The notes under the pieces are model-generated. The model was given only the letters and a program-made list of their open reading frames with translations. It had not been told where the DNA came from and did no database searches. From Subdoligranulum sp. (lineage in GTDB: Bacteria; Bacillota; Clostridia; Oscillospirales; Ruminococcaceae), in the NCBI GenBank assembly GCA_014799685.1, contig JAAVHN010000029.1, positions 90,131-154,130 on the forward strand: a stretch of DNA of 64,000 nucleotides. Reading direction: 5' to 3'. Below are positions 1 to 64,000 of this stretch, in pieces (within the stretch, counting starts at the first letter, position 1; each line of letters begins with the position of its first letter). A program made the position numbers and the translations under genes.

Positions 1-52
1 TGGTGCACACGCCCCGCGCGCGGGATGCGGCATACCACCACCGCTGGTATTG

Positions 53-81
53 ATTATACAATATTTTACAGGAATTGTCAA
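53..81 (-). promoter_or_regulatory. Consensus sigma70-type promoter firing leftward out of the window (TTGACA-N17-TATAAT)
   Basis: Minus strand reads TTGACA attcctgtaaaatattg TATAAT, both hexamers perfect with 17 bp spacing. Confidence 0.7.
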
Positions 82-225
82 TATGTGGAATAAAAAGAAA
101 ATATTTACATTTTTGGAAAGAACGCCCACTTCTTTTGTCAAACGGTGTTTCATCCTGCCGGACGGCGCCCCGCCCGAACCGCATCCATCCGGAAGCTCTG
201 ACACAACCGGCGTATCAGAGGCTCC

Positions 226-1221
226 TCAAATCTGCAAAAAGCCCACTTTCTTATACACCCTGGCCAGCACGCGCTGCGCGATGGCGTCCGCGCGCGCGGC
301 GCCGTCCTTCAGCACGCCGTCAAGATACGCCTTGTCGGCCAGCAGGCGCTTATACTCCTCCTGCACGGGGCGCAGCGCGTCAATGACGCTCTCGGCCACG
401 GCCTGCTTGAACACGCCGTAGCCCTGCCCGGCAAACTCGGCCTCGATCTGCCCGAACGTCTTGCCGGTGCACACGCCGTAAATGCTCATCAGGTTTGTCA
501 CGCCGGGCTTGTCCGTGGCCGCGCGGATCGTGCCCTCGGAATCTGTCACCGCGCGCTTGAATTTGCGCAGGATCACGTCCGGCTCGTCGAGCATGCGCAC
601 CACAGCGTTCTCGTTCGCGTCGCTTTTGCTCATCTTTTTGGTGGGCTCCTGCAGGCTCATCACGCGCGCCGCCGTCTTCGAGATGCGCGGCGCGGGCACG
701 GTGAACACATCGCCATACACGCCGTTGAAGCGCTGGGCGATATCGCGCGCAAGCTCCACATGCTGGCGCTGGTCGTCGCCGACAGGCACCTCATCCGTCT
801 GGTAAAGCAGGATATCCGCCGCCATCAGGATGGGGTACGTCAGCAGCCCGCCGTTGATGTCCTCGGGGTGTTTGGCGCTCTTTTCCTTGAACTGGTGCAT
901 GCGCGTGAGATCTCCGAACGGACAAAAGCAGCCGAGCACCCACGAAAGCTGCGCGTGCGCGGGCACATGGCTCTGGATGAACAAGATGCTGCGCGCGGGG
1001 TCGATGCCGCACGCGATGAGCAGGGCTGCCATCTCCCGCGTCTGGCGGCGCAGGTCGGCCGGCGTCTGCCGCACGGTGATGGCGTGCTGATCGACGATGG
1101 AATAAATACAGTCGCATTCATCCTGCAGCTTCGGCCAGTGGCGCACTGTGCTGTAATTGCCCAGCGTAAAAACGCCCGTGGGCTGAATGCCGCTGAATAC
1201 GCGTTTTTTCGTTTCTTCCAT
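226..1221 (-). CDS. trpS: Tryptophanyl-tRNA synthetase
   Basis: MEETKKRVFSGIQPTGVFTLGNY..., class I signature and KMSKS loop (KKMSKSDANEN). Start trimmed to the internal Met after a plausible RBS. Confidence 0.95.
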   Translation of the reverse strand: MEETKKRVFSGIQPTGVFTLGNYSTVRHWPKLQDECDCIYSIVDQHAITVRQTPADLRRQTREMAALLIACGIDPARSILFIQSHVPAHAQLSWVLGCFCPFGDLTRMHQFKEKSAKHPEDINGGLLTYPILMAADILLYQTDEVPVGDDQRQHVELARDIAQRFNGVYGDVFTVPAPRISKTAARVMSLQEPTKKMSKSDANENAVVRMLDEPDVILRKFKRAVTDSEGTIRAATDKPGVTNLMSIYGVCTGKTFGQIEAEFAGQGYGVFKQAVAESVIDALRPVQEEYKRLLADKAYLDGVLKDGAARADAIAQRVLARVYKKVGFLQI

Positions 1222-1549
1222 AACAAATTCCCCTTTATCCGTTCGCTGACGCGAAAAAATAGCAAATATCAATAGATAAGGTATAGTATAGCACTTTCTT
1301 TGCCGGAAAGCAATTGACAAACCACCCGCCAAAGCGTAAACTACTAAACAGATATTTTATATAAAATTCATTTGGCGGCGGAATTTTTCGGGGAATCGGC
1401 GGTCCCGCCTGATGGGACGGATGCACAGAGGGCCTGCGGCCCGCATTTCCCGGCATGGAGATGCGGCGGGGCGCAGCCCGGCGGCCCGGCAGACCAGAGC
1501 CGTTCAGAATTCCTCGAGACCTGCCGCCCACAGAACAGGAGCATGAGAG

Positions 1550-3007
1550 ATGATCGAAGCCGGCACAATCCGCACCCGCTTTGCGCCCAGCCCCACGGGC
1601 TATATGCATGTGGGCAACCTGCGCACCGCGCTGTACGCCTACCTCAAGGCGAAAAGCGCGGGCGGCACATTTATCCTTCGCATCGAGGATACCGATCAGG
1701 AGCGCTATGTGGACGGCGCGGTCGATATTATTTACAATACCCTGCGCGAGACGGGGCTCCTGTGGGACGAAGGCCCGGACGTCGGCGGCCCGGTGGGGCC
1801 GTATGTGCAGAGCGAGCGCATGGGCATGTTCAAGGGCTACGCCGAGCAGCTTGTCCGGGAGGGCAAGGCCTATTACTGCTTCTGCGGCAAGGAGCAGCTT
1901 GACGACATCCGCCAGGCGCAGAAGGCCGGCGGACAGGTAACCCGCAGCGATGACCCCTGCCGGAACCTCTCGCCGGAGGAGGTAAAGGCCAAGCTCAACG
2001 CAGGGCTTCCCTATGTCATCCGCCAGAAGATCCCGCAGGAGGGCGTCACGAGCTTCGAGGACGTCGTCTACGGCCACATCGAGGTGGAGAACGCCTCGCT
2101 GGACGACCAGATCCTGCTCAAAACGGACGGCATGCCAACCTACAACTTTGCGAACGTCGTGGATGATCACCTGATGGGCATCACGCACGTGATCCGCGGC
2201 TCGGAGTATCTTTCCAGCGCGCCGAAATACAATCTTTTGTACGAGGCGTTCGGCTGGGAGGTGCCCACCTACATCCACTGCCCGCCCGTGATGAAGGACG
2301 CGCAGAACAAGCTCTCCAAGCGCAACGGCGACGCCAGCTATCAGGATCTGATCGCGAAGGGCTACCTCACCGAGGCCGTGCTGAACTACATCCTGCTGCT
2401 GGGCTGGAGCCCGAAGGGCGAGCGCGAGATCTTCACGCTGGACGAGATGAAGGAGGTGTTCGACGAGAGCGGCATCGGCAAGGCGCCCGCGATCTTCGAC
2501 CCCGCGAAGCTGCGCTACATCAACGCCGAGTACCTGCGCGCGATGGGCGAAGAAGAATTCTTCGAAAGGGCAAAGCCCTGGATCGACAGCGCCGTGAAGA
2601 GCGACTGCGACAAGGCGCTGCTGGCCGTGGGCCTGCACCCGCGCTGCGAGGTGCTGAGCGACATCCCCGAACAAATCGATTTCATCGACGCCATGCCGGA
2701 ATACGATCTTTCCCTGTACACAAGCAAGAAGATGAAAACCACCCCCGAGACGGCAAAGGAGGCGCTGGCCGCCGTGCTGCCCGTGCTGGAGGGCATCCCC
2801 GCCGACGGGTTTACGAAAGACGCCGTCCATGAGGCGCTGTTCGCGCTGATCGCCGAAAAACAGGTGAAGAACGGCTGGATGCTGTGGCCGCTGCGCATCG
2901 CCCTCTCCGGCAAGCTGGTCACACCCTGCGGCGGCGTGGAGCTGGCCGCCGTGCTGGGCAAGGAGCGCACCGTACAGCGCGTGAAGGACGCGCTGGAGCG
3001 GCTGTAA
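1550..3007 (+). CDS. gltX: Glutamyl-tRNA synthetase
   Basis: [50 protein letters not shown]. Confidence 0.95.
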
Positions 3008-3154
3008 AGGGGATTTTCAAATCGCAACCGGCTGCTATGCCCGGGGGAACGCCCGTCCGCCGGGCTTCGGCCGTTATTTTCCATACCAAACCTCATTTTT
3101 TAAAAGCCGTCCCGAAACTCTATATAAAATTCAATTTTAAGGGGTTGAAAGTAT

Positions 3155-4270
3155 ATGAAGTATTGCAAAAAATGCACCATGCCGGACACGCGGCCGGGCA
3201 TCACGTTTGACGCCGAGGGCGTCTGCAGCGCCTGCCGCCATTACGAGGGCCGCAAGAATGTCGATTGGGACGCCCGCTGGAAGGAATTCGAAGCCCTGTG
3301 CGACAAATACCGCGGCTGCAACGGTCCCGGCGGCTACGACTGCGCGGTGGCCGTCTCCGGCGGCAAGGACAGCCACTTCCAGGTCTATGTGCTCAAAGAA
3401 CTGATGCACATGAACCCCATCCTCTTCAGCGTGGAGGACAACTTCCCGATGACCGAGGCGGGCAAGCATAACCTGAAAAATATCAGCGAGGCCTTCGGCT
3501 GCACAATCATCAGCTGCAAGCCCAACATCAGGGCGCAGAAAACGCTGATGCGCGCGTTTTTCGAAAAGTACGGAAAGCCCACCTGGTATGTCGACCGGCT
3601 GATCTACACGTTCCCGCTGCACATGGCGCTCAAATTCAATACGCCGCTGCTCTGCTACGGCGAAAACGTCAGCTTCGAGTACGGCGGCAATGCCGACGCC
3701 GAGACGTATTCCGCGCGCGGCCAGATCGAAAACGGCGTGGCCGTGGGCTTCCCCGAGGAGGAGCTGCTGAGTTATGGCGTCACCGAGAACGACCTCGCCC
3801 TCACGAAAGCGCCCAGCAGCGAGGATCTGGCAAAGTTAGACCCGTTCTATCTCAGCTACTTCATGCAGTGGAACAGCTTCCGGAATTACCAGTTTGCAAA
3901 ATCCCGCGGCTTCCACGATTTAACGCACGAGTGGGACCGCACCCACCACGCCGAAAACTTCGACCAGATCGACAGCCGCGCGTACCTCGTGCACAGTTGG
4001 CTGAAATATCCGAAGTTCGGCCACGCGGCGGCCACCGATTACACCGCGCGCTACATCCGCTACGGTATGATGACGCGCGACGAGGCCATTCCCGTCATCA
4101 AACAGCACGACGGCGCGCTGGATCCGCTCTGCGTGCGCGATTTCTGCGCGTTCTGCGGCTACACCGAGGCCGAGTTCTGGGCCATCTTGGATAAATTCTA
4201 CAACCGCGACCTGTTCGAAAAGGACGCCGCCGGCCGCTGGGTACTGAAAGAGCCTATCTGGGAGGAGTGA
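3155..4270 (+). CDS. N-acetyl sugar amidotransferase (WbpG/PseA-like PP-loop protein)
   Basis: MKYCKKCTMPDTRPGITFDAEGVCSAC..., PP-loop SGGKDSHFQVYVLK; family recognised from LPS/pseudaminate clusters. Confidence 0.85.
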   Translation: MKYCKKCTMPDTRPGITFDAEGVCSACRHYEGRKNVDWDARWKEFEALCDKYRGCNGPGGYDCAVAVSGGKDSHFQVYVLKELMHMNPILFSVEDNFPMTEAGKHNLKNISEAFGCTIISCKPNIRAQKTLMRAFFEKYGKPTWYVDRLIYTFPLHMALKFNTPLLCYGENVSFEYGGNADAETYSARGQIENGVAVGFPEEELLSYGVTENDLALTKAPSSEDLAKLDPFYLSYFMQWNSFRNYQFAKSRGFHDLTHEWDRTHHAENFDQIDSRAYLVHSWLKYPKFGHAAATDYTARYIRYGMMTRDEAIPVIKQHDGALDPLCVRDFCAFCGYTEAEFWAILDKFYNRDLFEKDAAGRWVLKEPIWEE

Positions 4271-4276
4271 TTTTTC

Positions 4277-4309
4277 AATTCATAATTCACAATTCATAAT
4301 TCATAATTG
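4277..4309. repeat. AATTCAT heptad array
   Basis: caattcataattcacaattcataattcataatt; near-identical inverted copy at 6321-6345. Confidence 0.85.
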
Positions 4310-4380
4310 TAAATGCGGGAAACTGTGAGCGGTATGCAGAAAATGCCGCTTTACAAAAGGTGCTGCTGAACAAATTGCCA

Positions 4381-4465
4381 TGCGCCCTGCCGGTGGAAGA
4401 TCCGGCAGGGCGCACAGGTTTTAGAAGAAGTCCGTTCTGGAGATTCATCCAGGACGGACTTTTTT
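4381..4465 (+). repeat. Composite double-hairpin element ending in a terminator-like stem and T-run (left copy)
   Basis: tGCGCCCTGCCGG...CCGGCAGGGCGCa followed by AGTCCGTTCTGG...CCAGGACGGACTTTTTT. Confidence 0.7.
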
Positions 4466-4625
4466 GAAAAGGTGCGGCGCTGACACAATACAAACCCGTA
4501 TGGTTATCCCGCAGTGACAGAACAGCCTCTGCGGCGAGGATGTCCCAGCCGGACATCATGCCGTTGAGGAATACGCGGTATCCATTCCAATATAACCTGT
4601 GGATTTCCTCTTGAAGCAGTAGTAA
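4465..4625 (-). pseudogene. Fragment of a SLOG/DUF1273-like protein
   Basis: Minus translation LLLLQEEIHRLYWNGYRVFLNGMMSGWDILAAEAVLSLRDNHTGLYCVSAAPFQ resembles the central GM..G.D..AAE.VL.LR...P part of DUF1273 proteins; N-terminus missing, C-terminus runs into the hairpin element. Confidence 0.5.
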
Positions 4626-4728
4626 TCATTCAGCTTGTACACCGGCAGTGCAGCCTTGCGGCAGTTTTTTCGGCCGGTAGCCGCTGAAAGCTATTGTCTA
4701 ATGTGGCATACCCAGGAGCGGATTGTGA

Positions 4729-5418
4729 TTATTTTGCATACATCTTCATCCTTTCATTCTCGCGGAGTAGCCATAGCCTCAATTTTCGCATTTTGTTATG
4801 GGCCGGGCATCCCATTGTACGACATTGTTCCTCTGTCAAATTAAGATTGCAAAAATACGGAGGCTTCTCCGTTATAGCCACTGCTATATGGTTGATACAA
4901 ATGTCTAACCATACCTCCCTGCTGATTGCGCCGAGCAGTTTATCACAGATAGCATAGTAGCGGACACTTTTCAGATGGCGATAGCGTGACAGCTCCTTGT
5001 TGCTTATATGCAGCCATTGATATGTATAAGCCTTTCTATGAATAATCATTAAAGCAAATTCGTATCTTCGGCGCAGCCGAATAAGCTCGCCAAGCGATAA
5101 AAATCCGAAGATCGTAGAATCCTCAACGAGTATGGTAGTGAAGCCCATATCAAGTAATTTCCGAAATACTTGATATGTATGTCTGCGATATTTCCTTTTT
5201 TCATAAACGGAGCAATTTGATTTTGCGGCCATCCCATGGAATAGAGCCGTTTCCCTTGGGTCAAGATTGGAGATAATATCCATGTTCTTCATCTTTGCTT
5301 TCGCTTCGAAGTATGCAAGATCCTCAGATATTTTAGTCCAATCCAAATCCTTTAGCCCGGCTTCTTCTAAAATGGCCATTTCTTCTGCCATATCTGACAA
5401 GTCCCTCTGTCCCATCAT
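4729..5418 (-). CDS. Hypothetical protein, 229 aa
   Basis: Open reading frame with non-repetitive protein-like composition, no motif recognised; divergent from the XRE gene. Confidence 0.6.
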   Translation of the reverse strand: MMGQRDLSDMAEEMAILEEAGLKDLDWTKISEDLAYFEAKAKMKNMDIISNLDPRETALFHGMAAKSNCSVYEKRKYRRHTYQVFRKLLDMGFTTILVEDSTIFGFLSLGELIRLRRRYEFALMIIHRKAYTYQWLHISNKELSRYRHLKSVRYYAICDKLLGAISREVWLDICINHIAVAITEKPPYFCNLNLTEEQCRTMGCPAHNKMRKLRLWLLRENERMKMYAK

Positions 5419-5562
5419 TGTACTCCCTTGTTTCAGATTGAGAGGTGACCGCTCCCTCTACAGGCTATTATACCATGTTGTTGACTATAGTTCTATATAT
5501 AATTCTATAGTTTGCATACAATTTGTTTTTTGTGGGATAGAATATAATCCATAGTCAGATGA

Positions 5563-5934
5563 TTGGGGGTGGCACCGCTGGAAGATAAGGATTTGTCTTT
5601 GAAATGGGAAATAGGGCAGCGCATCCAGCGGAGAAGAAAGCAGTTGGGCCTAACCCAAGAACAAGTTGCCGAACAAACTGACCTTACTCGGAATTTTTTA
5701 GCGGCAGTGGAGCGAGGGGCAAGAGGATTAGCGGCAGAAAGCATCAGGCGCCTTTCAACAACCCTCCAGGTAAGCACGGATTTTATCCTGTTCGGGAGTA
5801 CCAATAATGGGGATAGAAATCACATCCTGGATCTGATCCAGCCGTTGAATACCGATGAGATTTTTGGGCTTGAAGAAATCATCAAAATCTATTTGAAATC
5901 TTGCGGATACGATAAATGGCATGAAAACGAATGA
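5563..5934 (+). CDS. XRE-family HTH transcriptional regulator
   Basis: IGQRIQRRRKQLGLTQEQVAEQTDLTRNFLAAVERGARGLAAESIRRLSTTLQVSTDFIL. Confidence 0.85.
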   Translation: MGVAPLEDKDLSLKWEIGQRIQRRRKQLGLTQEQVAEQTDLTRNFLAAVERGARGLAAESIRRLSTTLQVSTDFILFGSTNNGDRNHILDLIQPLNTDEIFGLEEIIKIYLKSCGYDKWHENE

Positions 5935-6009
5935 AGCGTTTTGCCGCATAGCATGCTGCAAATGAAATAAGCGGGACAAAGCCGTCATACTCTGTCCCGC
6001 TCAGATTGT

Positions 6010-6123
6010 AAAAAAGCCCGCTCTGGGGATCACCCCCAGGGCGGACTTTTGAAGTAAGGGAAAGTCCAGCTTCGTCAAACACGCGAATCTGCGCCCTGCC
6101 GGATATTCCTCCGGCAGGGCGCG
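6010..6123 (-). repeat. Composite double-hairpin element (right, inverted copy)
   Basis: On minus: GCGCCCTGCCGGAGGAATATCCGGCAGGGCGC, linker, AAAAGTCCGCCCTGGGGGTGATCCCCAGAGCGGGCTTTTTT. Confidence 0.7.
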
Positions 6124-6215
6124 TTTTTCTGCTGTATTCCCTGTTTGCATGCGCCGTATTTCCCCCGCCGGCCGTCAAACCAGACAGCCGGGCCCCGGCT
6201 CCGCACAGAAAAACT

Positions 6216-6314
6216 CCCAATTCCGTTCTGTATTGCCGCACGCAAAATCTCAGGGGAGCGCATCGCCAATTTTCCGCAGACCGCACCGCCCCGGAAATAC
6301 AAAACCGAATTGGG
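6216..6314. repeat. ~99 bp terminal-inverted-repeat element, copy A
   Basis: CCCAATTCCGTTCTGTATTGCC...CCGGAAATACAAAACCGAATTGGG; related copy at 55475-55571. Confidence 0.6.
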
Positions 6315-6320
6315 ATAAAA

Positions 6321-6345
6321 AATTATGAATTGTGAATTATGAATT
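6321..6345. repeat. AATTCAT heptad array (inverted relative to 4277)
   Basis: aattatgaattgtgaattatgaatt. Confidence 0.85.
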
Positions 6346-6351
6346 AAAAAA

Positions 6352-6855
6352 TCACGCTTCCCCGTTCCCCTTATTGGCGGACGAGGCAGGGCGCACAGTG
6401 GCCTTTTTGCTGTTTTGGCGCAGCGTGGTGCGCACCGTCTTCACCTCGGAGAGGCTCTTGTTCAGCTGCTCCTCGGTGCGGCGCAGCATGTTTTCGCACA
6501 GGGTGGATACGGCATTGCGCATCTCGCGGCTCTGGCTCTGCGCGCTGGATAAAATTTCCGTCGCGCGCTGCTGCGCGGCCTTCACAATGGCCTCCTGCGC
6601 GATCATCGCGCGGGCGCGGTCCTCCGCGCGCTTCACGATGGATTCGGCCTCCTTCTTCGCATCCTCCACGATCTCGGCGCGGTCCTGCACAATGGCCTTG
6701 GCCTGGCGGATCTCGGTGGGCATGTTCAGGCGGATATCGTCGATGATATCCCGCACCTTTTCCACGTCCACCACGCGCTTGCCGCCGCTGAAGGGCAGGT
6801 TTACGGCCTCCTCCAGTGTCTCGTCCATCACGTCCAACAATTCGTCGATGTTCAT
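6352..6855 (-). CDS. Coiled-coil ATPase/ATP-synthase-B-like protein
   Basis: MNIDELLDVMDETLEEAVNLPFSGGKRVVDVEKVRDIIDDIRLNMPTEIRQAKAIVQDRAEIVEDAKKEAESIVKRAED; 4 bp overlap with coaD. Confidence 0.75.
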   Translation of the reverse strand: MNIDELLDVMDETLEEAVNLPFSGGKRVVDVEKVRDIIDDIRLNMPTEIRQAKAIVQDRAEIVEDAKKEAESIVKRAEDRARAMIAQEAIVKAAQQRATEILSSAQSQSREMRNAVSTLCENMLRRTEEQLNKSLSEVKTVRTTLRQNSKKATVRPASSANKGNGEA

Positions 6856-7358
6856 TTTGTGCCACTCCTTTGCTCTGCCTTTCCGGCAAGACGTTTTACG
6901 ACATCCTCGCAGATCCCTTCGGGCAGGAAATCCGTCACATCCCCGCCAAACCCGGCCACCTGACGCACCATACTGGACGAGAGGTACATATATTCCGGGT
7001 CGGTGATGACGAACATGGTTTCCAGCTCGGGGTTGAGCTTTTTATTGGTAAGCGCCTGCTGGAATTCGAACTCGAAATCCGTTACGGCGCGCAAACCCTT
7101 GATGATGGTGGCCGCGCCTGCCTTGCGCGCATATTCCGCCAAAAGCCCGGTGGATACATCCACCTGCACATTGGGGATATGCGCCGTGGCACGGCGCAGA
7201 AAATCCGCGCGCTCCCCGGCGGAAAAACACGGCGTTTTCGCCGGATTCACCATCACGAGCACGATCACACGGTCGAACCGCTGCGCGCCGCGCTCGATGA
7301 TGTTCAAATGGCCCCGCGTCACGGGGTCGAAGCTGCCGGGGCAGATCGCAATGCGCAT
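6852..7358 (-). CDS. coaD: Phosphopantetheine adenylyltransferase
   Basis: MRIAICPGSFDPVTRGHLNIIERGAQRFDRVIVLVMVNPAKTPCFSAGER; tracker ORF trimmed to the MRIAI start. Confidence 0.95.
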   Translation of the reverse strand: MRIAICPGSFDPVTRGHLNIIERGAQRFDRVIVLVMVNPAKTPCFSAGERADFLRRATAHIPNVQVDVSTGLLAEYARKAGAATIIKGLRAVTDFEFEFQQALTNKKLNPELETMFVITDPEYMYLSSSMVRQVAGFGGDVTDFLPEGICEDVVKRLAGKAEQRSGTK

Positions 7359-7522
7359 GGATGCTCTCTCCTCTCCTGTGTCGGGCTGCGGCAACGATGC
7401 GGGCTCCGCCATAACCTTTTTGCTTTTGGCAAAACAGCCCTGTTCCCGGCGCGTCCCGCCGTGCCCATACCGCTTTTCGCAGCAAGCCGGGTATTCCCGG
7501 GCATCCCGTTGTATTCCGTGCA

Positions 7523-8116
7523 TCAGGGCGCCGCCTCCGCGCCTGCGCCGTCTTCCAGCGGCGTCTCCGCCTCATACCGTGCAAAAGCCGATTTTCCGTA
7601 TTTGTACTGCTTTTTCAGCACAAGGCAGCCGCAGCGCTCCGGCAGGGGCGCGCCGTATTCCGTCTCGGCCAGCACCACGCCGCCCGGTGCGGTCACGGCC
7701 GCGACGGCGGGCAAAACGGCGGCCACCGCATCGCGGCGGTAGGGCGGGTCGAGCAGGATCAGATCGAATTGCTCTCTGCACGCGGAAAGATACTGTGCCG
7801 CGCCCTGCCCGGCGACGCTGGCCTTTTCAAACAGGCCGGCCGCCTTCAGGTTTTGCCGCACCACGACGCAGGCCTCGCGGTTTTCGTCAATGAAAACACA
7901 TCGCGCCGCGCCCCGGGAGAGCGCCTCGATGCCCAGCTGGCCCGACCCGGCGAACAGATCCAATACGCGCGCGCCCTCCAGCATAAACTGCACGGCGCTG
8001 AACATGCCTTCCTTCACACGGTCCTGCGTGGGGCGCGTCACTGCTTCCCCGGGCAGCGCCGTCAGCCGCACGCCGCGCGCGGCCCCCGCGATCACGCGCA
8101 TCCGCTCTCCCCCCAT
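7523..8116 (-). CDS. rsmD: 16S rRNA (guanine(966)-N(2))-methyltransferase
   Basis: MRVIAGAARGVRLTAL, TRPTQDRVKEGMFSAV, VLDLFAGSGQLGIEALSRGA, DLILLDPPY. Confidence 0.93.
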   Translation of the reverse strand: MGGERMRVIAGAARGVRLTALPGEAVTRPTQDRVKEGMFSAVQFMLEGARVLDLFAGSGQLGIEALSRGAARCVFIDENREACVVVRQNLKAAGLFEKASVAGQGAAQYLSACREQFDLILLDPPYRRDAVAAVLPAVAAVTAPGGVVLAETEYGAPLPERCGCLVLKKQYKYGKSAFARYEAETPLEDGAGAEAAP

Positions 8117-8346
8117 TCTCGAGCATCTATGGAATCTCTGATTCCCTATCCATCTTGACTATACCGCAGGCGGCGGGGTTTGTCAAGCAAATGGCGCGCC
8201 GGCTGCTTACAATGACGCACGGGCTACCGCCAACCACACGCCGGCTGCCGCCAAAGCAGCCACAGGCCGGGCCGCCTTTTCGCCTCCGCGCCCCAGATGT
8301 TTTCGTTTTTGCTCCCGCCCGGCCCTTTCCGCCGCACGGGAATGTG

Positions 8347-9660
8347 TCATTCCTCCTCCAGCAGCGCGTTCGCCTGCTCCTCGGGCAGCATCGTCACGCC
8401 GCGCAGCTTGCGCTGGATCTGCCGCGTGCGCACGCCCACTAACTTTTCCAGGTCGTCGTTCGCCTGGTTCAGGCGCCTTTGCGCCTGCTCCAGCGCCGTG
8501 CCGAACGTCTCGAATTCCTGCTTCACCGCGCTCAGCACATCCCATACCTCGCTCGAACGCTTCTGGATGGCCAGCGTGCGGAAGCCCATCTGCAGGCTGT
8601 TCAGCAGCGCCGCCATCGTCGTGGGCCCGGCCACCACCACTTTGAAGTCCTTCTGCAGCCGCTCCACCATGCCGCGCCGCACCACCTCGGCGTACAGCCC
8701 CTCCACAGGCAGGAACATGATGCCGAAATCCGTCGTCTCGGGCACATGGATATACTTCGTATGGATGTCCTTCGCAAACTGCCGGATGCGCTGCTCTAAC
8801 TGCTTTGCCGCCGCCTCCACCTGCGCCGGGTCGGCTGTATCGTAGGCGTCCAGCAGCGCGTGATAGGCGTCGATGGGGAATTTTGCGTCGATGGGTAAGT
8901 ACACAGGCCGCGCGCCGTCGCCCGGCAGCTTCACGGCATATTCCACGCGGTTCGCGCTGTCCTTTACAGTGGCGATGTTTTCGGCGTACTGCTCCGGCGC
9001 AAGAATCTGCTCTAAAATCGCGCCCAGCTGAATTTCGCCCAAAATGCCGCGCGTCTTCACGTTGCTCAACACCTTTTTCAGATCGCCCACGCCCGTGGCC
9101 AGCGTCTGCATCTCGCCGAGGCCCTTGTAGACGCTCTCTAACTGCTCGCTCACGCGGCTGAACGATTGCTGCAGCTTTTCATCCAGCGTCTTTTGCAGCT
9201 TTTCGTCCACGGTGCGCCGCATCTCGTCGAGGCGCTTGCCGTTGTCTGCCTGCATCGCGGTGATGCGCGTTTCCATCGTGGCGCGGATATTTTCCAGCTT
9301 CTGTTCGCTCTCCAGCGCGCTCGTCTTCATACGCTGCTCTACCATCTGCAGCTGGTCCGTCACCGTCTGCTGCAGCGCGGCCAGCCGGGCCGAGAGCTGC
9401 TCGTTCAGCTCGCGCAGACGGGTGTTCTGCGCGTCGGCCACCTGCCGCTGCGTGTTCGCCTGCAGCTCGGCCGTCGTCTGCACCGTCGCGTGGATGGCGC
9501 CGCTCAGCTCGGTGCGCATGGCGCGCAGCTCCTCCTGCAGCTCCTGCGAAAGGCGTGTAAATTCCTGCGGCGTAACGCCCTGCTTCGGCCGCGTCAGCAG
9601 CGATGCCAGCGCCAGCACCGCCGCCGCGCCCGCCAAACCCAGCGTCAAATATTCGACCAT
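8347..9660 (-). CDS. rmuC: DNA recombination protein RmuC
   Basis: Coiled-coil N-terminus, then RGILGEIQLGAILEQILAPEQY, LPIDAKFPIDAYHALLDA, FGIMFLPVEGLYAEVVRR, VVAGPTTMAALLNSLQMGF. Confidence 0.93.
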   Translation of the reverse strand: MVEYLTLGLAGAAAVLALASLLTRPKQGVTPQEFTRLSQELQEELRAMRTELSGAIHATVQTTAELQANTQRQVADAQNTRLRELNEQLSARLAALQQTVTDQLQMVEQRMKTSALESEQKLENIRATMETRITAMQADNGKRLDEMRRTVDEKLQKTLDEKLQQSFSRVSEQLESVYKGLGEMQTLATGVGDLKKVLSNVKTRGILGEIQLGAILEQILAPEQYAENIATVKDSANRVEYAVKLPGDGARPVYLPIDAKFPIDAYHALLDAYDTADPAQVEAAAKQLEQRIRQFAKDIHTKYIHVPETTDFGIMFLPVEGLYAEVVRRGMVERLQKDFKVVVAGPTTMAALLNSLQMGFRTLAIQKRSSEVWDVLSAVKQEFETFGTALEQAQRRLNQANDDLEKLVGVRTRQIQRKLRGVTMLPEEQANALLEEE

Positions 9661-9923
9661 AAAATTCCGTCTCCTTTTATCTAAATCCGATCCGGATCCG
9701 ATTCCTTTCCCCGTCCGGTTTTTGATCCCATCGATCTGCGGAAAAGCCCCTGCGCCCTCTGATCCTTTCAAACGCTTCTTCTGCCGGCGCTTTCTCACAT
9801 CAAAGCAGCTGCGCGCTTTTCCCCGTGCCCTGTACTGCGCGCGGGGGCTCGTTCATATATTACAGTATAGCACAAATTTGCACAGAAAGAAAGCTCCACA
9901 CCGGCGCACAGGCGCACGGGCGG

Positions 9924-10028
9924 CCTTGCGGCAAAAGCGCTGTCTTACGGCAAGCGTTGTCTCGCAGTAAACACACCCCTGCGGCAAACGAAGCCCTCGC
10001 GGCAAACGCGACCCTGCCCTGCGGCCCA
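9924..10028. repeat. Degenerate tandem array, ~17-19 bp unit, about five copies
   Basis: cttgcggcaaaagcgctgt / cttacggcaagcgttgt / ctcgcagtaaacacacc / cctgcggcaaacgaagc / ctcgcggcaaacgcgac. Confidence 0.6.
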
Positions 10029-10090
10029 ATCGGAGCTTTCCCAAAGAAAACGCCCGGCAGCACACCGGGCAAAAAAGGCGGAGATGCATT

Positions 10091-11002
10091 TTGCTGGAAC
10101 GGATGAAACAACTTTTTACCTCCAAGCGCGTACAGCGCACGACGGCGCTGGGCCTGTGCCTGTGCGCGGCGGCGCTCATTGGCACGGTGCTGCTGCGGCG
10201 CGGCGCGGCGGTGGGCTGCAGCAGCGACGATCTTTCCGATACGCGCGCGCTCGTTTTGCTGCGTGAGCAATGGCCCTCCCCCACCCCGCCCGACGGCACG
10301 CAGGCGGAAGACGGCGCACCGGCAGAAGGCGGCGGCACACAGACAGAAACCGCCCCCCCGGCGGAGGACAAGGTCGTCTACCTGACCTTCGACGACGGCC
10401 CCTCCAAAACAACGGAGAGCGTGCTCGATGTGCTGAAGGCCGAGGGCGTGCCCGCCACATTTTTTGTGATGGCGGCGGAAAACAACGAAAAATACCTGCC
10501 CCTTTTGGAGCGCACCGCCGCCGAAGGGCACCTGATTGCCCTGCACACCTGCACGCACGAATACAAGGAGATCTACCAGAGCGCCGCGGCGTATTGGGAC
10601 GACCTTGCGGCGCTGCGCGAAAAGCTGCTGCCCTATGTGCCGGCCGACCAGGAGATCAAATGGATCCGCTTTCCCGGCGGCAGCTCCAACACCGTCAGCC
10701 ACCGGTACGGCGGCAGCGGCATTATGAAGCAGCTGATCGCCGAGGCCGATGAGCGCGGCCTTACATACATCGATTGGAACATCAGCGCCGAGGACGCCGT
10801 GGGCGGGCATCCGTCCGCCGGCACCATCTACAACAATATCATCCATGGGGTGGACGGCAGAAACACCTGCATCGTGCTGATGCACGACACCAACGCCACC
10901 AAAAACACCGCTGCCGCCCTGCCGGACGTGATCCGCTGGTTCAAAAATGCCGGCTACCGGTTCGATACGGTGGATCATTTGAGTGACCCGCAGGCGAAGT
11001 AA
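10091..11002 (+). CDS. Polysaccharide deacetylase (CE4/NodB), membrane anchored
   Basis: VYLTFDDGPSKTTESVLDVLKAEGVPATFFVM, HTCTHEYKEIY, FPGGSSNTVS; N-terminal TM; TTG start. Confidence 0.9.
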   Translation: MLERMKQLFTSKRVQRTTALGLCLCAAALIGTVLLRRGAAVGCSSDDLSDTRALVLLREQWPSPTPPDGTQAEDGAPAEGGGTQTETAPPAEDKVVYLTFDDGPSKTTESVLDVLKAEGVPATFFVMAAENNEKYLPLLERTAAEGHLIALHTCTHEYKEIYQSAAAYWDDLAALREKLLPYVPADQEIKWIRFPGGSSNTVSHRYGGSGIMKQLIAEADERGLTYIDWNISAEDAVGGHPSAGTIYNNIIHGVDGRNTCIVLMHDTNATKNTAAALPDVIRWFKNAGYRFDTVDHLSDPQAK

Positions 11003-11163
11003 AAGGAAGCAAAAAGAAGAAACCGCTGCCTCTGCGGGCTTTTTTTACCGCTCGGCGTTCACCCCGTTGCAATATTCCGGCGTTTGGTTTATAATCGATA
11101 ATAACAGGGAAATACCAAAATATTGGGATACGGCGATTAAAAATATCAGGAGGTAAAACGATT

Positions 11164-12084
11164 ATGAGACTGGTAACACGTTCCGATTTTGACGGTCTGG
11201 TGTGCGGCGCATTGCTTCTGGAGGCGGGCGTCATCGACAGCTGGAAGTTTGCCCACCCGAAGGATCTTCAGGACGGTCTGGTAGAGGTAAACGAGAATGA
11301 CTGCCTGGCCAACGTCCCCTTTGTAGAGGGCTGCGGCCTGTGGTTCGACCACCACTCCAGCGAGCATGAACGGCTGGAGCTGGCGGGCAAATACAAGGGC
11401 GAGAGCCGCCTGACGCCCTCCTGCGCCCGCATCATTTATGAGTATTACGGCGGCGCGGAAAAGTTCCCCCAGTTCGGCGAGATCATGGAGGCCGTCGACA
11501 AGGTGGATTCCGGCAATCTCACTGCCGGTGAAGTGCTGAACCCCACCGGCTGGATCCTGATCGGCTTTTTGATGGATCCCCGGACGGGCCTTGGCCGCTG
11601 GCGCGAATTCTCCATCTCCAATTATCAGCTGATGGAAAAGCTGCTGGAGGCCTGCCGCACCATGAGCACGCAGGAAATTCTGGAGCTGCCCGATGTGAAA
11701 GAGCGCATCGCGGTCTATTGGGAGCAGACGGAGAAATTCAAGGAGATGGTCAAGGCCCACACCCGCGTGGACGGCAATGTGATCATCACCGACCTGCGGG
11801 GCGTGTCTCCCATCTACACGGGCAACCGTTTTTTGATCTACAGCCTGTATCCCGAGCAGAACATCTCCGCATGGATCGTCAGCGGGCGCGAGGGCAAGGG
11901 CTGCTCCGCCGCGGTGGGCTACAGCATTTTGAACCGCACCGCCTCGCTGGACGTGGGCAGCCTGATGCTGAAGTATGGCGGCGGCGGCCACAAGAAGGTG
12001 GGCACCTGCCAGTTCAGCGACGAAAATATGGCCGAACAGCTGCCCAAAATGCTCGCCGAGCTGTGCGCCATGGCCAACGGCTGA
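11164..12084 (+). CDS. DHH-family phosphoesterase
   Basis: RSDFDGLVCGALLLEAG, WFDHHSSEHER, and C-terminal GGGGHKKVGTCQ (DHHA1-type). Confidence 0.85.
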   Translation: MRLVTRSDFDGLVCGALLLEAGVIDSWKFAHPKDLQDGLVEVNENDCLANVPFVEGCGLWFDHHSSEHERLELAGKYKGESRLTPSCARIIYEYYGGAEKFPQFGEIMEAVDKVDSGNLTAGEVLNPTGWILIGFLMDPRTGLGRWREFSISNYQLMEKLLEACRTMSTQEILELPDVKERIAVYWEQTEKFKEMVKAHTRVDGNVIITDLRGVSPIYTGNRFLIYSLYPEQNISAWIVSGREGKGCSAAVGYSILNRTASLDVGSLMLKYGGGGHKKVGTCQFSDENMAEQLPKMLAELCAMANG

Positions 12085-12125
12085 GCGGGAAAGCCAAAGC
12101 GCAGCCCTACATACCTCACTTACAA

Positions 12126-12160
12126 CGCCGTGCCTCCGGGTTTGGAAGCACGGCGTATTT
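12126..12160 (+). terminator. Rho-independent terminator
   Basis: cgccgtgc cttccgggtttggaa-type loop gcacggcg followed by a T-rich tract. Confidence 0.65.
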
Positions 12161-12283
12161 TATTGCGCTTTTAAAAAGTTCCGCGTTTTCCGCAGCAGCC
12201 CTCTTTGCTTCATTCGATGATGTCCCGCGCAGTCCAAAACCCCCTTTGCCGCCCTATGATGCCCCGCGCAAGCCAAAGAATTT

Positions 12284-13618
12284 TTATGCATCCTCCGCCG
12301 GGAACCCCCGCACGGCCTGCGCAATGTCCTCCCCCTCGTCCACGCGGGCCAGAAGCTTCCACCACGCGGTGCGCGCGTCCGCCCAGCCGGGCGTGATCTG
12401 GTCGTAATCGCCCATATACGGCATAAAGATGCTGTATTCCATCATCAGCCGGTCGTTTTCGTAAATGCCGTCCAGATCCCGCACCGGCCAGTAAGAAGAA
12501 GTCTGCACGGCACGGGTATACATGGCGTCGCTCTCCGTGAGGCAGCGGATAAACGTCTTCGCCGCCTCGATGCGCTCTTCATTGCCGTTGTCAAACACGC
12601 CCAGCCCCCAGATGCCGCCCTCTAACTGTGGGGCGGCTTCGCTCGTCGGGAACGCCATCGGGAAGATCTCGAAATCCAGGTCGGTGCTGTTGATCGTCTG
12701 CTGGATCTCCATGGAGGCGTTCCAGCAAAAGCACATGGCCGTCTCTTTTTGCATAAACCGCCCGATGGCGTCCGCCGCAGTGAACTCCGGCTCAAACGCA
12801 ATGCTTTCGAGGTCGTACAGCAGCTGCAGCGCGCGGATATTCTCCGCGCTGTCCACCGTGTAAACCGTGTGCGCCGCGTCGGTAAACGTGCCGCCGTACA
12901 GATTCGTCACCAGTGCGCGCGTGCCCTGGTCGCCGCTCTGGCCGTTGCAGTACACGATGCCCGCGCTCTCTTGCCCGCAGGCCTCCAGCGCGTGCACCGC
13001 CTGGATAAATCCCTCCGTGGTCCAGGTGTGGTGCTCCTCGTCCAGATACTGCAGCGCCCCCGCCTCCCGGAACAGATCGTAATTGATTGCCATGCAGTGC
13101 GCGGACATACAGATGGGAAATTCATAGTACGCCCCGGCCCCGTTCCGGCATGCCGCCCGGACGTTTTCATAAATGCCCTCTGCCTGTGCGGACTGCCAGA
13201 GATCGGAGAGATCGGCCAGCCAGCCCTTTTCGCCCCAATCGGCCACCAGGCGCTCGGGGCCCTCCAGCACCAGATCGGGCGCAGTGCCCTCCGCCACAGC
13301 CGCGGCGATCTGCGCGTCGCCGTTCTCGTAGCTCAAATATTCCACCGTGATACGGATGTTCGGATATTCACGGTAAAACGCCGTCAGAAGATTCGATACC
13401 GCGGTGGGGCTGCCCCAGTTCCCGACCGGGAACGTCCAGAACGTCAGCTCCACCACATCCTGCGCGGCGCCGGAGTTTCCGCCGGCATCTGCGCCGCTGT
13501 CGTCCGCCGGGGCAAACGCCGGCGCATCACCGGCACAGGCGCACAGCAGCACGGCGCACCACACAAGGCAGAGCAAGACGGAAGCGGTCTTCCGCATCTT
13601 TTTTTGCAGTTTTCTCAC
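12284..13618 (-). CDS. Extracellular sugar-type solute-binding lipoprotein
   Basis: Lipobox LLCAC; VELTFWTFPVGNWGSPTAVSNLLTAFYREYPNIRITVEYLSYENGDAQI; GTG start overlaps upstream HK stop by 4 bp. Confidence 0.88.
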   Translation of the reverse strand: MRKLQKKMRKTASVLLCLVWCAVLLCACAGDAPAFAPADDSGADAGGNSGAAQDVVELTFWTFPVGNWGSPTAVSNLLTAFYREYPNIRITVEYLSYENGDAQIAAAVAEGTAPDLVLEGPERLVADWGEKGWLADLSDLWQSAQAEGIYENVRAACRNGAGAYYEFPICMSAHCMAINYDLFREAGALQYLDEEHHTWTTEGFIQAVHALEACGQESAGIVYCNGQSGDQGTRALVTNLYGGTFTDAAHTVYTVDSAENIRALQLLYDLESIAFEPEFTAADAIGRFMQKETAMCFCWNASMEIQQTINSTDLDFEIFPMAFPTSEAAPQLEGGIWGLGVFDNGNEERIEAAKTFIRCLTESDAMYTRAVQTSSYWPVRDLDGIYENDRLMMEYSIFMPYMGDYDQITPGWADARTAWWKLLARVDEGEDIAQAVRGFPAEDA

Positions 13619-16233
13619 CGGGCGTTTCCCCCCTTCGGCTGTATGTAGGACGCCAGCAGCCGCAGCACCGCGTCGGGGTCAATCGGCTTTGCCGTGTGGG
13701 CATTCATGCCGTAATCGAGGCATTTCTGGATATCGTCCTGGAAGGTATCCGCGCTGACGGCAATGATCGGCACGGCGCGCGCGTCCTTTCGCTCTAATTT
13801 CCGCAGCGCCACGGCGGCCTCAAAGCCCGTCATGACGGGCATGCGCAGATCCATCAAAATCGCGTCGTACCAGCCCGGTGCGGACGCCCTGAATTTATCC
13901 ACACAGACCTTGCCGTTTTCCGCCCGTTCCATCTCGAGGCCGCACGCGCTCAGCAGCTCGTTTGCGATTTCCCAGTTCAGGTCGTTGTCCTCCGCCATCA
14001 GGACGCGGCGGCCCGTCAGGTCGATATCGGCCGCTTTTTCCTTCGGCTCCGGCAGGGGCGGCGGCGCGTCCTTCTCCACAAACGGGCGCAGGGCGTAATA
14101 CAGGCCGGAGCGGAACAACGGCTTTGAAATAAAGCCGCTCACATCCGTCTGCTCTGCACGTTTTTCCATCTCGTCCCATTCACCGTCGGTGAGCAGCAGC
14201 ACCGGCAGATCCGGGCCAAACCGCTTCGAAAGCTCCCGTGCCGCCGCAAGCCCATCCTGCCCCGGAAGATCGTTGTCAAGCAGCAAAATGTGGATGGGGT
14301 CTCCCGCGCTGCGCCGCCGCTCCACCTCCCGGCAGGCGCTCCCGATATCGGCTTCGGCATGCGCGTTCAGCCCGATGGAATCCAGCGCCGTGACGGCAAG
14401 GCCGCCTGCGAGCGGATCGTCGTCGACGACAAGCACATTCCGGCAGGGCAGGCGCAGCTCCTTATCCTGCTGCGCAGAGAGCTCCATATCGATGACGATG
14501 TGGAACTGGGTGCCCTTGCCCAGCTCGCTCTCCACAGAGATCTCGCCGCCCATGGTGTCCACGATGTGCTTGGTGATGGCAAGCCCCATGCCCGCGCCGG
14601 CCTCCTTGTCCACACGGGTACTGTCCTCCCGCGCAAACGGCTCAAAAACATGCGCCAGGAATTCTTTTGACATCCCGATGCCGTTATCCCGGATATACAG
14701 GTGCGAGCGGATATACGCCGCGCCCCTGGGAGACGCCTCCTCGTACAGCTCCGCTTCGATGGCGCCGCCCTCCGGGGTGTATTTCACCGCGTTTCCGAGG
14801 ATATTCAACAGGATCTGGCTCAGGCGCACCCGGTCTGAACAGACGTTTTCGTGGTAAATATCGTGGACATAGATCTCGAAGCTCTGATTTTTCTCCACGA
14901 TCTGCGGCTGGATGATCGTTGTGGTGTTCTGCGTGATCTCGCGCAGGGAGAGCGGCTCCATGTTCAGCGTCAGCCGGCCGCTCTCGATCTTGGACATATC
15001 CAGCATATCCGAGATCAGGCCCAGCAGATGCCGGCTGGAGACATGAATCTTCTTCAGGCAGGAGTGCACGCGGGGCGGATCGTCCAGGCTGTCGATGGCG
15101 ATGGAGGTCATGCCCATGATGCCGTTCATCGGCGTGCGGATGTCGTGGCTCATGTTGGAGAGGAATTCGTTTTTCGCCTTGTTGGAGCGCTCCGCCGCCT
15201 GCTGCGCCTGCTCGGCTGTCTGCCGGGCCAGCTCGGCCGCCTGCCGCGCCTCATCCAGCTGCTGCATCTGCGCCTTTGTCTGATGGTGGTAACCGACGAA
15301 TACCAAAAGCAGCATGCAGGCGATGAGCGCGCACACGCCCGCCGAAGCGCCGGACCATCTTCTCTGCAGCAGCTTCACCGTCTCGTTCATCGTGTTGTGC
15401 GAGATCTTCAGAATCAGGTTCCACTCCGAATCCGGCAGGCTGGTGCAGTACACGTTCCAGCGCTCGCCCGCGATGAGCACCTCGCTGGTATAATCGACGC
15501 CCGCCTCCATTGCAGCGCGCAGCTCGGCCGCGTACTGCTCGGGCCCGATGCCGCCGGTGGCCCCGTACGAGCGCTCGATGCGCTCGAAATAGGTATCGTC
15601 CTCCACATTGCCGTTGCGCAGAACATAGCTGCCGTCGTTGCGGATGATGGCATATTCCACGATGCTGCTGTCGACGTTGCTCTCCAGCGTATCCTTCAGA
15701 TAGCTGGTGGGCAGCCCCGCCACAAGCGCAACGCTTTCGCCGCCGCCCTCCAGCGGGTAGATCGCAGGTACCCCCATCAAAATTACCGGCGTTCCCGCGG
15801 CGTCCGTTCCCGCGCACACATTCTCCTTGCCGCCCTGCAAGGAACGGCGCAGCGCCTCGGGGACGGTCGGCGTCACCTGTGCGCCGTAGAGCATCTCGAA
15901 CGCGCCGTCCCCGGTGTACAGCGCAAGATACTCAAACCCGGCCGCACGGGCGTTGTAGGTCAGCTCGATCTGCATGGGGGAAAAGCCCGTTACCCGCCCG
16001 GGCGGAACCGCGTTCACAAGGGATTCCACCTGCGAGAGGCGCAGCTCGATGATCGTTCCGAAATTGGACGACACCCCTGTGGTAATGCCGGACATATAGA
16101 ACACGCCCAGCTCGTGGATGGCCTCCTCGCCCGTCCAGTTCATATACACCGTCTGCCCCAGGATGAGCAGGATGCAGAGGATCGATACCAAAACGAGGCC
16201 GATATTCAGGAATTGCGCCGTCCTTTTTTTCAT
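13615..16233 (-). CDS. Hybrid sensor histidine kinase with two receiver domains
   Basis: TM-sensor-TM; KNEFLSNMSHDIRTPMNGIMGMTSIA H-box; DNGIGMSKEFLAHVFEPFARED; two REC domains (LVVDDDPLAGG; RVLMAEDNDLNWEIANELL...ILMDLRMPVMTGFEA). Confidence 0.93.
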   Translation of the reverse strand: MKKRTAQFLNIGLVLVSILCILLILGQTVYMNWTGEEAIHELGVFYMSGITTGVSSNFGTIIELRLSQVESLVNAVPPGRVTGFSPMQIELTYNARAAGFEYLALYTGDGAFEMLYGAQVTPTVPEALRRSLQGGKENVCAGTDAAGTPVILMGVPAIYPLEGGGESVALVAGLPTSYLKDTLESNVDSSIVEYAIIRNDGSYVLRNGNVEDDTYFERIERSYGATGGIGPEQYAAELRAAMEAGVDYTSEVLIAGERWNVYCTSLPDSEWNLILKISHNTMNETVKLLQRRWSGASAGVCALIACMLLLVFVGYHHQTKAQMQQLDEARQAAELARQTAEQAQQAAERSNKAKNEFLSNMSHDIRTPMNGIMGMTSIAIDSLDDPPRVHSCLKKIHVSSRHLLGLISDMLDMSKIESGRLTLNMEPLSLREITQNTTTIIQPQIVEKNQSFEIYVHDIYHENVCSDRVRLSQILLNILGNAVKYTPEGGAIEAELYEEASPRGAAYIRSHLYIRDNGIGMSKEFLAHVFEPFAREDSTRVDKEAGAGMGLAITKHIVDTMGGEISVESELGKGTQFHIVIDMELSAQQDKELRLPCRNVLVVDDDPLAGGLAVTALDSIGLNAHAEADIGSACREVERRRSAGDPIHILLLDNDLPGQDGLAAARELSKRFGPDLPVLLLTDGEWDEMEKRAEQTDVSGFISKPLFRSGLYYALRPFVEKDAPPPLPEPKEKAADIDLTGRRVLMAEDNDLNWEIANELLSACGLEMERAENGKVCVDKFRASAPGWYDAILMDLRMPVMTGFEAAVALRKLERKDARAVPIIAVSADTFQDDIQKCLDYGMNAHTAKPIDPDAVLRLLASYIQPKGGNAR

Positions 16234-16547
16234 GAACCTATCTCCCGGGGTGAATGGCCAACACCGGTTCGCCTTGCCCGCCTGTCCGGCATCCGGGCAA
16301 GTGCGGCGAACGACCAAGCTGCCTGACACACACCAATTTTTATATATGTATACTCACTATTTATGTTATCATATTTCCAGCGCATTTACAACAAACCAAT
16401 TCCATAAAACGCAGAAAACAGCACAAAATTGATGCAAAATATTGAAATCCGTCCAAAATACGTTTTTAATATGCGGATGCCGCCTGCCCGCTTTGTGCGG
16501 CAGACGGCAAACAATGCTGTATTGCGTTATATTTGATTCTGCCGGTT

Positions 16548-17147
16548 TTACACAAAGCGAATGTGCCGCCTGAACATCCCTTTTGTCGTCAGCACGCGGT
16601 AAAGCGCCGCATAGGCCGATCGCGCTTCCTCCTGCGTGACGGCCGGTTTTTTGGAGGAAAGCGGAACTGCCAGAATCCGGTACGGCACGCCGAAGGTTTC
16701 CACCCGAACGCCCGTATCCCGCAAGCCATTTGCAAAATAAAACGACAGCCGCCGCTCCATCACGGATCTCTTTGCCGGGTTCCGTTCCCGGTTCGGATCC
16801 TCCACCTCCGTCAGAACAAGCTCCATATGCCGCATTTTTTCTTTCAGCTGCGTCAGAAACCCCGAGCCGATCCCTCTGCCGCGCAATTCCGGCAGCACCG
16901 CAAAATAATCGAACAGGCAGCAGTGCTTTCCCTCCGGCGCCGGCAGGACAAAAAAGGCATAGCCCACCAGCCTGCCCGCGCAGAAAGCGCCATAGCACAG
17001 GTACTGCCGGCGGCGGCGCAGGCTCATGATGTGCCACAGCGGCCGTCTTTCATCCGGCGGGAAATCCTTCCTCAGATATTCCCGGTACACCTCCCGCACC
17101 GCGTGGGTGCGCAGTTTTTGGATCGTCAAATCGTCTGTTCCCGTCAT
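16548..17147 (-). CDS. GNAT-family N-acetyltransferase
   Basis: FDYFAVLPELRGRGIGSGFLTQL acetyl-CoA-binding motif. Confidence 0.8.
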   Translation of the reverse strand: MTGTDDLTIQKLRTHAVREVYREYLRKDFPPDERRPLWHIMSLRRRRQYLCYGAFCAGRLVGYAFFVLPAPEGKHCCLFDYFAVLPELRGRGIGSGFLTQLKEKMRHMELVLTEVEDPNRERNPAKRSVMERRLSFYFANGLRDTGVRVETFGVPYRILAVPLSSKKPAVTQEEARSAYAALYRVLTTKGMFRRHIRFV

Positions 17148-17440
17148 ACAGGCTGCGCCGCTCCTTTCGTGCGATTGATTTTACCGCTTGATTCCAGTAT
17201 AGCACCGCAAAGCGGCAAAATCAATCGACCGGCGCCGGTGCTCGCGCCCGTCTCATAAACCGGCAGCTTACACAAATCCATTCAAACAAATCCGCTGTCT
17301 ATACGCTAAAAAGGCATGTATAAAAAGAAAATTGCCTTTTTCAAGGCAGGATATGAAGCTTTGGGGCATCGTTTTGCGCAAAATTACATTTATAAGACGG
17401 ACGTGTGCCGGTGCTTTTTTCCCCTCTGGCCGCCGCCCCC

Positions 17441-17545
17441 CGGAGCCGGGCGCTTTTCTCTCCGGACCGGGCGCTTCCCCTTCGGCTCGGATGCTTTCCC
17501 CTCGGAACCGGGCGCTTCCCTCCCCGATCCGGGCACATCCCCCTT
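17441..17545. repeat. Degenerate ~21 bp tandem array, about five units
   Basis: cggagccgggcgcttttctctc / cggaccgggcgcttccccttc / ggctcggatgctttcccct / cggaaccgggcgcttccctccc / cgatccgggcacatccccctt. Confidence 0.65.
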
Positions 17546-17730
17546 CCCCCCCCGCGCAGACGCATTGATTCAGCCGGACACCAGCTTTTTCGCCGTTCCC
17601 GCCGCCTGTTTTGCGCCGGAATGTGAAAAAATTGCAAATTTTGTGGGAAACGCCGGCAAAATAAAGCGGAAAGAATTGTAAAAAGCCGCGCGCTGTTGTA
17701 TACTAAACGCATCGTAAAAATAAGGGGGCG

Positions 17731-18597
17731 GTGCGTGTGTTTGGGTATGTTCTGCCGCACACGGCGGAACTGCGTGTGCGCGAATGGCACGCCTACCGCG
17801 CCTACTACTGCGGCCTTTGCAAGGAGCTGCAGCGCGAATACGGCTTTCTGCCCCGGATGCTGCTCAATTACGATCTGGTGCTGCCCGCGCTGCTGGCGGA
17901 CGGCGCGGCAAACGCCGCGGCCCCGATGGCGCCCGAGCGGTGCATCGCAAATCCCGCGGAGCGCCGCCCGATGTGCGGGCATTCCGGCGGGCTCGCCCTC
18001 GCGGCGGACGCGCTGGTGCTGACAGCTTACTACAAGCTTTGCGACGACTGCGCGGACGAACGCTTTGTAAAGCGCTGGGCTGCCGGGGCGCTGCGGCTTT
18101 TGCTGCGGCGAAAGGCCGCGAAGGCCGCCGCGCGCAGGCCCGCGCTGGATACAGCAATGCGTGAGCAGACGGCGGCGCAGCAGGCGCTGGAAACGAGCAA
18201 AAGCCAAAGCGCAGACCAAGCCGCCGACCCCACCGCCCGCATGACGCAGGCCATCTTCGCCGAGGCCGTGCCGAACAGCCGCGCCGCCGCGCGCATGGGG
18301 CTTTTCATCGGCAAGATCATCTATTATCTGGACGCCGCCGAGGATTTTGCAGCCGATACGCAGCGCGGGGCGTACAATGTATTCGCTTTACAGGGCCTTT
18401 CCCGCGCCGAGGCTGTTGCCGAGGCGCAGCGTCTGTGCCGTATGTGCGCGGGCGAGACGGCGCTGGCCTACAATTTGCTGGACACCGGGCCGTGCAAGCC
18501 CATTTTGGACAACATCGTTTTTCTCGGCCTGCCGCAAAGCATCGCACTGGCGGGAGAAAAACGCGCAAAGCCCCGCCGCGGCCGCGGCGAATTTTAA
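17731..18597 (+). CDS. DUF5685-family protein
   Basis: MRVFGYVLPHTAELRVREWHAYRAYYCGLCKELQREYG; typically beside a DnaJ-domain gene, as here. Confidence 0.75.
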   Translation: MRVFGYVLPHTAELRVREWHAYRAYYCGLCKELQREYGFLPRMLLNYDLVLPALLADGAANAAAPMAPERCIANPAERRPMCGHSGGLALAADALVLTAYYKLCDDCADERFVKRWAAGALRLLLRRKAAKAAARRPALDTAMREQTAAQQALETSKSQSADQAADPTARMTQAIFAEAVPNSRAAARMGLFIGKIIYYLDAAEDFAADTQRGAYNVFALQGLSRAEAVAEAQRLCRMCAGETALAYNLLDTGPCKPILDNIVFLGLPQSIALAGEKRAKPRRGRGEF

Positions 18598-18693
18598 TTG
18601 CTTTTTTATTCTATTGCAGACATAAAATTGCAAGTGCAAAGCTGCGCATACCGCATACAAAGTATTTGCAATTCAGCGCCCCCGCTTCTCCGC

Positions 18694-18722
18694 AAATTAT
18701 GAATTATGCATTATGAATTTCT
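18694..18722. repeat. AATTCAT-type heptad array upstream of the DnaJ-domain gene
   Basis: aaattatgaattatgcattatgaattt. Confidence 0.75.
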
Positions 18723-18740
18723 AACAGAAAGGACATTTCC

Positions 18741-19355
18741 ATGGACGCTTACCGGGTACTGGGGCTTGCCGAGGGGGCAAGCGAAGATGAGATCAAGGCC
18801 GCTTACCGCGCGCTTGCGCAGAAATACGATCCGAACCGCTACGAGGCCGGGCCGCTGCGCGAGGAGGCCGAGGCCAAAATGACCGAGCTGAACGAGGCGT
18901 TCGACATTCTGATGGGCGCTATCCGCACGGGCACGCCCATCAACCGTTCGGGCTCCGAGCCGGACACCGGCGCCTCGGCCAACGGGCGCTACCGCAGCAT
19001 CCGCCAGATGATCGGCCGCGGCGCGGTAGACGAGGCGCTGGCCGAACTGAACGCGATCCACGGCGGCGCAAACGACGCGGAATGGAATTTCCTCGTGGGC
19101 AGCGCCTATTATTACAAGGGCTGGGTGGCCGATGCGCTGCGCTACTTCCAAACGGCGTGCCGCCTTGCGCCCGGCAACCGGGAATACGAGGCCGCTTTGC
19201 GCAACCTGCAAAACAGCGCCGGCGGCGCGATGCCGGGCAATCCCTACGGCAGCGGCATGGGCGGCGCGCAGGCCATCGGGTGCAGCTGCTGCGATATGTG
19301 CACGGCGATGATGTGCATGGATCTGTGCTGCAGCTGTGGGCGGGGAGGCTGTTAG
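18741..19355 (+). CDS. J-domain protein with TPR-like segment
   Basis: MDAYRVLGLAEGASEDEIKAAYRALAQKYDPNRYE. Confidence 0.85.
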   Translation: MDAYRVLGLAEGASEDEIKAAYRALAQKYDPNRYEAGPLREEAEAKMTELNEAFDILMGAIRTGTPINRSGSEPDTGASANGRYRSIRQMIGRGAVDEALAELNAIHGGANDAEWNFLVGSAYYYKGWVADALRYFQTACRLAPGNREYEAALRNLQNSAGGAMPGNPYGSGMGGAQAIGCSCCDMCTAMMCMDLCCSCGRGGC

Positions 19356-19358
19356 ACC

Positions 19359-19907
19359 ATGCGCGGGCATCACAACGAAAGCCACCGCATCGCGCTGGCG
19401 GGCGTGTTCGGCGCGCTGTCCCTCACTTTCATGCTGGTGGGCGGCATCCTGCCGCTGGCCACGTTTGCCGCGCCGGCCATCGCGGGCATCCTGATCATGC
19501 CCGTCGCCATCGAATTCGGCCGCAAAACCGGCTGGCTGCTCTACGCCGCCATCGGCCTGCTCTCGCTGCTGCTCGTATCCGACCGGGAGATGAGCCTGAT
19601 CTTTCTGTTCTTTTTCGGCTTTTACCCGCTGCTCAAAACGAACCTCGAGCGGCTGCACACCCGCGCGGCGCGCTGCCTTGCCAAATTCGCCGTTTTCAAC
19701 CTGTGCGTTGTGGGCATGTACGCGCTTATCCTGCTGGTGTTCCCCATTCCGGCCATTTCCAGCGAATTTGCCGAGATGGGCTGGGGCTTCGCGGGCGTGC
19801 TGCTCGCGGCGGGCAACGCAACATTCGCCGTCTACGATGCCGCCGTTGCGCGGCTGGTATCCCTCTACTGCACCCGCCTGCGCCCCCGCCTGATAAAAAT
19901 GCACTGA
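19359..19907 (+). CDS. Hypothetical multi-pass membrane protein
   Basis: Several hydrophobic segments; 3 bp after the J-domain gene stop. Confidence 0.7.
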   Translation: MRGHHNESHRIALAGVFGALSLTFMLVGGILPLATFAAPAIAGILIMPVAIEFGRKTGWLLYAAIGLLSLLLVSDREMSLIFLFFFGFYPLLKTNLERLHTRAARCLAKFAVFNLCVVGMYALILLVFPIPAISSEFAEMGWGFAGVLLAAGNATFAVYDAAVARLVSLYCTRLRPRLIKMH

Positions 19908-20059
19908 GGGGCCGCCCAAAATATCGCCAGACGATCCCCCGGAGGGCACACGCTCTCCGGGGAATTTTTGTCGTATCTTGCGCCTTTTCAGGATACGGCA
20001 ATTTTACCTGGGCTGCTCAAAACACCAAACCGTATCCGGCATTTTAAGAGAAGGCATCT

Positions 20060-20085
20060 TCTCTATCAGTTATAACTGATAGAGA
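20060..20085. promoter_or_regulatory. Perfect 26 bp palindrome upstream of the ATPase promoter
   Basis: TCTCTATCAGTTATAACTGATAGAGA; followed by TTGACA-N17-TATTCT. Confidence 0.75.
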
Positions 20086-20150
20086 TTTGAAAATTAAATT
20101 GACAATAAGATATAACTGTGATATTCTTCAAAAGAAAGGAGTTGTCAGCT

Positions 20151-21356
20151 ATGGTGATACGCGAGAATTACCTCTCACGGATCCGCCCCTTTATTGGCAA
20201 AGACATCATCAAGGTTCTAACCGGTATCCGGCGCGGCGGCAAAAGCGTCCTGCTGGAGCAGATCCGTGACGAGATCAACAGCCCCAACACCATTTTTTTG
20301 AATTTCGAGGATCTGGACAATCAGCGTCTGTGTGAATATAACGCTCTGCATGCATATGTCTGCGAGCAGATCGGCGACAGCAAGGAACCGTTTTACCTGT
20401 TCTTCGACGAGATTCAGGAGGTGCGGGGCTGGGAGAAGGCCGTCAACTCCCTGCGGGTGAAGTTCCACGCGGATATCTATATTACCGGCTCGAATTCCCG
20501 GCTGCTTTCCGGCGAACTGGCAACCTACATTGCCGGACGGTATATTTCTTTTGTCGTCTACCCCTTTTCCTATACAGAGTTTCTGGCGGCTCATGCGGAC
20601 GGTGCCTTTGACGATTATCTCCGGTATGGCGGGATGCCGTTCCTCTCCAGCATCCGCTTCGAGCCGGAATTCTGCAAAAACTACCTGCAGGACATCTTCA
20701 ATTCGGTCGTGCTGAAGGATATCGTCAAGCGCAACGGCATCCGGGATGTCGACCTTTTGGAACGCATCATCTCCTATGCAATGGCCAATGTGGGCAGAAG
20801 CTTTTCCGCCGCCAGCATCTCAAAATTCTTCAAAGCGGAAAACCGCACCGTAGCGCCCGAGACGATTCTGAACTATCTGAAAGCCTGCGAGGACGCTTAT
20901 CTGCTGTACCGCTTCAAAAGCCAGGACCTCCAGGGCAAAAAGATGCTGCGGGTAAACGAGAAATATTACACAGCGGATCATGGTCTGCGCGAGGCTGTCA
21001 TCGGTGAAAATCTGCAAAACGTGGAAATCGTTCTGGAAAACATCGTCGGTTTGGAATTGCTCCGCCGGGGGTACAAGGTATGTGTCGGCCGGGTCGGCGC
21101 AAAAGAGATCGATTTCGTGGGCGAAAAGCAGGGTGGCAAATTGTATGTGCAGGTGTGCTGTTTGCTTAACGATCGATCCACCATTGAGCGGGAATTCGGT
21201 TCGCTTCTGGATGTGCGGGATAACTACCCGAAAATTGTTCTGTATCTGGAGGGCTCCTTTTGCGGAAACTATGAGGGTATTCCGGCGGTGCGGCTCGAGG
21301 ATTGGCTGATGGAAACAGCGGCGATGGAAAAAAGACTGTTAAAAACTTCTGAATGA
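20151..21356 (+). CDS. AAA ATPase with DUF4143-type C-terminus
   Basis: KVLTGIRRGGKSVLLEQI (Walker A), FLNFEDLDNQRLCEYNALHAYV, PFYLFFDEIQEVRGWEKAVNSLR (Walker B), ITGSNSRLLSGELATYIAGRYI. Confidence 0.88.
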   Translation: MVIRENYLSRIRPFIGKDIIKVLTGIRRGGKSVLLEQIRDEINSPNTIFLNFEDLDNQRLCEYNALHAYVCEQIGDSKEPFYLFFDEIQEVRGWEKAVNSLRVKFHADIYITGSNSRLLSGELATYIAGRYISFVVYPFSYTEFLAAHADGAFDDYLRYGGMPFLSSIRFEPEFCKNYLQDIFNSVVLKDIVKRNGIRDVDLLERIISYAMANVGRSFSAASISKFFKAENRTVAPETILNYLKACEDAYLLYRFKSQDLQGKKMLRVNEKYYTADHGLREAVIGENLQNVEIVLENIVGLELLRRGYKVCVGRVGAKEIDFVGEKQGGKLYVQVCCLLNDRSTIEREFGSLLDVRDNYPKIVLYLEGSFCGNYEGIPAVRLEDWLMETAAMEKRLLKTSE

Positions 21357-21412
21357 AAAACGGGGCTGCTGCCGATGCCTTTTTGCATCTGCAGCAGCCC
21401 CGTTATTTTTGT
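21357..21412. terminator. Bidirectional terminator between convergent genes
   Basis: aaaaacggggctgctgc...gcagcagccccgttattttt. Confidence 0.8.
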
Positions 21413-21675
21413 TCCTCTGTCAGTCCAATCAGCCACAAGGGATCCACCTGCAGCGCATCGGCCAGCAATGGTATTTCGTAATCCGTAACAATGCGAAGCC
21501 CCAGTTCAATCCGGCTGATCGCCTTTTGTGTCAAAGAATGCCCGTTCAGCTGAATCTTTGCGGCCAGCCCCTCCTGTGAAAGGTTTTGCCGTTCCCGGGC
21601 GATGCGCACGCGCTCTCCGCAAATATTACATTTTCCGTCCAGTGTAAGCAGACGCAACTTTATCAATCCTATCAC
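21403..21675 (-). CDS. XRE-family HTH regulator
   Basis: RIARERQNLSQEGLAAKIQLNGHSLTQKAISRIELGLRIVTDYEIPLLADALQVDPLWLI; GTG start. Confidence 0.8.
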   Translation of the reverse strand: MIGLIKLRLLTLDGKCNICGERVRIARERQNLSQEGLAAKIQLNGHSLTQKAISRIELGLRIVTDYEIPLLADALQVDPLWLIGLTEEQK

Positions 21676-21698
21676 ATAAATGACTATGATAGGATTGA
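21663..21698. promoter_or_regulatory. Inverted repeat with 12 bp arms at the XRE gene start
   Basis: TCAATCCTATCA-N12-TGATAGGATTGA. Confidence 0.65.
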
Positions 21699-21828
21699 CA
21701 TTACCATTTAATTTATGATATAGTTATCCCAAAGATGACTAAATTGAAACTAACATTGCGTTGATCGTTCACTACGCAAAAAGGCTGATGTATTCACTGG
21801 TCGCCGGCCCATAATGTTATATCTCAGT

Positions 21829-22170
21829 CTAAATTGTCTCTATCAGGCAGTTTAGGATGGCTTCAATCTTATGCTGCTTCTCCAAATCCAGACCATCCAG
21901 CTTTTTCGCCAGAGGCGCCCATCGAATCGGAGTATCCGCCTCAATATACGCAGCCAGAATAGGATCGGCTCCCGTCCCAAGTGTATTACAAATATCGATC
22001 AGCGTCGGCAGAGCGGGCACCAGCAATCCCCGTTCGATCCTCGAAATCGAATTGGATGCGACTTCCGTTTTTTCGGCAAGCTGTTCTTGGGTCATACCCC
22101 GCTCTTTACGGATACGCTTTATCGCTTGTCCCCCCTCCTTTAAATCCACTGCCCTTCCCCCTCTTTCCAA
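21829..22170 (-). CDS. XRE-family HTH regulator
   Basis: IKRIRKERGMTQEQLAEKTEVASNSISRIERGLLVPALPTLIDICNTLG. Confidence 0.85.
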   Translation of the reverse strand: MERGGRAVDLKEGGQAIKRIRKERGMTQEQLAEKTEVASNSISRIERGLLVPALPTLIDICNTLGTGADPILAAYIEADTPIRWAPLAKKLDGLDLEKQHKIEAILNCLIETI

Positions 22171-22446
22171 GCATTATTTCATGCATATTATAGTCGCATT
22201 AAGCATATACCGTCCAGAACGCTACAGGTATGATTCGACGTATTACGTATAATACGATAAAATTCTTCGCAGCGGCGAAACTCTAATGATAGGAAATTCC
22301 TGCACACTCAAATGAGCTGGTTTTCTTGTCTGCAATATATGAAAAAATGCCCTGCAGTATTGCATTGTGCGTATTGACGCACCTGCAGGCAATACTGCAA
22401 GACATTTGCTTTTGCGTGGCACCCCGGAAATGTCCGTGTCCCCCGG

Positions 22447-22758
22447 CTAACGAACAACAATTCCGGTTTTGATCGGGAATTGGGGATCCTCTTTTGTCAG
22501 GGCCAAAAGCCGGCAGGCGGCTCCTTCCGGGTGGTTTCTGCCAGCTTCCCAAGCCTCCACGGTTTTTACGCTGACTCCCATGTACTGCGCAAAAATCACT
22601 TGCGTAAATCCCGCATTCTTCCGAATCGATTTGATTTCGGCGGCATCATATTGGGCCACAGGCATCACCGACAGCCTCGTGGTCTTTGCCTCAAGAGAGC
22701 CTTGTTCATACGCAATCGCTTCTTCCAGCCCCACTTTGATCTTATCAAAAACGCTCAT
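22447..22758 (-). CDS. NadS/HigA-type antitoxin-like XRE regulator
   Basis: AEIKSIRKNAGFTQVIFAQYMGVSVKTVEAWEAGRNHPEGAACRLL. Confidence 0.8.
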   Translation of the reverse strand: MSVFDKIKVGLEEAIAYEQGSLEAKTTRLSVMPVAQYDAAEIKSIRKNAGFTQVIFAQYMGVSVKTVEAWEAGRNHPEGAACRLLALTKEDPQFPIKTGIVVR

Positions 22759-22842
22759 TGCAAAAACCTCCTTATGAATTTCTGTCCAATTCTTTCTCCA
22801 GGATCTCTACCAGCTTCTTCAGTTCATTTCGCTCTCGTCTTT

Positions 22843-22872
22843 ACCATACCCTATTAAATAGGGTATGTCAAC
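22843..22872 (-). promoter_or_regulatory. Promoter with embedded 23 bp perfect palindrome
   Basis: Minus strand TTGACA taccctatttaataggg TATGGT (N17); palindrome cataccctatt-t-aatagggtatg at 22845-22867. Confidence 0.75.
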
Positions 22873-23050
22873 TGTTTTCTATGCGGCTTGCCGCCGCTGC
22901 TTGTCGCCGCCTCTTTTCTCTGCAGGCAGCCGCCCACGCATTCACACGCCACCGCCCATGTAAATTTCCATGGAAGGAAAACAAAGACGGCCCCCGGCCC
23001 GTCACCCATGAAACCGCAAACCCGAATTGAAACCAAGGAGGCAACCGGAT

Positions 23051-23734
23051 ATGAGACGATTCACATTTGCCCTGCTTTTGTTGCTGATTTTGCTTTTTGC
23101 CGGGTGCAGAACGGAACAAAACCCCGGCTCCGGCGTGGCGCAAGGCGTCGATTCAGGCAATATATCCTCCTCCGAAAAAACGGCTTACCGCTCCGACACA
23201 TCCCCGGAGGATTGCATGCTGTGCGGGGGCGGCATACAAGATCAAATCCCGTCCCAATGGGGGCAAAACAACATCGCCCTCATCAGCCTGAATTCCTTTG
23301 ATGTAAAGCCAATCGAAATCAACCGCTATGATGGAGGGCAGCTGATAGAAGCATTCGCCGGGTTTGGTTCGATTGGGGGCGGCGCCGGCAAAAACGGCGG
23401 CTTTTCGGCAAGCCTGATGGAAAACTATGACAGAGGCTACGCCATAGGCTCTGTATATTTCAATGGGGATGAAATGCTGGATACCGGCAAAGCGGCCGGC
23501 TTTTTATGCGAAGACTGCCTGAACGAAATCCTGCCCCGGCAGGCCGGGCGTTGCTTCGGCGTTGGCGCTGTTGACCTCGCTACAGGGGACGTGCGCATAT
23601 TTGCAGAGAATCTTGGCGGTTTTACCCTGGGCGATTTTTATATCAACTGCGACCTGCGCGAGGAAGACGGCGATCAACCCCGCATGGATCTCCTGATTTT
23701 CTACTGCCCCATACGGTATGAAAAACAGCCGTAA
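23051..23734 (+). CDS. Putative lipoprotein with CxxC motifs
   Basis: Signal peptide MRRFTFALLLLLILLFAGC; CMLCGGG and CEDC. Confidence 0.65.
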   Translation: MRRFTFALLLLLILLFAGCRTEQNPGSGVAQGVDSGNISSSEKTAYRSDTSPEDCMLCGGGIQDQIPSQWGQNNIALISLNSFDVKPIEINRYDGGQLIEAFAGFGSIGGGAGKNGGFSASLMENYDRGYAIGSVYFNGDEMLDTGKAAGFLCEDCLNEILPRQAGRCFGVGAVDLATGDVRIFAENLGGFTLGDFYINCDLREEDGDQPRMDLLIFYCPIRYEKQP

Positions 23735-23969
23735 ACGGGCGAACCGTTTCCCTCTTTGAATGCCTGCGCCATACCGGCGATCGGAGCACGCCCGAAGGAA
23801 AACAACGGGATAGCTTGACTCATGTCGGGCGTCATATACGATTCGAGAGAAAATTCCATGCTCTTGAGAAGAAGTAAAAACATGCGCAGGAGAAAGGCAT
23901 GTATCCGAATCCGCTGCAGGTGCTGAAAAAGCACACCGCGCATCACCATATTTTTACTGCAAAAACGAG

Positions 23970-24001
23970 GCTGCCGCACAGGTTTTCCCTGCGCGGCAGC
24001 T
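23970..24001 (-). terminator. Terminator downstream of the GH3 gene
   Basis: Minus strand gctgccgcgcagggaaaacctgtgcggcagcctcgttttt. Confidence 0.75.
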
Positions 24002-24040
24002 TTGTTTCGATTTACTTGTCGGGATACGCCTTCCCCCGCC

Positions 24041-26461
24041 TCAGTCGATCTTCAGAATCAATTCCAGCACGCGGCCGGCGCAGGCCTCGAGGTCGGCGCG
24101 GGTGATGAGGCCCTGTTCCATGGCGGCCTGCACACGCTCGGGGTATCCGGTGGCCATCTTCAGATCGTTGCCGGCCAGGATCTCCTTGTAATGCTCGGCG
24201 CGGTTCCACCAATCGGTCATCACCAGGCCGGTATAGCCCCAATCCCCGCGCAGGATGTCGGTGAGCAGCTCCTTGCTCTCGGAGGCGCGGCGGCCGTTGA
24301 TGATGTTGTACGCGCTCATGATGGCCCAGGGCTGAGCCTCGCGCACAATGATCTCGAAGGCGCGCAGATACAGCTCGCGCAGCGCGCGCTGCGAGACGCG
24401 GGAATCGCTGTGCTTGCGGTTCGTCTCCTTGTTGTTGCAGGCGAAGTGCTTCACCGTCGCGGCAACGTGCTGCGATTGAATGCCCTTCACCATCGACGCC
24501 GCCAGCTTGCCCGTGAGCAGCGGATCCTCAGACCAATACTCAAAGTTGCGTCCGCAGAATGGGCTGCGGTGCAGGTTCACGGCGGGCGCAAGCCACACGG
24601 CGATGTTGTTTTCCTTCACCTCCGCGGCGGCGGCGGCGCCCACATTGGCAGTGAGCTCGGTATCCCACGTTGCCGCCAGCAGCGTGGCGCAGGGCCATGC
24701 CGTCGTGCATACGCCGCAGGCGGGCGCAAGGCGCAGACCGGCGGGGCCGTCGGCCGTGGTGATGGTGGGCACGCCGTACTCCGGCAGATTGCCCATGCCG
24801 AATGTGTTGGAAACAGATGTATTCGGCTGCCCGCCCAGCAGATGGATCAGATCGGCGTCGCTCAGCTGCGCCATAAAATCTTCCAGCGTCATTTTTCCCT
24901 CGGCCACAGCCGTAAAGGGCGTTGCGCCGTCCGCATAGGGCTTTACCATTGGGTGACGATCCCGGCCGCGCACGGCGGGGAACATGGCCTCTTCGGTACC
25001 GGCAGGCAGCCGCTGCAATGCGTTCTCGTTGGGGTCGATGGCCTCGCACACAGGCAGCGCCTCATAGCTGCCGTCCGCCAGCAGGCGTTTTTCCAGGCTC
25101 GAGGGCGCCAGGCTGTCGCTCACCTCGCGCACAACGGCCGTCTCTGCCTGCTCGTAGGCATAGCCAAGCTCCTGTACATCCCGCACGGAGGTGCCGAGAT
25201 AAAGCGTGTACCGCCCCTGCTCCAGCACCCAGGCGCTGCGGCGGATCCTGCCCAGATCGTCGAAGCTCGCCATCTCGCCGGCGGCAAAGCACAGCGTCAG
25301 CACCTCGCTCTCGCCGGGGGCGAGCAGCTTTGTCTTCCCGAATGCCGCCAGGCTGCGGGCCGGCTTTTGCAGCGCCCCCTGCGGTGCGGCAAAATACAGC
25401 TGCACCACCTCTTTGCCGGCGCAGCTGCCGGTGTTTGTCACACGGGCGCAGACATAGATCTGCCCGTCCTTTTCGCCGGCCGTCAGCGGTTCTACGGAAA
25501 ATTCGGTGTAGGAAAGGCCGAAGCCGAACGGGTACAGCACCTTTTTGCCGGCGCCCGGCAGCGTTTCAAAGTAGCGGTAGCCCACATAGATATCCTCGGT
25601 GTACGCCGCATAGTGCGGCGATTCGAAGAAGCCCTCGGTGGAGGGGTAATCGCCCAGATCCTGCGCGAAGGTGTCCGGCAGCTTGCCGCAGGGGTTCGCC
25701 TTGCCGGTGAGCAGTGCGGCCACGGCGCTGCCGCCCTCCATGCCCGCCTGATAGGCCAGCAGCACGGAGGGAATGCGCGCGTCATCACAGAACCACGAAA
25801 CGTCCACCACGCCGCCGACGTTGAGCACCAGCACCACTTTGTCGAACGCGGCGCACACCTGCTCGACGAGCGTGCGCTCGGCCCCGGTGCGGTAAAAATC
25901 GCTCTTGCCGAAAACGCGCGCGGCAAGCTGGGGCATTGTCAGCTCGTGCTCCCACGGATTCTCCTCGTTCTTGTCGACATACTCGTTGTCGGAGCGGTCC
26001 CAGCCCTCGCCGGAAAAGCGGCTGATGACGATGACGGCCACATCCGACGCTGCGCGCGCCGCCGAAACAAGCTCCGCGGAAAGCGGAGCCTCGGCCATCA
26101 GGCCGGGCTGGTCGCCGGCGGCGTAACGGTCGGCCACATAGCGGCGGTAAAAATCCGAAAGCGGCTCGTAGAGCGGCACCTGCTCCTGTTTGAGGCCTTC
26201 GTAAACATTGCGGGTATAGGCAACGGTCACATCGCCGCTGCCGCCGCCGCCCTTTACATAGTCAAAGCTGCCCTTGCCGAACAGCGCCACGCGGGCGCCT
26301 TTGGCCAGCGGCAGCACGCCGCCCTCGTTTTTCAGCAGCACCATGCCCTCCTGCGCAGCCTGCCGCGACAGGGCGATGTGCGCGGACGAGGCGGTGACAT
26401 AGCCGTCCGGCGTAAGCGGCAGATTGGGCTGGAACATTGCACGTGTCCATTTTTTTGTCAT
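24041..26461 (-). CDS. Glycoside hydrolase family 3 with inverted domain order
   Basis: QEGMVLLKNEGGVLPL (normally C-terminal domain) is N-terminal; barrel motifs LPTITTADGPAGLR-like, VKHFACNNKETNR, GYTGLVMTDWW are C-terminal. Confidence 0.9.
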   Translation of the reverse strand: MTKKWTRAMFQPNLPLTPDGYVTASSAHIALSRQAAQEGMVLLKNEGGVLPLAKGARVALFGKGSFDYVKGGGGSGDVTVAYTRNVYEGLKQEQVPLYEPLSDFYRRYVADRYAAGDQPGLMAEAPLSAELVSAARAASDVAVIVISRFSGEGWDRSDNEYVDKNEENPWEHELTMPQLAARVFGKSDFYRTGAERTLVEQVCAAFDKVVLVLNVGGVVDVSWFCDDARIPSVLLAYQAGMEGGSAVAALLTGKANPCGKLPDTFAQDLGDYPSTEGFFESPHYAAYTEDIYVGYRYFETLPGAGKKVLYPFGFGLSYTEFSVEPLTAGEKDGQIYVCARVTNTGSCAGKEVVQLYFAAPQGALQKPARSLAAFGKTKLLAPGESEVLTLCFAAGEMASFDDLGRIRRSAWVLEQGRYTLYLGTSVRDVQELGYAYEQAETAVVREVSDSLAPSSLEKRLLADGSYEALPVCEAIDPNENALQRLPAGTEEAMFPAVRGRDRHPMVKPYADGATPFTAVAEGKMTLEDFMAQLSDADLIHLLGGQPNTSVSNTFGMGNLPEYGVPTITTADGPAGLRLAPACGVCTTAWPCATLLAATWDTELTANVGAAAAAEVKENNIAVWLAPAVNLHRSPFCGRNFEYWSEDPLLTGKLAASMVKGIQSQHVAATVKHFACNNKETNRKHSDSRVSQRALRELYLRAFEIIVREAQPWAIMSAYNIINGRRASESKELLTDILRGDWGYTGLVMTDWWNRAEHYKEILAGNDLKMATGYPERVQAAMEQGLITRADLEACAGRVLELILKID

Positions 26462-26548
26462 GGTCAAACTCTCCTTGGATATGATAGAATGATCGCCGCC
26501 GCATCCGGCCGGCCGATCGTATCTCCAGTATAGCATAAGTAAGCATAA

Positions 26549-26583
26549 AAAAACACTGCCCATCGCAAAAAATGGGCAGTGCC
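26549..26583 (-). terminator. Terminator between permease and GH3 gene
   Basis: Minus strand cactgcccattttttgcgatgggcagtgttttttt. Confidence 0.8.
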
Positions 26584-26594
26584 TGGGAATGCGG

Positions 26595-27422
26595 TTATTC
26601 CTTCACGGCGCCCGCGGTAACACTGCTGATGATGTACCTCGAGAAGAAGGCAAACACAAGCAGGATGGGAACAACGGAGATGGCGACGGCCAGATAGATC
26701 GCGCCCTGGTTCTTGTTGATATCCGAAGACGCGCGCAGGGTGGCCATCATGACGGGCAGCGTCATTTTGCCGGGCTTGCTGATGAGGATCATCGGCAGCA
26801 GGTAGTTGTTCCAGTTGCCGATAAAGCCCATGATGCCCATGGTGGACACGGCCGGCGCCATGATCGGCAGAACAATGCGGTTGAAGATGTAAAACTCATT
26901 CGCACCCATGATGCGGGCCGATTCCATCAGCGCGCGGGGCACGGTGGATTCGGCGTACTGCTTTAAGAAGAACACGGTGCCCGCGGCGGCGATGCCCGGA
27001 ATGATCAGCGGGATATAGCTGTTGAGCAGGCCCAGCGAGGTGCACAGCTGGAAGAAGCCGATCAGCGAGAGCTGGCCGGGGATCATCATGAACACGAGGA
27101 TCACGCCGAACAGCACCTTATTCCCCTTGAAATCGTAGAACGCCATGCCGTAGGCTGTCATAGCCGAGAAGTAAGCCGAAAGCAGCGTGGCGGGCACGGC
27201 CACGATCAGGCTGTTGAGCATGCCGAGGAACGGGTTGAAGTAGTTGAACACCTGTTCCATATTGGCGGCGGTGGCACTGCCCGGGAGCAGCGTAAAGCCG
27301 CTGGCGATCTCATTGCCGGTGCGGGTCGCGTTCACCAGCATCAGCAGGAAGGGGAAAATGCACGTCAAAGCCAGCAGAACCAGAAACAGATAAACGAAAA
27401 ATTTCGCAATGCGTGTTGACAT
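26595..27422 (-). CDS. Carbohydrate ABC transporter permease (MalG-type)
   Basis: C-terminal ABC permease signature: ALMESARIMGANEFYIFNRIVLPIMAPAV. Confidence 0.93.
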   Translation of the reverse strand: MSTRIAKFFVYLFLVLLALTCIFPFLLMLVNATRTGNEIASGFTLLPGSATAANMEQVFNYFNPFLGMLNSLIVAVPATLLSAYFSAMTAYGMAFYDFKGNKVLFGVILVFMMIPGQLSLIGFFQLCTSLGLLNSYIPLIIPGIAAAGTVFFLKQYAESTVPRALMESARIMGANEFYIFNRIVLPIMAPAVSTMGIMGFIGNWNNYLLPMILISKPGKMTLPVMMATLRASSDINKNQGAIYLAVAISVVPILLVFAFFSRYIISSVTAGAVKE

Positions 27423-27439
27423 TTCAATTCACCCTCCTA

Positions 27440-28357
27440 TCACTTATCTTTGTTGAAGAATTTCAGCTGGATGAGCGTGACGAGCAGGATGATGAGGAAC
27501 AGCGCATAGGCCACGGCGGAAGCATAGCTTGTCTGGATGCTGCCGGGGGTGAAGCCAAATTTGTACAGATACATCATCACGGTCTGCACATCGTCGTACG
27601 AGGCGGTGGCCGCGTTGACCATCAGGTACGGCAGATCGAACATCTGCAGGCCGCCGATCAGCGAGGTGATCGCCACATACATCATGATGGGGTTGATCAG
27701 GGGCAGCGTGATGCGGCGGAAAATCGTCCATGTGCCGGCGCCGTCAATCGCGGCCGCCTCGAAGTAATCCTTGCTGATGCCCTGCACCGAAGCCATCAGC
27801 ATCAGGAACGAGTTGCCGAACCAGATCCAGCTCTGGATGACGGCGATCGTGTAGGGAGCCGCGTTCGGGCTGCCCAGCCAGTCGATGGGGTTGTATGTAG
27901 CCCCGAAGAGCTTATAGATGCCGCTGAGCATGACATTGAACGTGCCGAAGCGGTGATCGAGCAGCGTCTGGAACAAAAACGCGATGGACGTAGCGGCGAT
28001 CAGGTTCGGCAGATAGTAGATGATGCGGAACTGCTGCAGGCCCTTGATCTTCCAGTTCAGGTTGCTGAACACGATCACCAGCAGGAACGCAAGGCCCAGC
28101 TGCAGAACGATATTCACGCCCCAGATCCGGACGGTGTTCCCCAGCGCCCGCCAGAAGAACTTATCGGTAAATACACGGACATAGTTGTCCAGCCCCACCC
28201 AGTTCGGATCGCCCACGACCTTCAGGTCGGTGAAGCTTAAATACAGGGTGCGCAAAACCGGATAAATATTGAAGATGGCAAAAACGATCACGAAAGGAGC
28301 AACAAAAGCATAGCCCCAGCGGTTATACGCTGTCAGTTTGCTGCGCTTTGACTTCAT
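27440..28357 (-). CDS. Sugar ABC transporter permease (MalF-type)
   Basis: DYFEAAAIDGAGTWTIFRRITLPLINPIM. Confidence 0.93.
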   Translation of the reverse strand: MKSKRSKLTAYNRWGYAFVAPFVIVFAIFNIYPVLRTLYLSFTDLKVVGDPNWVGLDNYVRVFTDKFFWRALGNTVRIWGVNIVLQLGLAFLLVIVFSNLNWKIKGLQQFRIIYYLPNLIAATSIAFLFQTLLDHRFGTFNVMLSGIYKLFGATYNPIDWLGSPNAAPYTIAVIQSWIWFGNSFLMLMASVQGISKDYFEAAAIDGAGTWTIFRRITLPLINPIMMYVAITSLIGGLQMFDLPYLMVNAATASYDDVQTVMMYLYKFGFTPGSIQTSYASAVAYALFLIILLVTLIQLKFFNKDK

Positions 28358-28447
28358 CGGACTTCACCTCTCAGATTTTTAAGTATGGGATGCGGCCCGC
28401 ATGCCGCGGGCCGCATCCCGTTCTCTCAATGCTTATGAAGTCTGCGA

Positions 28448-29833
28448 TTACGCATCGCGCTCGATCACAAGCTCCGGATAAGTGGAGGCAACTTTGTCGT
28501 AGAACTCGTTGACTGCATCCTCTCTGCTCAGCTCGCCGGTCTTGATCTTGCCGATCGCAGCGCCCCAGGCGTCGCCGATCTGCTGGTCGTACTGGGTAAC
28601 AGTGCTCGGATCGATCTTGGCGGCCTGCTCAGCCCAGAACGCATACAGCTTCTGGTTGCCGTAAACCTCGTTCTCGTCGTCCTTATGGCGCTCCTGCGCG
28701 GAGAGCAGAGCAACAACGTCGCCCTCGGAGAATTCGATCCACCAGTCGGCCTCGTCGTCATTCAGCGTAGCGAACTGGATGAAATCCCAGGCCAGCTCCG
28801 GATTCTTGGAATAGGTGGAGATGCCCATCAGCGCGCCGCCGCCCCAGCCGGGGTTCGGGCCGGCGCAGACGCCCCACAGACCGGACAGATCGCCCACGTG
28901 GTCGCGCAGCGTCAGTGTGCCCCAGGTGGGCAGTGCAAACGAGAATACCTCAACCTGCTCGTCGTTCGCGTGCTCGCTCTCGAAATCCTCGGACCAGACG
29001 TTGTCGTCCGCGCTCAGGATCGGCACAGAGCCGGCCATGGCGAGGTACCACGGGGTGGACCAGGCGGAGCAGTAAGCGGTCAGGTCCTTCTGATACAGCT
29101 CGATGACCATGTCCATATAGTCCCAACGGCCCTGGCTCACGTTCAGCTTGCCGTCAACGACCCACGGCTCGTCGTTGGAGAAGTAGTTCATCTCAGAGTC
29201 GGAAGCGAAGCAGCGGTAGCCGGCATCCTTCAGCGTCTGGGCGGTCTGCAGAATGGTATCGTAATCCTTGAACAGCTCGCCGATCGCATCGGCATCGTCG
29301 GTGCCGAACACCTTCTCGGCGATATCACGGCGATAGAAGATGCCGGCCGGCGTGATCTGATAGCCGATCGCGCGCTGTACACCGTCATTGTCCTTGCCGA
29401 ACTGCCAGACATAGTCCGTCTGCTTGCCCGCATATTCCTGGGCGCCCAGAGCGTCCAGATCGGCGAACGCGCCATACTCGAACATATCGCCCAGCATCTG
29501 GGGCTCGCCCATGATGATGTCAACGGTGTCGTCATGGCCCATGATGGCCGTCTGCAGCTTTGTGGGATAATCGGCCGGAGCGATGACGTTGACTTCGACC
29601 TCAACGCCGGTCTGCTCCTGATAGTAAGCGCCGATGTCCTTCAAATCGTCCGCCAGCGCCCAGATGACGAGCTTCTGGCCGGAAGTGCTGCCGCCGGTGC
29701 TGCCGCCGCCGTTGCCGGTACCGGCGCCGCCGTCAGCCGTGGGCGTGGAGCTGTCGCCGCCGCCGCATGCGACAAGGGACAGGCCCATGACGAGCGCCAG
29801 CAGCAACGCAAGAATTTTGGTTGCGTGTTTCAT
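28448..29833 (-). CDS. Sugar ABC transporter substrate-binding lipoprotein
   Basis: MKHATKILALLLALVMGLSLVACGGGDSS; extracellular solute-binding family 1 features. Confidence 0.92.
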   Translation of the reverse strand: MKHATKILALLLALVMGLSLVACGGGDSSTPTADGGAGTGNGGGSTGGSTSGQKLVIWALADDLKDIGAYYQEQTGVEVEVNVIAPADYPTKLQTAIMGHDDTVDIIMGEPQMLGDMFEYGAFADLDALGAQEYAGKQTDYVWQFGKDNDGVQRAIGYQITPAGIFYRRDIAEKVFGTDDADAIGELFKDYDTILQTAQTLKDAGYRCFASDSEMNYFSNDEPWVVDGKLNVSQGRWDYMDMVIELYQKDLTAYCSAWSTPWYLAMAGSVPILSADDNVWSEDFESEHANDEQVEVFSFALPTWGTLTLRDHVGDLSGLWGVCAGPNPGWGGGALMGISTYSKNPELAWDFIQFATLNDDEADWWIEFSEGDVVALLSAQERHKDDENEVYGNQKLYAFWAEQAAKIDPSTVTQYDQQIGDAWGAAIGKIKTGELSREDAVNEFYDKVASTYPELVIERDA

Positions 29834-30036
29834 TGTTTTATCCTCCTTATATTTTTGTGCGGCGGAGAGGTTGACACGGGTAACGCCGCACGTTTGATCC
29901 CCCCGCAAGGGGGGCTGTGTCCGATCGGGAATCGCCGGGCTGCGCGCCTGCACCGCAAATCGGGGCGGGCCTCCCCGGCCGTCCGGCAAAATGCTCAGAG
30001 CGGAGGGTCTGCCGGGCTATGCCGCAAAAAACACGC

Positions 30037-33000
30037 CTACGGGCGGGCCAGTACCACGTCCGCCGCGGCAAAGCCGCCATCGCGCAGTTCTTCGGCCAGC
30101 GCGCCGCGCACCTCGCCGTCCCCGGCCGCAGCCGCAGTGCCGTCGGCGCGGGTGAGCGTGATGCTTTCCACACGGTATTCACCGGGGATGTGGTCCGCGC
30201 CGTCCGCCATGTGGTAGGTGACAAGCGTTTTGCCAAGGAACCGGGCGCTGACGGTGCGGCCTTCGCCGATGAGATAGCCCGGAATGGCGGGCTGCAGGCG
30301 GCAGACAAGCGTATCGCCCTCGAGGGCAAACGGTTCACCCCCAAAGAACATGCGGCGCCAGATGCTGAGGAATTCCGCCGTGGAGCCGCTCAGGCGCGCC
30401 ACAAAACCCCTGCCGTGGATGCTCTTGTCCGGGTTTGCGCTGCTGGCGAGGAACGAGGAATTCTCCAGCGTGCTGCGCCCGTACATTGCGGGGTCGAGGA
30501 ACGGGATGCATGTGGTGTGCAGATCCTCGAAGAACTCCTGATATAAGCCGCAGTGCAGCAGCTCCAGAAGGTATTTATACTCCATGTGCAGCCAGATGGA
30601 GGCGTTCTCCAGCCAGCCCGGCGTGAAGGTGCGCGCACGGCCCAGCTCGAACGAGCAGTCCTGGATCGACGCGTTCACGCGGTACATCGAAAGCTTTTTG
30701 TCATACAGCTCGTTTGCGCGCACCCTTGCGTACTGCGCGCGTTTTTCTTCCAGGGGCGCGGCCAGCTTCAGCCAGCGCACGGGCCCTTCGAGGAACGCGG
30801 GGATGCGCACCAGGGAGAAATGCTGCGGGTGGATGCCCGCCTCGTCCCTGGTATAATCGGTAACGTCATAGGCAAAATAGGCGGGGCACACCTGCGCCTC
30901 GGGCGCGGCCCCGGCTACGCCTGCCTTCACCGCCTTTTCAATGCCCCGGTGCACGGTCTCGGCCAGTTCTGCCAGCCGCCCGGCCAGCGCCCCGGCGGAA
31001 TACAACGTGCGTTTGCCGCTCACACCCTGCCAGGTTTTGGCGCGGTAGTCCTCTTTGATGTCGTTCATCTCGTTCCAGAACGCGGGCAATTCCTCCTGCG
31101 TCCGGATCGCGTTCCGGTGCGCAGCGTTCACGCCGCACAGCGCCTCTAAAAACGCGGCGACCTCCTCCAGCAGTGCGGTTTCGCCGGGATGCCGCTGCAG
31201 CGCGGCAATGGTATAGTCCAGCATGCGGGCCAACTCGTAGGTTTCGCACATCGAGGAGCCCAGCAGCCCGGGCAGGCCGTTCAGCGCGTCGTACCAGCCG
31301 GGCTTTCCGCCCTCCATCTCAACGCCCATGCCGTACGGATCCAGCGCGGCGAACTTGGCCGCACACAGCAGCGTCAGCTTCTCGATCAGCGTGCTGCGCA
31401 CGTGTGCCCCCTGCGCATCGCGCAGGTACAGATGTTCGGGCGTGCGGCAGGTGCTCTCGTCCAGCGCATAATACTGGCGGATGCCGTTTGCCGTCTCGGC
31501 ATAGCGTTTGGCGCGCGGCGCCACGCACACCTGCGAAACAAACCAGGTATAGGCCGGCTCATAGAGCAGATCGCGCTCCTGTTCCGGGAACACAGCCAGA
31601 TATTCTTCGACGAGGTCGAGGTTATATGTCCAGTGGTCGGTCCAGTAGCCCTCGCCGAAGCTTGCGTTCAGCTGTGCGTCCGAGGCCTCCAAAATACGCG
31701 CAAACAGCTGCTCCGTCAAAGCCTCGTCCGCCGCATCCTGCAGCGCCGCATACAGCTTGCCCGGCGTGAACGGTGCGCGCAGCAGCGCCTGCAGCGCCGT
31801 GCGGGCGGTTTCGTCCAGCGGCTGCAAAATCCCGGCAGCCTTTTCTTCGGGCAGCGAATATGTCTTCATCTCCACGCTCAGCGGGTTTGCGCCGTCCAGC
31901 TGGATCAGGCTGTAAAACGCGTGGATATTTTCCCGGCCGACAAACGGCGAAAAGAACGTATCGCTGCGCCGGTTCTGGTTTACATCGCGGAAATTCCCGT
32001 TGCCCTGCGTATAAAACTCCGGCAGCATCGAGAAATAGTTGTAATCGCGCTCCAAATCGCCGTGCTTGCGGGAATAGACATAGAACACCTTATCGTTCCC
32101 CAGCCGGATCGGCTGGCCGCCCCGCAAAACGTTATCCATATAGGTATACCGGCTGTAGGCGTCGAACAAAGCGTCGCCCGTGGAGGTCTCGATGCAATCG
32201 GTCAGCTCCTCCGTGAGGGCGCGCGCGCGCGCAAGCTTTGCCTCAAAATACGCGCCGTCCCGCGGCGTTTCTAAAAACACGTCCAGAAGCGCTTTGCTTT
32301 CCACCTGGCCGATCGCCTCTGTGAACGACAGGCTCTCGCCGGGCCCCAGCGTGCGCTCCAGCGCGAAAAACGCGCCGGGCAAAAGGTTCGAGGCATTCTG
32401 CTCCTGCGCGAATACGCCCGCGCAGCCTCCCCCGGCAAAAACCAGGGGCTTTTTCAGGCCCGTATCATACGAAAAGACGGCGCCCATATCGGTGACAACC
32501 GGCAGCAGCGCGCCGGTTTCATCAAAGCCAAGCGCAAAATTGCCGCCCGCGATCTCGCTCACCTGCGCGGTATCATCCTGACTCGCGCGCACACGGTAAT
32601 AGGGCCGGCGCGCGGCGGTGTCCTCCACCTGCATCGACGCCTTGATCGTCTGAAGCATGTTTTTCAGCGGGTCGTCGCCCACGCCGTAGGGCACGAGCTC
32701 CGGCATCCCGTCCAAAACCTCCAGCCGGCAGCTTTCCTTGCCGGTATTGGTCACCTTCACATGCCGCACCAATGCGCCAAGGCGCTCCTCGGGCAGTACA
32801 AAATAGCAGACTTCTGTGCGAAGCCCGCTTTCCGGGTCGTTTTCTTCAATTTCCAGCGTATTCATCCCGATGGACATATCGCAGTGCTCCGCACACCGGA
32901 AAAGCTCTGAAAAATGCCCGTCCCGGCGCACAAATGTGCGAAAACCGGTTTGTTCCACCGAGGCATAGGCCCTGTGCGCGGGCAAAAACTCCATGATCGC

Positions 33001-33165
33001 GTGGTCCTTGTTGTCCACACCGAAGCTGACGACACCCTGGCCGCGGTTGACATAGTAGCACCACAGCGGGATACCCTGAATGCCCGCAATGCCCGGCAAA
33101 AAGCTTGCAAACGGCGGTTTTTGCCCATAGCGCTGCACACGAAAGATCTGTGTTTCGTTTTTCAT
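30037..33165 (-). CDS. Large GH94-like glycoside phosphorylase (GH94/GH149/GH161 to be distinguished)
   Basis: ~1042 aa; GIPLWCYYVNRGQGVVSFG, YGVGDDPLKNMLQ, cellobiose-phosphorylase-like C-terminal half. Confidence 0.75.
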   Translation of the reverse strand: MKNETQIFRVQRYGQKPPFASFLPGIAGIQGIPLWCYYVNRGQGVVSFGVDNKDHAIMEFLPAHRAYASVEQTGFRTFVRRDGHFSELFRCAEHCDMSIGMNTLEIEENDPESGLRTEVCYFVLPEERLGALVRHVKVTNTGKESCRLEVLDGMPELVPYGVGDDPLKNMLQTIKASMQVEDTAARRPYYRVRASQDDTAQVSEIAGGNFALGFDETGALLPVVTDMGAVFSYDTGLKKPLVFAGGGCAGVFAQEQNASNLLPGAFFALERTLGPGESLSFTEAIGQVESKALLDVFLETPRDGAYFEAKLARARALTEELTDCIETSTGDALFDAYSRYTYMDNVLRGGQPIRLGNDKVFYVYSRKHGDLERDYNYFSMLPEFYTQGNGNFRDVNQNRRSDTFFSPFVGRENIHAFYSLIQLDGANPLSVEMKTYSLPEEKAAGILQPLDETARTALQALLRAPFTPGKLYAALQDAADEALTEQLFARILEASDAQLNASFGEGYWTDHWTYNLDLVEEYLAVFPEQERDLLYEPAYTWFVSQVCVAPRAKRYAETANGIRQYYALDESTCRTPEHLYLRDAQGAHVRSTLIEKLTLLCAAKFAALDPYGMGVEMEGGKPGWYDALNGLPGLLGSSMCETYELARMLDYTIAALQRHPGETALLEEVAAFLEALCGVNAAHRNAIRTQEELPAFWNEMNDIKEDYRAKTWQGVSGKRTLYSAGALAGRLAELAETVHRGIEKAVKAGVAGAAPEAQVCPAYFAYDVTDYTRDEAGIHPQHFSLVRIPAFLEGPVRWLKLAAPLEEKRAQYARVRANELYDKKLSMYRVNASIQDCSFELGRARTFTPGWLENASIWLHMEYKYLLELLHCGLYQEFFEDLHTTCIPFLDPAMYGRSTLENSSFLASSANPDKSIHGRGFVARLSGSTAEFLSIWRRMFFGGEPFALEGDTLVCRLQPAIPGYLIGEGRTVSARFLGKTLVTYHMADGADHIPGEYRVESITLTRADGTAAAAGDGEVRGALAEELRDGGFAAADVVLARP

Positions 33166-33314
33166 CAGGGCAGCCTCCCTTCCAAAATGCACACGGGTGT
33201 TCACAGCGTTCCAGCGCCGGATCCTACCGAATTCTATAAGTGTAATTATAACTATATTGTTTTTTTAATCTACAAAATTTCTGGCAAAAATGTCAGATTC
33301 ATGACCTGTTTTCC

Positions 33315-33343
33315 TTGCACTTATGTAGAAAATGTGATATTAT
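33315..33343 (+). promoter_or_regulatory. Promoter of the AraC-family gene
   Basis: TTGCAC-N17-TATTAT, ~85 bp upstream of the CDS. Confidence 0.6.
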
Positions 33344-33427
33344 TTTGGTATAAAATTAACAAATCTGCGCGCTTTTCCGGGCGGCACGGGCTTAATTTTC
33401 AACAAAGCGCGGAGAGGAGATGTTTTT

Positions 33428-34309
33428 TTGAACACGCAGGAATTACGGCAGGAATGGTTTGTGCGGGAATCGCAGGAGACGGAAAACGAGGTCTTTCACC
33501 GCCCCTTAAGCGCGGAATATGCCTTTTGGCGGGCAGTTGCCACAGGAGATATCGAGTATGTGCGGCGTGAGTGCAAGGAGAACCGCTTCATCGACACGGG
33601 ACGGGGGGGGGGGGTTGGATGTCTTTCCAGAGACCCGCTGATAAACTTGAAATATCACCACGTTATTTCCACCGCCATCATCACGCGGGTGTGTGTGGAC
33701 GCCGGCATGTCGATGGAACAGGCGTTCCGGCTGAGCGATTTTTATATCTTAAAGCTGGATAACGCCGGCTCCATGCAGGCCGTGGAACGCATCCACGACC
33801 AAATGGTCATGGATTTTACGGGCAAGATGCAGCGTTTGTCCAAAAAACCGGAAACCTCGAAGCCTGTCGCCGAGTGCATGGAATACATTTACGCCAACAT
33901 CCAAAAGCGCGTGACGGTGGAGGATCTTGCGGCTTTCACAGGGCTTTCGCCCAGCCATCTGTCGCGGCTGTTTAAAAAGGAGATCGGCATCTCCGTCAGC
34001 GACTACATCCGTGAGAAAAAGGTGGAAAAGGCGCAGGAGCTGCTGCAGTACAGCGATTTCAGCTTAATCAAAATCGCCACCGACCTCGCCTTCTCCTCGC
34101 AGAGCCATTTCACGCAGGTATTTCACGATTTTACGGGCATGACGCCCAAAAAATACCGGGACACGCATTCCGACGCCGACCGGCTCGATTTTTCACACGG
34201 CAGGAAGCCCGCGCCGGGCGGGGATCCCTTGCCCGGCGAAGATGGTTTGCCCGGCGGGGATCCTTTATCCGACAGAGATCCCTTGCCCGACGGGAGCGCT
34301 CCCACCTGA
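33428..34309 (+). CDS. AraC-family regulator with 12-G homopolymer in the coding sequence
   Basis: SPSHLSRLFKKEIGISVSDYIREKKVEKAQELLQYSDFSLIKIATDLAFSSQSHFTQVFHDFTGMTPKKYR; TTG start. Confidence 0.9.
   Translation: MNTQELRQEWFVRESQETENEVFHRPLSAEYAFWRAVATGDIEYVRRECKENRFIDTGRGGGVGCLSRDPLINLKYHHVISTAIITRVCVDAGMSMEQAFRLSDFYILKLDNAGSMQAVERIHDQMVMDFTGKMQRLSKKPETSKPVAECMEYIYANIQKRVTVEDLAAFTGLSPSHLSRLFKKEIGISVSDYIREKKVEKAQELLQYSDFSLIKIATDLAFSSQSHFTQVFHDFTGMTPKKYRDTHSDADRLDFSHGRKPAPGGDPLPGEDGLPGGDPLSDRDPLPDGSAPT
33603..33614 (+). repeat. Poly-G tract, 12 G
   Basis: gacGGGGGGGGGGGGttggatg inside the AraC ORF. Confidence 0.9.
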
Positions 34310-34440
34310 CAGGGGCGCTTTCGGCCGGCAGAAGCGCCCCTGCCCGACAGGGGGCGCCCCGCCTGACAGCGTCACTCCTGCCCGGCCGCGAAGCTCCCCT
34401 CCAGCGATGCGCGCCCGAGCGGCGGGGGCGCTTTTGCCCG
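34210..34440. repeat. Degenerate ~18-20 bp array spanning the AraC stop codon
   Basis: Encodes PGGDPL-PGEDGL-PGGDPL-SDRDPL-PDGSAP and continues past the TGA as gcccgacagggggcgcccc-like units. Confidence 0.75.
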
Positions 34441-34446
34441 GGCCGG

Positions 34447-36849
34447 TCAGGACATCAGCAGCTCGATCTCCGATTTTTCCGTGAGCATCGATTCCGGGAT
34501 GTAATTGCCGTCCACGGCCGTTCCGTTGACGGTGAGCTGTTTGCAGCCGGACTCGGCGCCGCCGGGGTTTTTCACCACAATGTGCAGATGCCTGCCCCGG
34601 AAGTCCTTTTCAATTTCCAGCGTCTTCCACTCCCTTGGGATGGAGGGCGCTATTTTGATGCCGTGCAGGTCGGGGCGCATGCCGAGGATGCCCTCCACAC
34701 AGCCGACCATCATCGTCGAGGCCGTTCCCGTCAGCCAGTGCACATGCGAGCGCCCGGCGCGGGGGCTGTGCTTGCCCTCGGTGAACTGCCCGTAGCAGTA
34801 CGGCTCGATGCCCCGAATCTCGGCGCGGTCGTTCTGCATCGAGGGGGCGTTCTCTTTAAAATAGGCAAACGCGCGGTTCCCGTGGCCCAAAAGCGCCTCC
34901 GCAAGGATCAGCCAACCCTGCGATTGCGAGAACACGGCGCCGTTTTCCTTTGCGCCCGCGTTGTAGATCACCGCAAAGGCCCCGTCGAACGCGTGCGCAC
35001 GGTAGGGGGGATCCATCAAAACCGCCCCATAGGGGGTATTCAGGCGGCTGTACACGTTTTCCATCACCATCGCCGCCTGTTTTTCGTCTGCAAGGCCGCT
35101 GATGACGGACCAGCTCTGCGGGTTCAGCCACAGATTCGCCTCGGGCGCCGTGCGCGCGCCGATCACCTCTCCGTCCTCGGTAAAGCCGCGCACGAAGCGA
35201 TCCTCATCCCAGCACAGCCCGCGCAGCCGATCGCCCAGCTGCGCCTGCTCGCGCTCAATCCACGCGAGGTCGCCGGTGTGCCCCTTTTCCTGCGCAAACA
35301 GCTTCATCAGCGTATAGGCGTAGTAGCACTGGAACGCCACGAATGTGGATTCGCCGTTTGCCCCAAGGCGCAGGCAGTCGTTCCAGTCGGCGTGCAGCCC
35401 GGCGGGCATCCCGTGCGGGCCGAGGTGGTTTTGGGAAAAATCAAGCGCGCGCCGGAGGTGCTCGTACACGGTGCCCGCGTCGCGGTCGGCAAAGGGGATT
35501 ACCTCGTCAAGGAACGCGGCGTCGCCCGTCTCGGCGATATATTTGTACACCGTGGGGAACAGCCAGAGCGCATCGTCCGCCCGGTAGGCGGGGTGCCCGG
35601 TCTCCTTCACATACGAATCGTCGTCCGGCGTATCCTCGTGGCCGGGGTCGTGTGTGAATTTTACAAGCGGCAGCCCGCCGCCGTTTGCCGCCTGCGCGCT
35701 GAGCATAAAGCGCAGCTTTTCCGCCGCCTGCTCTGGCGCGAGATGGATCACGCCCTGGATGTCCTGCACGGTGTCGCGGTAGCCGAAGCCGTTGCGCAGG
35801 CCGCAGTAGATGAACGAGGCCGCGCGCGACCAGGTAAACGTCATAAAGCTGTTATAGGCGTTCCATGTGTTCACCATCACGTCAAATTCCGGGCACGGCG
35901 TCTTCACCCGGAAGTGCGTAAATTTGCTGTGCCAATCCTGCCGGAGCGCTTCCCACTCGGCCCGGCACACCGCCCCGGGCGCCTCGTAGGCCTGCATCAG
36001 CGCCGCGCTTTCCGCGGCGTACTTCTCGCCCAGCAGGAACGCGATGGTCTTCGTCTCGCCGGGCTGCAGCGTCACCACGCACGAGAGCGCGCCGCAGCCG
36101 TTGCCGTTGTAATTGAGGGTATTGCCCAAATCGCCGCCCGCAACGCCGGCGGGGTCGCCGTAATCGTGATACGCGCCCAAAAACGCGCTGCGCTCGCCGC
36201 AGTACGAGGCCACCGGCGCGCCGGCCAGGCCGAAGAAGCGCTCGGTCACCCGTTTGTTGTCCATCTCGACGCCGTCCAGGTTGCCGTGGATCAGCTGGCG
36301 GATGCGGTTTTTCTCGAACAGCGTCCGCGTGATGAACAGGGAATACTGCAAGTCCACCTGATCAAGCTCGTAATTGCTGTTGTTCGTGAACTCCGCATAG
36401 CCCGTCAGCGTGAGCGCGCGCACTTTGTCCGAATCGTTGCGCACCGTCAGCTCCCACACCTCGTGCGTTTTCCCCAGCGGCACATAGTACAGCGCCTCGC
36501 TGTGAATGCCGGCGTAGTCCGCGCCGATTTTTGTGTAGCCCGTGCCGTGGCGGCACTCGCTGCGATAGCTTGCAAGGTCCTTGCCCACCGGCTGCCACGA
36601 CGCGGACCAATAATCGCCCGATTCGTTGTCGCGCAGGTAAATGTACCGGCCGGGGCGGTCGAACGCGTTGAACACGTACCGCAGGATGCGCCCGTTCGCG
36701 CCCGATTTTACAAAGCTGTAGCCTCCGGCGTTGCCCGAGATGAGCGCGCCGTATTCGGGCGAACCCAGATAGTTGGCCCAGGGCTCCGGCGTATCCGGAC
36801 GCGTAATCACATATTCACGGGCCTGTTCGTCGAAATATCCGTATTGCAT
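34447..36849 (-). CDS. GH94 cellobiose/laminaribiose phosphorylase-like
   Basis: MQYGYFDEQAREYVITRPDTPEPWANYLGSPEYGALISGNAGGYSF, ECRHGTGYTKI, ADWNDCLRLG. Confidence 0.88.
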   Translation of the reverse strand: MQYGYFDEQAREYVITRPDTPEPWANYLGSPEYGALISGNAGGYSFVKSGANGRILRYVFNAFDRPGRYIYLRDNESGDYWSASWQPVGKDLASYRSECRHGTGYTKIGADYAGIHSEALYYVPLGKTHEVWELTVRNDSDKVRALTLTGYAEFTNNSNYELDQVDLQYSLFITRTLFEKNRIRQLIHGNLDGVEMDNKRVTERFFGLAGAPVASYCGERSAFLGAYHDYGDPAGVAGGDLGNTLNYNGNGCGALSCVVTLQPGETKTIAFLLGEKYAAESAALMQAYEAPGAVCRAEWEALRQDWHSKFTHFRVKTPCPEFDVMVNTWNAYNSFMTFTWSRAASFIYCGLRNGFGYRDTVQDIQGVIHLAPEQAAEKLRFMLSAQAANGGGLPLVKFTHDPGHEDTPDDDSYVKETGHPAYRADDALWLFPTVYKYIAETGDAAFLDEVIPFADRDAGTVYEHLRRALDFSQNHLGPHGMPAGLHADWNDCLRLGANGESTFVAFQCYYAYTLMKLFAQEKGHTGDLAWIEREQAQLGDRLRGLCWDEDRFVRGFTEDGEVIGARTAPEANLWLNPQSWSVISGLADEKQAAMVMENVYSRLNTPYGAVLMDPPYRAHAFDGAFAVIYNAGAKENGAVFSQSQGWLILAEALLGHGNRAFAYFKENAPSMQNDRAEIRGIEPYCYGQFTEGKHSPRAGRSHVHWLTGTASTMMVGCVEGILGMRPDLHGIKIAPSIPREWKTLEIEKDFRGRHLHIVVKNPGGAESGCKQLTVNGTAVDGNYIPESMLTEKSEIELLMS

Positions 36850-36924
36850 GGCGATTCCTTCCTTTCCTGTGGGGGATTTTTGTGAAACGGACGGGGCGCA
36901 GCAGGAGCGTGCGGCCGTGCAGGA

Positions 36925-39639
36925 TCATGCGAGCTCGATTCCGATGCGGCTGCCCTGTGCGGGCAGGCGGGAAATCTCCGCGCGGCGCAGGATTGCAGCG
37001 CCGCCCGCAATGGGCAGCTCCGCCGGCTGCGGGTCTGCGGGCGTCGTCAACACCGCCCTTGCAACGCGGTACGCGCCGCAGTCCTTCCCGGCGGGGTTTA
37101 ACACAGTGATGCAGAATTCCTTTCCGGCAAATTGCAGCGAGAGGGATGCCTTGCCCTGCGCGTCAAACTGTTCGCGCACAAGCTTTGGGCAAACCGCAAG
37201 GTCGCCCCATACGCCGCGCACGCCGAACATCTCGTTCATAAGCGTGAGCAGGTACCAGCTGGCCGCGCCCGTCAGATAGCAGTACAGTCCCCGCCCGTCG
37301 CGGTTGAAGTATTCCGGGATGCCGGGGTACATTCTGCCGCGCTCAAAATTCAGCGACGCATCCGCCAGCGCCCGCAGCGCCTTGTAGCCCTCGCGCACAA
37401 AGCCCCGGCGGTAGAGGGCGTTCGCATACATCACGGCCATGTGGCAGAACACCGCGCCGTTTTCCTTTTCCCCGTAGGCAAAGCCGAACATGCGCCCCAT
37501 ATCAAATTTCAGCTCTTTGAAATCGGTGTTCAGCCGGTAGCCGCCGATCTCCTCACGGTACAGATAACGGTCCGCGCTGCGGGTAATGCTGCGCACCTGC
37601 GCGTCGTCGGCCGTGCCGCTCATGGCGGCGAACACCTGCCCCGTCAGCATCATGCGCACGCCGTTTTCGGTAAAGCCCTCGACGGGGCGGCCGTGGTTAT
37701 CGTAGTAGCTGTTGAACCAGCCCTCGCCTTCTCCGCCGTCGATCCACTCCTGCCGGCGCAGATGCTCTGTCATCCATGCGGCCTTGCCCTCAAGGTTCGC
37801 CGCGATCTCCAAAAGCGGAACGGAAACCGTGCGTCCGCTCACGCTGTGCGCACACTGCCGCGCATACGCCTGCAGCAGCGCGTTTTTCCTGGCGGGGTCC
37901 GCGTACAGGGCATGGCCGCCGGCCAGCAGCGTCTGGGTTTCCTCCAGCAACGCGGCGGTCTCCTGGCCGTTCGTCTCTGCAAGGCGCCGCAGCAGCGCGG
38001 CCAGATCGCGCAGGTTCCCGGCATAAGCGCAGGTAAACGCGACGCTCTCGCCGTTTTCGGCCGCCATATCCAGCGCGTCGTTCCAATCCGCGCCGCGCAG
38101 GCGGCAGATGTTGTGCGCGCCCACCTCATAAAACGCCGCAAGCTGCTGAATCAGCAGATGCTCGAGGATGCTGCCCTGATAGACTGCGCCGTCCTGCGCG
38201 CGCTGCCAATTGCCCTCCTCGCTGCGCCACTGCCGGTCGATCTCCGTCCCCCGCACGGCCTGCGCGTCTTTAAAATAAGGTGCGGGAACATTCAGGATCT
38301 GCACATCCCCGGTTTGGTCGATGTAAAGCTTCGCCGTCATCAGCGGCCACAGCGCGTGGTCCATCCACACGCGGGCGATACCGTTGCGGTCGGCAATAAA
38401 GTTGCCGTCGCCGGCCCCGATGATGGTGGCGTTCGTCCCGTCGATGCGCACGCCGCCGAAATTGGCCTTGATCATGCCGCCGACGCCGTCCGGATCCATC
38501 AGCAGCAGCGAGAGGCAATCCTGCCACAGATCGCGCCAGCCCCGGCCGCCCCGGCCATAATCGTGGTGCGGCAAAAACGAGCAGCCGTAGATGCGGCGCA
38601 GCATCGGCTGGAAGCTCACCCAGCGCATCAGGCGGTCGAAATCCGCATCGCCGGTGTGGCAGCGGACATTCACCTTTTCCTGCCAATAGCGCTCCACTGC
38701 CGCAAGCGCCGCGCCCGCCTTTTCGGCCGAGCCGTAGGCGGAAAGGATGCGCTCCATCTCCTCTTCCGCGTCGCACACGCCCAGCAGCAAAATGTATTCC
38801 GCGCGCTGTCCCGGCTGCAGGGTGATTTGGGGAAACACCAGGCCGCCCATGGCCTCGCGGCCGTCGATGGCTGTGCCGGCGGGCATCCCCTCCGCGGCCT
38901 CGCAGACGGCGCGGGGGCGCAAAAAGCTGCCGCCCTCGCCGATGAACGCATCGACGGTGGGATAAAACGCGGCGGGACGCCCGCCCCCGCCCGTGCAGCC
39001 CTGTACATAATAGATATGATGGTTTTCGCGGTGGCCCTTCTCGTCGAACGACATGGTCGGCTTCACCAGCACGCCGTTTTGCGTGGTGCGGATGCGGTGC
39101 AGCATGGAGGTGACGTTCCGGTGGTCGCGGATGTTATCGGCGCTCCGTCCATAGATGGGAACGGCGGCAACGGGCGTGACCGTCTGCGCCGCCTGGGCCG
39201 TATTGCGGATGCGTACGCGCAGCACCTCGACCGCATCGTCCACCGGGACAAACGCGGTGACCTCCGATTCCAGACGGTATTTCTGCGATGTCCGCTTCAC
39301 GGTCTGCCACATAAAGCCGGCCGTCAGCGTGCCGGCATCCTGCTCCGGGGTGAATTTTTGGCTCTCGGCCTCGGCGGAAACGCCCGTGGCCGACCAACAC
39401 CCCGCACCCTCCACGCGGCACCAGAAGTTGCGCGTGGCGCGGGCGTTGTGCAGGCTCTCGATGGTGGCAGGCTCCAGCAAAAACGTCTCCTGATCGATCT
39501 TACTGTCCCCGCCGAAATTCGGCGTCACGGCGCCTTTCAGCCCGGCGTTCCCCGCAATCGGCAGGTAAAGGCCGCTGGTATTTTCCGCGCCGTCGAGGGA
39601 AAAAACGCCGTCCTCATTCAGAAAATGTATCTTTTCCAT
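36925..39639 (-). CDS. GH94-family phosphorylase, ~904 aa, unassigned specificity
   Basis: GCSFLPHHDYGRGGRGWRDLWQDCLSLLLMDP, GADWNDALDMA, RENHHIYYVQG. Confidence 0.82.
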   Translation of the reverse strand: MEKIHFLNEDGVFSLDGAENTSGLYLPIAGNAGLKGAVTPNFGGDSKIDQETFLLEPATIESLHNARATRNFWCRVEGAGCWSATGVSAEAESQKFTPEQDAGTLTAGFMWQTVKRTSQKYRLESEVTAFVPVDDAVEVLRVRIRNTAQAAQTVTPVAAVPIYGRSADNIRDHRNVTSMLHRIRTTQNGVLVKPTMSFDEKGHRENHHIYYVQGCTGGGGRPAAFYPTVDAFIGEGGSFLRPRAVCEAAEGMPAGTAIDGREAMGGLVFPQITLQPGQRAEYILLLGVCDAEEEMERILSAYGSAEKAGAALAAVERYWQEKVNVRCHTGDADFDRLMRWVSFQPMLRRIYGCSFLPHHDYGRGGRGWRDLWQDCLSLLLMDPDGVGGMIKANFGGVRIDGTNATIIGAGDGNFIADRNGIARVWMDHALWPLMTAKLYIDQTGDVQILNVPAPYFKDAQAVRGTEIDRQWRSEEGNWQRAQDGAVYQGSILEHLLIQQLAAFYEVGAHNICRLRGADWNDALDMAAENGESVAFTCAYAGNLRDLAALLRRLAETNGQETAALLEETQTLLAGGHALYADPARKNALLQAYARQCAHSVSGRTVSVPLLEIAANLEGKAAWMTEHLRRQEWIDGGEGEGWFNSYYDNHGRPVEGFTENGVRMMLTGQVFAAMSGTADDAQVRSITRSADRYLYREEIGGYRLNTDFKELKFDMGRMFGFAYGEKENGAVFCHMAVMYANALYRRGFVREGYKALRALADASLNFERGRMYPGIPEYFNRDGRGLYCYLTGAASWYLLTLMNEMFGVRGVWGDLAVCPKLVREQFDAQGKASLSLQFAGKEFCITVLNPAGKDCGAYRVARAVLTTPADPQPAELPIAGGAAILRRAEISRLPAQGSRIGIELA

Positions 39640-39690
39640 ACTGCTCTCCTTTTGGTGCAAAGAATGCGGGTGGACGCGGCCTTTTGTTCG

Positions 39691-39720
39691 GGAAGCCCTG
39701 ACTCAACCGGCGTGTCGGAC
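39691..39720. repeat. 30 bp interspersed repeat, copy 2
   Basis: GGAAGCCCTGACTCAACCGGCGTGTCGGAC; related copies at 191-220 and 39891-39920. Confidence 0.55.
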
Positions 39721-40367
39721 CGGCGATTGATGCAGCGGTTCCTCCGGAAGGGCGCGCCGGGCACGACCGGCCTCTGCTGCGCATAGAATGTGGGGAGAAG
39801 CGGCGGCACGCGCGTTTTACATATATAAAATACACGAAATTTTTGCCCGTGTTTTCCATATTGTTGTTGTTTTTGTCATTTTGATGCTTGGGAAGCTCTG
39901 ATTCCATCGATGTGTCGGATCGGCGGGCAGATTTTCCTCCGGCCCAAGAGGTACCGGGACGCGCGAGGCGATTGATTCAAAGATTCCCTCCTGTATGAGC
40001 TTCTTTCTGTCCGCTGCACCGGGCCGCTGCAGGACGAGAGTCTTCTTTTTGCCGCACAGGCATCCCCCTTTCCACAGCAGTTCCTTTTTCCCCCGGCGCC
40101 GTTTACCGCGCGGCGCATCGGTCCATCCTTTTGAGGGATCGCTGCAGGGATGGGGGACGGCATATGGAACGGCACACGGCGCAGCCGGCAAGACGGCAGA
40201 CGGGGCTTTGGGGCGGGGCGGGACAGCTTGCACGAACAGGGCAGCTTGTCCGCGCAGGATTTTCGTCACAAATCGTTTATGGAAAATTCATATGGGAATG
40301 CTATACTCATTTGGCACGGGCCGCCCCCCGGCGGCATCCGCAAACCGGTGAAAAGGGAGAGACCTTT

Positions 40368-42602
40368 ATGGAGTTGCGCAGCAACATCAAGCTGCTGAAT
40401 TATACGCGTAAATTCCTGCTGAACGATACCGACGGCATCCTGCCCTATGCCGTGCGGCCGCAAAAGCCCGATGCGCCGGGCGCCGCGCCGCTGCCGCTGC
40501 CGCGCTGTACGCCGCGCGAGGCCGGCATCCCCGCCGCGGCGCTCGATACGCTGCTGCGCGAGCTTTCGGGCGCGGCGTGCGGCACGCACACCTGCCTCGT
40601 GCTGCGCCATGGCAAGGTGGTCTGCGAGGCCGAATACGCGCCGTATTCCCTGCGCCGCTGGCACGTCACGCACAGCATGTGCAAAAGTGTCACGGGCACG
40701 GCCATCGGCATGCTCATCGACGAGGGACGCCTCTCGCCGGACGAGCACGTCTGCGACATCTTCCCCGAAAAGTGCAGCCTGCTCACCGGGCGGCGCATGC
40801 GCGCCGTCACGGTGCGCCATCTTTTGAGCATGCGCAGCGGCGTGAGCTTTCGCGAGGCGGGCATCGTGCTGGAGAGCGATTGGGTAAAGGCGTTTTTGGA
40901 TGCGGATGTGCTGTTCGAGCCGGGCGAGGCCTTCGATTACAACAGTCTGAACAGCTACATGCTCTCGGCCATTGTGCAGAAAAAAACAGGCGCCGGGCTG
41001 GTGGAATACCTGCGCCCGCGCCTGTTCGAGCCGCTGGGCTTCGGTGATATCGCGTGGGAGACCTGCCCGCAGGGCATCGAAAAGGGCGGCTGGGGGCTGT
41101 ATGTCTATCTGGAGGATCTGGCAAAGCTGGGCCAGCTGTATCTGCAAAAGGGCGTGTGGACGGGCGCCGACGGCGCCGGGCGCCGTCTTTTGAGCGAGCA
41201 GTGGATCGCGGCCGCAACGGCGCCTTATTCCGTCACGGAAAAGGGCGAGGAATACGGCTTCCAGCTCTGGCCGTACACGCCGGAGGGCGTGTATCTCTTC
41301 AACGGTATGTTCGGGCAGTATGTCGTCGTCGCGCCCGCCCGGCAGCTGATCGTCGCCGTCAACGCCGGCGCGGGCAATCTGTTTGTGCTCAGCGCGGCCT
41401 TTGCCGCCATTGCACGGTTTGTCCGCGCGGTGGGCAGTGCTTCGGCGGCGCAGCCGGGTGACACATCATCCCGGCCGCGGGGCGGCAAGGCCGCTTTGCG
41501 GGGCGGCAAGGGCAAAACGGCGGCGCAGCCGGGCAGCGGCACGCCAATTTTGCCGGGCGGCACGCCGGCCGCTTCGCCTGACGGCGCCTCCTGCGCCTCT
41601 GCTTCTTCCCCAGGCAGCGCTTTCCCCGTCCCGGCGGGCGGCTCCCCGGCCGCTTTGCCGGAGAGCGACGCCGAAGCGCGCCTCGCCTTTACACTTTCGC
41701 ATCTGCGCTTTGCCGAACCGGTACCCCCCTGCCCCGCGCCCGAGCGCCCCTCCTGGACGCAGCGGGTGCGCCGCGCGCTGTTTTCGCCGCAGCCGGCGCC
41801 CGCGCCGGAGCCTGCGCCATCGCCCATCCCGGAAACGGTGCGCGGCGCGCTGGCAAAAAGCTATCCGCTTGAAGCAAACCGCGCGAGCATGGTGCCCACC
41901 ATCGCCGCCTGCATGGAGGATTGGTACTCGGGCGGCGTGGAGCGTGTGGCGTTCGAGCGTTCCGGCGACAGCCTGACGCTGCTTTGGCACGAGAGCGGCA
42001 CGGTGCACCGCGTGCCCATCGGCTTTGCCGGCGCGGATGGTGCGGGCGGCGCAAACAGTACCGGAAAACCGGACAGTGCGGGCGGCAAGGACGGTTCCGG
42101 CAAGTCAGGCAGTACCGGCGGGGTGCGCGGCACCGGCGGGATGAACAGCACCGGCGGGATGAACAGCACCGGCAGCGTGCGCAGCGCCGCCGAAGCTGCG
42201 CACACCGACGCTCCGGACAGCTCCCGCCCCGCGGCCGAATGCGTCCTCGATTTTGGCGGCAACCGCTTTTCCGTCGGCGCCATCGGCCGCTTTACCACCG
42301 ACGAGGACGACAACCCTGTTTTAAAACTCACTGTCTGCTTTTTGGAAAGCTCCTGCACGCGGCTGATCAAATTTGTATTCCTGCCGGACGGCACGCTGAC
42401 GGTGAAGCTGAACGAATCCCCCGCCCTGCAGACGGCGATGGATTCCGTGCGCGAGACGATGAAGGCGGGCGCACCGGGCACACCGGGAACGGATTTCTTT
42501 AAGGATGCGGGCTACCTGCAATACCTCATCCGCCGCGCCTGCTCCCCGGTGCTGCACAGCACCGGGGAGCCCGCGCACGGGGCGGCAGCGCAGCCATCAT
42601 AA
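40368..42602 (+). CDS. Class C beta-lactamase-like serine hydrolase with low-complexity insertions
   Basis: RWHVTHSMCKSVTGTAIGMLIDEGRLSPDEHV (SxxK), DYNSLNSYMLSAIVQKKTG (YxN-like); RBS aaaagggaga. Confidence 0.85.
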   Translation: MELRSNIKLLNYTRKFLLNDTDGILPYAVRPQKPDAPGAAPLPLPRCTPREAGIPAAALDTLLRELSGAACGTHTCLVLRHGKVVCEAEYAPYSLRRWHVTHSMCKSVTGTAIGMLIDEGRLSPDEHVCDIFPEKCSLLTGRRMRAVTVRHLLSMRSGVSFREAGIVLESDWVKAFLDADVLFEPGEAFDYNSLNSYMLSAIVQKKTGAGLVEYLRPRLFEPLGFGDIAWETCPQGIEKGGWGLYVYLEDLAKLGQLYLQKGVWTGADGAGRRLLSEQWIAAATAPYSVTEKGEEYGFQLWPYTPEGVYLFNGMFGQYVVVAPARQLIVAVNAGAGNLFVLSAAFAAIARFVRAVGSASAAQPGDTSSRPRGGKAALRGGKGKTAAQPGSGTPILPGGTPAASPDGASCASASSPGSAFPVPAGGSPAALPESDAEARLAFTLSHLRFAEPVPPCPAPERPSWTQRVRRALFSPQPAPAPEPAPSPIPETVRGALAKSYPLEANRASMVPTIAACMEDWYSGGVERVAFERSGDSLTLLWHESGTVHRVPIGFAGADGAGGANSTGKPDSAGGKDGSGKSGSTGGVRGTGGMNSTGGMNSTGSVRSAAEAAHTDAPDSSRPAAECVLDFGGNRFSVGAIGRFTTDEDDNPVLKLTVCFLESSCTRLIKFVFLPDGTLTVKLNESPALQTAMDSVRETMKAGAPGTPGTDFFKDAGYLQYLIRRACSPVLHSTGEPAHGAAAQPS

Positions 42603-42726
42603 GAATGCATGAAAATCGGTTTGATACAGCACTGCCGAAAAAAGATAAAAAAACCTGTCTGCATTCCCGGACATGCACCGGGCATGCAAACACCTCTGCA
42701 GAAAAACCGGACAATCTTGTCGACAG

Positions 42727-42765
42727 ACTCAGGGCCGCTGCAAACCGCAGCGGCCCTGAGTATTA
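42727..42765. terminator. Strong hairpin between convergent genes
   Basis: actcagggccgctgcaaaccgcagcggccctgagtattatatt. Confidence 0.75.
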
Positions 42766-42795
42766 TATTATGGAATACACATTTTCTGCTTTTCT

Positions 42796-43980
42796 CTATC
42801 CCCGCATGCCCGAACAGCGCGCCCGCAGCTGCCGGCACAGTTCGGTCTGCTCTGCAGCAGTGAAAGCATGCTTTGGAATCGTGACGCCCCGCGTCACCGT
42901 GCGCTGCGGTCGATACACCATGTAGAAATAATGCTCTGTCTCATACCACTCGCACACGCCGGCGTACGGCACCTGTTCAAAATTGCCCTCTTTTTCGACC
43001 ACAAACGCAGCCGGCCCCAGCCGAAGCGTATAGTCGCCGCTGTAAAGGTCGAAACGGGGATCCGAATGCGCGCGCTGTCGCCTGACGATGGCTCTCACAC
43101 CGCAAAGCCAGAGGGAGAACATCAGCACTGTCATAATCAGAAACACCCAGTTCCCGCCAAGCGCCGCGCCGATGAGCATCCGCCCCAGCTGCGCGGCAAA
43201 GAGCAGCATAAAAATGCAAAACGGCCACATGCGTTTCCAATATTTCCAGCTGCCCCGCAAAGCTTTCCAGACCTCATCCTGCAGCTGCCCCACTTCCCCG
43301 CGCTCGATCCGATAGGTCCAGCAGGTGCGCTCCGCGTATGCCGTTTCAGCGGAAAAGACCTCCCGCGTGCCCTGCGGCATCGCCTCAACCGAAGCATCCG
43401 CAGCATCGGGCACAGCTTCCCCCGCAAGCGCCGCAAGCAGATGGCGCCGGCTGCTGCGCGGCGTTTCGCACGCCGGGAAGGCATGTGCGGGGATAAAATC
43501 AAAACCGTCCCCGGTAAACACCACCAGAAGCCCGGCCTTGCCCGCGGTCACGCACCGGATCTCCTCTTTCATGTACTGGATCGTCTGCGCCGTGCCGGAA
43601 CCGAGATCGCCCTCATGCGTATACACGCCCTCGCAAACCGTCACACGGTGCGTTCCGGGCATCGGGGCCGTCTGCATCGATTTGCGCATCGCCTTCATTT
43701 CCAGCCGGAGAATGCCCTCCCGCGCGGTGCGCCACGCCCCCAACACATACAGGACGGTGAACAGTATATAAAACCCATACCACAGAGCGGACGAAAAGCT
43801 CCCGTCCCACGGGCGCCGCATCCACTGCTTCCAGAAAAACGACAGGAGCAGCAGCGCGCCGGCGCTTGCCAAGGGCGGCACAAGCCGGGCACGCGGCATC
43901 CGCCCCACCGGGCTGCGCAGCGCAAGGCGCATCATCTGCATAGTTGCGTTTGGGTCGAGGTCATAATTCCAGCAAAGCAT
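42796..43980 (-). CDS. Membrane protein with two YcxB-like repeats
   Basis: Two TM-hairpin plus beta-domain halves, the second ending VYRPQRTVTRGVTIPKHAFTAAEQTELCRQL. Confidence 0.55.
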   Translation of the reverse strand: MLCWNYDLDPNATMQMMRLALRSPVGRMPRARLVPPLASAGALLLLSFFWKQWMRRPWDGSFSSALWYGFYILFTVLYVLGAWRTAREGILRLEMKAMRKSMQTAPMPGTHRVTVCEGVYTHEGDLGSGTAQTIQYMKEEIRCVTAGKAGLLVVFTGDGFDFIPAHAFPACETPRSSRRHLLAALAGEAVPDAADASVEAMPQGTREVFSAETAYAERTCWTYRIERGEVGQLQDEVWKALRGSWKYWKRMWPFCIFMLLFAAQLGRMLIGAALGGNWVFLIMTVLMFSLWLCGVRAIVRRQRAHSDPRFDLYSGDYTLRLGPAAFVVEKEGNFEQVPYAGVCEWYETEHYFYMVYRPQRTVTRGVTIPKHAFTAAEQTELCRQLRARCSGMRG

Positions 43981-43998
43981 AGGAGCCTTTCTCCTCTT

Positions 43999-45225
43999 TT
44001 ACCCCCGCGCGTCCGCATACAGCGCGGTGATATTCAAAATGATCTCCACGGCCTTGTCCATCCCCTCGACGGTGATGCACTCGTAGGGGCCGTGGCAGCT
44101 GTAGCCGCCCGTGCCGAGGTTCGGGCAGGGCAGCCCCCGGTACGAAAGCTGCGCGCCGTCGGTGCCGCCGCGCGTCACCTCGATCTCCCACGGCACGCCC
44201 GCCTGCTCGCACGCGCGCTTGGCGTTGTCGATGAGGTGCATGCAGGGCTCGATCTGCTCGAGCATATTATAGTAGCTGTCGCGCACGGTGAGCTTGACAC
44301 AGGCCGCGGGATACTTTTCGGCCACGGCGCGCCGCACGTGTTCCAGCGTCTGTTTGCGCTGCTCAAACTTCGCGCGGTCGTGGTCGCGCACGATATAAAC
44401 CATCTGGGCCGAGGCTACGCCACCCGACATCCCGCACAGATGGAAAAAGCCCTCGCGCCCCTCGGTGTGCTCCGGCGTCTCTGCGGCGGGCAGCATGCCG
44501 TCGATCTCGCAGCAAAGCTTCAGCGCGTTTACCATCGTATCCTTGGCCGCGCCCGGATGCACCGACACGCCGGTGACCTCGAATACCGCCGAGGCCGCGT
44601 TGAAATTCTCGTACGAGATGCCGCCCTCCGCGCCGCCGTCCACCGTGTAGGCGTAGCGCGCGCCGAAGCCCTCCACGTCGAAATGCGCCGTGCCGGCGCC
44701 CACTTCCTCATCCGGCGTGAACGCAATTTTGAATGTGCCGTGCGGCGCGCCGCTTTGCAGCAGCCGCTCGCAGGCCGTGACGATCTCGGCGATGCCGGCC
44801 TTGTCGTCCGCGCCCAGCAGCGTAGAGCCGTCCGCCGTGATCAGCGTCCGGCCGCGCAGCTCCTTCAAAAACGGAAACTCCTCCGTGCGCAGCACCCGGC
44901 CCTCTTTGGGCAGCGCAACGTCGCCGCCGTCGTAATCCGGGTGCAGGATCGGGTTCACGTTTTCACCCGAAAAAGCAGGCGATGTATCCATGTGCGCGAT
45001 CCAGCCGATGGCGGGCGCGTCCTCGCAGCCCGGCGTTGCGGGCAGGGTGGCGTACACATAGCCGTACGCATCCAGCCGCGCGTCGGCAATGCCCAGCGCC
45101 TGCAGCTCGTCCACCAAAAGGCGCGCAAGATCCAGCTGCCGCGCCGTCGTCGGCGTCTGCCCCGTCCCCTCCTCCGATGCCGTGGAAATTTTCACGTAAT
45201 TCAAAAAACGCTCATAGGCACGCAT
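43999..45225 (-). CDS. pepT: Peptidase T
   Basis: MRAYERFLNYVKISTASEEGTGQTPTTARQLDLARLLVDEL, IAHMDTSPAFSGENVNP, FTPDEEVGAGTAHFDVEGF. Confidence 0.95.
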   Translation of the reverse strand: MRAYERFLNYVKISTASEEGTGQTPTTARQLDLARLLVDELQALGIADARLDAYGYVYATLPATPGCEDAPAIGWIAHMDTSPAFSGENVNPILHPDYDGGDVALPKEGRVLRTEEFPFLKELRGRTLITADGSTLLGADDKAGIAEIVTACERLLQSGAPHGTFKIAFTPDEEVGAGTAHFDVEGFGARYAYTVDGGAEGGISYENFNAASAVFEVTGVSVHPGAAKDTMVNALKLCCEIDGMLPAAETPEHTEGREGFFHLCGMSGGVASAQMVYIVRDHDRAKFEQRKQTLEHVRRAVAEKYPAACVKLTVRDSYYNMLEQIEPCMHLIDNAKRACEQAGVPWEIEVTRGGTDGAQLSYRGLPCPNLGTGGYSCHGPYECITVEGMDKAVEIILNITALYADARG

Positions 45226-45440
45226 TTTTGATTGATCTCCTTTTCTTTCAATTATAGGGATGCTGGTTTAGCCTTAATTAATGTGGTGTAGTTTCAAGCA
45301 GTTCCAGCTTTCTGCTGGCTTTAATTGATTCAGTTCAAGTAATTTGAAGCAGTCTTGTTTGTGTACCAAGTTGTGTACTGCGATCCATTGCGCAGGAGAA
45401 TATCAATTCCACAACGCCCCTATAAACTGGAATTTAGATA

Positions 45441-45977
45441 TTAGACATAGTCCTTGAAATAGTTTGTTTCATCTTGACAATCCAACCATAATTCAAACCA
45501 TCCTAAAAAGTCCTGCCTTTCACAACAGGGCTGAACACCAACATCGCAAAAATTCCATACCTCTCCCCGGCATTTCCCCGTCACTATCAAATTGTAGCTT
45601 GTACAACAACCAGTATCGATCAACTCAAGCTCACCTTGATAAACCTTATTTTGCATTTCCTCCCTTATTATACTTTGTGGCCTATCATCGGCCTCCCAAA
45701 TCCATTCTTCTTCCAATAGAAACGGATGAGATAAATCTCTTTTTTCAATGTCCGCCAAACGATTGAGGTGAAAACCATCAAGCATATCATCACAGCCATC
45801 ACCGATTTCTTGTAAAAACAAACGATATGCTTCGGGCAATCTAATATTGCATTGTTTTTCAAATTGGGAAATTTCCCTCTCCGAAAGCGTTTCCCCCATT
45901 TCAATTTCAAGTTCCGCTATCTTTTGTTTCATGCGTTTTATGACTTCTTTATATTCATTCTCTTTGTAAATAGCCAT
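45441..45977 (-). CDS. SMI1/KNR4 (SUKH)-family protein
   Basis: LSEREISQFEKQCNIRLPEAYRLFLQEIGDGCDDMLDGFHLNRL. Confidence 0.85.
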   Translation of the reverse strand: MAIYKENEYKEVIKRMKQKIAELEIEMGETLSEREISQFEKQCNIRLPEAYRLFLQEIGDGCDDMLDGFHLNRLADIEKRDLSHPFLLEEEWIWEADDRPQSIIREEMQNKVYQGELELIDTGCCTSYNLIVTGKCRGEVWNFCDVGVQPCCERQDFLGWFELWLDCQDETNYFKDYV

Positions 45978-46162
45978 TACAGCATCCTCACATAAATTGC
46001 GATTTGTCGCTCTATGTATCAGCAAAATACTTGTGTACTTTTTGAGTACCAGTCACCGCCCAAACCCCTGAAACTGTTGCAATTCAAGGGGTTCGGGCGG
46101 CTAACACCTTTAACTTTCCATAAAAGCAATCCCGCAAAGCGGTTTTTCCGGAATTTTGCCCT

Positions 46163-47494
46163 TCACTGCTCCACCGGCACCGGCCGTTCTCCCTTTTTCT
46201 CCCGCACGATCTTCACGCGCGTCACGGCGCGGGGCGTGGCTTCCATTACGGTAAACTGGTAGCCCTCGGTCTCCAGCTCCAGCGTCTCGCCCGCTTCGGG
46301 GATGCGGCCCAGCGTCTCGGTGACAAAACCGCCGATGGTGTCGCTGTCGGCATTTTCAAACAGATCCTCGCCCAAAATGCCCTCCAGCTCGTTCACGGGC
46401 ACGTCGCCGCCCACCTCGTATACGCCGTCCGAGAGCGTCACGACGGCGTTGCTGTCGGCGTGCTCGTCGTCCAGATCGCCGACGATGGCCTCTAACAGGT
46501 CCTCCATCGTCACCATGCCCTCGGTGCCGCCGTATTCATCCACGACGATGGCGAGATGCACGCGCGCCTTCTGGAACTCGTGCAAAAGATCCGAGCACGT
46601 CATGCCCTCGGGCACATACAGCACGCTGCGCATGAAGGTTTCGGGCGTATCTTCGGCATGCGTGCCCGCCTCCAGCAGGGGGACAAGGTCCTTCACAAAC
46701 ACCGCGCCCACAATGTCGTCCACATTGTCGCGGTACACCGGAATGCGCGAAAAACGGTTTTCGGCCTGCAGCGCCGCGATCTCGCGCAGCGTGGCCGTCA
46801 CGGGCACGCGCACAAGGTCGGTGCGGTGCGTCATCACCTCGGATACGCGGCGGTCGTCAAATTCAAAGATATTCTTGATCATCTCGTGCTCGCGCTCGTC
46901 CACCGCGCCCGTCTCCTCGCCGGCCTCCACCATCATCAGGATGTCCTCCTCGGCCACGGGCTCCTCCTCGCTCTCGGGGCCGATGCCCAGCGGGCGCAGC
47001 ACGAGGTTTGTGGAAGCGGCGATGAAGCGCACAATGGGGCGGCACACGCGGTTCAGCGCCCAGATGACGCCCACCACGCGCAGCGCCACGCCGTCCGGGT
47101 TTTTCATGGCGATGCGCTTGGGCGCGAGCTCGCCGAAAATGAGCATAAAATACGATAAAATGATCGTGATGACAATCACGATGATGCCGCGCATCGTCGC
47201 GGCCGGGATGGGCACGCCGGAAAGCGCGCGCACGAGCGGATCGGCAAAGCTGTCCGCCGCGGCGGCCGACGCTAAAAAGCCGGATAACGTGACGCCCACC
47301 TGAATGGTGGCCAGAAAATCCGACGGCGCCTCGGTAATCACAAGCAGGCGCCCGGCGGCCTTGTTGCCGTTTTCGGCAAGGCGCTTCATGCGCTGCGTGT
47401 TTACAGAGACTACGGCAAATTCGCTCATGGCAAAAAACGCGTTCGACGCGATGAGCACCACCTGTAAAAGCAAACTGGGCAGGACTGTGTCCAT
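46163..47494 (-). CDS. CNNM/CorC-type (hemolysin-like) transporter
   Basis: DUF21 TM domain, two CBS domains (VMTHRTDLVRVPVTATLREIAALQAENRFSRIPVYRDNVDDIVG), CorC_HlyC C-terminus. Confidence 0.92.
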   Translation of the reverse strand: MDTVLPSLLLQVVLIASNAFFAMSEFAVVSVNTQRMKRLAENGNKAAGRLLVITEAPSDFLATIQVGVTLSGFLASAAAADSFADPLVRALSGVPIPAATMRGIIVIVITIILSYFMLIFGELAPKRIAMKNPDGVALRVVGVIWALNRVCRPIVRFIAASTNLVLRPLGIGPESEEEPVAEEDILMMVEAGEETGAVDEREHEMIKNIFEFDDRRVSEVMTHRTDLVRVPVTATLREIAALQAENRFSRIPVYRDNVDDIVGAVFVKDLVPLLEAGTHAEDTPETFMRSVLYVPEGMTCSDLLHEFQKARVHLAIVVDEYGGTEGMVTMEDLLEAIVGDLDDEHADSNAVVTLSDGVYEVGGDVPVNELEGILGEDLFENADSDTIGGFVTETLGRIPEAGETLELETEGYQFTVMEATPRAVTRVKIVREKKGERPVPVEQ

Positions 47495-47596
47495 AGAGAA
47501 AAAAACCACTCCTTTTTCTGTTCGTGTTCTAACACAAAGCCGGGCGGGGGGAAGTTTGTTCTGCCGCCCGGGAAACGCTCTTGTGCCGGGCGGGTT

Positions 47597-47653
47597 GCAG
47601 GCCGCACAAGGAATATGCGGCCTGCACTTCCCTGCGGGAAGATGCAGGGTCGC
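47597..47653. repeat. Double-hairpin repeat, copy 1
   Basis: GCAGGCCGCAcaaggaataTGCGGCCTGC + ttCCCTGCgggaagatGCAGGGtcgc. Confidence 0.75.
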
Positions 47654-47698
47654 CGGCAGGGTATTTGTGCCGTTTCGCTCCGGTGCGGGCACCCCGCT

Positions 47699-47755
47699 TG
47701 CCGGCCGCACAAGGAACTTGCGGCCGGCACTTCCCTGCGGAATATGCAGGGTCGC
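47699..47755. repeat. Double-hairpin repeat, copy 2
   Basis: GCCGGCCGCAcaaggaactTGCGGCCGGC + ttCCCTGCggaatatGCAGGGtcgc. Confidence 0.75.
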
Positions 47756-48008
47756 GCCCGGGCACCGGCTCCAAGGCTTCGCCGGTGCTTTTCCCGGGAC
47801 AAATGGGGCCCCCGCGGAAGACCGCATCGCGGGCTTTCGTGGGGAAGCGACGGAACGGCGAAGCGGTGTGAGGGATGCTGGCCGAAGGACAGCATCCTGA
47901 ACAAAGCGCAGCCCGTGACGGAGCTGGGCCCACTCCTCCGCTGCACGGCGCAAACACCCGCCACCACCCGGGGAAACGTTCCTGTGCGGGCGGGGCGGCG
48001 TTTGTTCT

Positions 48009-48064
48009 GCCGCCCGCGCAAGGAACTTGCAGCCGGTACTTCCCCGCGGGAATATGCGGGGTCG
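48009..48064. repeat. Double-hairpin repeat, copy 3 (first stem degenerate)
   Basis: gccgcccgcgcaaggaacttgcagccgg + ttCCCCGCgggaatatGCGGGGtcgc. Confidence 0.7.
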
Positions 48065-48264
48065 CCGCCCGGGGAACACCCGTGCGCCCCTTCCCCGCCC
48101 GCAGATTAAAACACATTGTATCATACCAAAAAAAATTCGCGCCGTCAAAAGCGAAATTCGTCAAAATATTGGCATCCCGGCCGGATTATGGTATACTATA
48201 TGCGGTTATACTTTTTTTGCGAACAATTTCAGGGCCTTGCGCCACTTTTCAGGGAGGTTTTTTC

Positions 48265-49311
48265 ATGGATTCCACAATTTTTGCCGGCAAAACACTGCTG
48301 ATCACGGGCGGGACAGGCTCGTTCGGCAACACGGTTTTGCGTCATTTTCTCTCCACCGACATCGGCGAGATCCGCATCTTCTCGCGCGATGAAAAAAAGC
48401 AGGACGATATGCGCCACGCCTATCAGCAGCAATATCCCGCGCTGAGCGGCAAGCTGAAATTTTACATCGGCGACGTGCGCAACCCCGACAGCGTGCGCGG
48501 CGCGGTGCGCGGGGTGGATTACATCTTCCACGCCGCCGCCTTGAAGCAGGTGCCCAGCTGTGAATTTTTCCCGATGGAGGCCGTGCGCACAAACATTCTC
48601 GGCACGGACAACGTGCTCACCGCCGCCGTCGGGGCCGGGGTAAAGCGCGTGGTGTGCCTCTCCACCGACAAGGCCGCGTACCCCATCAACGCCATGGGCA
48701 TCAGCAAGGCCATGATGGAAAAGGTCATCGCCGCGAACGCGCGCACCGTCAAAAACGGCGGCACCACCATCTGCTGCACGCGCTACGGCAACGTGATGGC
48801 CAGCCGGGGCAGCGTGATCCCGCTGTTCATCGAGCAGATCAAGGCCGGCAAGCCCATCACCATTACAGACCCCGATATGACGCGCTTTTTGATGAGCCTC
48901 GACGAGGCCGTTGAGCTGGTGGCCTTCGCGTTCGGCCACGCCAATCCCGGCGACCTGTTCGTGCAGAAGAGCCCCGCCTCCACCATCGGAGACCTTGCCA
49001 AGGCCGTGCAGAAGCTGTTCGGCGATACGGGCACGCACGTGATCGGCACGCGCCACGGCGAAAAGCTGTACGAAACGCTGCTCACGCGCGAGGAGCGCAT
49101 GCGCAGCGAGGATCTGGGCGGCTATTACCGCGTATCGGCCGACGCGCGCGATTTGAATTACGACAAATACTTCGTCGAGGGCAAGGTGCAGACGCAGGCG
49201 CCCGAGGATTACACCAGCCACAACACCCAGCGCCTGACGGTGGACGAGGTGGTGGAAAAACTGCTGACGCTCGATTATATCAAAGAGGAGCTGGCCGCGC
49301 TTGGAAAATAA
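48265..49311 (+). CDS. capE: UDP-GlcNAc 4,6-dehydratase/5-epimerase (CapE/WbjB-like)
   Basis: GKTLLITGGTGSFGNTVLRHFL, FSRDEKKQDDMR, FHAAALKQVPSCEFFPMEAVRTNILGTDNV. Confidence 0.88.
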   Translation: MDSTIFAGKTLLITGGTGSFGNTVLRHFLSTDIGEIRIFSRDEKKQDDMRHAYQQQYPALSGKLKFYIGDVRNPDSVRGAVRGVDYIFHAAALKQVPSCEFFPMEAVRTNILGTDNVLTAAVGAGVKRVVCLSTDKAAYPINAMGISKAMMEKVIAANARTVKNGGTTICCTRYGNVMASRGSVIPLFIEQIKAGKPITITDPDMTRFLMSLDEAVELVAFAFGHANPGDLFVQKSPASTIGDLAKAVQKLFGDTGTHVIGTRHGEKLYETLLTREERMRSEDLGGYYRVSADARDLNYDKYFVEGKVQTQAPEDYTSHNTQRLTVDEVVEKLLTLDYIKEELAALGK

Positions 49312-50557
49312 CCTGGAAAAAAATTGGGGGAACGACCGGGAAAACACCCCGGAATGCAGCCGGGGAAACAGCTCGGAACCCAGCCGGGAAAGCACCCCGG
49401 GAAGCGTCCCGGAAAATACGCAAAGCTGTAAAGGCAAAACACTGCTCATCACGGGCGCGAACGGATTCATCGGCAAAAACCTCACCGCCCGCCTGCGGGC
49501 GATGGGGCAGCATACGCTGCTCTTGTTCGACGTCGACACGCCGCCCGAAAAGCTGGCCGAATACGCCGCGCGCGCGGACTTTGTGTTCCATTTGGCGGGC
49601 GTGAACCGCCCGAAGGATCCTGCCGAATTTTACGCGGGCAACCGCGGCTTCACCGAGCATCTTTTGCTGCTGCTGGAAGAGGCGGGCAGTAAAGCGCCGG
49701 TGCTTGTCACCTCGTCCATTCAGGCCGAGTTAGAGAACGACTACGGCAAAAGCAAGCGCGAGGCCGAGGCGCTGGTGTTCGGGCACGAGCAGAAAACCGG
49801 CGCGCCCGCGCTGGTGTACCGTCTGCCGGGCGTCTTCGGCAAATGGTGCCGCCCGTCCTATAACAGCGTCGTCGCCACCTTCTGCCACAACATCGCAAAC
49901 GGCCTGCCCATCGAGGTGCGCGACCCCGCGTACCGGTTCCCTCTCGTCTACGTGGACGACGTGGTGAACTGCTTCCTCGCCGCTTTGGACGGCGCCGCGC
50001 CGCGCGACCGCGCGCTGCCCGGCCTGTGCCATCTGACGTGCGACGTCTACGAGACGACGCTGGGCGCGCTGGCCGAAACCATCCAGAGCTTCCGCGACAG
50101 CCGGAAAACGATCGCCGTGCCCGACATGGGCGACGCCTTTACAAAGAAGCTCTACGCGGCTTATCTCTCCTATCTTCCCACGAATGGCTTTTCCTATCCG
50201 CTCGACATGCACACCGACGCGCGCGGCAGCTTCACCGAATTTTTGCGCACCCCCGATCGCGGGCAGGTGTCCGTCAACGTCGCAAAGCCCGGCATCGTGA
50301 AGGGCAACCACTGGCACGATACGAAAAACGAAAAATTTCTCGTGGTGCGCGGCGAGGCGGTTATCCGTTTCCGGCGCGTGGGCACGGATGAGGTAATCGA
50401 ATACCGCGTTTCCGGCGATCGGCTGGAGGTGGTGGACATCCCCACGGGCTACACGCACAGCATCGAGAACGTGGGCAAAGAGGATCTCGTCACCGTGATG
50501 TGGGCGAACGAACCGTTCGACCCGGAGCATCCCGATACATTTTATGAAAAGGTGTAA
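49301..50557 (+). CDS. capF: CapF/WbjC-like bifunctional reductase/epimerase with N-terminal low-complexity extension
   Basis: GKTLLITGANGFIGKNLTARL; cupin C-terminus GIVKGNHWHDTKNEKFLVVRGEAVIRFR. Confidence 0.88.
   Translation: MENNLEKNWGNDRENTPECSRGNSSEPSRESTPGSVPENTQSCKGKTLLITGANGFIGKNLTARLRAMGQHTLLLFDVDTPPEKLAEYAARADFVFHLAGVNRPKDPAEFYAGNRGFTEHLLLLLEEAGSKAPVLVTSSIQAELENDYGKSKREAEALVFGHEQKTGAPALVYRLPGVFGKWCRPSYNSVVATFCHNIANGLPIEVRDPAYRFPLVYVDDVVNCFLAALDGAAPRDRALPGLCHLTCDVYETTLGALAETIQSFRDSRKTIAVPDMGDAFTKKLYAAYLSYLPTNGFSYPLDMHTDARGSFTEFLRTPDRGQVSVNVAKPGIVKGNHWHDTKNEKFLVVRGEAVIRFRRVGTDEVIEYRVSGDRLEVVDIPTGYTHSIENVGKEDLVTVMWANEPFDPEHPDTFYEKV
49326..49420. repeat. Degenerate ~12 bp array in the 5' end of capF
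   Basis: cgggaaaacaccc/cggaatgcagc/cggggaaacagct/cggaacccagc/cgggaaagcaccc/cgggaagcgtcc. Confidence 0.7.
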
Positions 50558-50560
50558 CAC

Positions 50561-51700
50561 ATGGAAAAACTGAAGCTGATGACGGTGATCGGCACCCGGC
50601 CGGAGATCATCCGCCTGTCCGCGGTCATCAAAAAATGCGACCGGTATTTCAACCAGATTCTGGTGCACACCGGGCAGAATTACGACTATACGCTCAATCA
50701 GGTGTTTTTCGAGGATTTATCCCTGCGCGCGCCCGATTTCTATCTGAACGCCGTGGGCAAGGATCTGGGCGAGACGATCGGCAACATCATCGCCAAAAGC
50801 TACGCGCTGATGGTGGAACAGAAGCCCGACGCGCTGCTGATTTTGGGCGATACGAACAGCTGCCTGTGCGCCATCGCGGCAAAGCGCCTGCACATTCCCA
50901 TCTTCCACATGGAGGCGGGCAACCGCTGCTTCGACGAATGCCTGCCGGAGGAGACGAACCGCCGCATCGTCGATCACATCGCGGATGTGAACCTGTGCTA
51001 TTCCGAGCACGCGCGCCGCTATCTGAACGCCGAGGGCGTGGCCAAGGAGCGCACCTATGTGACGGGCAGCCCCATGGCCGAGGTGCTGCACGCAAACCTT
51101 GCAAAGATCGAGGCCAGCGACGTGCTGGCGCGGCTGGGGCTCACGGCGGGCAAATACATCCTGCTCTCGGCGCACCGCGAGGAAAACATCGACACCGAGC
51201 GCAACTTCCTCGACTTGTTCACCTCCGTAAACCGTTTGGCCGAACGGTACGACATGCCCATTCTCTATTCGTGCCACCCGCGCAGCAAAAAGTTTTTGCA
51301 GCAGCGCGGCTTTGCGCTCGATGCGCGCGTGCGCCTGCACGAGCCGCTCGGCTTCCACGATTACAACTGCCTGCAGATGAACGCATTCTGCGTCGTGAGC
51401 GATTCGGGCACGCTGCCCGAGGAATCCAGCTTTTTCACAAGTGTGGGCCACCCGTTCCCGGCGGTGTGCGTGCGCACCTCCACCGAGCGCCCCGAGGCAT
51501 TGGACAAGGCCTGCTTCATCCTGGCGGGCATCCGGGGCGGCGGCGTGGAGCAGGCCGTCGAGACCGCCGTCGCCATGAACGAAGCCGGCGACCTCGGCAT
51601 CCCCGTTCCCTATTATACCGAGGATGTCTCCAATAAAGTGGTCAAGATCATCCAAAGCTATGTGGGTGTGGTGAACCAGATGGTGTGGAGGAAAGGTTAA
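50561..51700 (+). CDS. capG: UDP-GlcNAc 2-epimerase (CapG/WbjD-like)
   Basis: MTVIGTRPEIIRLSAVIKKCD, HTGQNYDYTLNQVFFEDL, HMEAGNRCFDECLPEETNRRIVDHIADVN. Confidence 0.9.
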   Translation: MEKLKLMTVIGTRPEIIRLSAVIKKCDRYFNQILVHTGQNYDYTLNQVFFEDLSLRAPDFYLNAVGKDLGETIGNIIAKSYALMVEQKPDALLILGDTNSCLCAIAAKRLHIPIFHMEAGNRCFDECLPEETNRRIVDHIADVNLCYSEHARRYLNAEGVAKERTYVTGSPMAEVLHANLAKIEASDVLARLGLTAGKYILLSAHREENIDTERNFLDLFTSVNRLAERYDMPILYSCHPRSKKFLQQRGFALDARVRLHEPLGFHDYNCLQMNAFCVVSDSGTLPEESSFFTSVGHPFPAVCVRTSTERPEALDKACFILAGIRGGGVEQAVETAVAMNEAGDLGIPVPYYTEDVSNKVVKIIQSYVGVVNQMVWRKG

Positions 51701-51796
51701 TTCGCAATTCATAGTAACAGGTTGAGGAATCGCGGGTTCTTTTTTTGGGAAAGTATATCGATCTTCAAAAGGATAAGTTTTTATTTTGAATGATTT

Positions 51797-51960
51797 ATCC
51801 GTACTTTTTCCGTAAACCGAAGCCGGTTTTCCTTCCCCCCAAAAATTATGGATCGTGAATTCTTGATTATGAATTATCCTCCGCGCTTTTCCGGCAAACC
51901 GAAGCCGTTTTCCTTCCCCCAAAATTATGAATTATGAATTATGAATTGTGAATTATGAAT
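51797..51960. repeat. Two tandem ~80 bp units including heptad arrays
   Basis: ctttttccgtaaaccgaagccggttttccttccccccaaaaattatg and cttttccggcaaaccgaagccgttttccttcccccaaaattatg. Confidence 0.75.
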
Positions 51961-53211
51961 TATGAATTGCAAAAGCGCATTCTTGTGGTGAGCCAGCACT
52001 ACTGGCCGGAAAATTTCCGCATCACGGACCTCTGCGCGGGGTTCCTTGCGGACGGCTGCGCCGTGGACGTGCTGTGCGGCCTGCCGAATTACCCGGCGGG
52101 CGAATGGTTCGAGGGCTACCGCTACGCCGGCCCTCGGCGCGAGGTGCATGACGGCATCGAAATTTTCCGCGCGGGCGAAATCCGCCGCAAGGGCAATACC
52201 GGCCTGCGCATTTTCTTAAATTACATCTCGTACCCCGTCACGGCGCTGTTCAGTCTGCCGCGCCTGCACGGGCGCAAATACGACGCCGTGTTCTGCTACG
52301 AGACAAGCCCTGTGCTGATGCTGCTGCCGGCCATCGTCTACGCAAAGCTGCACCGCGTGCCGCTCACGTGCTATGTACTCGACCTCTGGCCCGAAAACCT
52401 GTATTCGGTGCTCCCCATCCAAAACCGCGCGCTGCGCGCCGTTGCGGCGGGCGTCTCGCACTGGCTGTACCGCCGGTGCGACCGGCTCATCGCCATGAGC
52501 CCGGCGCTCGAGAAAAAGCTGGCCGCCATTGCACCGAAGGCGCAGCGCACGGTGATTCCGCAGTACTGCGAGGATTTTTACGCGCAGGAGGCGCATGACG
52601 CGGCGCTAAAACAGCGCTTTGCCGGGCGCTTCAACGTGCTGTTCGCGGGCAACATCAGCCCCGCGCAAAACCTGCCGCTGCTGGTGGAATGCGCGCGCCG
52701 CCTGAAGGCGGGCGGGCGCCGGGACATCCACTTTATTATCGTGGGCAGCGGCATGAGCATGGAGAGCCTGCAAAAAGAGATTGCGGACGCGGACGTTTCG
52801 GCATGGTTCACGTTCGAGGGGCGCCGCCCGGCCAAGGACATTCCCGCATACCACACCATGGCGGATGCGCTGTTTGCCGCGCTGAGCGCCAGCGAGGACG
52901 TGGGCCTGACGGTGCCGGCCAAGATCGCAAGCTATTTTGCCGCCGGGCGTCCGTGCCTTGTTTCCGTCAGCGGCGAGGCCGCGCGCGTGGTGCGCCAAGC
53001 GGGCGCGGGGCTTGCCGCTGACGCGGGCGATGCGGACGCGCTGTATCAAAACCTGCTTGCCCTTGCCGCCCTGCCCGCTGAAGAACGCGCACGCATGGGC
53101 AAGGCCGGATTTGCCTACTATCAGGCCCATTTCCGCCGCGCACCGCTGCTGCAAAAACTGGAAGAATTTGTGCTCGGCGAAAACGAAAATCGTTTTCAGA
53201 GTTTAACGTAA
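51955..53211 (+). CDS. wbuB: WbuB-like GT4 glycosyltransferase (putative L-FucNAc transferase)
   Basis: RILVVSQHYWPENFRITDLCAGFLADGCAVDVLCGLPNYPAGEWFEGY; gene order after capEFG. Confidence 0.88.
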   Translation: MNYELQKRILVVSQHYWPENFRITDLCAGFLADGCAVDVLCGLPNYPAGEWFEGYRYAGPRREVHDGIEIFRAGEIRRKGNTGLRIFLNYISYPVTALFSLPRLHGRKYDAVFCYETSPVLMLLPAIVYAKLHRVPLTCYVLDLWPENLYSVLPIQNRALRAVAAGVSHWLYRRCDRLIAMSPALEKKLAAIAPKAQRTVIPQYCEDFYAQEAHDAALKQRFAGRFNVLFAGNISPAQNLPLLVECARRLKAGGRRDIHFIIVGSGMSMESLQKEIADADVSAWFTFEGRRPAKDIPAYHTMADALFAALSASEDVGLTVPAKIASYFAAGRPCLVSVSGEAARVVRQAGAGLAADAGDADALYQNLLALAALPAEERARMGKAGFAYYQAHFRRAPLLQKLEEFVLGENENRFQSLT

Positions 53212-53399
53212 AGAGTTTCGTGTTCAGATATGGCGCACCGCGCCGCCGATATTGCAGCACTCCTCTCGACAGCCTTCCGTTCTCTTCGTTCCAGATCCAA
53301 AAGCCCTGAATCTCCAATTTCGAAACCGGGGCCTTTCTCGTTTCATCCAGCACCTGATTTCCGGCAAATTACGAATTATGAATTGTGCAGCAGGCCGCA

Positions 53400-53436
53400 G
53401 CCGTTCATCGCACACGCTACGCGTGCACGATGAACG
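53400..53436. repeat. Long hairpin in the wbuB-GT2 intergenic region
   Basis: CGTTCATCGcacacgctacgcgtgcaCGATGAACG. Confidence 0.65.
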
Positions 53437-53521
53437 GGCGCCCTTTGCATGGGCGCTGTTTCCCCAAATCAAAGATCTGGACAGCGCCGCATGAATTATA
53501 AATTGCAAAAGAGGTGACCCT

Positions 53522-54235
53522 TTGAAAACCCTTGTCATCATCCCCTGCTACAACGAAGAAGAAAATTTACAGCGCGTGGTGAACGATTTGCACGCGGCCG
53601 CGCCCGATGTGGATTACCTGATCGTGGACGACTGCTCCACGGACGGCAGCGCGGCGCTGTGCAAAAAAAACGGCTACCATTATCTTACGCTGCCCATCAA
53701 TCTCGGCATCGGCGGCGGCGTGCAGAGCGGCTACTTATATGCGCGTGAGCACGATTACGACATCACCGTGCAGATGGACGGCGACGGCCAGCACGACCCG
53801 GCCTATCTGCAAAGGCTCATCCGCCCCGTGGCCGGGGGCGAGCTGGATATGGCCATCGGCAGCCGGTTCATCGAGAAAGAGGGCTTTCAAACCAGCTTTA
53901 TGCGCCGCCTTGGCATCAACGTCATCCGCGTGATGATCCGCGCGCTCTGCGGCGTGGATGTGCGCGATACCACCAGCGGCTTCCGCGCCTGCAGCAAGGA
54001 ATTGACATCCTATTTTGCCGATCATTACGCGCAGGATTATCCCGAGCCGGAGGCCATCGTCACCGCCGTTCTGCGCGGCTACCGCGTGGGCGAGGTTTCC
54101 GTAAAAATGCGCGAGCGCATTGCGGGCAAATCGTCCATCAGCCCGATGAAATCCATCTACTATATGCTGAAGGTATGCATCGCGCTCGTGGTCTTTCGCA
54201 TCACGATCGGCCGGCAGAAAGGGGGACGCGCATGA
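53522..54235 (+). CDS. GT2 glycosyltransferase (DPM1/ArnC-like)
   Basis: TLVIIPCYNEEENLQRVVNDL, LIVDDCSTDGS, VQMDGDGQHDPAYL; TTG start preceded by agaggtga. Confidence 0.9.
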   Translation: MKTLVIIPCYNEEENLQRVVNDLHAAAPDVDYLIVDDCSTDGSAALCKKNGYHYLTLPINLGIGGGVQSGYLYAREHDYDITVQMDGDGQHDPAYLQRLIRPVAGGELDMAIGSRFIEKEGFQTSFMRRLGINVIRVMIRALCGVDVRDTTSGFRACSKELTSYFADHYAQDYPEPEAIVTAVLRGYRVGEVSVKMRERIAGKSSISPMKSIYYMLKVCIALVVFRITIGRQKGGRA

Positions 54236-54627
54236 ACTGGGAAAGCTTCAGCCCCATCATCCGTGCGCTCCTGCTCGCAGGCTCGGCGTGCTATCTTGCG
54301 TTTATCCTTTTCCTCTTAAAAAAGCGCCGGCTGACGGTAAAATACGCCATCATCTGGCTGCTTTCGGCCGGGGTGCTCATCATTTTCTCCCTGTTCCCCT
54401 ATGTGGTGCTGGTAATCACCGACCTTTTGGGCATGTCGGTCGCATCCAACACGGTATTTCTTCTGTCGATCGCATTCATGCTGATGCTGCTCATCAGCCT
54501 TTCCAGCGCGGTCTCGCAGTTCGCGCAGAAGATCACGCGCCTCGCGCAAAAAAACGCGCTGCTGGAAGAACGTGTGCGCCGCCTCGAGGAAGCGCTCGAT
54601 GCGCTCACACAGGAAAAAAGGCCGTAA
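54232..54627 (+). CDS. DUF2304-family membrane protein
   Basis: RLTVKYAIIWLLSAGVLIIFSLFPYVVLVITDLLG...ALLEERVRRLEE; 4 bp overlap with the GT2 gene. Confidence 0.85.
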   Translation: MNWESFSPIIRALLLAGSACYLAFILFLLKKRRLTVKYAIIWLLSAGVLIIFSLFPYVVLVITDLLGMSVASNTVFLLSIAFMLMLLISLSSAVSQFAQKITRLAQKNALLEERVRRLEEALDALTQEKRP

Positions 54628-54665
54628 ACCGTTCGTTGTGCTTTTCCACAAATGTGCAGCCGATA

Positions 54666-54708
54666 ACAAAAACACCGGAGACTGTATTGAGTCTCCGGCG
54701 TTTTTTGT
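54666..54708 (+). terminator. Terminator ending the glycan cluster
   Basis: acaccggagactgtattgagtctccggcgttttttgt. Confidence 0.8.
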
Positions 54709-54871
54709 GTCACGATACAGGGAATTGTGTTATTCAGGGAATGCCCGATTCCCTCAACGGGCCGGATCCACGAGCATTTTTCCCCCGGCCTGAAAGCCAA
54801 TGCTGCGCATCCACTTTCAGTACGCCGGAAATATGCCCTTTAAGATGCGCCCGGGGCTTTCTTCAGGGCTT

Positions 54872-55429
54872 TTAAAACTCCCCAAAATCATGGGGCAGAC
54901 GGTCTAAGTACAGGGCGGAATAGATCACCGAAGCGCCTGCAAACAGGAAAAACAGGCCGATGAAGATCATCCACACAGCCATCCCCGCGAGCGGGCTGGC
55001 CAGCATGCCCGCGCCGATGGCAAGCTTTGCCGCCGCGTCGGCGGCGCATCCGCCCCACGGCCGGCACGCGGCGCGGCGCTGCAGCGTATCCCGCAGACGC
55101 ATCAGGCCGAACAGAATGCACCATACGCCAAGCGTGACGGCGATAAAGATCAGCGAAAGCGTGCGGTTCAGCAAAAACACAAGCCCCACCGCAACATTCA
55201 CGCCGCCGCGCAGGCGCTGCGCGCCGGATACCGCGCGGGGCTGCGTATTTCTGGCCGCAAAGCCGGCGGCAAGCTCGCAGACGCCGAGCGTCAGGATCAC
55301 CGCGCCGATGCACACAGACAGCATCTTTGCAACGCCTGCCGGCCGCAGCAGCGCAAAAAGCCCGAACGCGCACAGCAGCGCGCCCGCTGTCAGCGGCAGC
55401 CATTTCATTCGCTTAAAATCCTCGATCAT
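54872..55429 (-). CDS. DUF308/HdeD-like membrane protein
   Basis: Repeated TM pairs: LTAGALLCAFGLFALLRPAGVAKMLSVCIGAVILTLGVCELAAGF. Confidence 0.65.
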   Translation of the reverse strand: MIEDFKRMKWLPLTAGALLCAFGLFALLRPAGVAKMLSVCIGAVILTLGVCELAAGFAARNTQPRAVSGAQRLRGGVNVAVGLVFLLNRTLSLIFIAVTLGVWCILFGLMRLRDTLQRRAACRPWGGCAADAAAKLAIGAGMLASPLAGMAVWMIFIGLFFLFAGASVIYSALYLDRLPHDFGEF

Positions 55430-55474
55430 CAGCACTTGTCCCCTTTTTTGATGGATGCGTGTAATTTGTTGACG

Positions 55475-55571
55475 CCCAATTCGGCCGCGTATTGCCAATC
55501 CCAAACTGCAGCGGGATGCATCCTGGATTTTTTCCGCATGGATCCCCTCGGCAATACCGCACCGAATTGGG
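55475..55571. repeat. ~97 bp terminal-inverted-repeat element, copy B
   Basis: CCCAATTCGGCCGCGTATTGCC...GGCAATACCGCACCGAATTGGG. Confidence 0.65.
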
Positions 55572-55581
55572 ATTTTTTGAT

Positions 55582-56241
55582 TCAACGCGCGTCAGCCGAA
55601 AGGTCTCTCCCGGTCTGTTCGCCGCCGTCCTCCACCGGCTGCGGCTCGGCGGGCGGCGCGTCCACGGCCACAGCGTTTTCCTCCGGCAGCTCGTCGGCAA
55701 TCTCCTGCGTCACGCCGTCCACGGTGAACGCGCCGGACATGCGCCGGGAAGCCGATTCCGTATAGCTGAACACCAGGCGGTACTGCGCCGAGGCGTCCAG
55801 GCCGTCGAACGTCCAGCCCTGCGCGCTGCCGTCGCAGGCGAACGAGACGGTTTGCAGATAGCGCGCGCCGTCCTCGGTGAGCAGCCACAGCGCCAGATTG
55901 CCGTCCGCCGGGGGCGCGTCGTCGTTCAGCGCCGCCTGAATGCGCACGGTGATGCTGCCCGCTGTGCAAAAATCGCGCGTGCGGCACGAGCTGACGGTGG
56001 TAAATACGCCCGAAAGCACGCCGTCCTCAAGCAGCGTGTTCACTGCGCCGTCCGTCTGCGGGGTCGAAAGCGCGAGCGGCAGCGCCGGTTCCTCGCACGC
56101 GGCGGCATGGGCGGGCTGGCGGGCGCCGCCGGCACTCACCTCCGGCACGGGCGTCAGCGCGCGCTGTCCGCAGCCTGCGAGCAGCAGGCACAGCAGCGCA
56201 AAAGCGGTCAGGCAGGCGGGCATTCCTCGGCAAATTTTCAT
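55582..56241 (-). CDS. Hypothetical lipoprotein
   Basis: LTAFALLCLLLAGCGQ lipobox. Confidence 0.65.
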   Translation of the reverse strand: MKICRGMPACLTAFALLCLLLAGCGQRALTPVPEVSAGGARQPAHAAACEEPALPLALSTPQTDGAVNTLLEDGVLSGVFTTVSSCRTRDFCTAGSITVRIQAALNDDAPPADGNLALWLLTEDGARYLQTVSFACDGSAQGWTFDGLDASAQYRLVFSYTESASRRMSGAFTVDGVTQEIADELPEENAVAVDAPPAEPQPVEDGGEQTGRDLSADAR

Positions 56242-56472
56242 TTTGTATTCCTCCGGTTTTGACTTTTTGCCCGAAACGCGCTACAATAGGAGAAAGCGCG
56301 TTCCGCATGCACGCAGATCCCCCGTCCCGTGCCACTTTCGGCAGGGCAGGGATCCTCCCAAACAATCAGGAATACAAATAGTATGCGGTAAACCCGCGAA
56401 AATAAACATGCAGGATGTGCCGGGGCTTTGCAAAAAACGCCGCCGGCCCTCCGCGAACAGAGGAGTTGTCAT

Positions 56473-57129
56473 ATGGATCCCCTGGAAGCTGTCCGGTTTA
56501 TTCACCACGGATGCATCTGTTTTGAACACGAGGACGCTGTCGTTTATGTCGATCCGTTCGGCGTTCCCGACAACGCGCCGGGAGCCGATCTGATCGTCAT
56601 CACCCACAGCCATTCCGACCATTATTCCCCCGAGGACATCCAAAAAGTGCGCAAGGACGATACCTGCTACGCCACCACAGCCGAGGTCGCGCGCCTGCTG
56701 GAAAAGGATTTCGGCATAGACGACGACTATATCAGCGTGCTCAGCTGCGAATCGCCGCGCCTCGGCTTCGAGTGCGGGGCGGCGCTGCAGCCGGTGCCCG
56801 CCGAGAACAAAAACCACCCCATCACCTTCGGCTTTGGCGTCGTGGTGGAATTTGCGGGCTTTCGGTACTATGTCTCGGGCGATACGGACGTCCTTGCCGA
56901 TAACGTGCGCTGCGACGTGCTGTTTGCGGTGTGCGACGGCATCTGGAACATGCCCGGCTACGAGACGCGCGTGCCCGCCCAGGTGCGCGCGATGGACGTA
57001 TGCCCCGGCCTTGTGGTGCCCTATCATTACGGCAGCATGGGCGATACAAAGGCCAACGGCGCAAAGCTCTGCGCCGCGCTGGAAGCGGCGGGCATCCCCT
57101 GCCGCGAATGGCGCAAGGGGCTGTTTTAA
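56473..57129 (+). CDS. MBL-fold metallo-hydrolase
   Basis: VITHSHSDHYSPEDI and YYVSGDTDVLADN. Confidence 0.88.
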   Translation: MDPLEAVRFIHHGCICFEHEDAVVYVDPFGVPDNAPGADLIVITHSHSDHYSPEDIQKVRKDDTCYATTAEVARLLEKDFGIDDDYISVLSCESPRLGFECGAALQPVPAENKNHPITFGFGVVVEFAGFRYYVSGDTDVLADNVRCDVLFAVCDGIWNMPGYETRVPAQVRAMDVCPGLVVPYHYGSMGDTKANGAKLCAALEAAGIPCREWRKGLF

Positions 57130-57416
57130 GCCTGTTTTCACGCAGGTTTGTTTTGCTGCAATGAGGCCGTTATTGGAGGCAGGGCTGTTTTGGCGGCGGG
57201 TCTGTTTTGAACCGCACCCCATTTTCAGATGCGCCCCGCCGCCTATACCGTCACGGCATCACGCATGGCGGCACATTTTTTGCGAACGATCCGGTTCTGC
57301 GGATCGTTCGCTTTTTTGTCGCTTTTTCCGGCCAAAGCATCCCGGTGGGGAATTGCAGAGAAATCCCCCGGCGGCCGGCGCGGCCGATCCGTCCATTGCC
57401 CATTGCCGGCGGCGAA

Positions 57417-58697
57417 TCATCCGTTTTTGCCGTTTGCCTCGGCAAGGGCGGCGCGTTCCGCCGCGACGAGTTCGGCATATTGGCTGGGGCCAAACAGCTG
57501 CTCATAACGGTACAGCGCGTATCCGTCCGCCCCGCGGGCGGACAGCAGGCGTGCCATATCGGCCAGATTGCGGCCGCTCTGCCATTCCTCGCTCTCCGCC
57601 CAGGAACCGTCGCCCTCGCCGATGCGGTACGCGCCCAGCCCGAACGCCAGCGAGACGGAAGCATCGCGCGGCATGGCGAGCCATTCATCGATGATATTGC
57701 CGAACGCATAGCGCTGCGAGCCGTTTTGCGTGGTATAATCGAAGCCCCAGTACACCTGCGGCATGATGTAATCCACATAGCCCGGCGTTGCCATCCAAAG
57801 CCCGATATCGGAATACTGCTGCGTATAGTTGTTGTCGTTGTTGCCCTGCGGGCTGATGCCGAACACGACGGCGGGCTTTTCTGCCTTGATGGTCTCGTAC
57901 ACCTTTTGCACCAGCGTGTTCACGTTGGCGCGGCGCCATTCGGCAAGCGTCTGCCCCGCGCCGTATTCGGCAAAGCGATCGGCGTCGAACGCCTCATCCA
58001 TGGTGGGATAAAAATAATCGTCGAACTGAATGCCGTCCACCTTGTAATTGCGGATGACCTCGATCACGCCCTGCGTCACCATCTCCTGCACCTCAGGCCG
58101 GGAGGGGTCATAATACAGGCCGCTGTCCGTCTCGCGCACCCAATCGGGATGCAGCACGGCGGGGTTGTCTGCCGCCAGCGCATCTACAAGCGGGCCGCTG
58201 TTCAGCCGCACGCGATAGGGGTTGATCCACGCCTCAATCAAAAGGCCGCGCGTGTGCGCCTGTTCGACGAAAACAGCCAGCGGGTCGAAGCCCGGGTCCT
58301 GCCCCTGCGTGCCGTTGATGACGTGGCTCCACGGGTAGATCTGGCTGGGATAGATGGCGTCGCTGAACGGGCGCACCTGCACGATGACGGTATTCAGCCC
58401 CAGCGAGACGCAGTTATCGAGCACTGTGCACACCGATTCGGTGAACGCCCCGGCGCTGGAGGTATCGAACAGCGGCCATTCCAGATAGCTGATCCACATG
58501 GCGCGATAGGGCAAAACCGAGCCCATCGCGTCCGGCTCCGTCTGCGGCGCGCCGTCCGGGCGCATGCCGTCCGGCAGGGTGGTGAAATCCTGCGGCGAGG
58601 AGCCCTCCTCCGGCAGGCCGGAGCTTTGCCCTCCGGTGCAGGCGGCCAGCAGGCACAAACACAGCGCCCCGGCGATGATTTTGCAGACAGCTTTCAT
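57417..58697 (-). CDS. GHL10/DUF187-type glycosyl hydrolase lipoprotein
   Basis: MKAVCKIIAGALCLCLLAACTGG; RAMWISYLEWPLF, LGLNTVIVQVRPFSDAIYPSQIYPWSHVINGTQGQDPGFDPL. Confidence 0.85.
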   Translation of the reverse strand: MKAVCKIIAGALCLCLLAACTGGQSSGLPEEGSSPQDFTTLPDGMRPDGAPQTEPDAMGSVLPYRAMWISYLEWPLFDTSSAGAFTESVCTVLDNCVSLGLNTVIVQVRPFSDAIYPSQIYPWSHVINGTQGQDPGFDPLAVFVEQAHTRGLLIEAWINPYRVRLNSGPLVDALAADNPAVLHPDWVRETDSGLYYDPSRPEVQEMVTQGVIEVIRNYKVDGIQFDDYFYPTMDEAFDADRFAEYGAGQTLAEWRRANVNTLVQKVYETIKAEKPAVVFGISPQGNNDNNYTQQYSDIGLWMATPGYVDYIMPQVYWGFDYTTQNGSQRYAFGNIIDEWLAMPRDASVSLAFGLGAYRIGEGDGSWAESEEWQSGRNLADMARLLSARGADGYALYRYEQLFGPSQYAELVAAERAALAEANGKNG

Positions 58698-58890
58698 AAG
58701 AGGATCCCTTTCTGATAACATTTTCACTTCAAAAATCATTCCGCGTCAGCAACGAAAAACACCCGTTCAAAGGGACAGGCCCTTTTGCAAGCTTATGCGC
58801 GGGATGGGCGAAACATGCCGCGGCACGGTATCAGGCGCACGACGGGCCAGGCCGCCGCTGCCAGACGTTCTCTGCAATTGGCCCGGCCCG

Positions 58891-59373
58891 CTACGCGGCC
58901 CCGCCGGGCTCGCCGCGGTAGAGCAGCCAGGCCAAAAGTCCCTGTGCGGCGGCCACGGCGAGGATAATGCACGCGGCCAGCATTTGCGGCATGGGCAAAA
59001 AGCTGCCGACGAGCAGCACCACCCCGCAGATCAGCACCAGAAACGCACACTGGTGCAGCGGGCTCTCCTGCGGAGAGGTTTTAAAATACTGCCAGGCAAA
59101 CACCGGCCAGGACGCCGCCGCCGCGATGGCGCCCAAAGCACCCGGCACCATACCGATCACTGTCAGCATCGCACCGGCAAGGCACAGATTGCGCGCGGAT
59201 GCGTCCCCCTGCAGCGTCGTGGCAACCAGCAGCATCATGGCCCCCGCGCCGATGGTGGCAAGGCTGAACAGCAGCGACAGCTGAATGCTGAAGATGAGCA
59301 GCGCGCCGCCCAAAATATTCAGCGCCGATGCGACAACACCCAGCCCGTAAAATGTTTTCCGCGTCATATTCAT
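58891..59373 (-). CDS. Hypothetical four/five-TM membrane protein
   Basis: Regular hydrophobic segments, Met start, plausible RBS. Confidence 0.6.
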   Translation of the reverse strand: MNMTRKTFYGLGVVASALNILGGALLIFSIQLSLLFSLATIGAGAMMLLVATTLQGDASARNLCLAGAMLTVIGMVPGALGAIAAAASWPVFAWQYFKTSPQESPLHQCAFLVLICGVVLLVGSFLPMPQMLAACIILAVAAAQGLLAWLLYRGEPGGAA

Positions 59374-59717
59374 CGATCTGTTTCTCCTTTGATCCCCTTT
59401 ACGCCCCTATCCTTGGGTACAGCAAAAAGACAGGCCGGGCGGCCCGCCGCAGATCCGGCTTGTTTTTTCATAGTATAGCATAATCCGCTTTATTTTTCAA
59501 TTTTTCGACGGCATTTGCGCAAAGCATTTTTGCACAAGGATGTTTTTGGAACGCGGCGGAACGCGCCAAGGCCGGCAGGTCTTCCCCGCCGGCCTCTCTG
59601 GCTTTTTTGCCTGTCTGATCGTTTTTCATCCTCCCGACTGCTTTTACTCTTCCCGGCCGCTTTGGCCCGCTCCGCCTGCTTTTTATGATGCCCATCCCGA
59701 AAACGGACGCACCGCCC

Positions 59718-60296
59718 TCATTCGATTTCCCAGACGAAGACCCCGTCGGACGCCGCATCGCGAATCAGAGAGAGCGCAAAATGATAGCCAAGGGGAAAAG
59801 CATGCCGGCAGACACCGAGGAAACGGTTTTGCCATGCGAGCTCTATTTCCAAGACCTTGTCGGCGGCGGCATGCGTCACGCGTTTGCGCGATCGCACAAA
59901 ACAGTCGTTTGCCTTGTCCCGGCGGGCGCAATATTCCGGATAAGACTGCATCCCGGGCATTTGCAGCACCGAATCGAACACCAGCGTTTTGAATTGGTTT
60001 GCGGGCGCGTCGTGGACAAAATGCTGCCGGAACCCGGCATACACACCCCTCGTAAATGCAAATTCCGCAAGCCACTGGGCAATTTCAAAGCAGATCTCCT
60101 CTGCCTCATACAGGCAGGCAAGCTGCTCCTCGGAAAGAAGCCCCGGCAGGCCCGCCTTCGCCGCGTCGTATTCCTCCTCCGAAGATCCGCTTCCCTCTGC
60201 GCGGGATCCTTCCTGATACTGTTTCAAGATACTTTCAAAAAGAGATTCGTCCATCATGCGTTCTCTGATTTTCAAGATCATTTCCGTAAGCTCCAT
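59718..60296 (-). CDS. Hypothetical protein
   Basis: ORF with amphipathic helical composition; no family recognised. Confidence 0.55.
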   Translation of the reverse strand: MELTEMILKIRERMMDESLFESILKQYQEGSRAEGSGSSEEEYDAAKAGLPGLLSEEQLACLYEAEEICFEIAQWLAEFAFTRGVYAGFRQHFVHDAPANQFKTLVFDSVLQMPGMQSYPEYCARRDKANDCFVRSRKRVTHAAADKVLEIELAWQNRFLGVCRHAFPLGYHFALSLIRDAASDGVFVWEIE

Positions 60297-60427
60297 ATTC
60301 ACACCCCCCTGTTGATCCCCCATTTTAAAAAATTTGATTGATCCGGCAAATAGGCCCGGCCTGCCGGCCCCGCCGGAATGAAAATACCGCCCGCAGGAAC
60401 AGCTTTTTTGCGGACGGTATATGTATC

Positions 60428-60784
60428 CTATTGAGGAGCCGCTGCCAAAGGATCCAGTCTCCGCTTTTCCTGCTGGATCATTATTTCCAACAGCTCCAGA
60501 AGCCGCTCGCTGACCTCAGGGGGCAGATCGCGCAGCTGCTTTGAAAGCTGATTTTCCTGATACTGGCTCTTGTATATCACCACATCGCAAAAGATCGCAT
60601 CCGCGGGCACCTCAAGATTGTTCAGCAAAATGATCAAATTTTCACAGCGCGGAAAGGATTTTCCGCGTTCCAACGTTGAGATATAGTTTGTTGTGAACCC
60701 GGCCTTTTCTGCAAACTGTTCCTGCGTCAGCCCCAGCCGCTCCCGGGACTGCTTGATTCTTTTCCCGATCCTTGGGTCTATCAT
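60428..60784 (-). CDS. XRE-family HTH regulator
   Basis: MIDPRIGKRIKQSRERLGLTQEQFAEKAGFTTNYISTLERGKSFPRCENLIILLNNLEVPADAIF. Confidence 0.85.
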   Translation of the reverse strand: MIDPRIGKRIKQSRERLGLTQEQFAEKAGFTTNYISTLERGKSFPRCENLIILLNNLEVPADAIFCDVVIYKSQYQENQLSKQLRDLPPEVSERLLELLEIMIQQEKRRLDPLAAAPQ

Positions 60785-61101
60785 AGCGGCGTCCCTTCCC
60801 CCGTTTATCCATTTATCCTTATTATATGGATTTTCAATGGAGAGAACAGCATCGTTGATACCGATACTGTGGATTAACGAATGAGATTTCTGATAAATTA
60901 ACCAGATAATTTGATTTTTTGAGCAGGGTGTATTGTACCATAGACCATATTGATGCGCCTCGCTCTTCTTTTTTACTATTTTACACGAAAAGTCTTTGCT
61001 TCGTAATTCACTGTACAGCAGCTCACTAAACAGTAAGGGGGTGCCCACATTAAGTAAAAAGGCAGCACAGGAAATAAGCAAAGAATCGTAATGATAATTC
61101 T

Positions 61102-61130
61102 TTACAATCCTTTGCTTCTCTGTTATAATA
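61102..61130 (+). promoter_or_regulatory. Promoter of the relB-yoeB remnant
   Basis: TTTACA-N17-TATAAT, with aaagaat...attcttt inverted repeat just upstream. Confidence 0.7.
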
Positions 61131-61154
61131 AGAAGTCTCAAGGAGGTGCTTGCC

Positions 61155-61427
61155 ATGGCACAAAGCGTAAACGTGAATTTCCGCATGGACGCGCAGCTGA
61201 AAAAGAACGTGGAGGAAATCTGCCAACGCATGGGCATAAATCTGACGACGCTGCTGACGATCTGCTGCCGGAAGGTGGAGCAGGAACGGCGGATCCCCTT
61301 CGATGTAACCGCAGAAGCGGACCCGTTCTACAGCGAAAACAACATCCGCTACCTGAAAGAAAAGCTGGACGCTCTGAACGCCGGTACGCTCCCGCTGGAA
61401 GAACACGATCTGATTGAGGTAGATTGA
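61155..61427 (+). CDS. relB: RelB/DinJ-family antitoxin
   Basis: MAQSVNVNFRMDAQLKKNVEEICQRMGINLTTLLTICCRKVEQERRIPFDV; RBS aaggaggtg. Confidence 0.88.
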   Translation: MAQSVNVNFRMDAQLKKNVEEICQRMGINLTTLLTICCRKVEQERRIPFDVTAEADPFYSENNIRYLKEKLDALNAGTLPLEEHDLIEVD

Positions 61428-61429
61428 CT

Positions 61430-61690
61430 ATGGGGCGGGGAATACAATGGGACGGCGACGCCTGGGAGGACTATTGCGACTGGCAGAAGGACAAGGCCAC
61501 GCTGAAACGAATCAACGCCCTTATCAAAGACGCCTGACGGGATCCGTTCGATGGCATTGGGAAGCCGGAACCGCTAAAGCACGAGCTGTCCGGCCTGTGG
61601 AGCCGCCGCATCAACGACACCGACCGGCTGACATATAAAGTCGTTGAAAACATGGTCGTCATCCTGGCCTGCAAAGGACATTATGACTAA
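61430..61690 (+). pseudogene. yoeB: YoeB/Txe-family toxin interrupted by in-frame TGA
   Basis: [85 protein letters not shown]. Confidence 0.88.
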
Positions 61691-61698
61691 ATGAACGC

Positions 61699-61779
61699 AT
61701 GCAGCTTTTTGAGGATCAGCCGGTGCGCACCGCGTGGGATGAAGATCGGGAAAAATGGTCTTCTTGGTCGTGGATGTAG
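61699..61779 (+). pseudogene. BRO-N/phage antirepressor-like fragment
   Basis: MQLFEDQPVRTAWDEDREKW then frameshift to FLVVDVA, resembling LFE..PVRT.WDE..EKWYFSVVDV. Confidence 0.6.
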
Positions 61780-61837
61780 CAATCCCAATGAAAATATGGT
61801 ATACTTATAGACAAAGACAAGAATCGGACGGTGCAAA

Positions 61838-62722
61838 ATGCGAAAATTAGAGTATACCTTTAAGACGGATACGCTGTTCAAAATGCTGTTTGTGGGACAT
61901 CAGGATCTTTTGCAGAAGCTCGTGGCCGCGCTGATGGGGATCCCCGCGGAAAGTATCACACAGCTTGATGTTCAAAACGAGGCAATGCAGCCGGAACACC
62001 TTGGCGAGAAATTCTGCAGGCTGGACATCAACATGATCGTCAACGGGCAACGGGTCGATTTAGAGGTTCAGGTCTGCAACGAGGGCGATTATATTGAGCG
62101 CGTGATGTTCTATTGGGCGAAGGAGTTTGCGTCGGCGCTTCCCTCGGGCAGCAAATATGCGGATCTTCCGCGCACGATGATTTTGAGCATTCTGGATTTC
62201 TCACTGTTTACCGACTGCGAAGCGTATCACTCGTTCTTCCAGCCGCTGGAAGTGACGCGCCACACCCTTATGAGCGATAAGATGGGCTTCCACTTTTTCG
62301 AGCTGCCCAAGCTGCCGGAAGAAATCAGCGACAGAGACGATCTGCTGCTGTGGCTGGCGCTGTTCAACGCAAATACAGAAGAAGAACTGGAACAAATCAA
62401 AGCACTGGAGGTGCCGGAAATGGAACAGGCGATCAACGCGTATTACAGCATCACCGCGTCGCCGGAATTCCGGGAGCTGGAACGCATCCGGGAGAAAGCG
62501 CGTCACGATGAAGCGCAGGCACTGTATCACGCCCAAATGGTGGGCCGCGCAGAGGGCCGTGCAGAGGGCCGCGCGGAGGGTGAAGAAAAGACGCTCCTGG
62601 AAGCAATTCGGAATTTAATGGACAACTTGAATTTGCCGATTGAGCAGGCCATGGCCGTACTGAAGATCCCCTTTGCGGAACAATCGAAATACCGCGAACT
62701 GCTTCAGGGACAGCAGTCTTAA
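61838..62722 (+). CDS. Rpn-family PD-(D/E)XK nuclease
   Basis: YTFKTDTLFKMLFVGHQDLLQKLVAALMGIP, RLDINMIVNGQRVDLEVQVCNEGDYIERVMFYWAKEF. Confidence 0.9.
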   Translation: MRKLEYTFKTDTLFKMLFVGHQDLLQKLVAALMGIPAESITQLDVQNEAMQPEHLGEKFCRLDINMIVNGQRVDLEVQVCNEGDYIERVMFYWAKEFASALPSGSKYADLPRTMILSILDFSLFTDCEAYHSFFQPLEVTRHTLMSDKMGFHFFELPKLPEEISDRDDLLLWLALFNANTEEELEQIKALEVPEMEQAINAYYSITASPEFRELERIREKARHDEAQALYHAQMVGRAEGRAEGRAEGEEKTLLEAIRNLMDNLNLPIEQAMAVLKIPFAEQSKYRELLQGQQS

Positions 62723-62724
62723 AA

Positions 62725-62844
62725 GAAGCGCCGGAAATGGAACAGACGATCAACGCGTAATACCAGATCGCGGCCTCATCGGAATTCAAAGAGGCGGAAA
62801 CGCCCGCAGGAACAGTAAAACAAAAACGATCCTCTCGCATTTAA
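62725..62844 (+). pseudogene. Partial duplicate of the Rpn hinge/C-terminal region
   Basis: EAPEMEQTINA*YQIAASSEFKEAETPAG versus EVPEMEQAINAYYSITASPEFRELER in the full gene. Confidence 0.75.
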
Positions 62845-63029
62845 CCCAGCGGTTTGCCCGGCGGCAGCCGCTGGGTTTTGCATCTGGAATTTTTTCTGGA
62901 ATCTTTTCACTCGTTCGCCCTGCTAAAAACCCTGCCAAATCCTGCCCAAAACCGAAAACATACCTTTACGCCGCCCCCAAAAATATGGTACAATTACCGT
63001 GACGTGATTTCCCCGAAAGGTTGTTGTCT

Positions 63030-64000
63030 ATGAGCAGTTTCTTCGCCGTGGCGTTCCTTGTGTTTTTCGCCGGGGTGTGCCTTGTCTATTTTGTCCTGCC
63101 GGGGGCCGTGCGGCCGTTCTGGCTGTTGGTGTGCAGCTACCTGTTCTATCTGTACGACCCGCAAAACGCCGGATTCGTGGTGCTGCTGGCCGGGGCGTCC
63201 GTACTTACGTGGGCGGCCGCGCTGCTGCTGGAACGCCTGCGCGACGGCCCCGTGCGGCGCATCTGCCTTGCAGCGGCGCTGGTGCTGTGCTTCGGAAGCC
63301 TTTTTTACTATAAATATTTTGGCTTTCTCGGCGAAACGCTCTCAAACCTGCTGCGCGCGGTGGGGCTGCGGGGCTTTTCCGCCGCGCCGTCGCTGCTCGC
63401 CCCGGTGGGCATCAGCTATTTCACCTTCGCGGCCGCGGGCTATGTCATCGACGTGTACCGCGGCAAGCATCCTGCGGAAAAGAATCTTCTCTATTACGCG
63501 CTGTTCGTAGGCTTTTTTCCGTGCATCGTCACCGGCCCCATCGAGCGCGCGCCGAAGCTCATCCCGCAGCTGAAAGCGCCGCAGGCCTTCGATTATAACC
63601 GCGTGACAGGCGGGCTGTTCCGCATCCTGTGGGGCTTTTTCAAAAAATTCGTCATCGCCAATACCATTGGCGGCGTGGTGGACGCCGTGTACGGCAACCT
63701 GGATTACAAAGGCTACACCGGGCCTGTGCTGCTCCTGGCAAGCCTTTTGTATACCTATCAGCTCTACTGCGATTTTTCCGCCGGCTGCGACGTCGCCATC
63801 GGCGCCGGCACGGTGTTTGGCTTTACACTTACCGAAAACTTCCGCCAGCCGCTGCGCGCAGGCTCATTCATCGGGCTGTGGCGGCGCTGGCACATCAGCC
63901 TGACAAGCTGGTTCCGCGATTATCTGTATATCCCGCTGGGCGGCAACCGCAAGGGCGCGCTGCGGCAAAACCTGAACCAGCTGTTCGTCTTCCTCGTCAG
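63030..64000 (+). CDS. MBOAT-family O-acyltransferase (AlgI/DltB-like), truncated by window end
   Basis: My translation: MSSFFAVAFLVFFAGVCLVYFVLPGAVRPFWLLVCSYLFYLYDPQN...LYTYQLYCDFSAGCDVAIGAGTVFGFTLTENFRQPLRAGSFIGLWRRWHISLTSWFRDYLYIPLGGNRKG. Confidence 0.93.
   Translation, partial: MSSFFAVAFLVFFAGVCLVYFVLPGAVRPFWLLVCSYLFYLYDPQNAGFVVLLAGASVLTWAAALLLERLRDGPVRRICLAAALVLCFGSLFYYKYFGFLGETLSNLLRAVGLRGFSAAPSLLAPVGISYFTFAAAGYVIDVYRGKHPAEKNLLYYALFVGFFPCIVTGPIERAPKLIPQLKAPQAFDYNRVTGGLFRILWGFFKKFVIANTIGGVVDAVYGNLDYKGYTGPVLLLASLLYTYQLYCDFSAGCDVAIGAGTVFGFTLTENFRQPLRAGSFIGLWRRWHISLTSWFRDYLYIPLGGNRKGALRQNLNQLFVFLV

Follow-up and report, generated by a model that had tools for sequence, protein, structure and literature searches.

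The DNA considered here, referred to as the window, is a stretch of 64,000 nucleotides (C29:90131-154130) from a 3.1-Mb draft genome that consists of 51 contigs, is about 91% complete and has a G+C content of 59%. Within it, a gene for an AraC-family regulator that contains a run of 12 Gs (G12) sits among genes for phosphorylases, a glycosidase and an ABC transporter, as follows.

24041-26563, minus strand: GH3 glycosidase
26595-28357, minus strand: two ABC transporter permeases (26595-27422 and 27440-28357)
28448-29989, minus strand: ABC transporter solute-binding protein
30037-33204, minus strand: GH161-type phosphorylase, divergent neighbour of the regulator (1246 bits to 9qqk, GH161A)
33428-34309, plus strand: AraC-family regulator, 293 aa, TTG start (HTH_18, 4e-23; HTH_AraC, 6e-21)
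33581-33634, plus strand: loop holding G12, codons 52-69 (from a structure model; length-variable in 36 homologues)
33603-33614, plus strand: G12 homopolymer, in frame as CGG GGG GGG GGG G
33639-33641, plus strand: stop reached on loss of one G, 70-aa product (by translation)
33760-33762, plus strand: stop reached on gain of one G, 111-aa product (by translation)
33926-34162, plus strand: HTH_18 DNA-binding domain, residues 167-245, absent from the G11 and G13 products
34447-36849, minus strand: GH94 phosphorylase, convergent neighbour of the regulator (closest solved structure, 8bou)
36925-39660, minus strand: GH94 laminaribiose phosphorylase (920 bits to 6ggy)

An earlier, sequence-only reading of this DNA had assigned the regulator to a glucan locus, and the GH161, laminaribiose phosphorylase, GH94, GH3 and ABC transporter neighbours bear this out. 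The GH94 enzyme at 34447-36849 may act on something other than a glucan, since the depositors of 8bou named that structure N,N'-diacetylchitobiose phosphorylase, although the remaining genes of the locus indicate use of beta-1,3-glucan. The closest orthologues of the regulator (L013, L015 and L132) lie beside the same GH94 gene (71-73% identity) and a solute-binding protein gene, while in the next group of regulators L009-L011 adjoin GH161 and L012 adjoins both GH3 and GH161. Linkage of the regulator with GH94, GH161, GH3 or a binding protein is therefore conserved among relatives. Based on this gene context, control of beta-gluco-oligosaccharide use by the regulator is a well-supported inference, and the protein probably acts on the neighbouring genes as an activator. 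As for other identities, PADLOC gave no match that would place the regulator locus in a defence system, and although the protein resembles YSIRK-adjacent regulators, its 125.9 bits with the corresponding model (TIGR04094) fall short of the cut-off, which is 200, and its neighbours are glucan phosphorylases and not a YSIRK surface antigen gene.

The regulator exceeds the gathering score of both the HTH_18 and HTH_AraC models. A Shine-Dalgarno-like GAGAGGAG at 33412-33419 precedes the TTG start at 33428, which is credible because homologues align from residue 1. Between GAGAGGAG and the TTG (33412-33430) there are an ATG, which reads ATG TTT TTT TGA, and a T7 run, a second homopolymer that touches the start region of the gene. 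At the other end of the gene (34219-34293), an 18-bp GC-rich tandem repeat in 4.2 copies forms a C-terminal, GDPLPG-like tail that is missing from orthologues.

The G12 tract is read in frame as TGRGGGVGCLSRDPL within the 293-aa AraC-type open reading frame and, as had been proposed, it is the longest homopolymer of the window, the next-longest G/C run being 8. Pattern searches of the 3.1-Mb genome recovered 26 G/C runs of at least 7 and just three of at least 9, namely G12, which is the longest, a G11 and a C9; with so few long G/C runs, this genome has no genome-wide phasome, which counts against a switch. The G11 run is intergenic and occurs in an N-rich stretch of contig C4. The C9 tract (L008, G000:C29:188825-188833) is situated on the same contig as G12, 65 kb away, and is in frame in the low-complexity linker that follows the lipobox of a solute-binding lipoprotein. 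Extrapolation from the shorter runs of the window with Markov orders 2-6 gives an expectation of 0.0002-0.004 runs of at least 12 Gs per window and 0.01-0.2 per genome. A model of independent bases predicts 2.0 such runs per genome, although it greatly overstates the number of real G runs. Hence, G12 is longer than chance would lead one to expect and is an outlier against the genome's own run distribution, so chance composition is an unlikely source. Loss of mismatch repair was rejected as the cause of the tract, as mutS1 is present. Nor should an intact mutS1 be an obstacle to slippage, because for meningococcal G10-G13 tracts wild type and mismatch-repair mutants showed no difference in switching frequency (PMC4085013).

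The position of the tract upstream of the DNA-binding domain, also suggested previously, is upheld by the HTH_18 match at residues 167-245. By translation, a change of one unit in G12 leads to frameshift truncation, with the G11 and G13 products both ending before the helix-turn-helix domain and losing all of residues 167-245, while G9 and G15 alleles preserve the reading frame. The sequence-only reading was thus right that gain or loss of one G truncates the protein, but the stop at 33762 that it gave to the minus-one frame belongs to the plus-one frame, the minus-one frame ending at 33641. Compensation by a paralogue was rejected, the nearest other match to the regulator in its own genome being 29% identical.

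In an AlphaFold model of the regulator (built from a 12-sequence alignment; mean pLDDT 78, pTM 0.43), residues 52-69 are without secondary structure and are flanked by helices at 42-51 and 70-91, with pLDDT falling below 50 at residues 57-61, within the tract loop. On this model, extra glycines should be tolerated there. The loop is strongly variable in length among the 36 homologues compared (33-58% identity); none of the 36 carries the tract, and the longest G run in their loop is 2-5. The nearest orthologues have exactly three residues fewer than the regulator at this point, as would be expected if, in this species, the tract had gained 9 bases. This excludes a switch that is inherited and conserved. 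Maintenance over evolution is usual for contingency loci, but it is not strictly demanded of a young one. On either side of the tract, the protein is conserved (53-58% identity to relatives), which, together with the open frame at G12, indicates that the gene is not decaying.

As read from sequence, the tract has the anatomy of an ON/OFF switch that would operate at translation. Long poly-G tracts are prone to slippage, and given this known behaviour an elevated rate of slippage at G12 is likely. In the mechanism that we propose, G12 would be a genuine, species-specific and slippage-prone tract that expanded where the AraC-family regulator has a flexible loop tolerant of glycine, and the regulator itself would govern the adjacent locus for beta-1,3-glucan phosphorylases and ABC transport. 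Cells with G12, G9 or G15 would make the full regulator, while those with other lengths would make a stub, 70-72 or 110-112 residues long, that is devoid of the helix-turn-helix domain; the state captured in the assembled genome would be ON. Through replication slippage, a small share of the cells would lose the regulator and be able to regain it, and the locus would consequently act as an ON/OFF contingency gene. That the slippage-prone tract is a selected switch of this kind is our leading explanation, to which we assign a probability of roughly 0.48. Selected phase variation at G12 is plausible; we infer both that the tract slips in cells and that selection keeps it as a switch. The candidacy first raised by the sequence-only reading gains from a tract that is non-chance and in frame, lies in a tolerant loop, removes the helix-turn-helix domain upon frameshift and belongs to a regulator that has no close paralogue and sits in a conserved beta-glucan phosphorylase locus, and it loses from the lack of a tract in the homologues. 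Because the tract is unconserved, and because variability defines the class whereas G12 is known from one assembled genome, we do not claim it as a full member of the coding switches.

Ranking behind a selected switch, but a possibility to be taken seriously, is an unselected or recent expansion, whereby a glycine-tolerant loop in a genome of 59% G+C has drifted or slipped to G12, and frameshifts are deleterious and purged, making the tract a liability and not a switch. The tract is private to one species, and the loop in which it falls varies more in length than any other in the protein and is rich in glycine codons; furthermore, the 3' repeat is another private GC-rich expansion of the same gene, and the genome's other in-frame tract, C9, is likewise in a low-complexity linker. 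However, a hypermutable tract under counter-selection should be interrupted by synonymous codons (GGC, GGA), and here 12 pure Gs persist in a genome in which real G runs are otherwise rare.

A smaller risk, and an improbable one, is that the tract is an artefact of sequencing or assembly and that the true run has fewer or more Gs or is broken by other bases, a fault to which short-read drafts are liable at poly-G. Since the assembly is a draft in which some other contigs contain numerous Ns, the assembled length of G12 may be off by one or more, and several poly-G runs at the contig ends of congeners, including a G44, look artefactual. On the other hand, G12 is internal to a long contig, the window is free of Ns, and the tract keeps the frame of a gene that is conserved on both sides, whereas a random error in length would break the frame two times out of three. 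For a second reading of the tract, DNA similarity searches within the genus and among viral contigs yielded no other strain of the species, and a protein search of genome contigs yielded five regulator homologues, none of them from this species. It is very improbable that in-frame lengths (G9, G12 and G15) serve to adjust a linker and hence regulator activity, for even though two helices of the N-terminal helical domain flank the tract, in-frame lengths are one glycine apart and a poly-C tract gives Mga a functional length polymorphism (PMC10330708), the loop differs among homologues by several residues with no sign of constraint, and frameshift would dominate because slippage by a single base is the common event.

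A selected switch at G12 would have precedents. Coding poly-C switches in regulators are already known, and a sugar-locus regulator would be a new addition. In mga of Streptococcus pyogenes, a coding poly-C tract switches between C8 and C7, and the variation has been documented in isolates as well as in mice (PMC10330708). As with G12, this is a G/C homopolymer that interrupts no frame at its normal length and lies within the gene for a transcriptional regulator, and its slippage changes the frame and switches target genes; however, the C8 of mga is near the 3' end and pertains to a virulence regulon, whereas G12 precedes the DNA-binding domain, belongs to a metabolic locus and comes from one assembled genome. 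The bvgS gene of Bordetella pertussis, for which mixed populations are known, has a coding poly-C tract of C6/C7 (PMC1891110), and is similar in that frameshift within a regulatory gene truncates the protein and turns the regulon off, but BvgS is a sensor kinase, as opposed to an AraC-family protein whose G12 was read from a single assembled genome. At Spy1336/R28-Spy1337 of S. pyogenes, a T8-T11 homopolymer varies and acts on an AraC-family regulator gene that is adjacent to the gene for a YSIRK surface protein (PMC7098570). The regulator is of the same family as here, the present protein matching TIGR04094 below cut-off; that tract is, however, intergenic and affects transcript level, whereas G12 is coding and its slippage breaks the frame. 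Finally, in Neisseria, Campylobacter and Helicobacter, open reading frames contain long poly-G/C tracts, and one length class in three permits expression (PMC5084427, PMC6321876, PMC2823697). G12 resembles these as a long poly-G in an open reading frame, but their tracts number in the dozens and are often in surface or modification genes, in contrast to the three G/C runs of at least 9 found here. A search with partial coverage of the literature gave nothing relevant on phase variation through homopolymers, whether in Lachnospiraceae or in regulators of carbohydrate use.

Across the genus, G/C runs of at least 10 occur in seven of 11 genomes, some at contig ends, where those noted above as artefact-like are found, and others internal. 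Genome G007 has a G10 that is read in frame within the gene for a 675-aa polytopic membrane protein (L067, codon 500) as well as a G10 that splits a solute-binding lipoprotein gene between the lipobox and the mature part (L050), and in G009 a G10 splits the gene for an Ig-domain protein (L064). Additionally, G001 and G007 have poly-G between a TTGACA or an AT-rich upstream element and a -10-like box; at three sites (L054, L058 and L061) runs of G15-G22 immediately precede TATAAT-like -10 boxes, two of these sites having TTGACA upstream and two being near contig ends. Given these coding and promoter-spacer tracts in congeners, it is probable that the genus has poly-G contingency sites, which lends support to the proposed switch at G12.

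A wider search, in which 299 genomes of the family were scanned for TTGAC and TATAAT at promoter distance with poly-G between them and the reversed pattern served as a control, detected 28 TTGAC-(G8-G11)-TATAAT sites (L104-L131) in 13 genomes (G087, G181, G248 and ten others), while the control had no sites in the same 299 genomes. Seventeen of the 28 are within three genomes of one genus, where most follow one stereotyped pattern, TTGACAAAGTGCC-G8..11-TATAAT; their spacers are 15-19 bases long, and at most of them a gene for a signal-peptide protein begins 38-119 bases downstream. The genome that carries G12 has no such promoter with the two patterns used. The spacer sites resemble promoter switches such as those of porA and tp0126, in which a spacing of 17 bases gives the best expression (PMC7864442), and they are candidates for a family of phase-variable promoters with poly-G spacers in Lachnospiraceae-like gut bacteria, one that is possibly weightier than G12 and merits a study of its own.

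Slipped-strand switching is documented mainly in the surface and modification genes of pathogens. A broader and rather doubtful proposition is that the genus randomizes its carbohydrate foraging, with poly-G in sugar regulators and binding proteins giving rise to diet-related ON/OFF subpopulations; it would cover the AraC G12, the C9 linker of the lipoprotein in the same genome and the congener lipoprotein gene that is split by G10, and, if true, would be a metabolic counterpart of surface-antigen phase variation. If the G12 tract itself varies, a gut commensal would possess a heritable and reversible bet-hedging switch for the use of dietary or fungal beta-glucan, and the resulting strain-level heterogeneity would be visible in metagenomes.

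Follow-up and report, generated by a model that had tools for sequence, protein, structure and literature searches.

The repeats described here are mobile DNA and not a locus-specific RNA: each is a copy of a non-coding module of 55–57 nt, composed of two unlike hairpins and ending in GGGTC. The best explanation of its distribution, to which we assign a probability of roughly two in three, is that this mobile two-hairpin module has spread by carriage in miniature inverted-repeat elements (MITEs) and by exact entry into repeats. Bacterial genomes often contain small palindromic repeats, and the spread of those that have no transposase awaits explanation. The present module is both present and absent in near-identical hosts, occupies several kinds of site, shows clear covariation and occurs in few species. 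It nests in small mobile elements and in older hairpins, in the manner of Russian dolls. Together, these features make both the insertion mechanism and the vehicle directly testable by strain comparison.

Three copies between two divergent genes

The window, a 64,000-nt stretch (G000:C29:90131-154130) of a 3.10-Mb genome in 51 contigs, houses three copies in a gap of ~770 bp between two divergent genes. Scores are those of the covariance model.

46163..47494, minus strand: CNNM/CorC-type transporter gene, left boundary of the gap
47541..47595, plus strand: mosaic backbone before copy 1, matching C18:98693-98638(-) and C5:48491-48436(-)
47596..47651, plus strand: double-hairpin module copy 1, 77.9 bits
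47653..47698, plus strand: mosaic backbone between copies 1 and 2, joined directly to the preceding backbone segment in C18, C5 and C17
47699..47753, plus strand: double-hairpin module copy 2, 77.2 bits
47755..47798, plus strand: mosaic backbone after copy 2, joined directly to the preceding backbone segment in C18 and C5
47801..47927, plus strand: insertion into the mosaic backbone of an unrelated, hairpin-rich 127-bp repeat
47928..48007, plus strand: last mosaic backbone segment, matching C18:98540-98451(-) and holding the palindrome interrupted by copy 3
48008..48063, plus strand: double-hairpin module copy 3, 69.8 bits
48265..49311, plus strand: Polysacc_synt_2 gene, right boundary of the gap

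A repeat search of the window recovers all three copies, with the order, positions and stem arms reported in the first-pass annotation. Copy 1 pairs GCAGGCCGCA with TGCGGCCTGC in stem 1 and CCCTGC with GCAGGG in stem 2, and its 3′ end reads GGGTC. Copy 2 has GCCGGCCGCA/TGCGGCCGGC as stem 1, the same CCCTGC/GCAGGG stem 2 and a second loop that is one base shorter. The second stem of copy 3 is CCCCGC/GCGGGG; in its first stem, GCCGCCCGC and GCAGCCGGT face each other with mismatches, and the 5′ arm of that stem is similar to the surrounding host palindrome TGCCGCCCG. Folded as DNA, copies 1 and 2 are far better than dinucleotide shuffles (z –5.7 and –6.7), and their RNA folds are also stable and much better than shuffles. 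The proposed two-hairpin structure is thus sound in these two copies but damaged in stem 1 of copy 3, which shows no clear gain over dinucleotide shuffles as DNA (z –1.7), nor a much better RNA fold than shuffles, because that stem is mismatched. A weak covariance-model match at 60340-60419 (22.4 bits, E 0.086) was rejected as a further copy, as inspection revealed no convincing module.

Paralogous mosaic repeats lie at C18:98451-98693, at C5:48251-48491 and on C17. At the copy 1 site, C18 and C5 read GGCGGGT-CCGGC, and at the copy 2 site both read CCCCGCGTC-CGCCCGG, with the module absent at the exact junction each time. The C17 mosaic has copy 2 and lacks copy 1, again at the exact junction. 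The 127-bp repeat is missing from the mosaics at C18, C5 and C17, and free copies of it are found at C12:42064-42190(-) and C31:26545-26674(-). The window locus is probably a nested insertion, in which a mosaic repeat of ~240 bp took in the module three times and the 127-bp repeat once, a reading that we hold as firmly as the explanation of which it is part. The sites of copies 1 and 2 are at the 3′ edge of the loop of a short palindrome (GCCGG-N6-CCGGC and CGGGCG-N9-CGCCCG). Across 16 non-MITE blocks, flank-to-flank pairing averaged –16.7 kcal/mol versus –14.3 kcal/mol for re-paired flanks (permutation p 0.002); since several of the 16 loci are related, this is suggestive only of a palindromic context for non-MITE copies.

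Copy number, distribution and covariation

With copy 2 as query, blastn returned 28 matches in the 3.10-Mb host genome (G000), and a covariance model built from 24 copies returned 44 at E ≤ 0.001 and 50 at E ≤ 1. Chance origin is excluded by the 28 blastn and 44 covariance-model matches in one genome. Four contigs (C25, C28, C35 and C50) begin or end with 55-bp head-to-tail arrays, and because contigs end inside arrays the assembly probably undercounts the module. A two-copy array was also observed at L011 4228-4332 (C5:59227-59331), either directly upstream of an acyltransferase-like reading frame or reading into it.

The covariance-model search proposed in the first-pass annotation for this and related genomes yields, in addition to the 44 matches in the host genome, 61 copies in a single congener (G007) and none in the other nine congeners. 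Within a 298-genome sample of the family, one further carrier (G072) has three copies under stricter filters, and the rest are without the module. An exact pattern compared with 84,980 species genomes matched only the MAG CANRZX (uncultured Clostridia) and one Butyricicoccus-labelled MAG. Spread on phages or plasmids was rejected, as the viral-contig, phage and plasmid collections searched contained no module match. Both species also have, in non-MITE settings, a second subfamily that is distinguished by its stem 1. An Rfam 15 scan of the window gave no hit that reached the gathering score, and a literature search of open-licence papers returned no description of this double-hairpin family. 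With no Rfam match and many further copies, the view of an uncatalogued repeat family is upheld.

Hairpin 1 consists of a 10-bp stem with a loop that retains GGAA in most copies, and hairpin 2 of a 6-bp stem with a loop that retains an octamer similar to GGGAATAT. The 24-copy alignment has six pairs changed on both sides, with 34 cells versus 12.6 in shuffles. Among 94 distinct copies, 13 of the 16 stem pairs are changed on both sides (129 cells versus 41.5 in shuffles), a level reached by 0 of 500 shuffles. Fitting this larger alignment to the model biases it towards the structure, and the shuffles take no account of relatedness. Several copies nevertheless have a quite different yet paired stem 1 (TGCCGAAGCC/GGGCTTCGGCA and GGCCTGCCGC/GCGGCGGGCC). 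The compensatory changes noticed in three copies thus extend across the family, and the family does not fall on the grounds named beforehand, a lack of further copies and of covariation, since further copies are many and the covariation is strong. As for the selection on structure deduced from these changes, pairing is indeed maintained, but in mobile palindromic DNA this does not necessarily imply that an RNA is selected. The pairs may be kept by selection for the fold, by hairpin-templated correction or by the two together. The TTCCC/GGGAA alternative to stem 2 can form in the window copies but lacks conservation: of 24 sequences, 6 break one of its pairs, most of them GAGAA copies of the congener, in which the main stem is intact. 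Weaker and broken in the congener, it was rejected as a competing stem.

Carriers with IS5-type ends and module-free sites

The end GATTTATTCAGAGGTTCC occurs at 131 sites of the host genome with up to 3 mismatches (66 plus, 65 minus), whereas its reversed control gave 0. Paired ends bound elements from 41 bp to several hundred bp. The carrier MITEs have ends of the form G[G/T]AAGC-CTGAATAAATC and 4-bp target duplications. The 4-bp flanks of 48 module-bearing two-ended elements match perfectly in 20 and at three of four positions in 18; mismatched flanks give expectations of 4% and 20%, respectively. Both ends flank 44 of 62 module copies in the congener, where many elements are compact (~125 bp) with the order end-module-end. 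Within the genus, the IS5-type ends share the presence pattern of the module.

At L183 (G007:C90), a perfect MITE end lies ~170 nt upstream of an IS5-type transposase remnant, the reading frame of which holds a DUF772 (IS5 InsH-type) domain (E 5.6e-18). A related end is found near a DDE_Tnp_1 remnant on C28 of the host genome. Given their ends, their target duplications and the occurrence of these ends near transposase remnants, the carriers are best read as IS5-type MITEs; they have inverted ends, duplications and ends common to a transposase remnant, and no intact parent was found. The loci examined yielded remnants only and no autonomous IS5 copy with matching ends. The remnant at L183 is apparently broken by another insertion and is a possible parent of the MITEs.

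The window itself contains a 97-bp IS5-type MITE without the double-hairpin module at 39891-39987 (GGAAGCTCTGATTCC...GATTGATTCAAAGATTCC) and, at ~39700-39742, an end of this type that has decayed. At least three other multi-hairpin modules (CCTAAGAGCCGCCGC..., GATAACGCCTACGGCG... and TCCCCGCAAGGGGGATGCC...) occupy fixed points elsewhere in this MITE family, at L052, L062, L063 and L055; they are unrelated to the double-hairpin module. The latter is also found in elements with other ends, namely TATAGCA.TTCTCA.AATTG in the host genome and AAACTGTCTAAAAAGTCGCG in G072. Elements with the second end type TATAGCA.TTCTCA.AATTG.CAATA (L114, L015, L022 and L017) have the MITE interior in common, which suggests that miniature elements exchanged ends.

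Matching sites with and without the module also occur among the repeats. L013 (160 bp) and L021 (215 bp) are identical at 158 of 159 positions outside the module, and L021 has the 56-nt module where L013 has one G. Identical modules (56/56) are found in backbones that are just 88–95% identical. In the pair L019 and L020, with identical modules (56/56) in backbones of 88% identity, the sequences suggest that the module moved after the backbones diverged, or was converted. The junctions of the module show neither terminal inverted repeats nor a target duplication, in which the module itself departs from a MITE. We infer that the ancestral state is the module-free one; in support, the opposite arm of the near-palindromic MITE has no insert. 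Some module-free sites could be deletions, and gene conversion between repeat copies could have brought the module from one backbone to another.

Mode of spread and comparison with known systems

In the explanation that we prefer, the module travels inside MITEs with IS5-type ends, a carriage visible in the sequence, and an IS5-family transposase would have moved these carriers, as the remnant with the same end indicates. MITE backbones and the other mosaic repeat also either carry or lack the module at exact points, without target duplication and often within or at the edge of palindromes; there it would have entered directly. Entry into existing palindromes via a single-stranded hairpin is favoured: while the lagging strand is synthesised, a folded single strand would likely be copied or joined into a second hairpin that is extruded, through some enzyme or through template switching. 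The 55-bp head-to-tail arrays would most simply have grown by slippage or unequal exchange. Two points speak against this explanation: the entry sites have no fixed target, and no intact transposase for the carriage or entry step was found in the genome. We tentatively put forward the further possibility of a class of transposase-less modules, in which folded ssDNA inserts into hairpin loops or arms, the repeats nest, and IS5-type MITEs serve as vehicles.

A module without mobility of its own could instead have originated a single time, in the core of an IS5-type MITE, with every other copy a MITE descendant, a relic or a product of gene conversion and recombination among repeats. The congener, where most copies form the core of a MITE, the compact 125-bp elements among them, fits such an origin, as does the presence pattern that MITEs and module share in the genus, and conversion could account for identical modules in differing backbones. 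However, the exact single-module differences at two separate points of a non-MITE mosaic, the modules inside elements with unrelated ends, and the second subfamily, with its other stem 1 in non-MITE settings of both species, argue against it, and we consider this origin rather unlikely. We give still less weight to a structured RNA motif under selection for processing, stability or regulation and spread by mobile DNA. Strong covariation, conserved GGAA and GGGAATAT loops and the stability of copies 1 and 2 when folded as RNA are in line with it, but the window has no Rfam match, the genomic neighbourhood is not fixed, and the copies form head-to-tail arrays, are patchily distributed and include decayed members such as window copy 3.

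The first-pass annotation had also raised REP-like DNA hairpins and an associated transposase. Mobilisation of a REP/REPIN-type repeat by a RAYT tyrosine transposase would suit high-copy palindromes with strong hairpins, and some REP families are reported with dimers inside palindromic sequences (PMC3733652). However, a search for Y1 transposases in this and 11 other genomes revealed no RAYT and, in the two main carriers, only IS200-type fragments, one truncated TnpA in the host genome and two degraded TnpA in the congener; none of these lies close to a module copy. That alone is not decisive, because CGTC REP families are also without a dedicated transposase (PMC3733652). Moreover, the alignment shows no GTAG or CGTC tetranucleotide at the stem foot, as the unit ends in GGGTC with only TC unpaired, and where REPs have predominantly inverted dimers, the arrays here are direct, with a 55-bp period. 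We therefore rejected a RAYT/REP origin as highly improbable.

The module resembles REP, BIME and REPIN sequences of the GTAG and CGTC super-families in being a short, high-copy DNA hairpin that is often clustered. It differs from them as a fixed 55-nt pair of unlike hairpins that forms head-to-tail arrays and often lies in IS5-type MITEs. The carriers are like bacterial IS5-type MITEs (bacterial MITEs are reviewed in PMC10969869), with inverted ends, 4-bp duplications, no genes and ends common to an IS5-type transposase remnant. Unlike such MITEs, the module is not bounded by terminal inverted repeats or a target duplication, and it also occurs outside them. The double-hairpin elements (DHE) and repetitive hairpin-forming elements (RHE) of fungal and sponge mitochondria are compact hairpin repeats, seemingly mobile, with maintained stems. 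The likeness of our module to these compact, mobile-looking hairpins is one of appearance; they reside in other genomes, whereas the module described here has MITE carriers and matching module-free sites.
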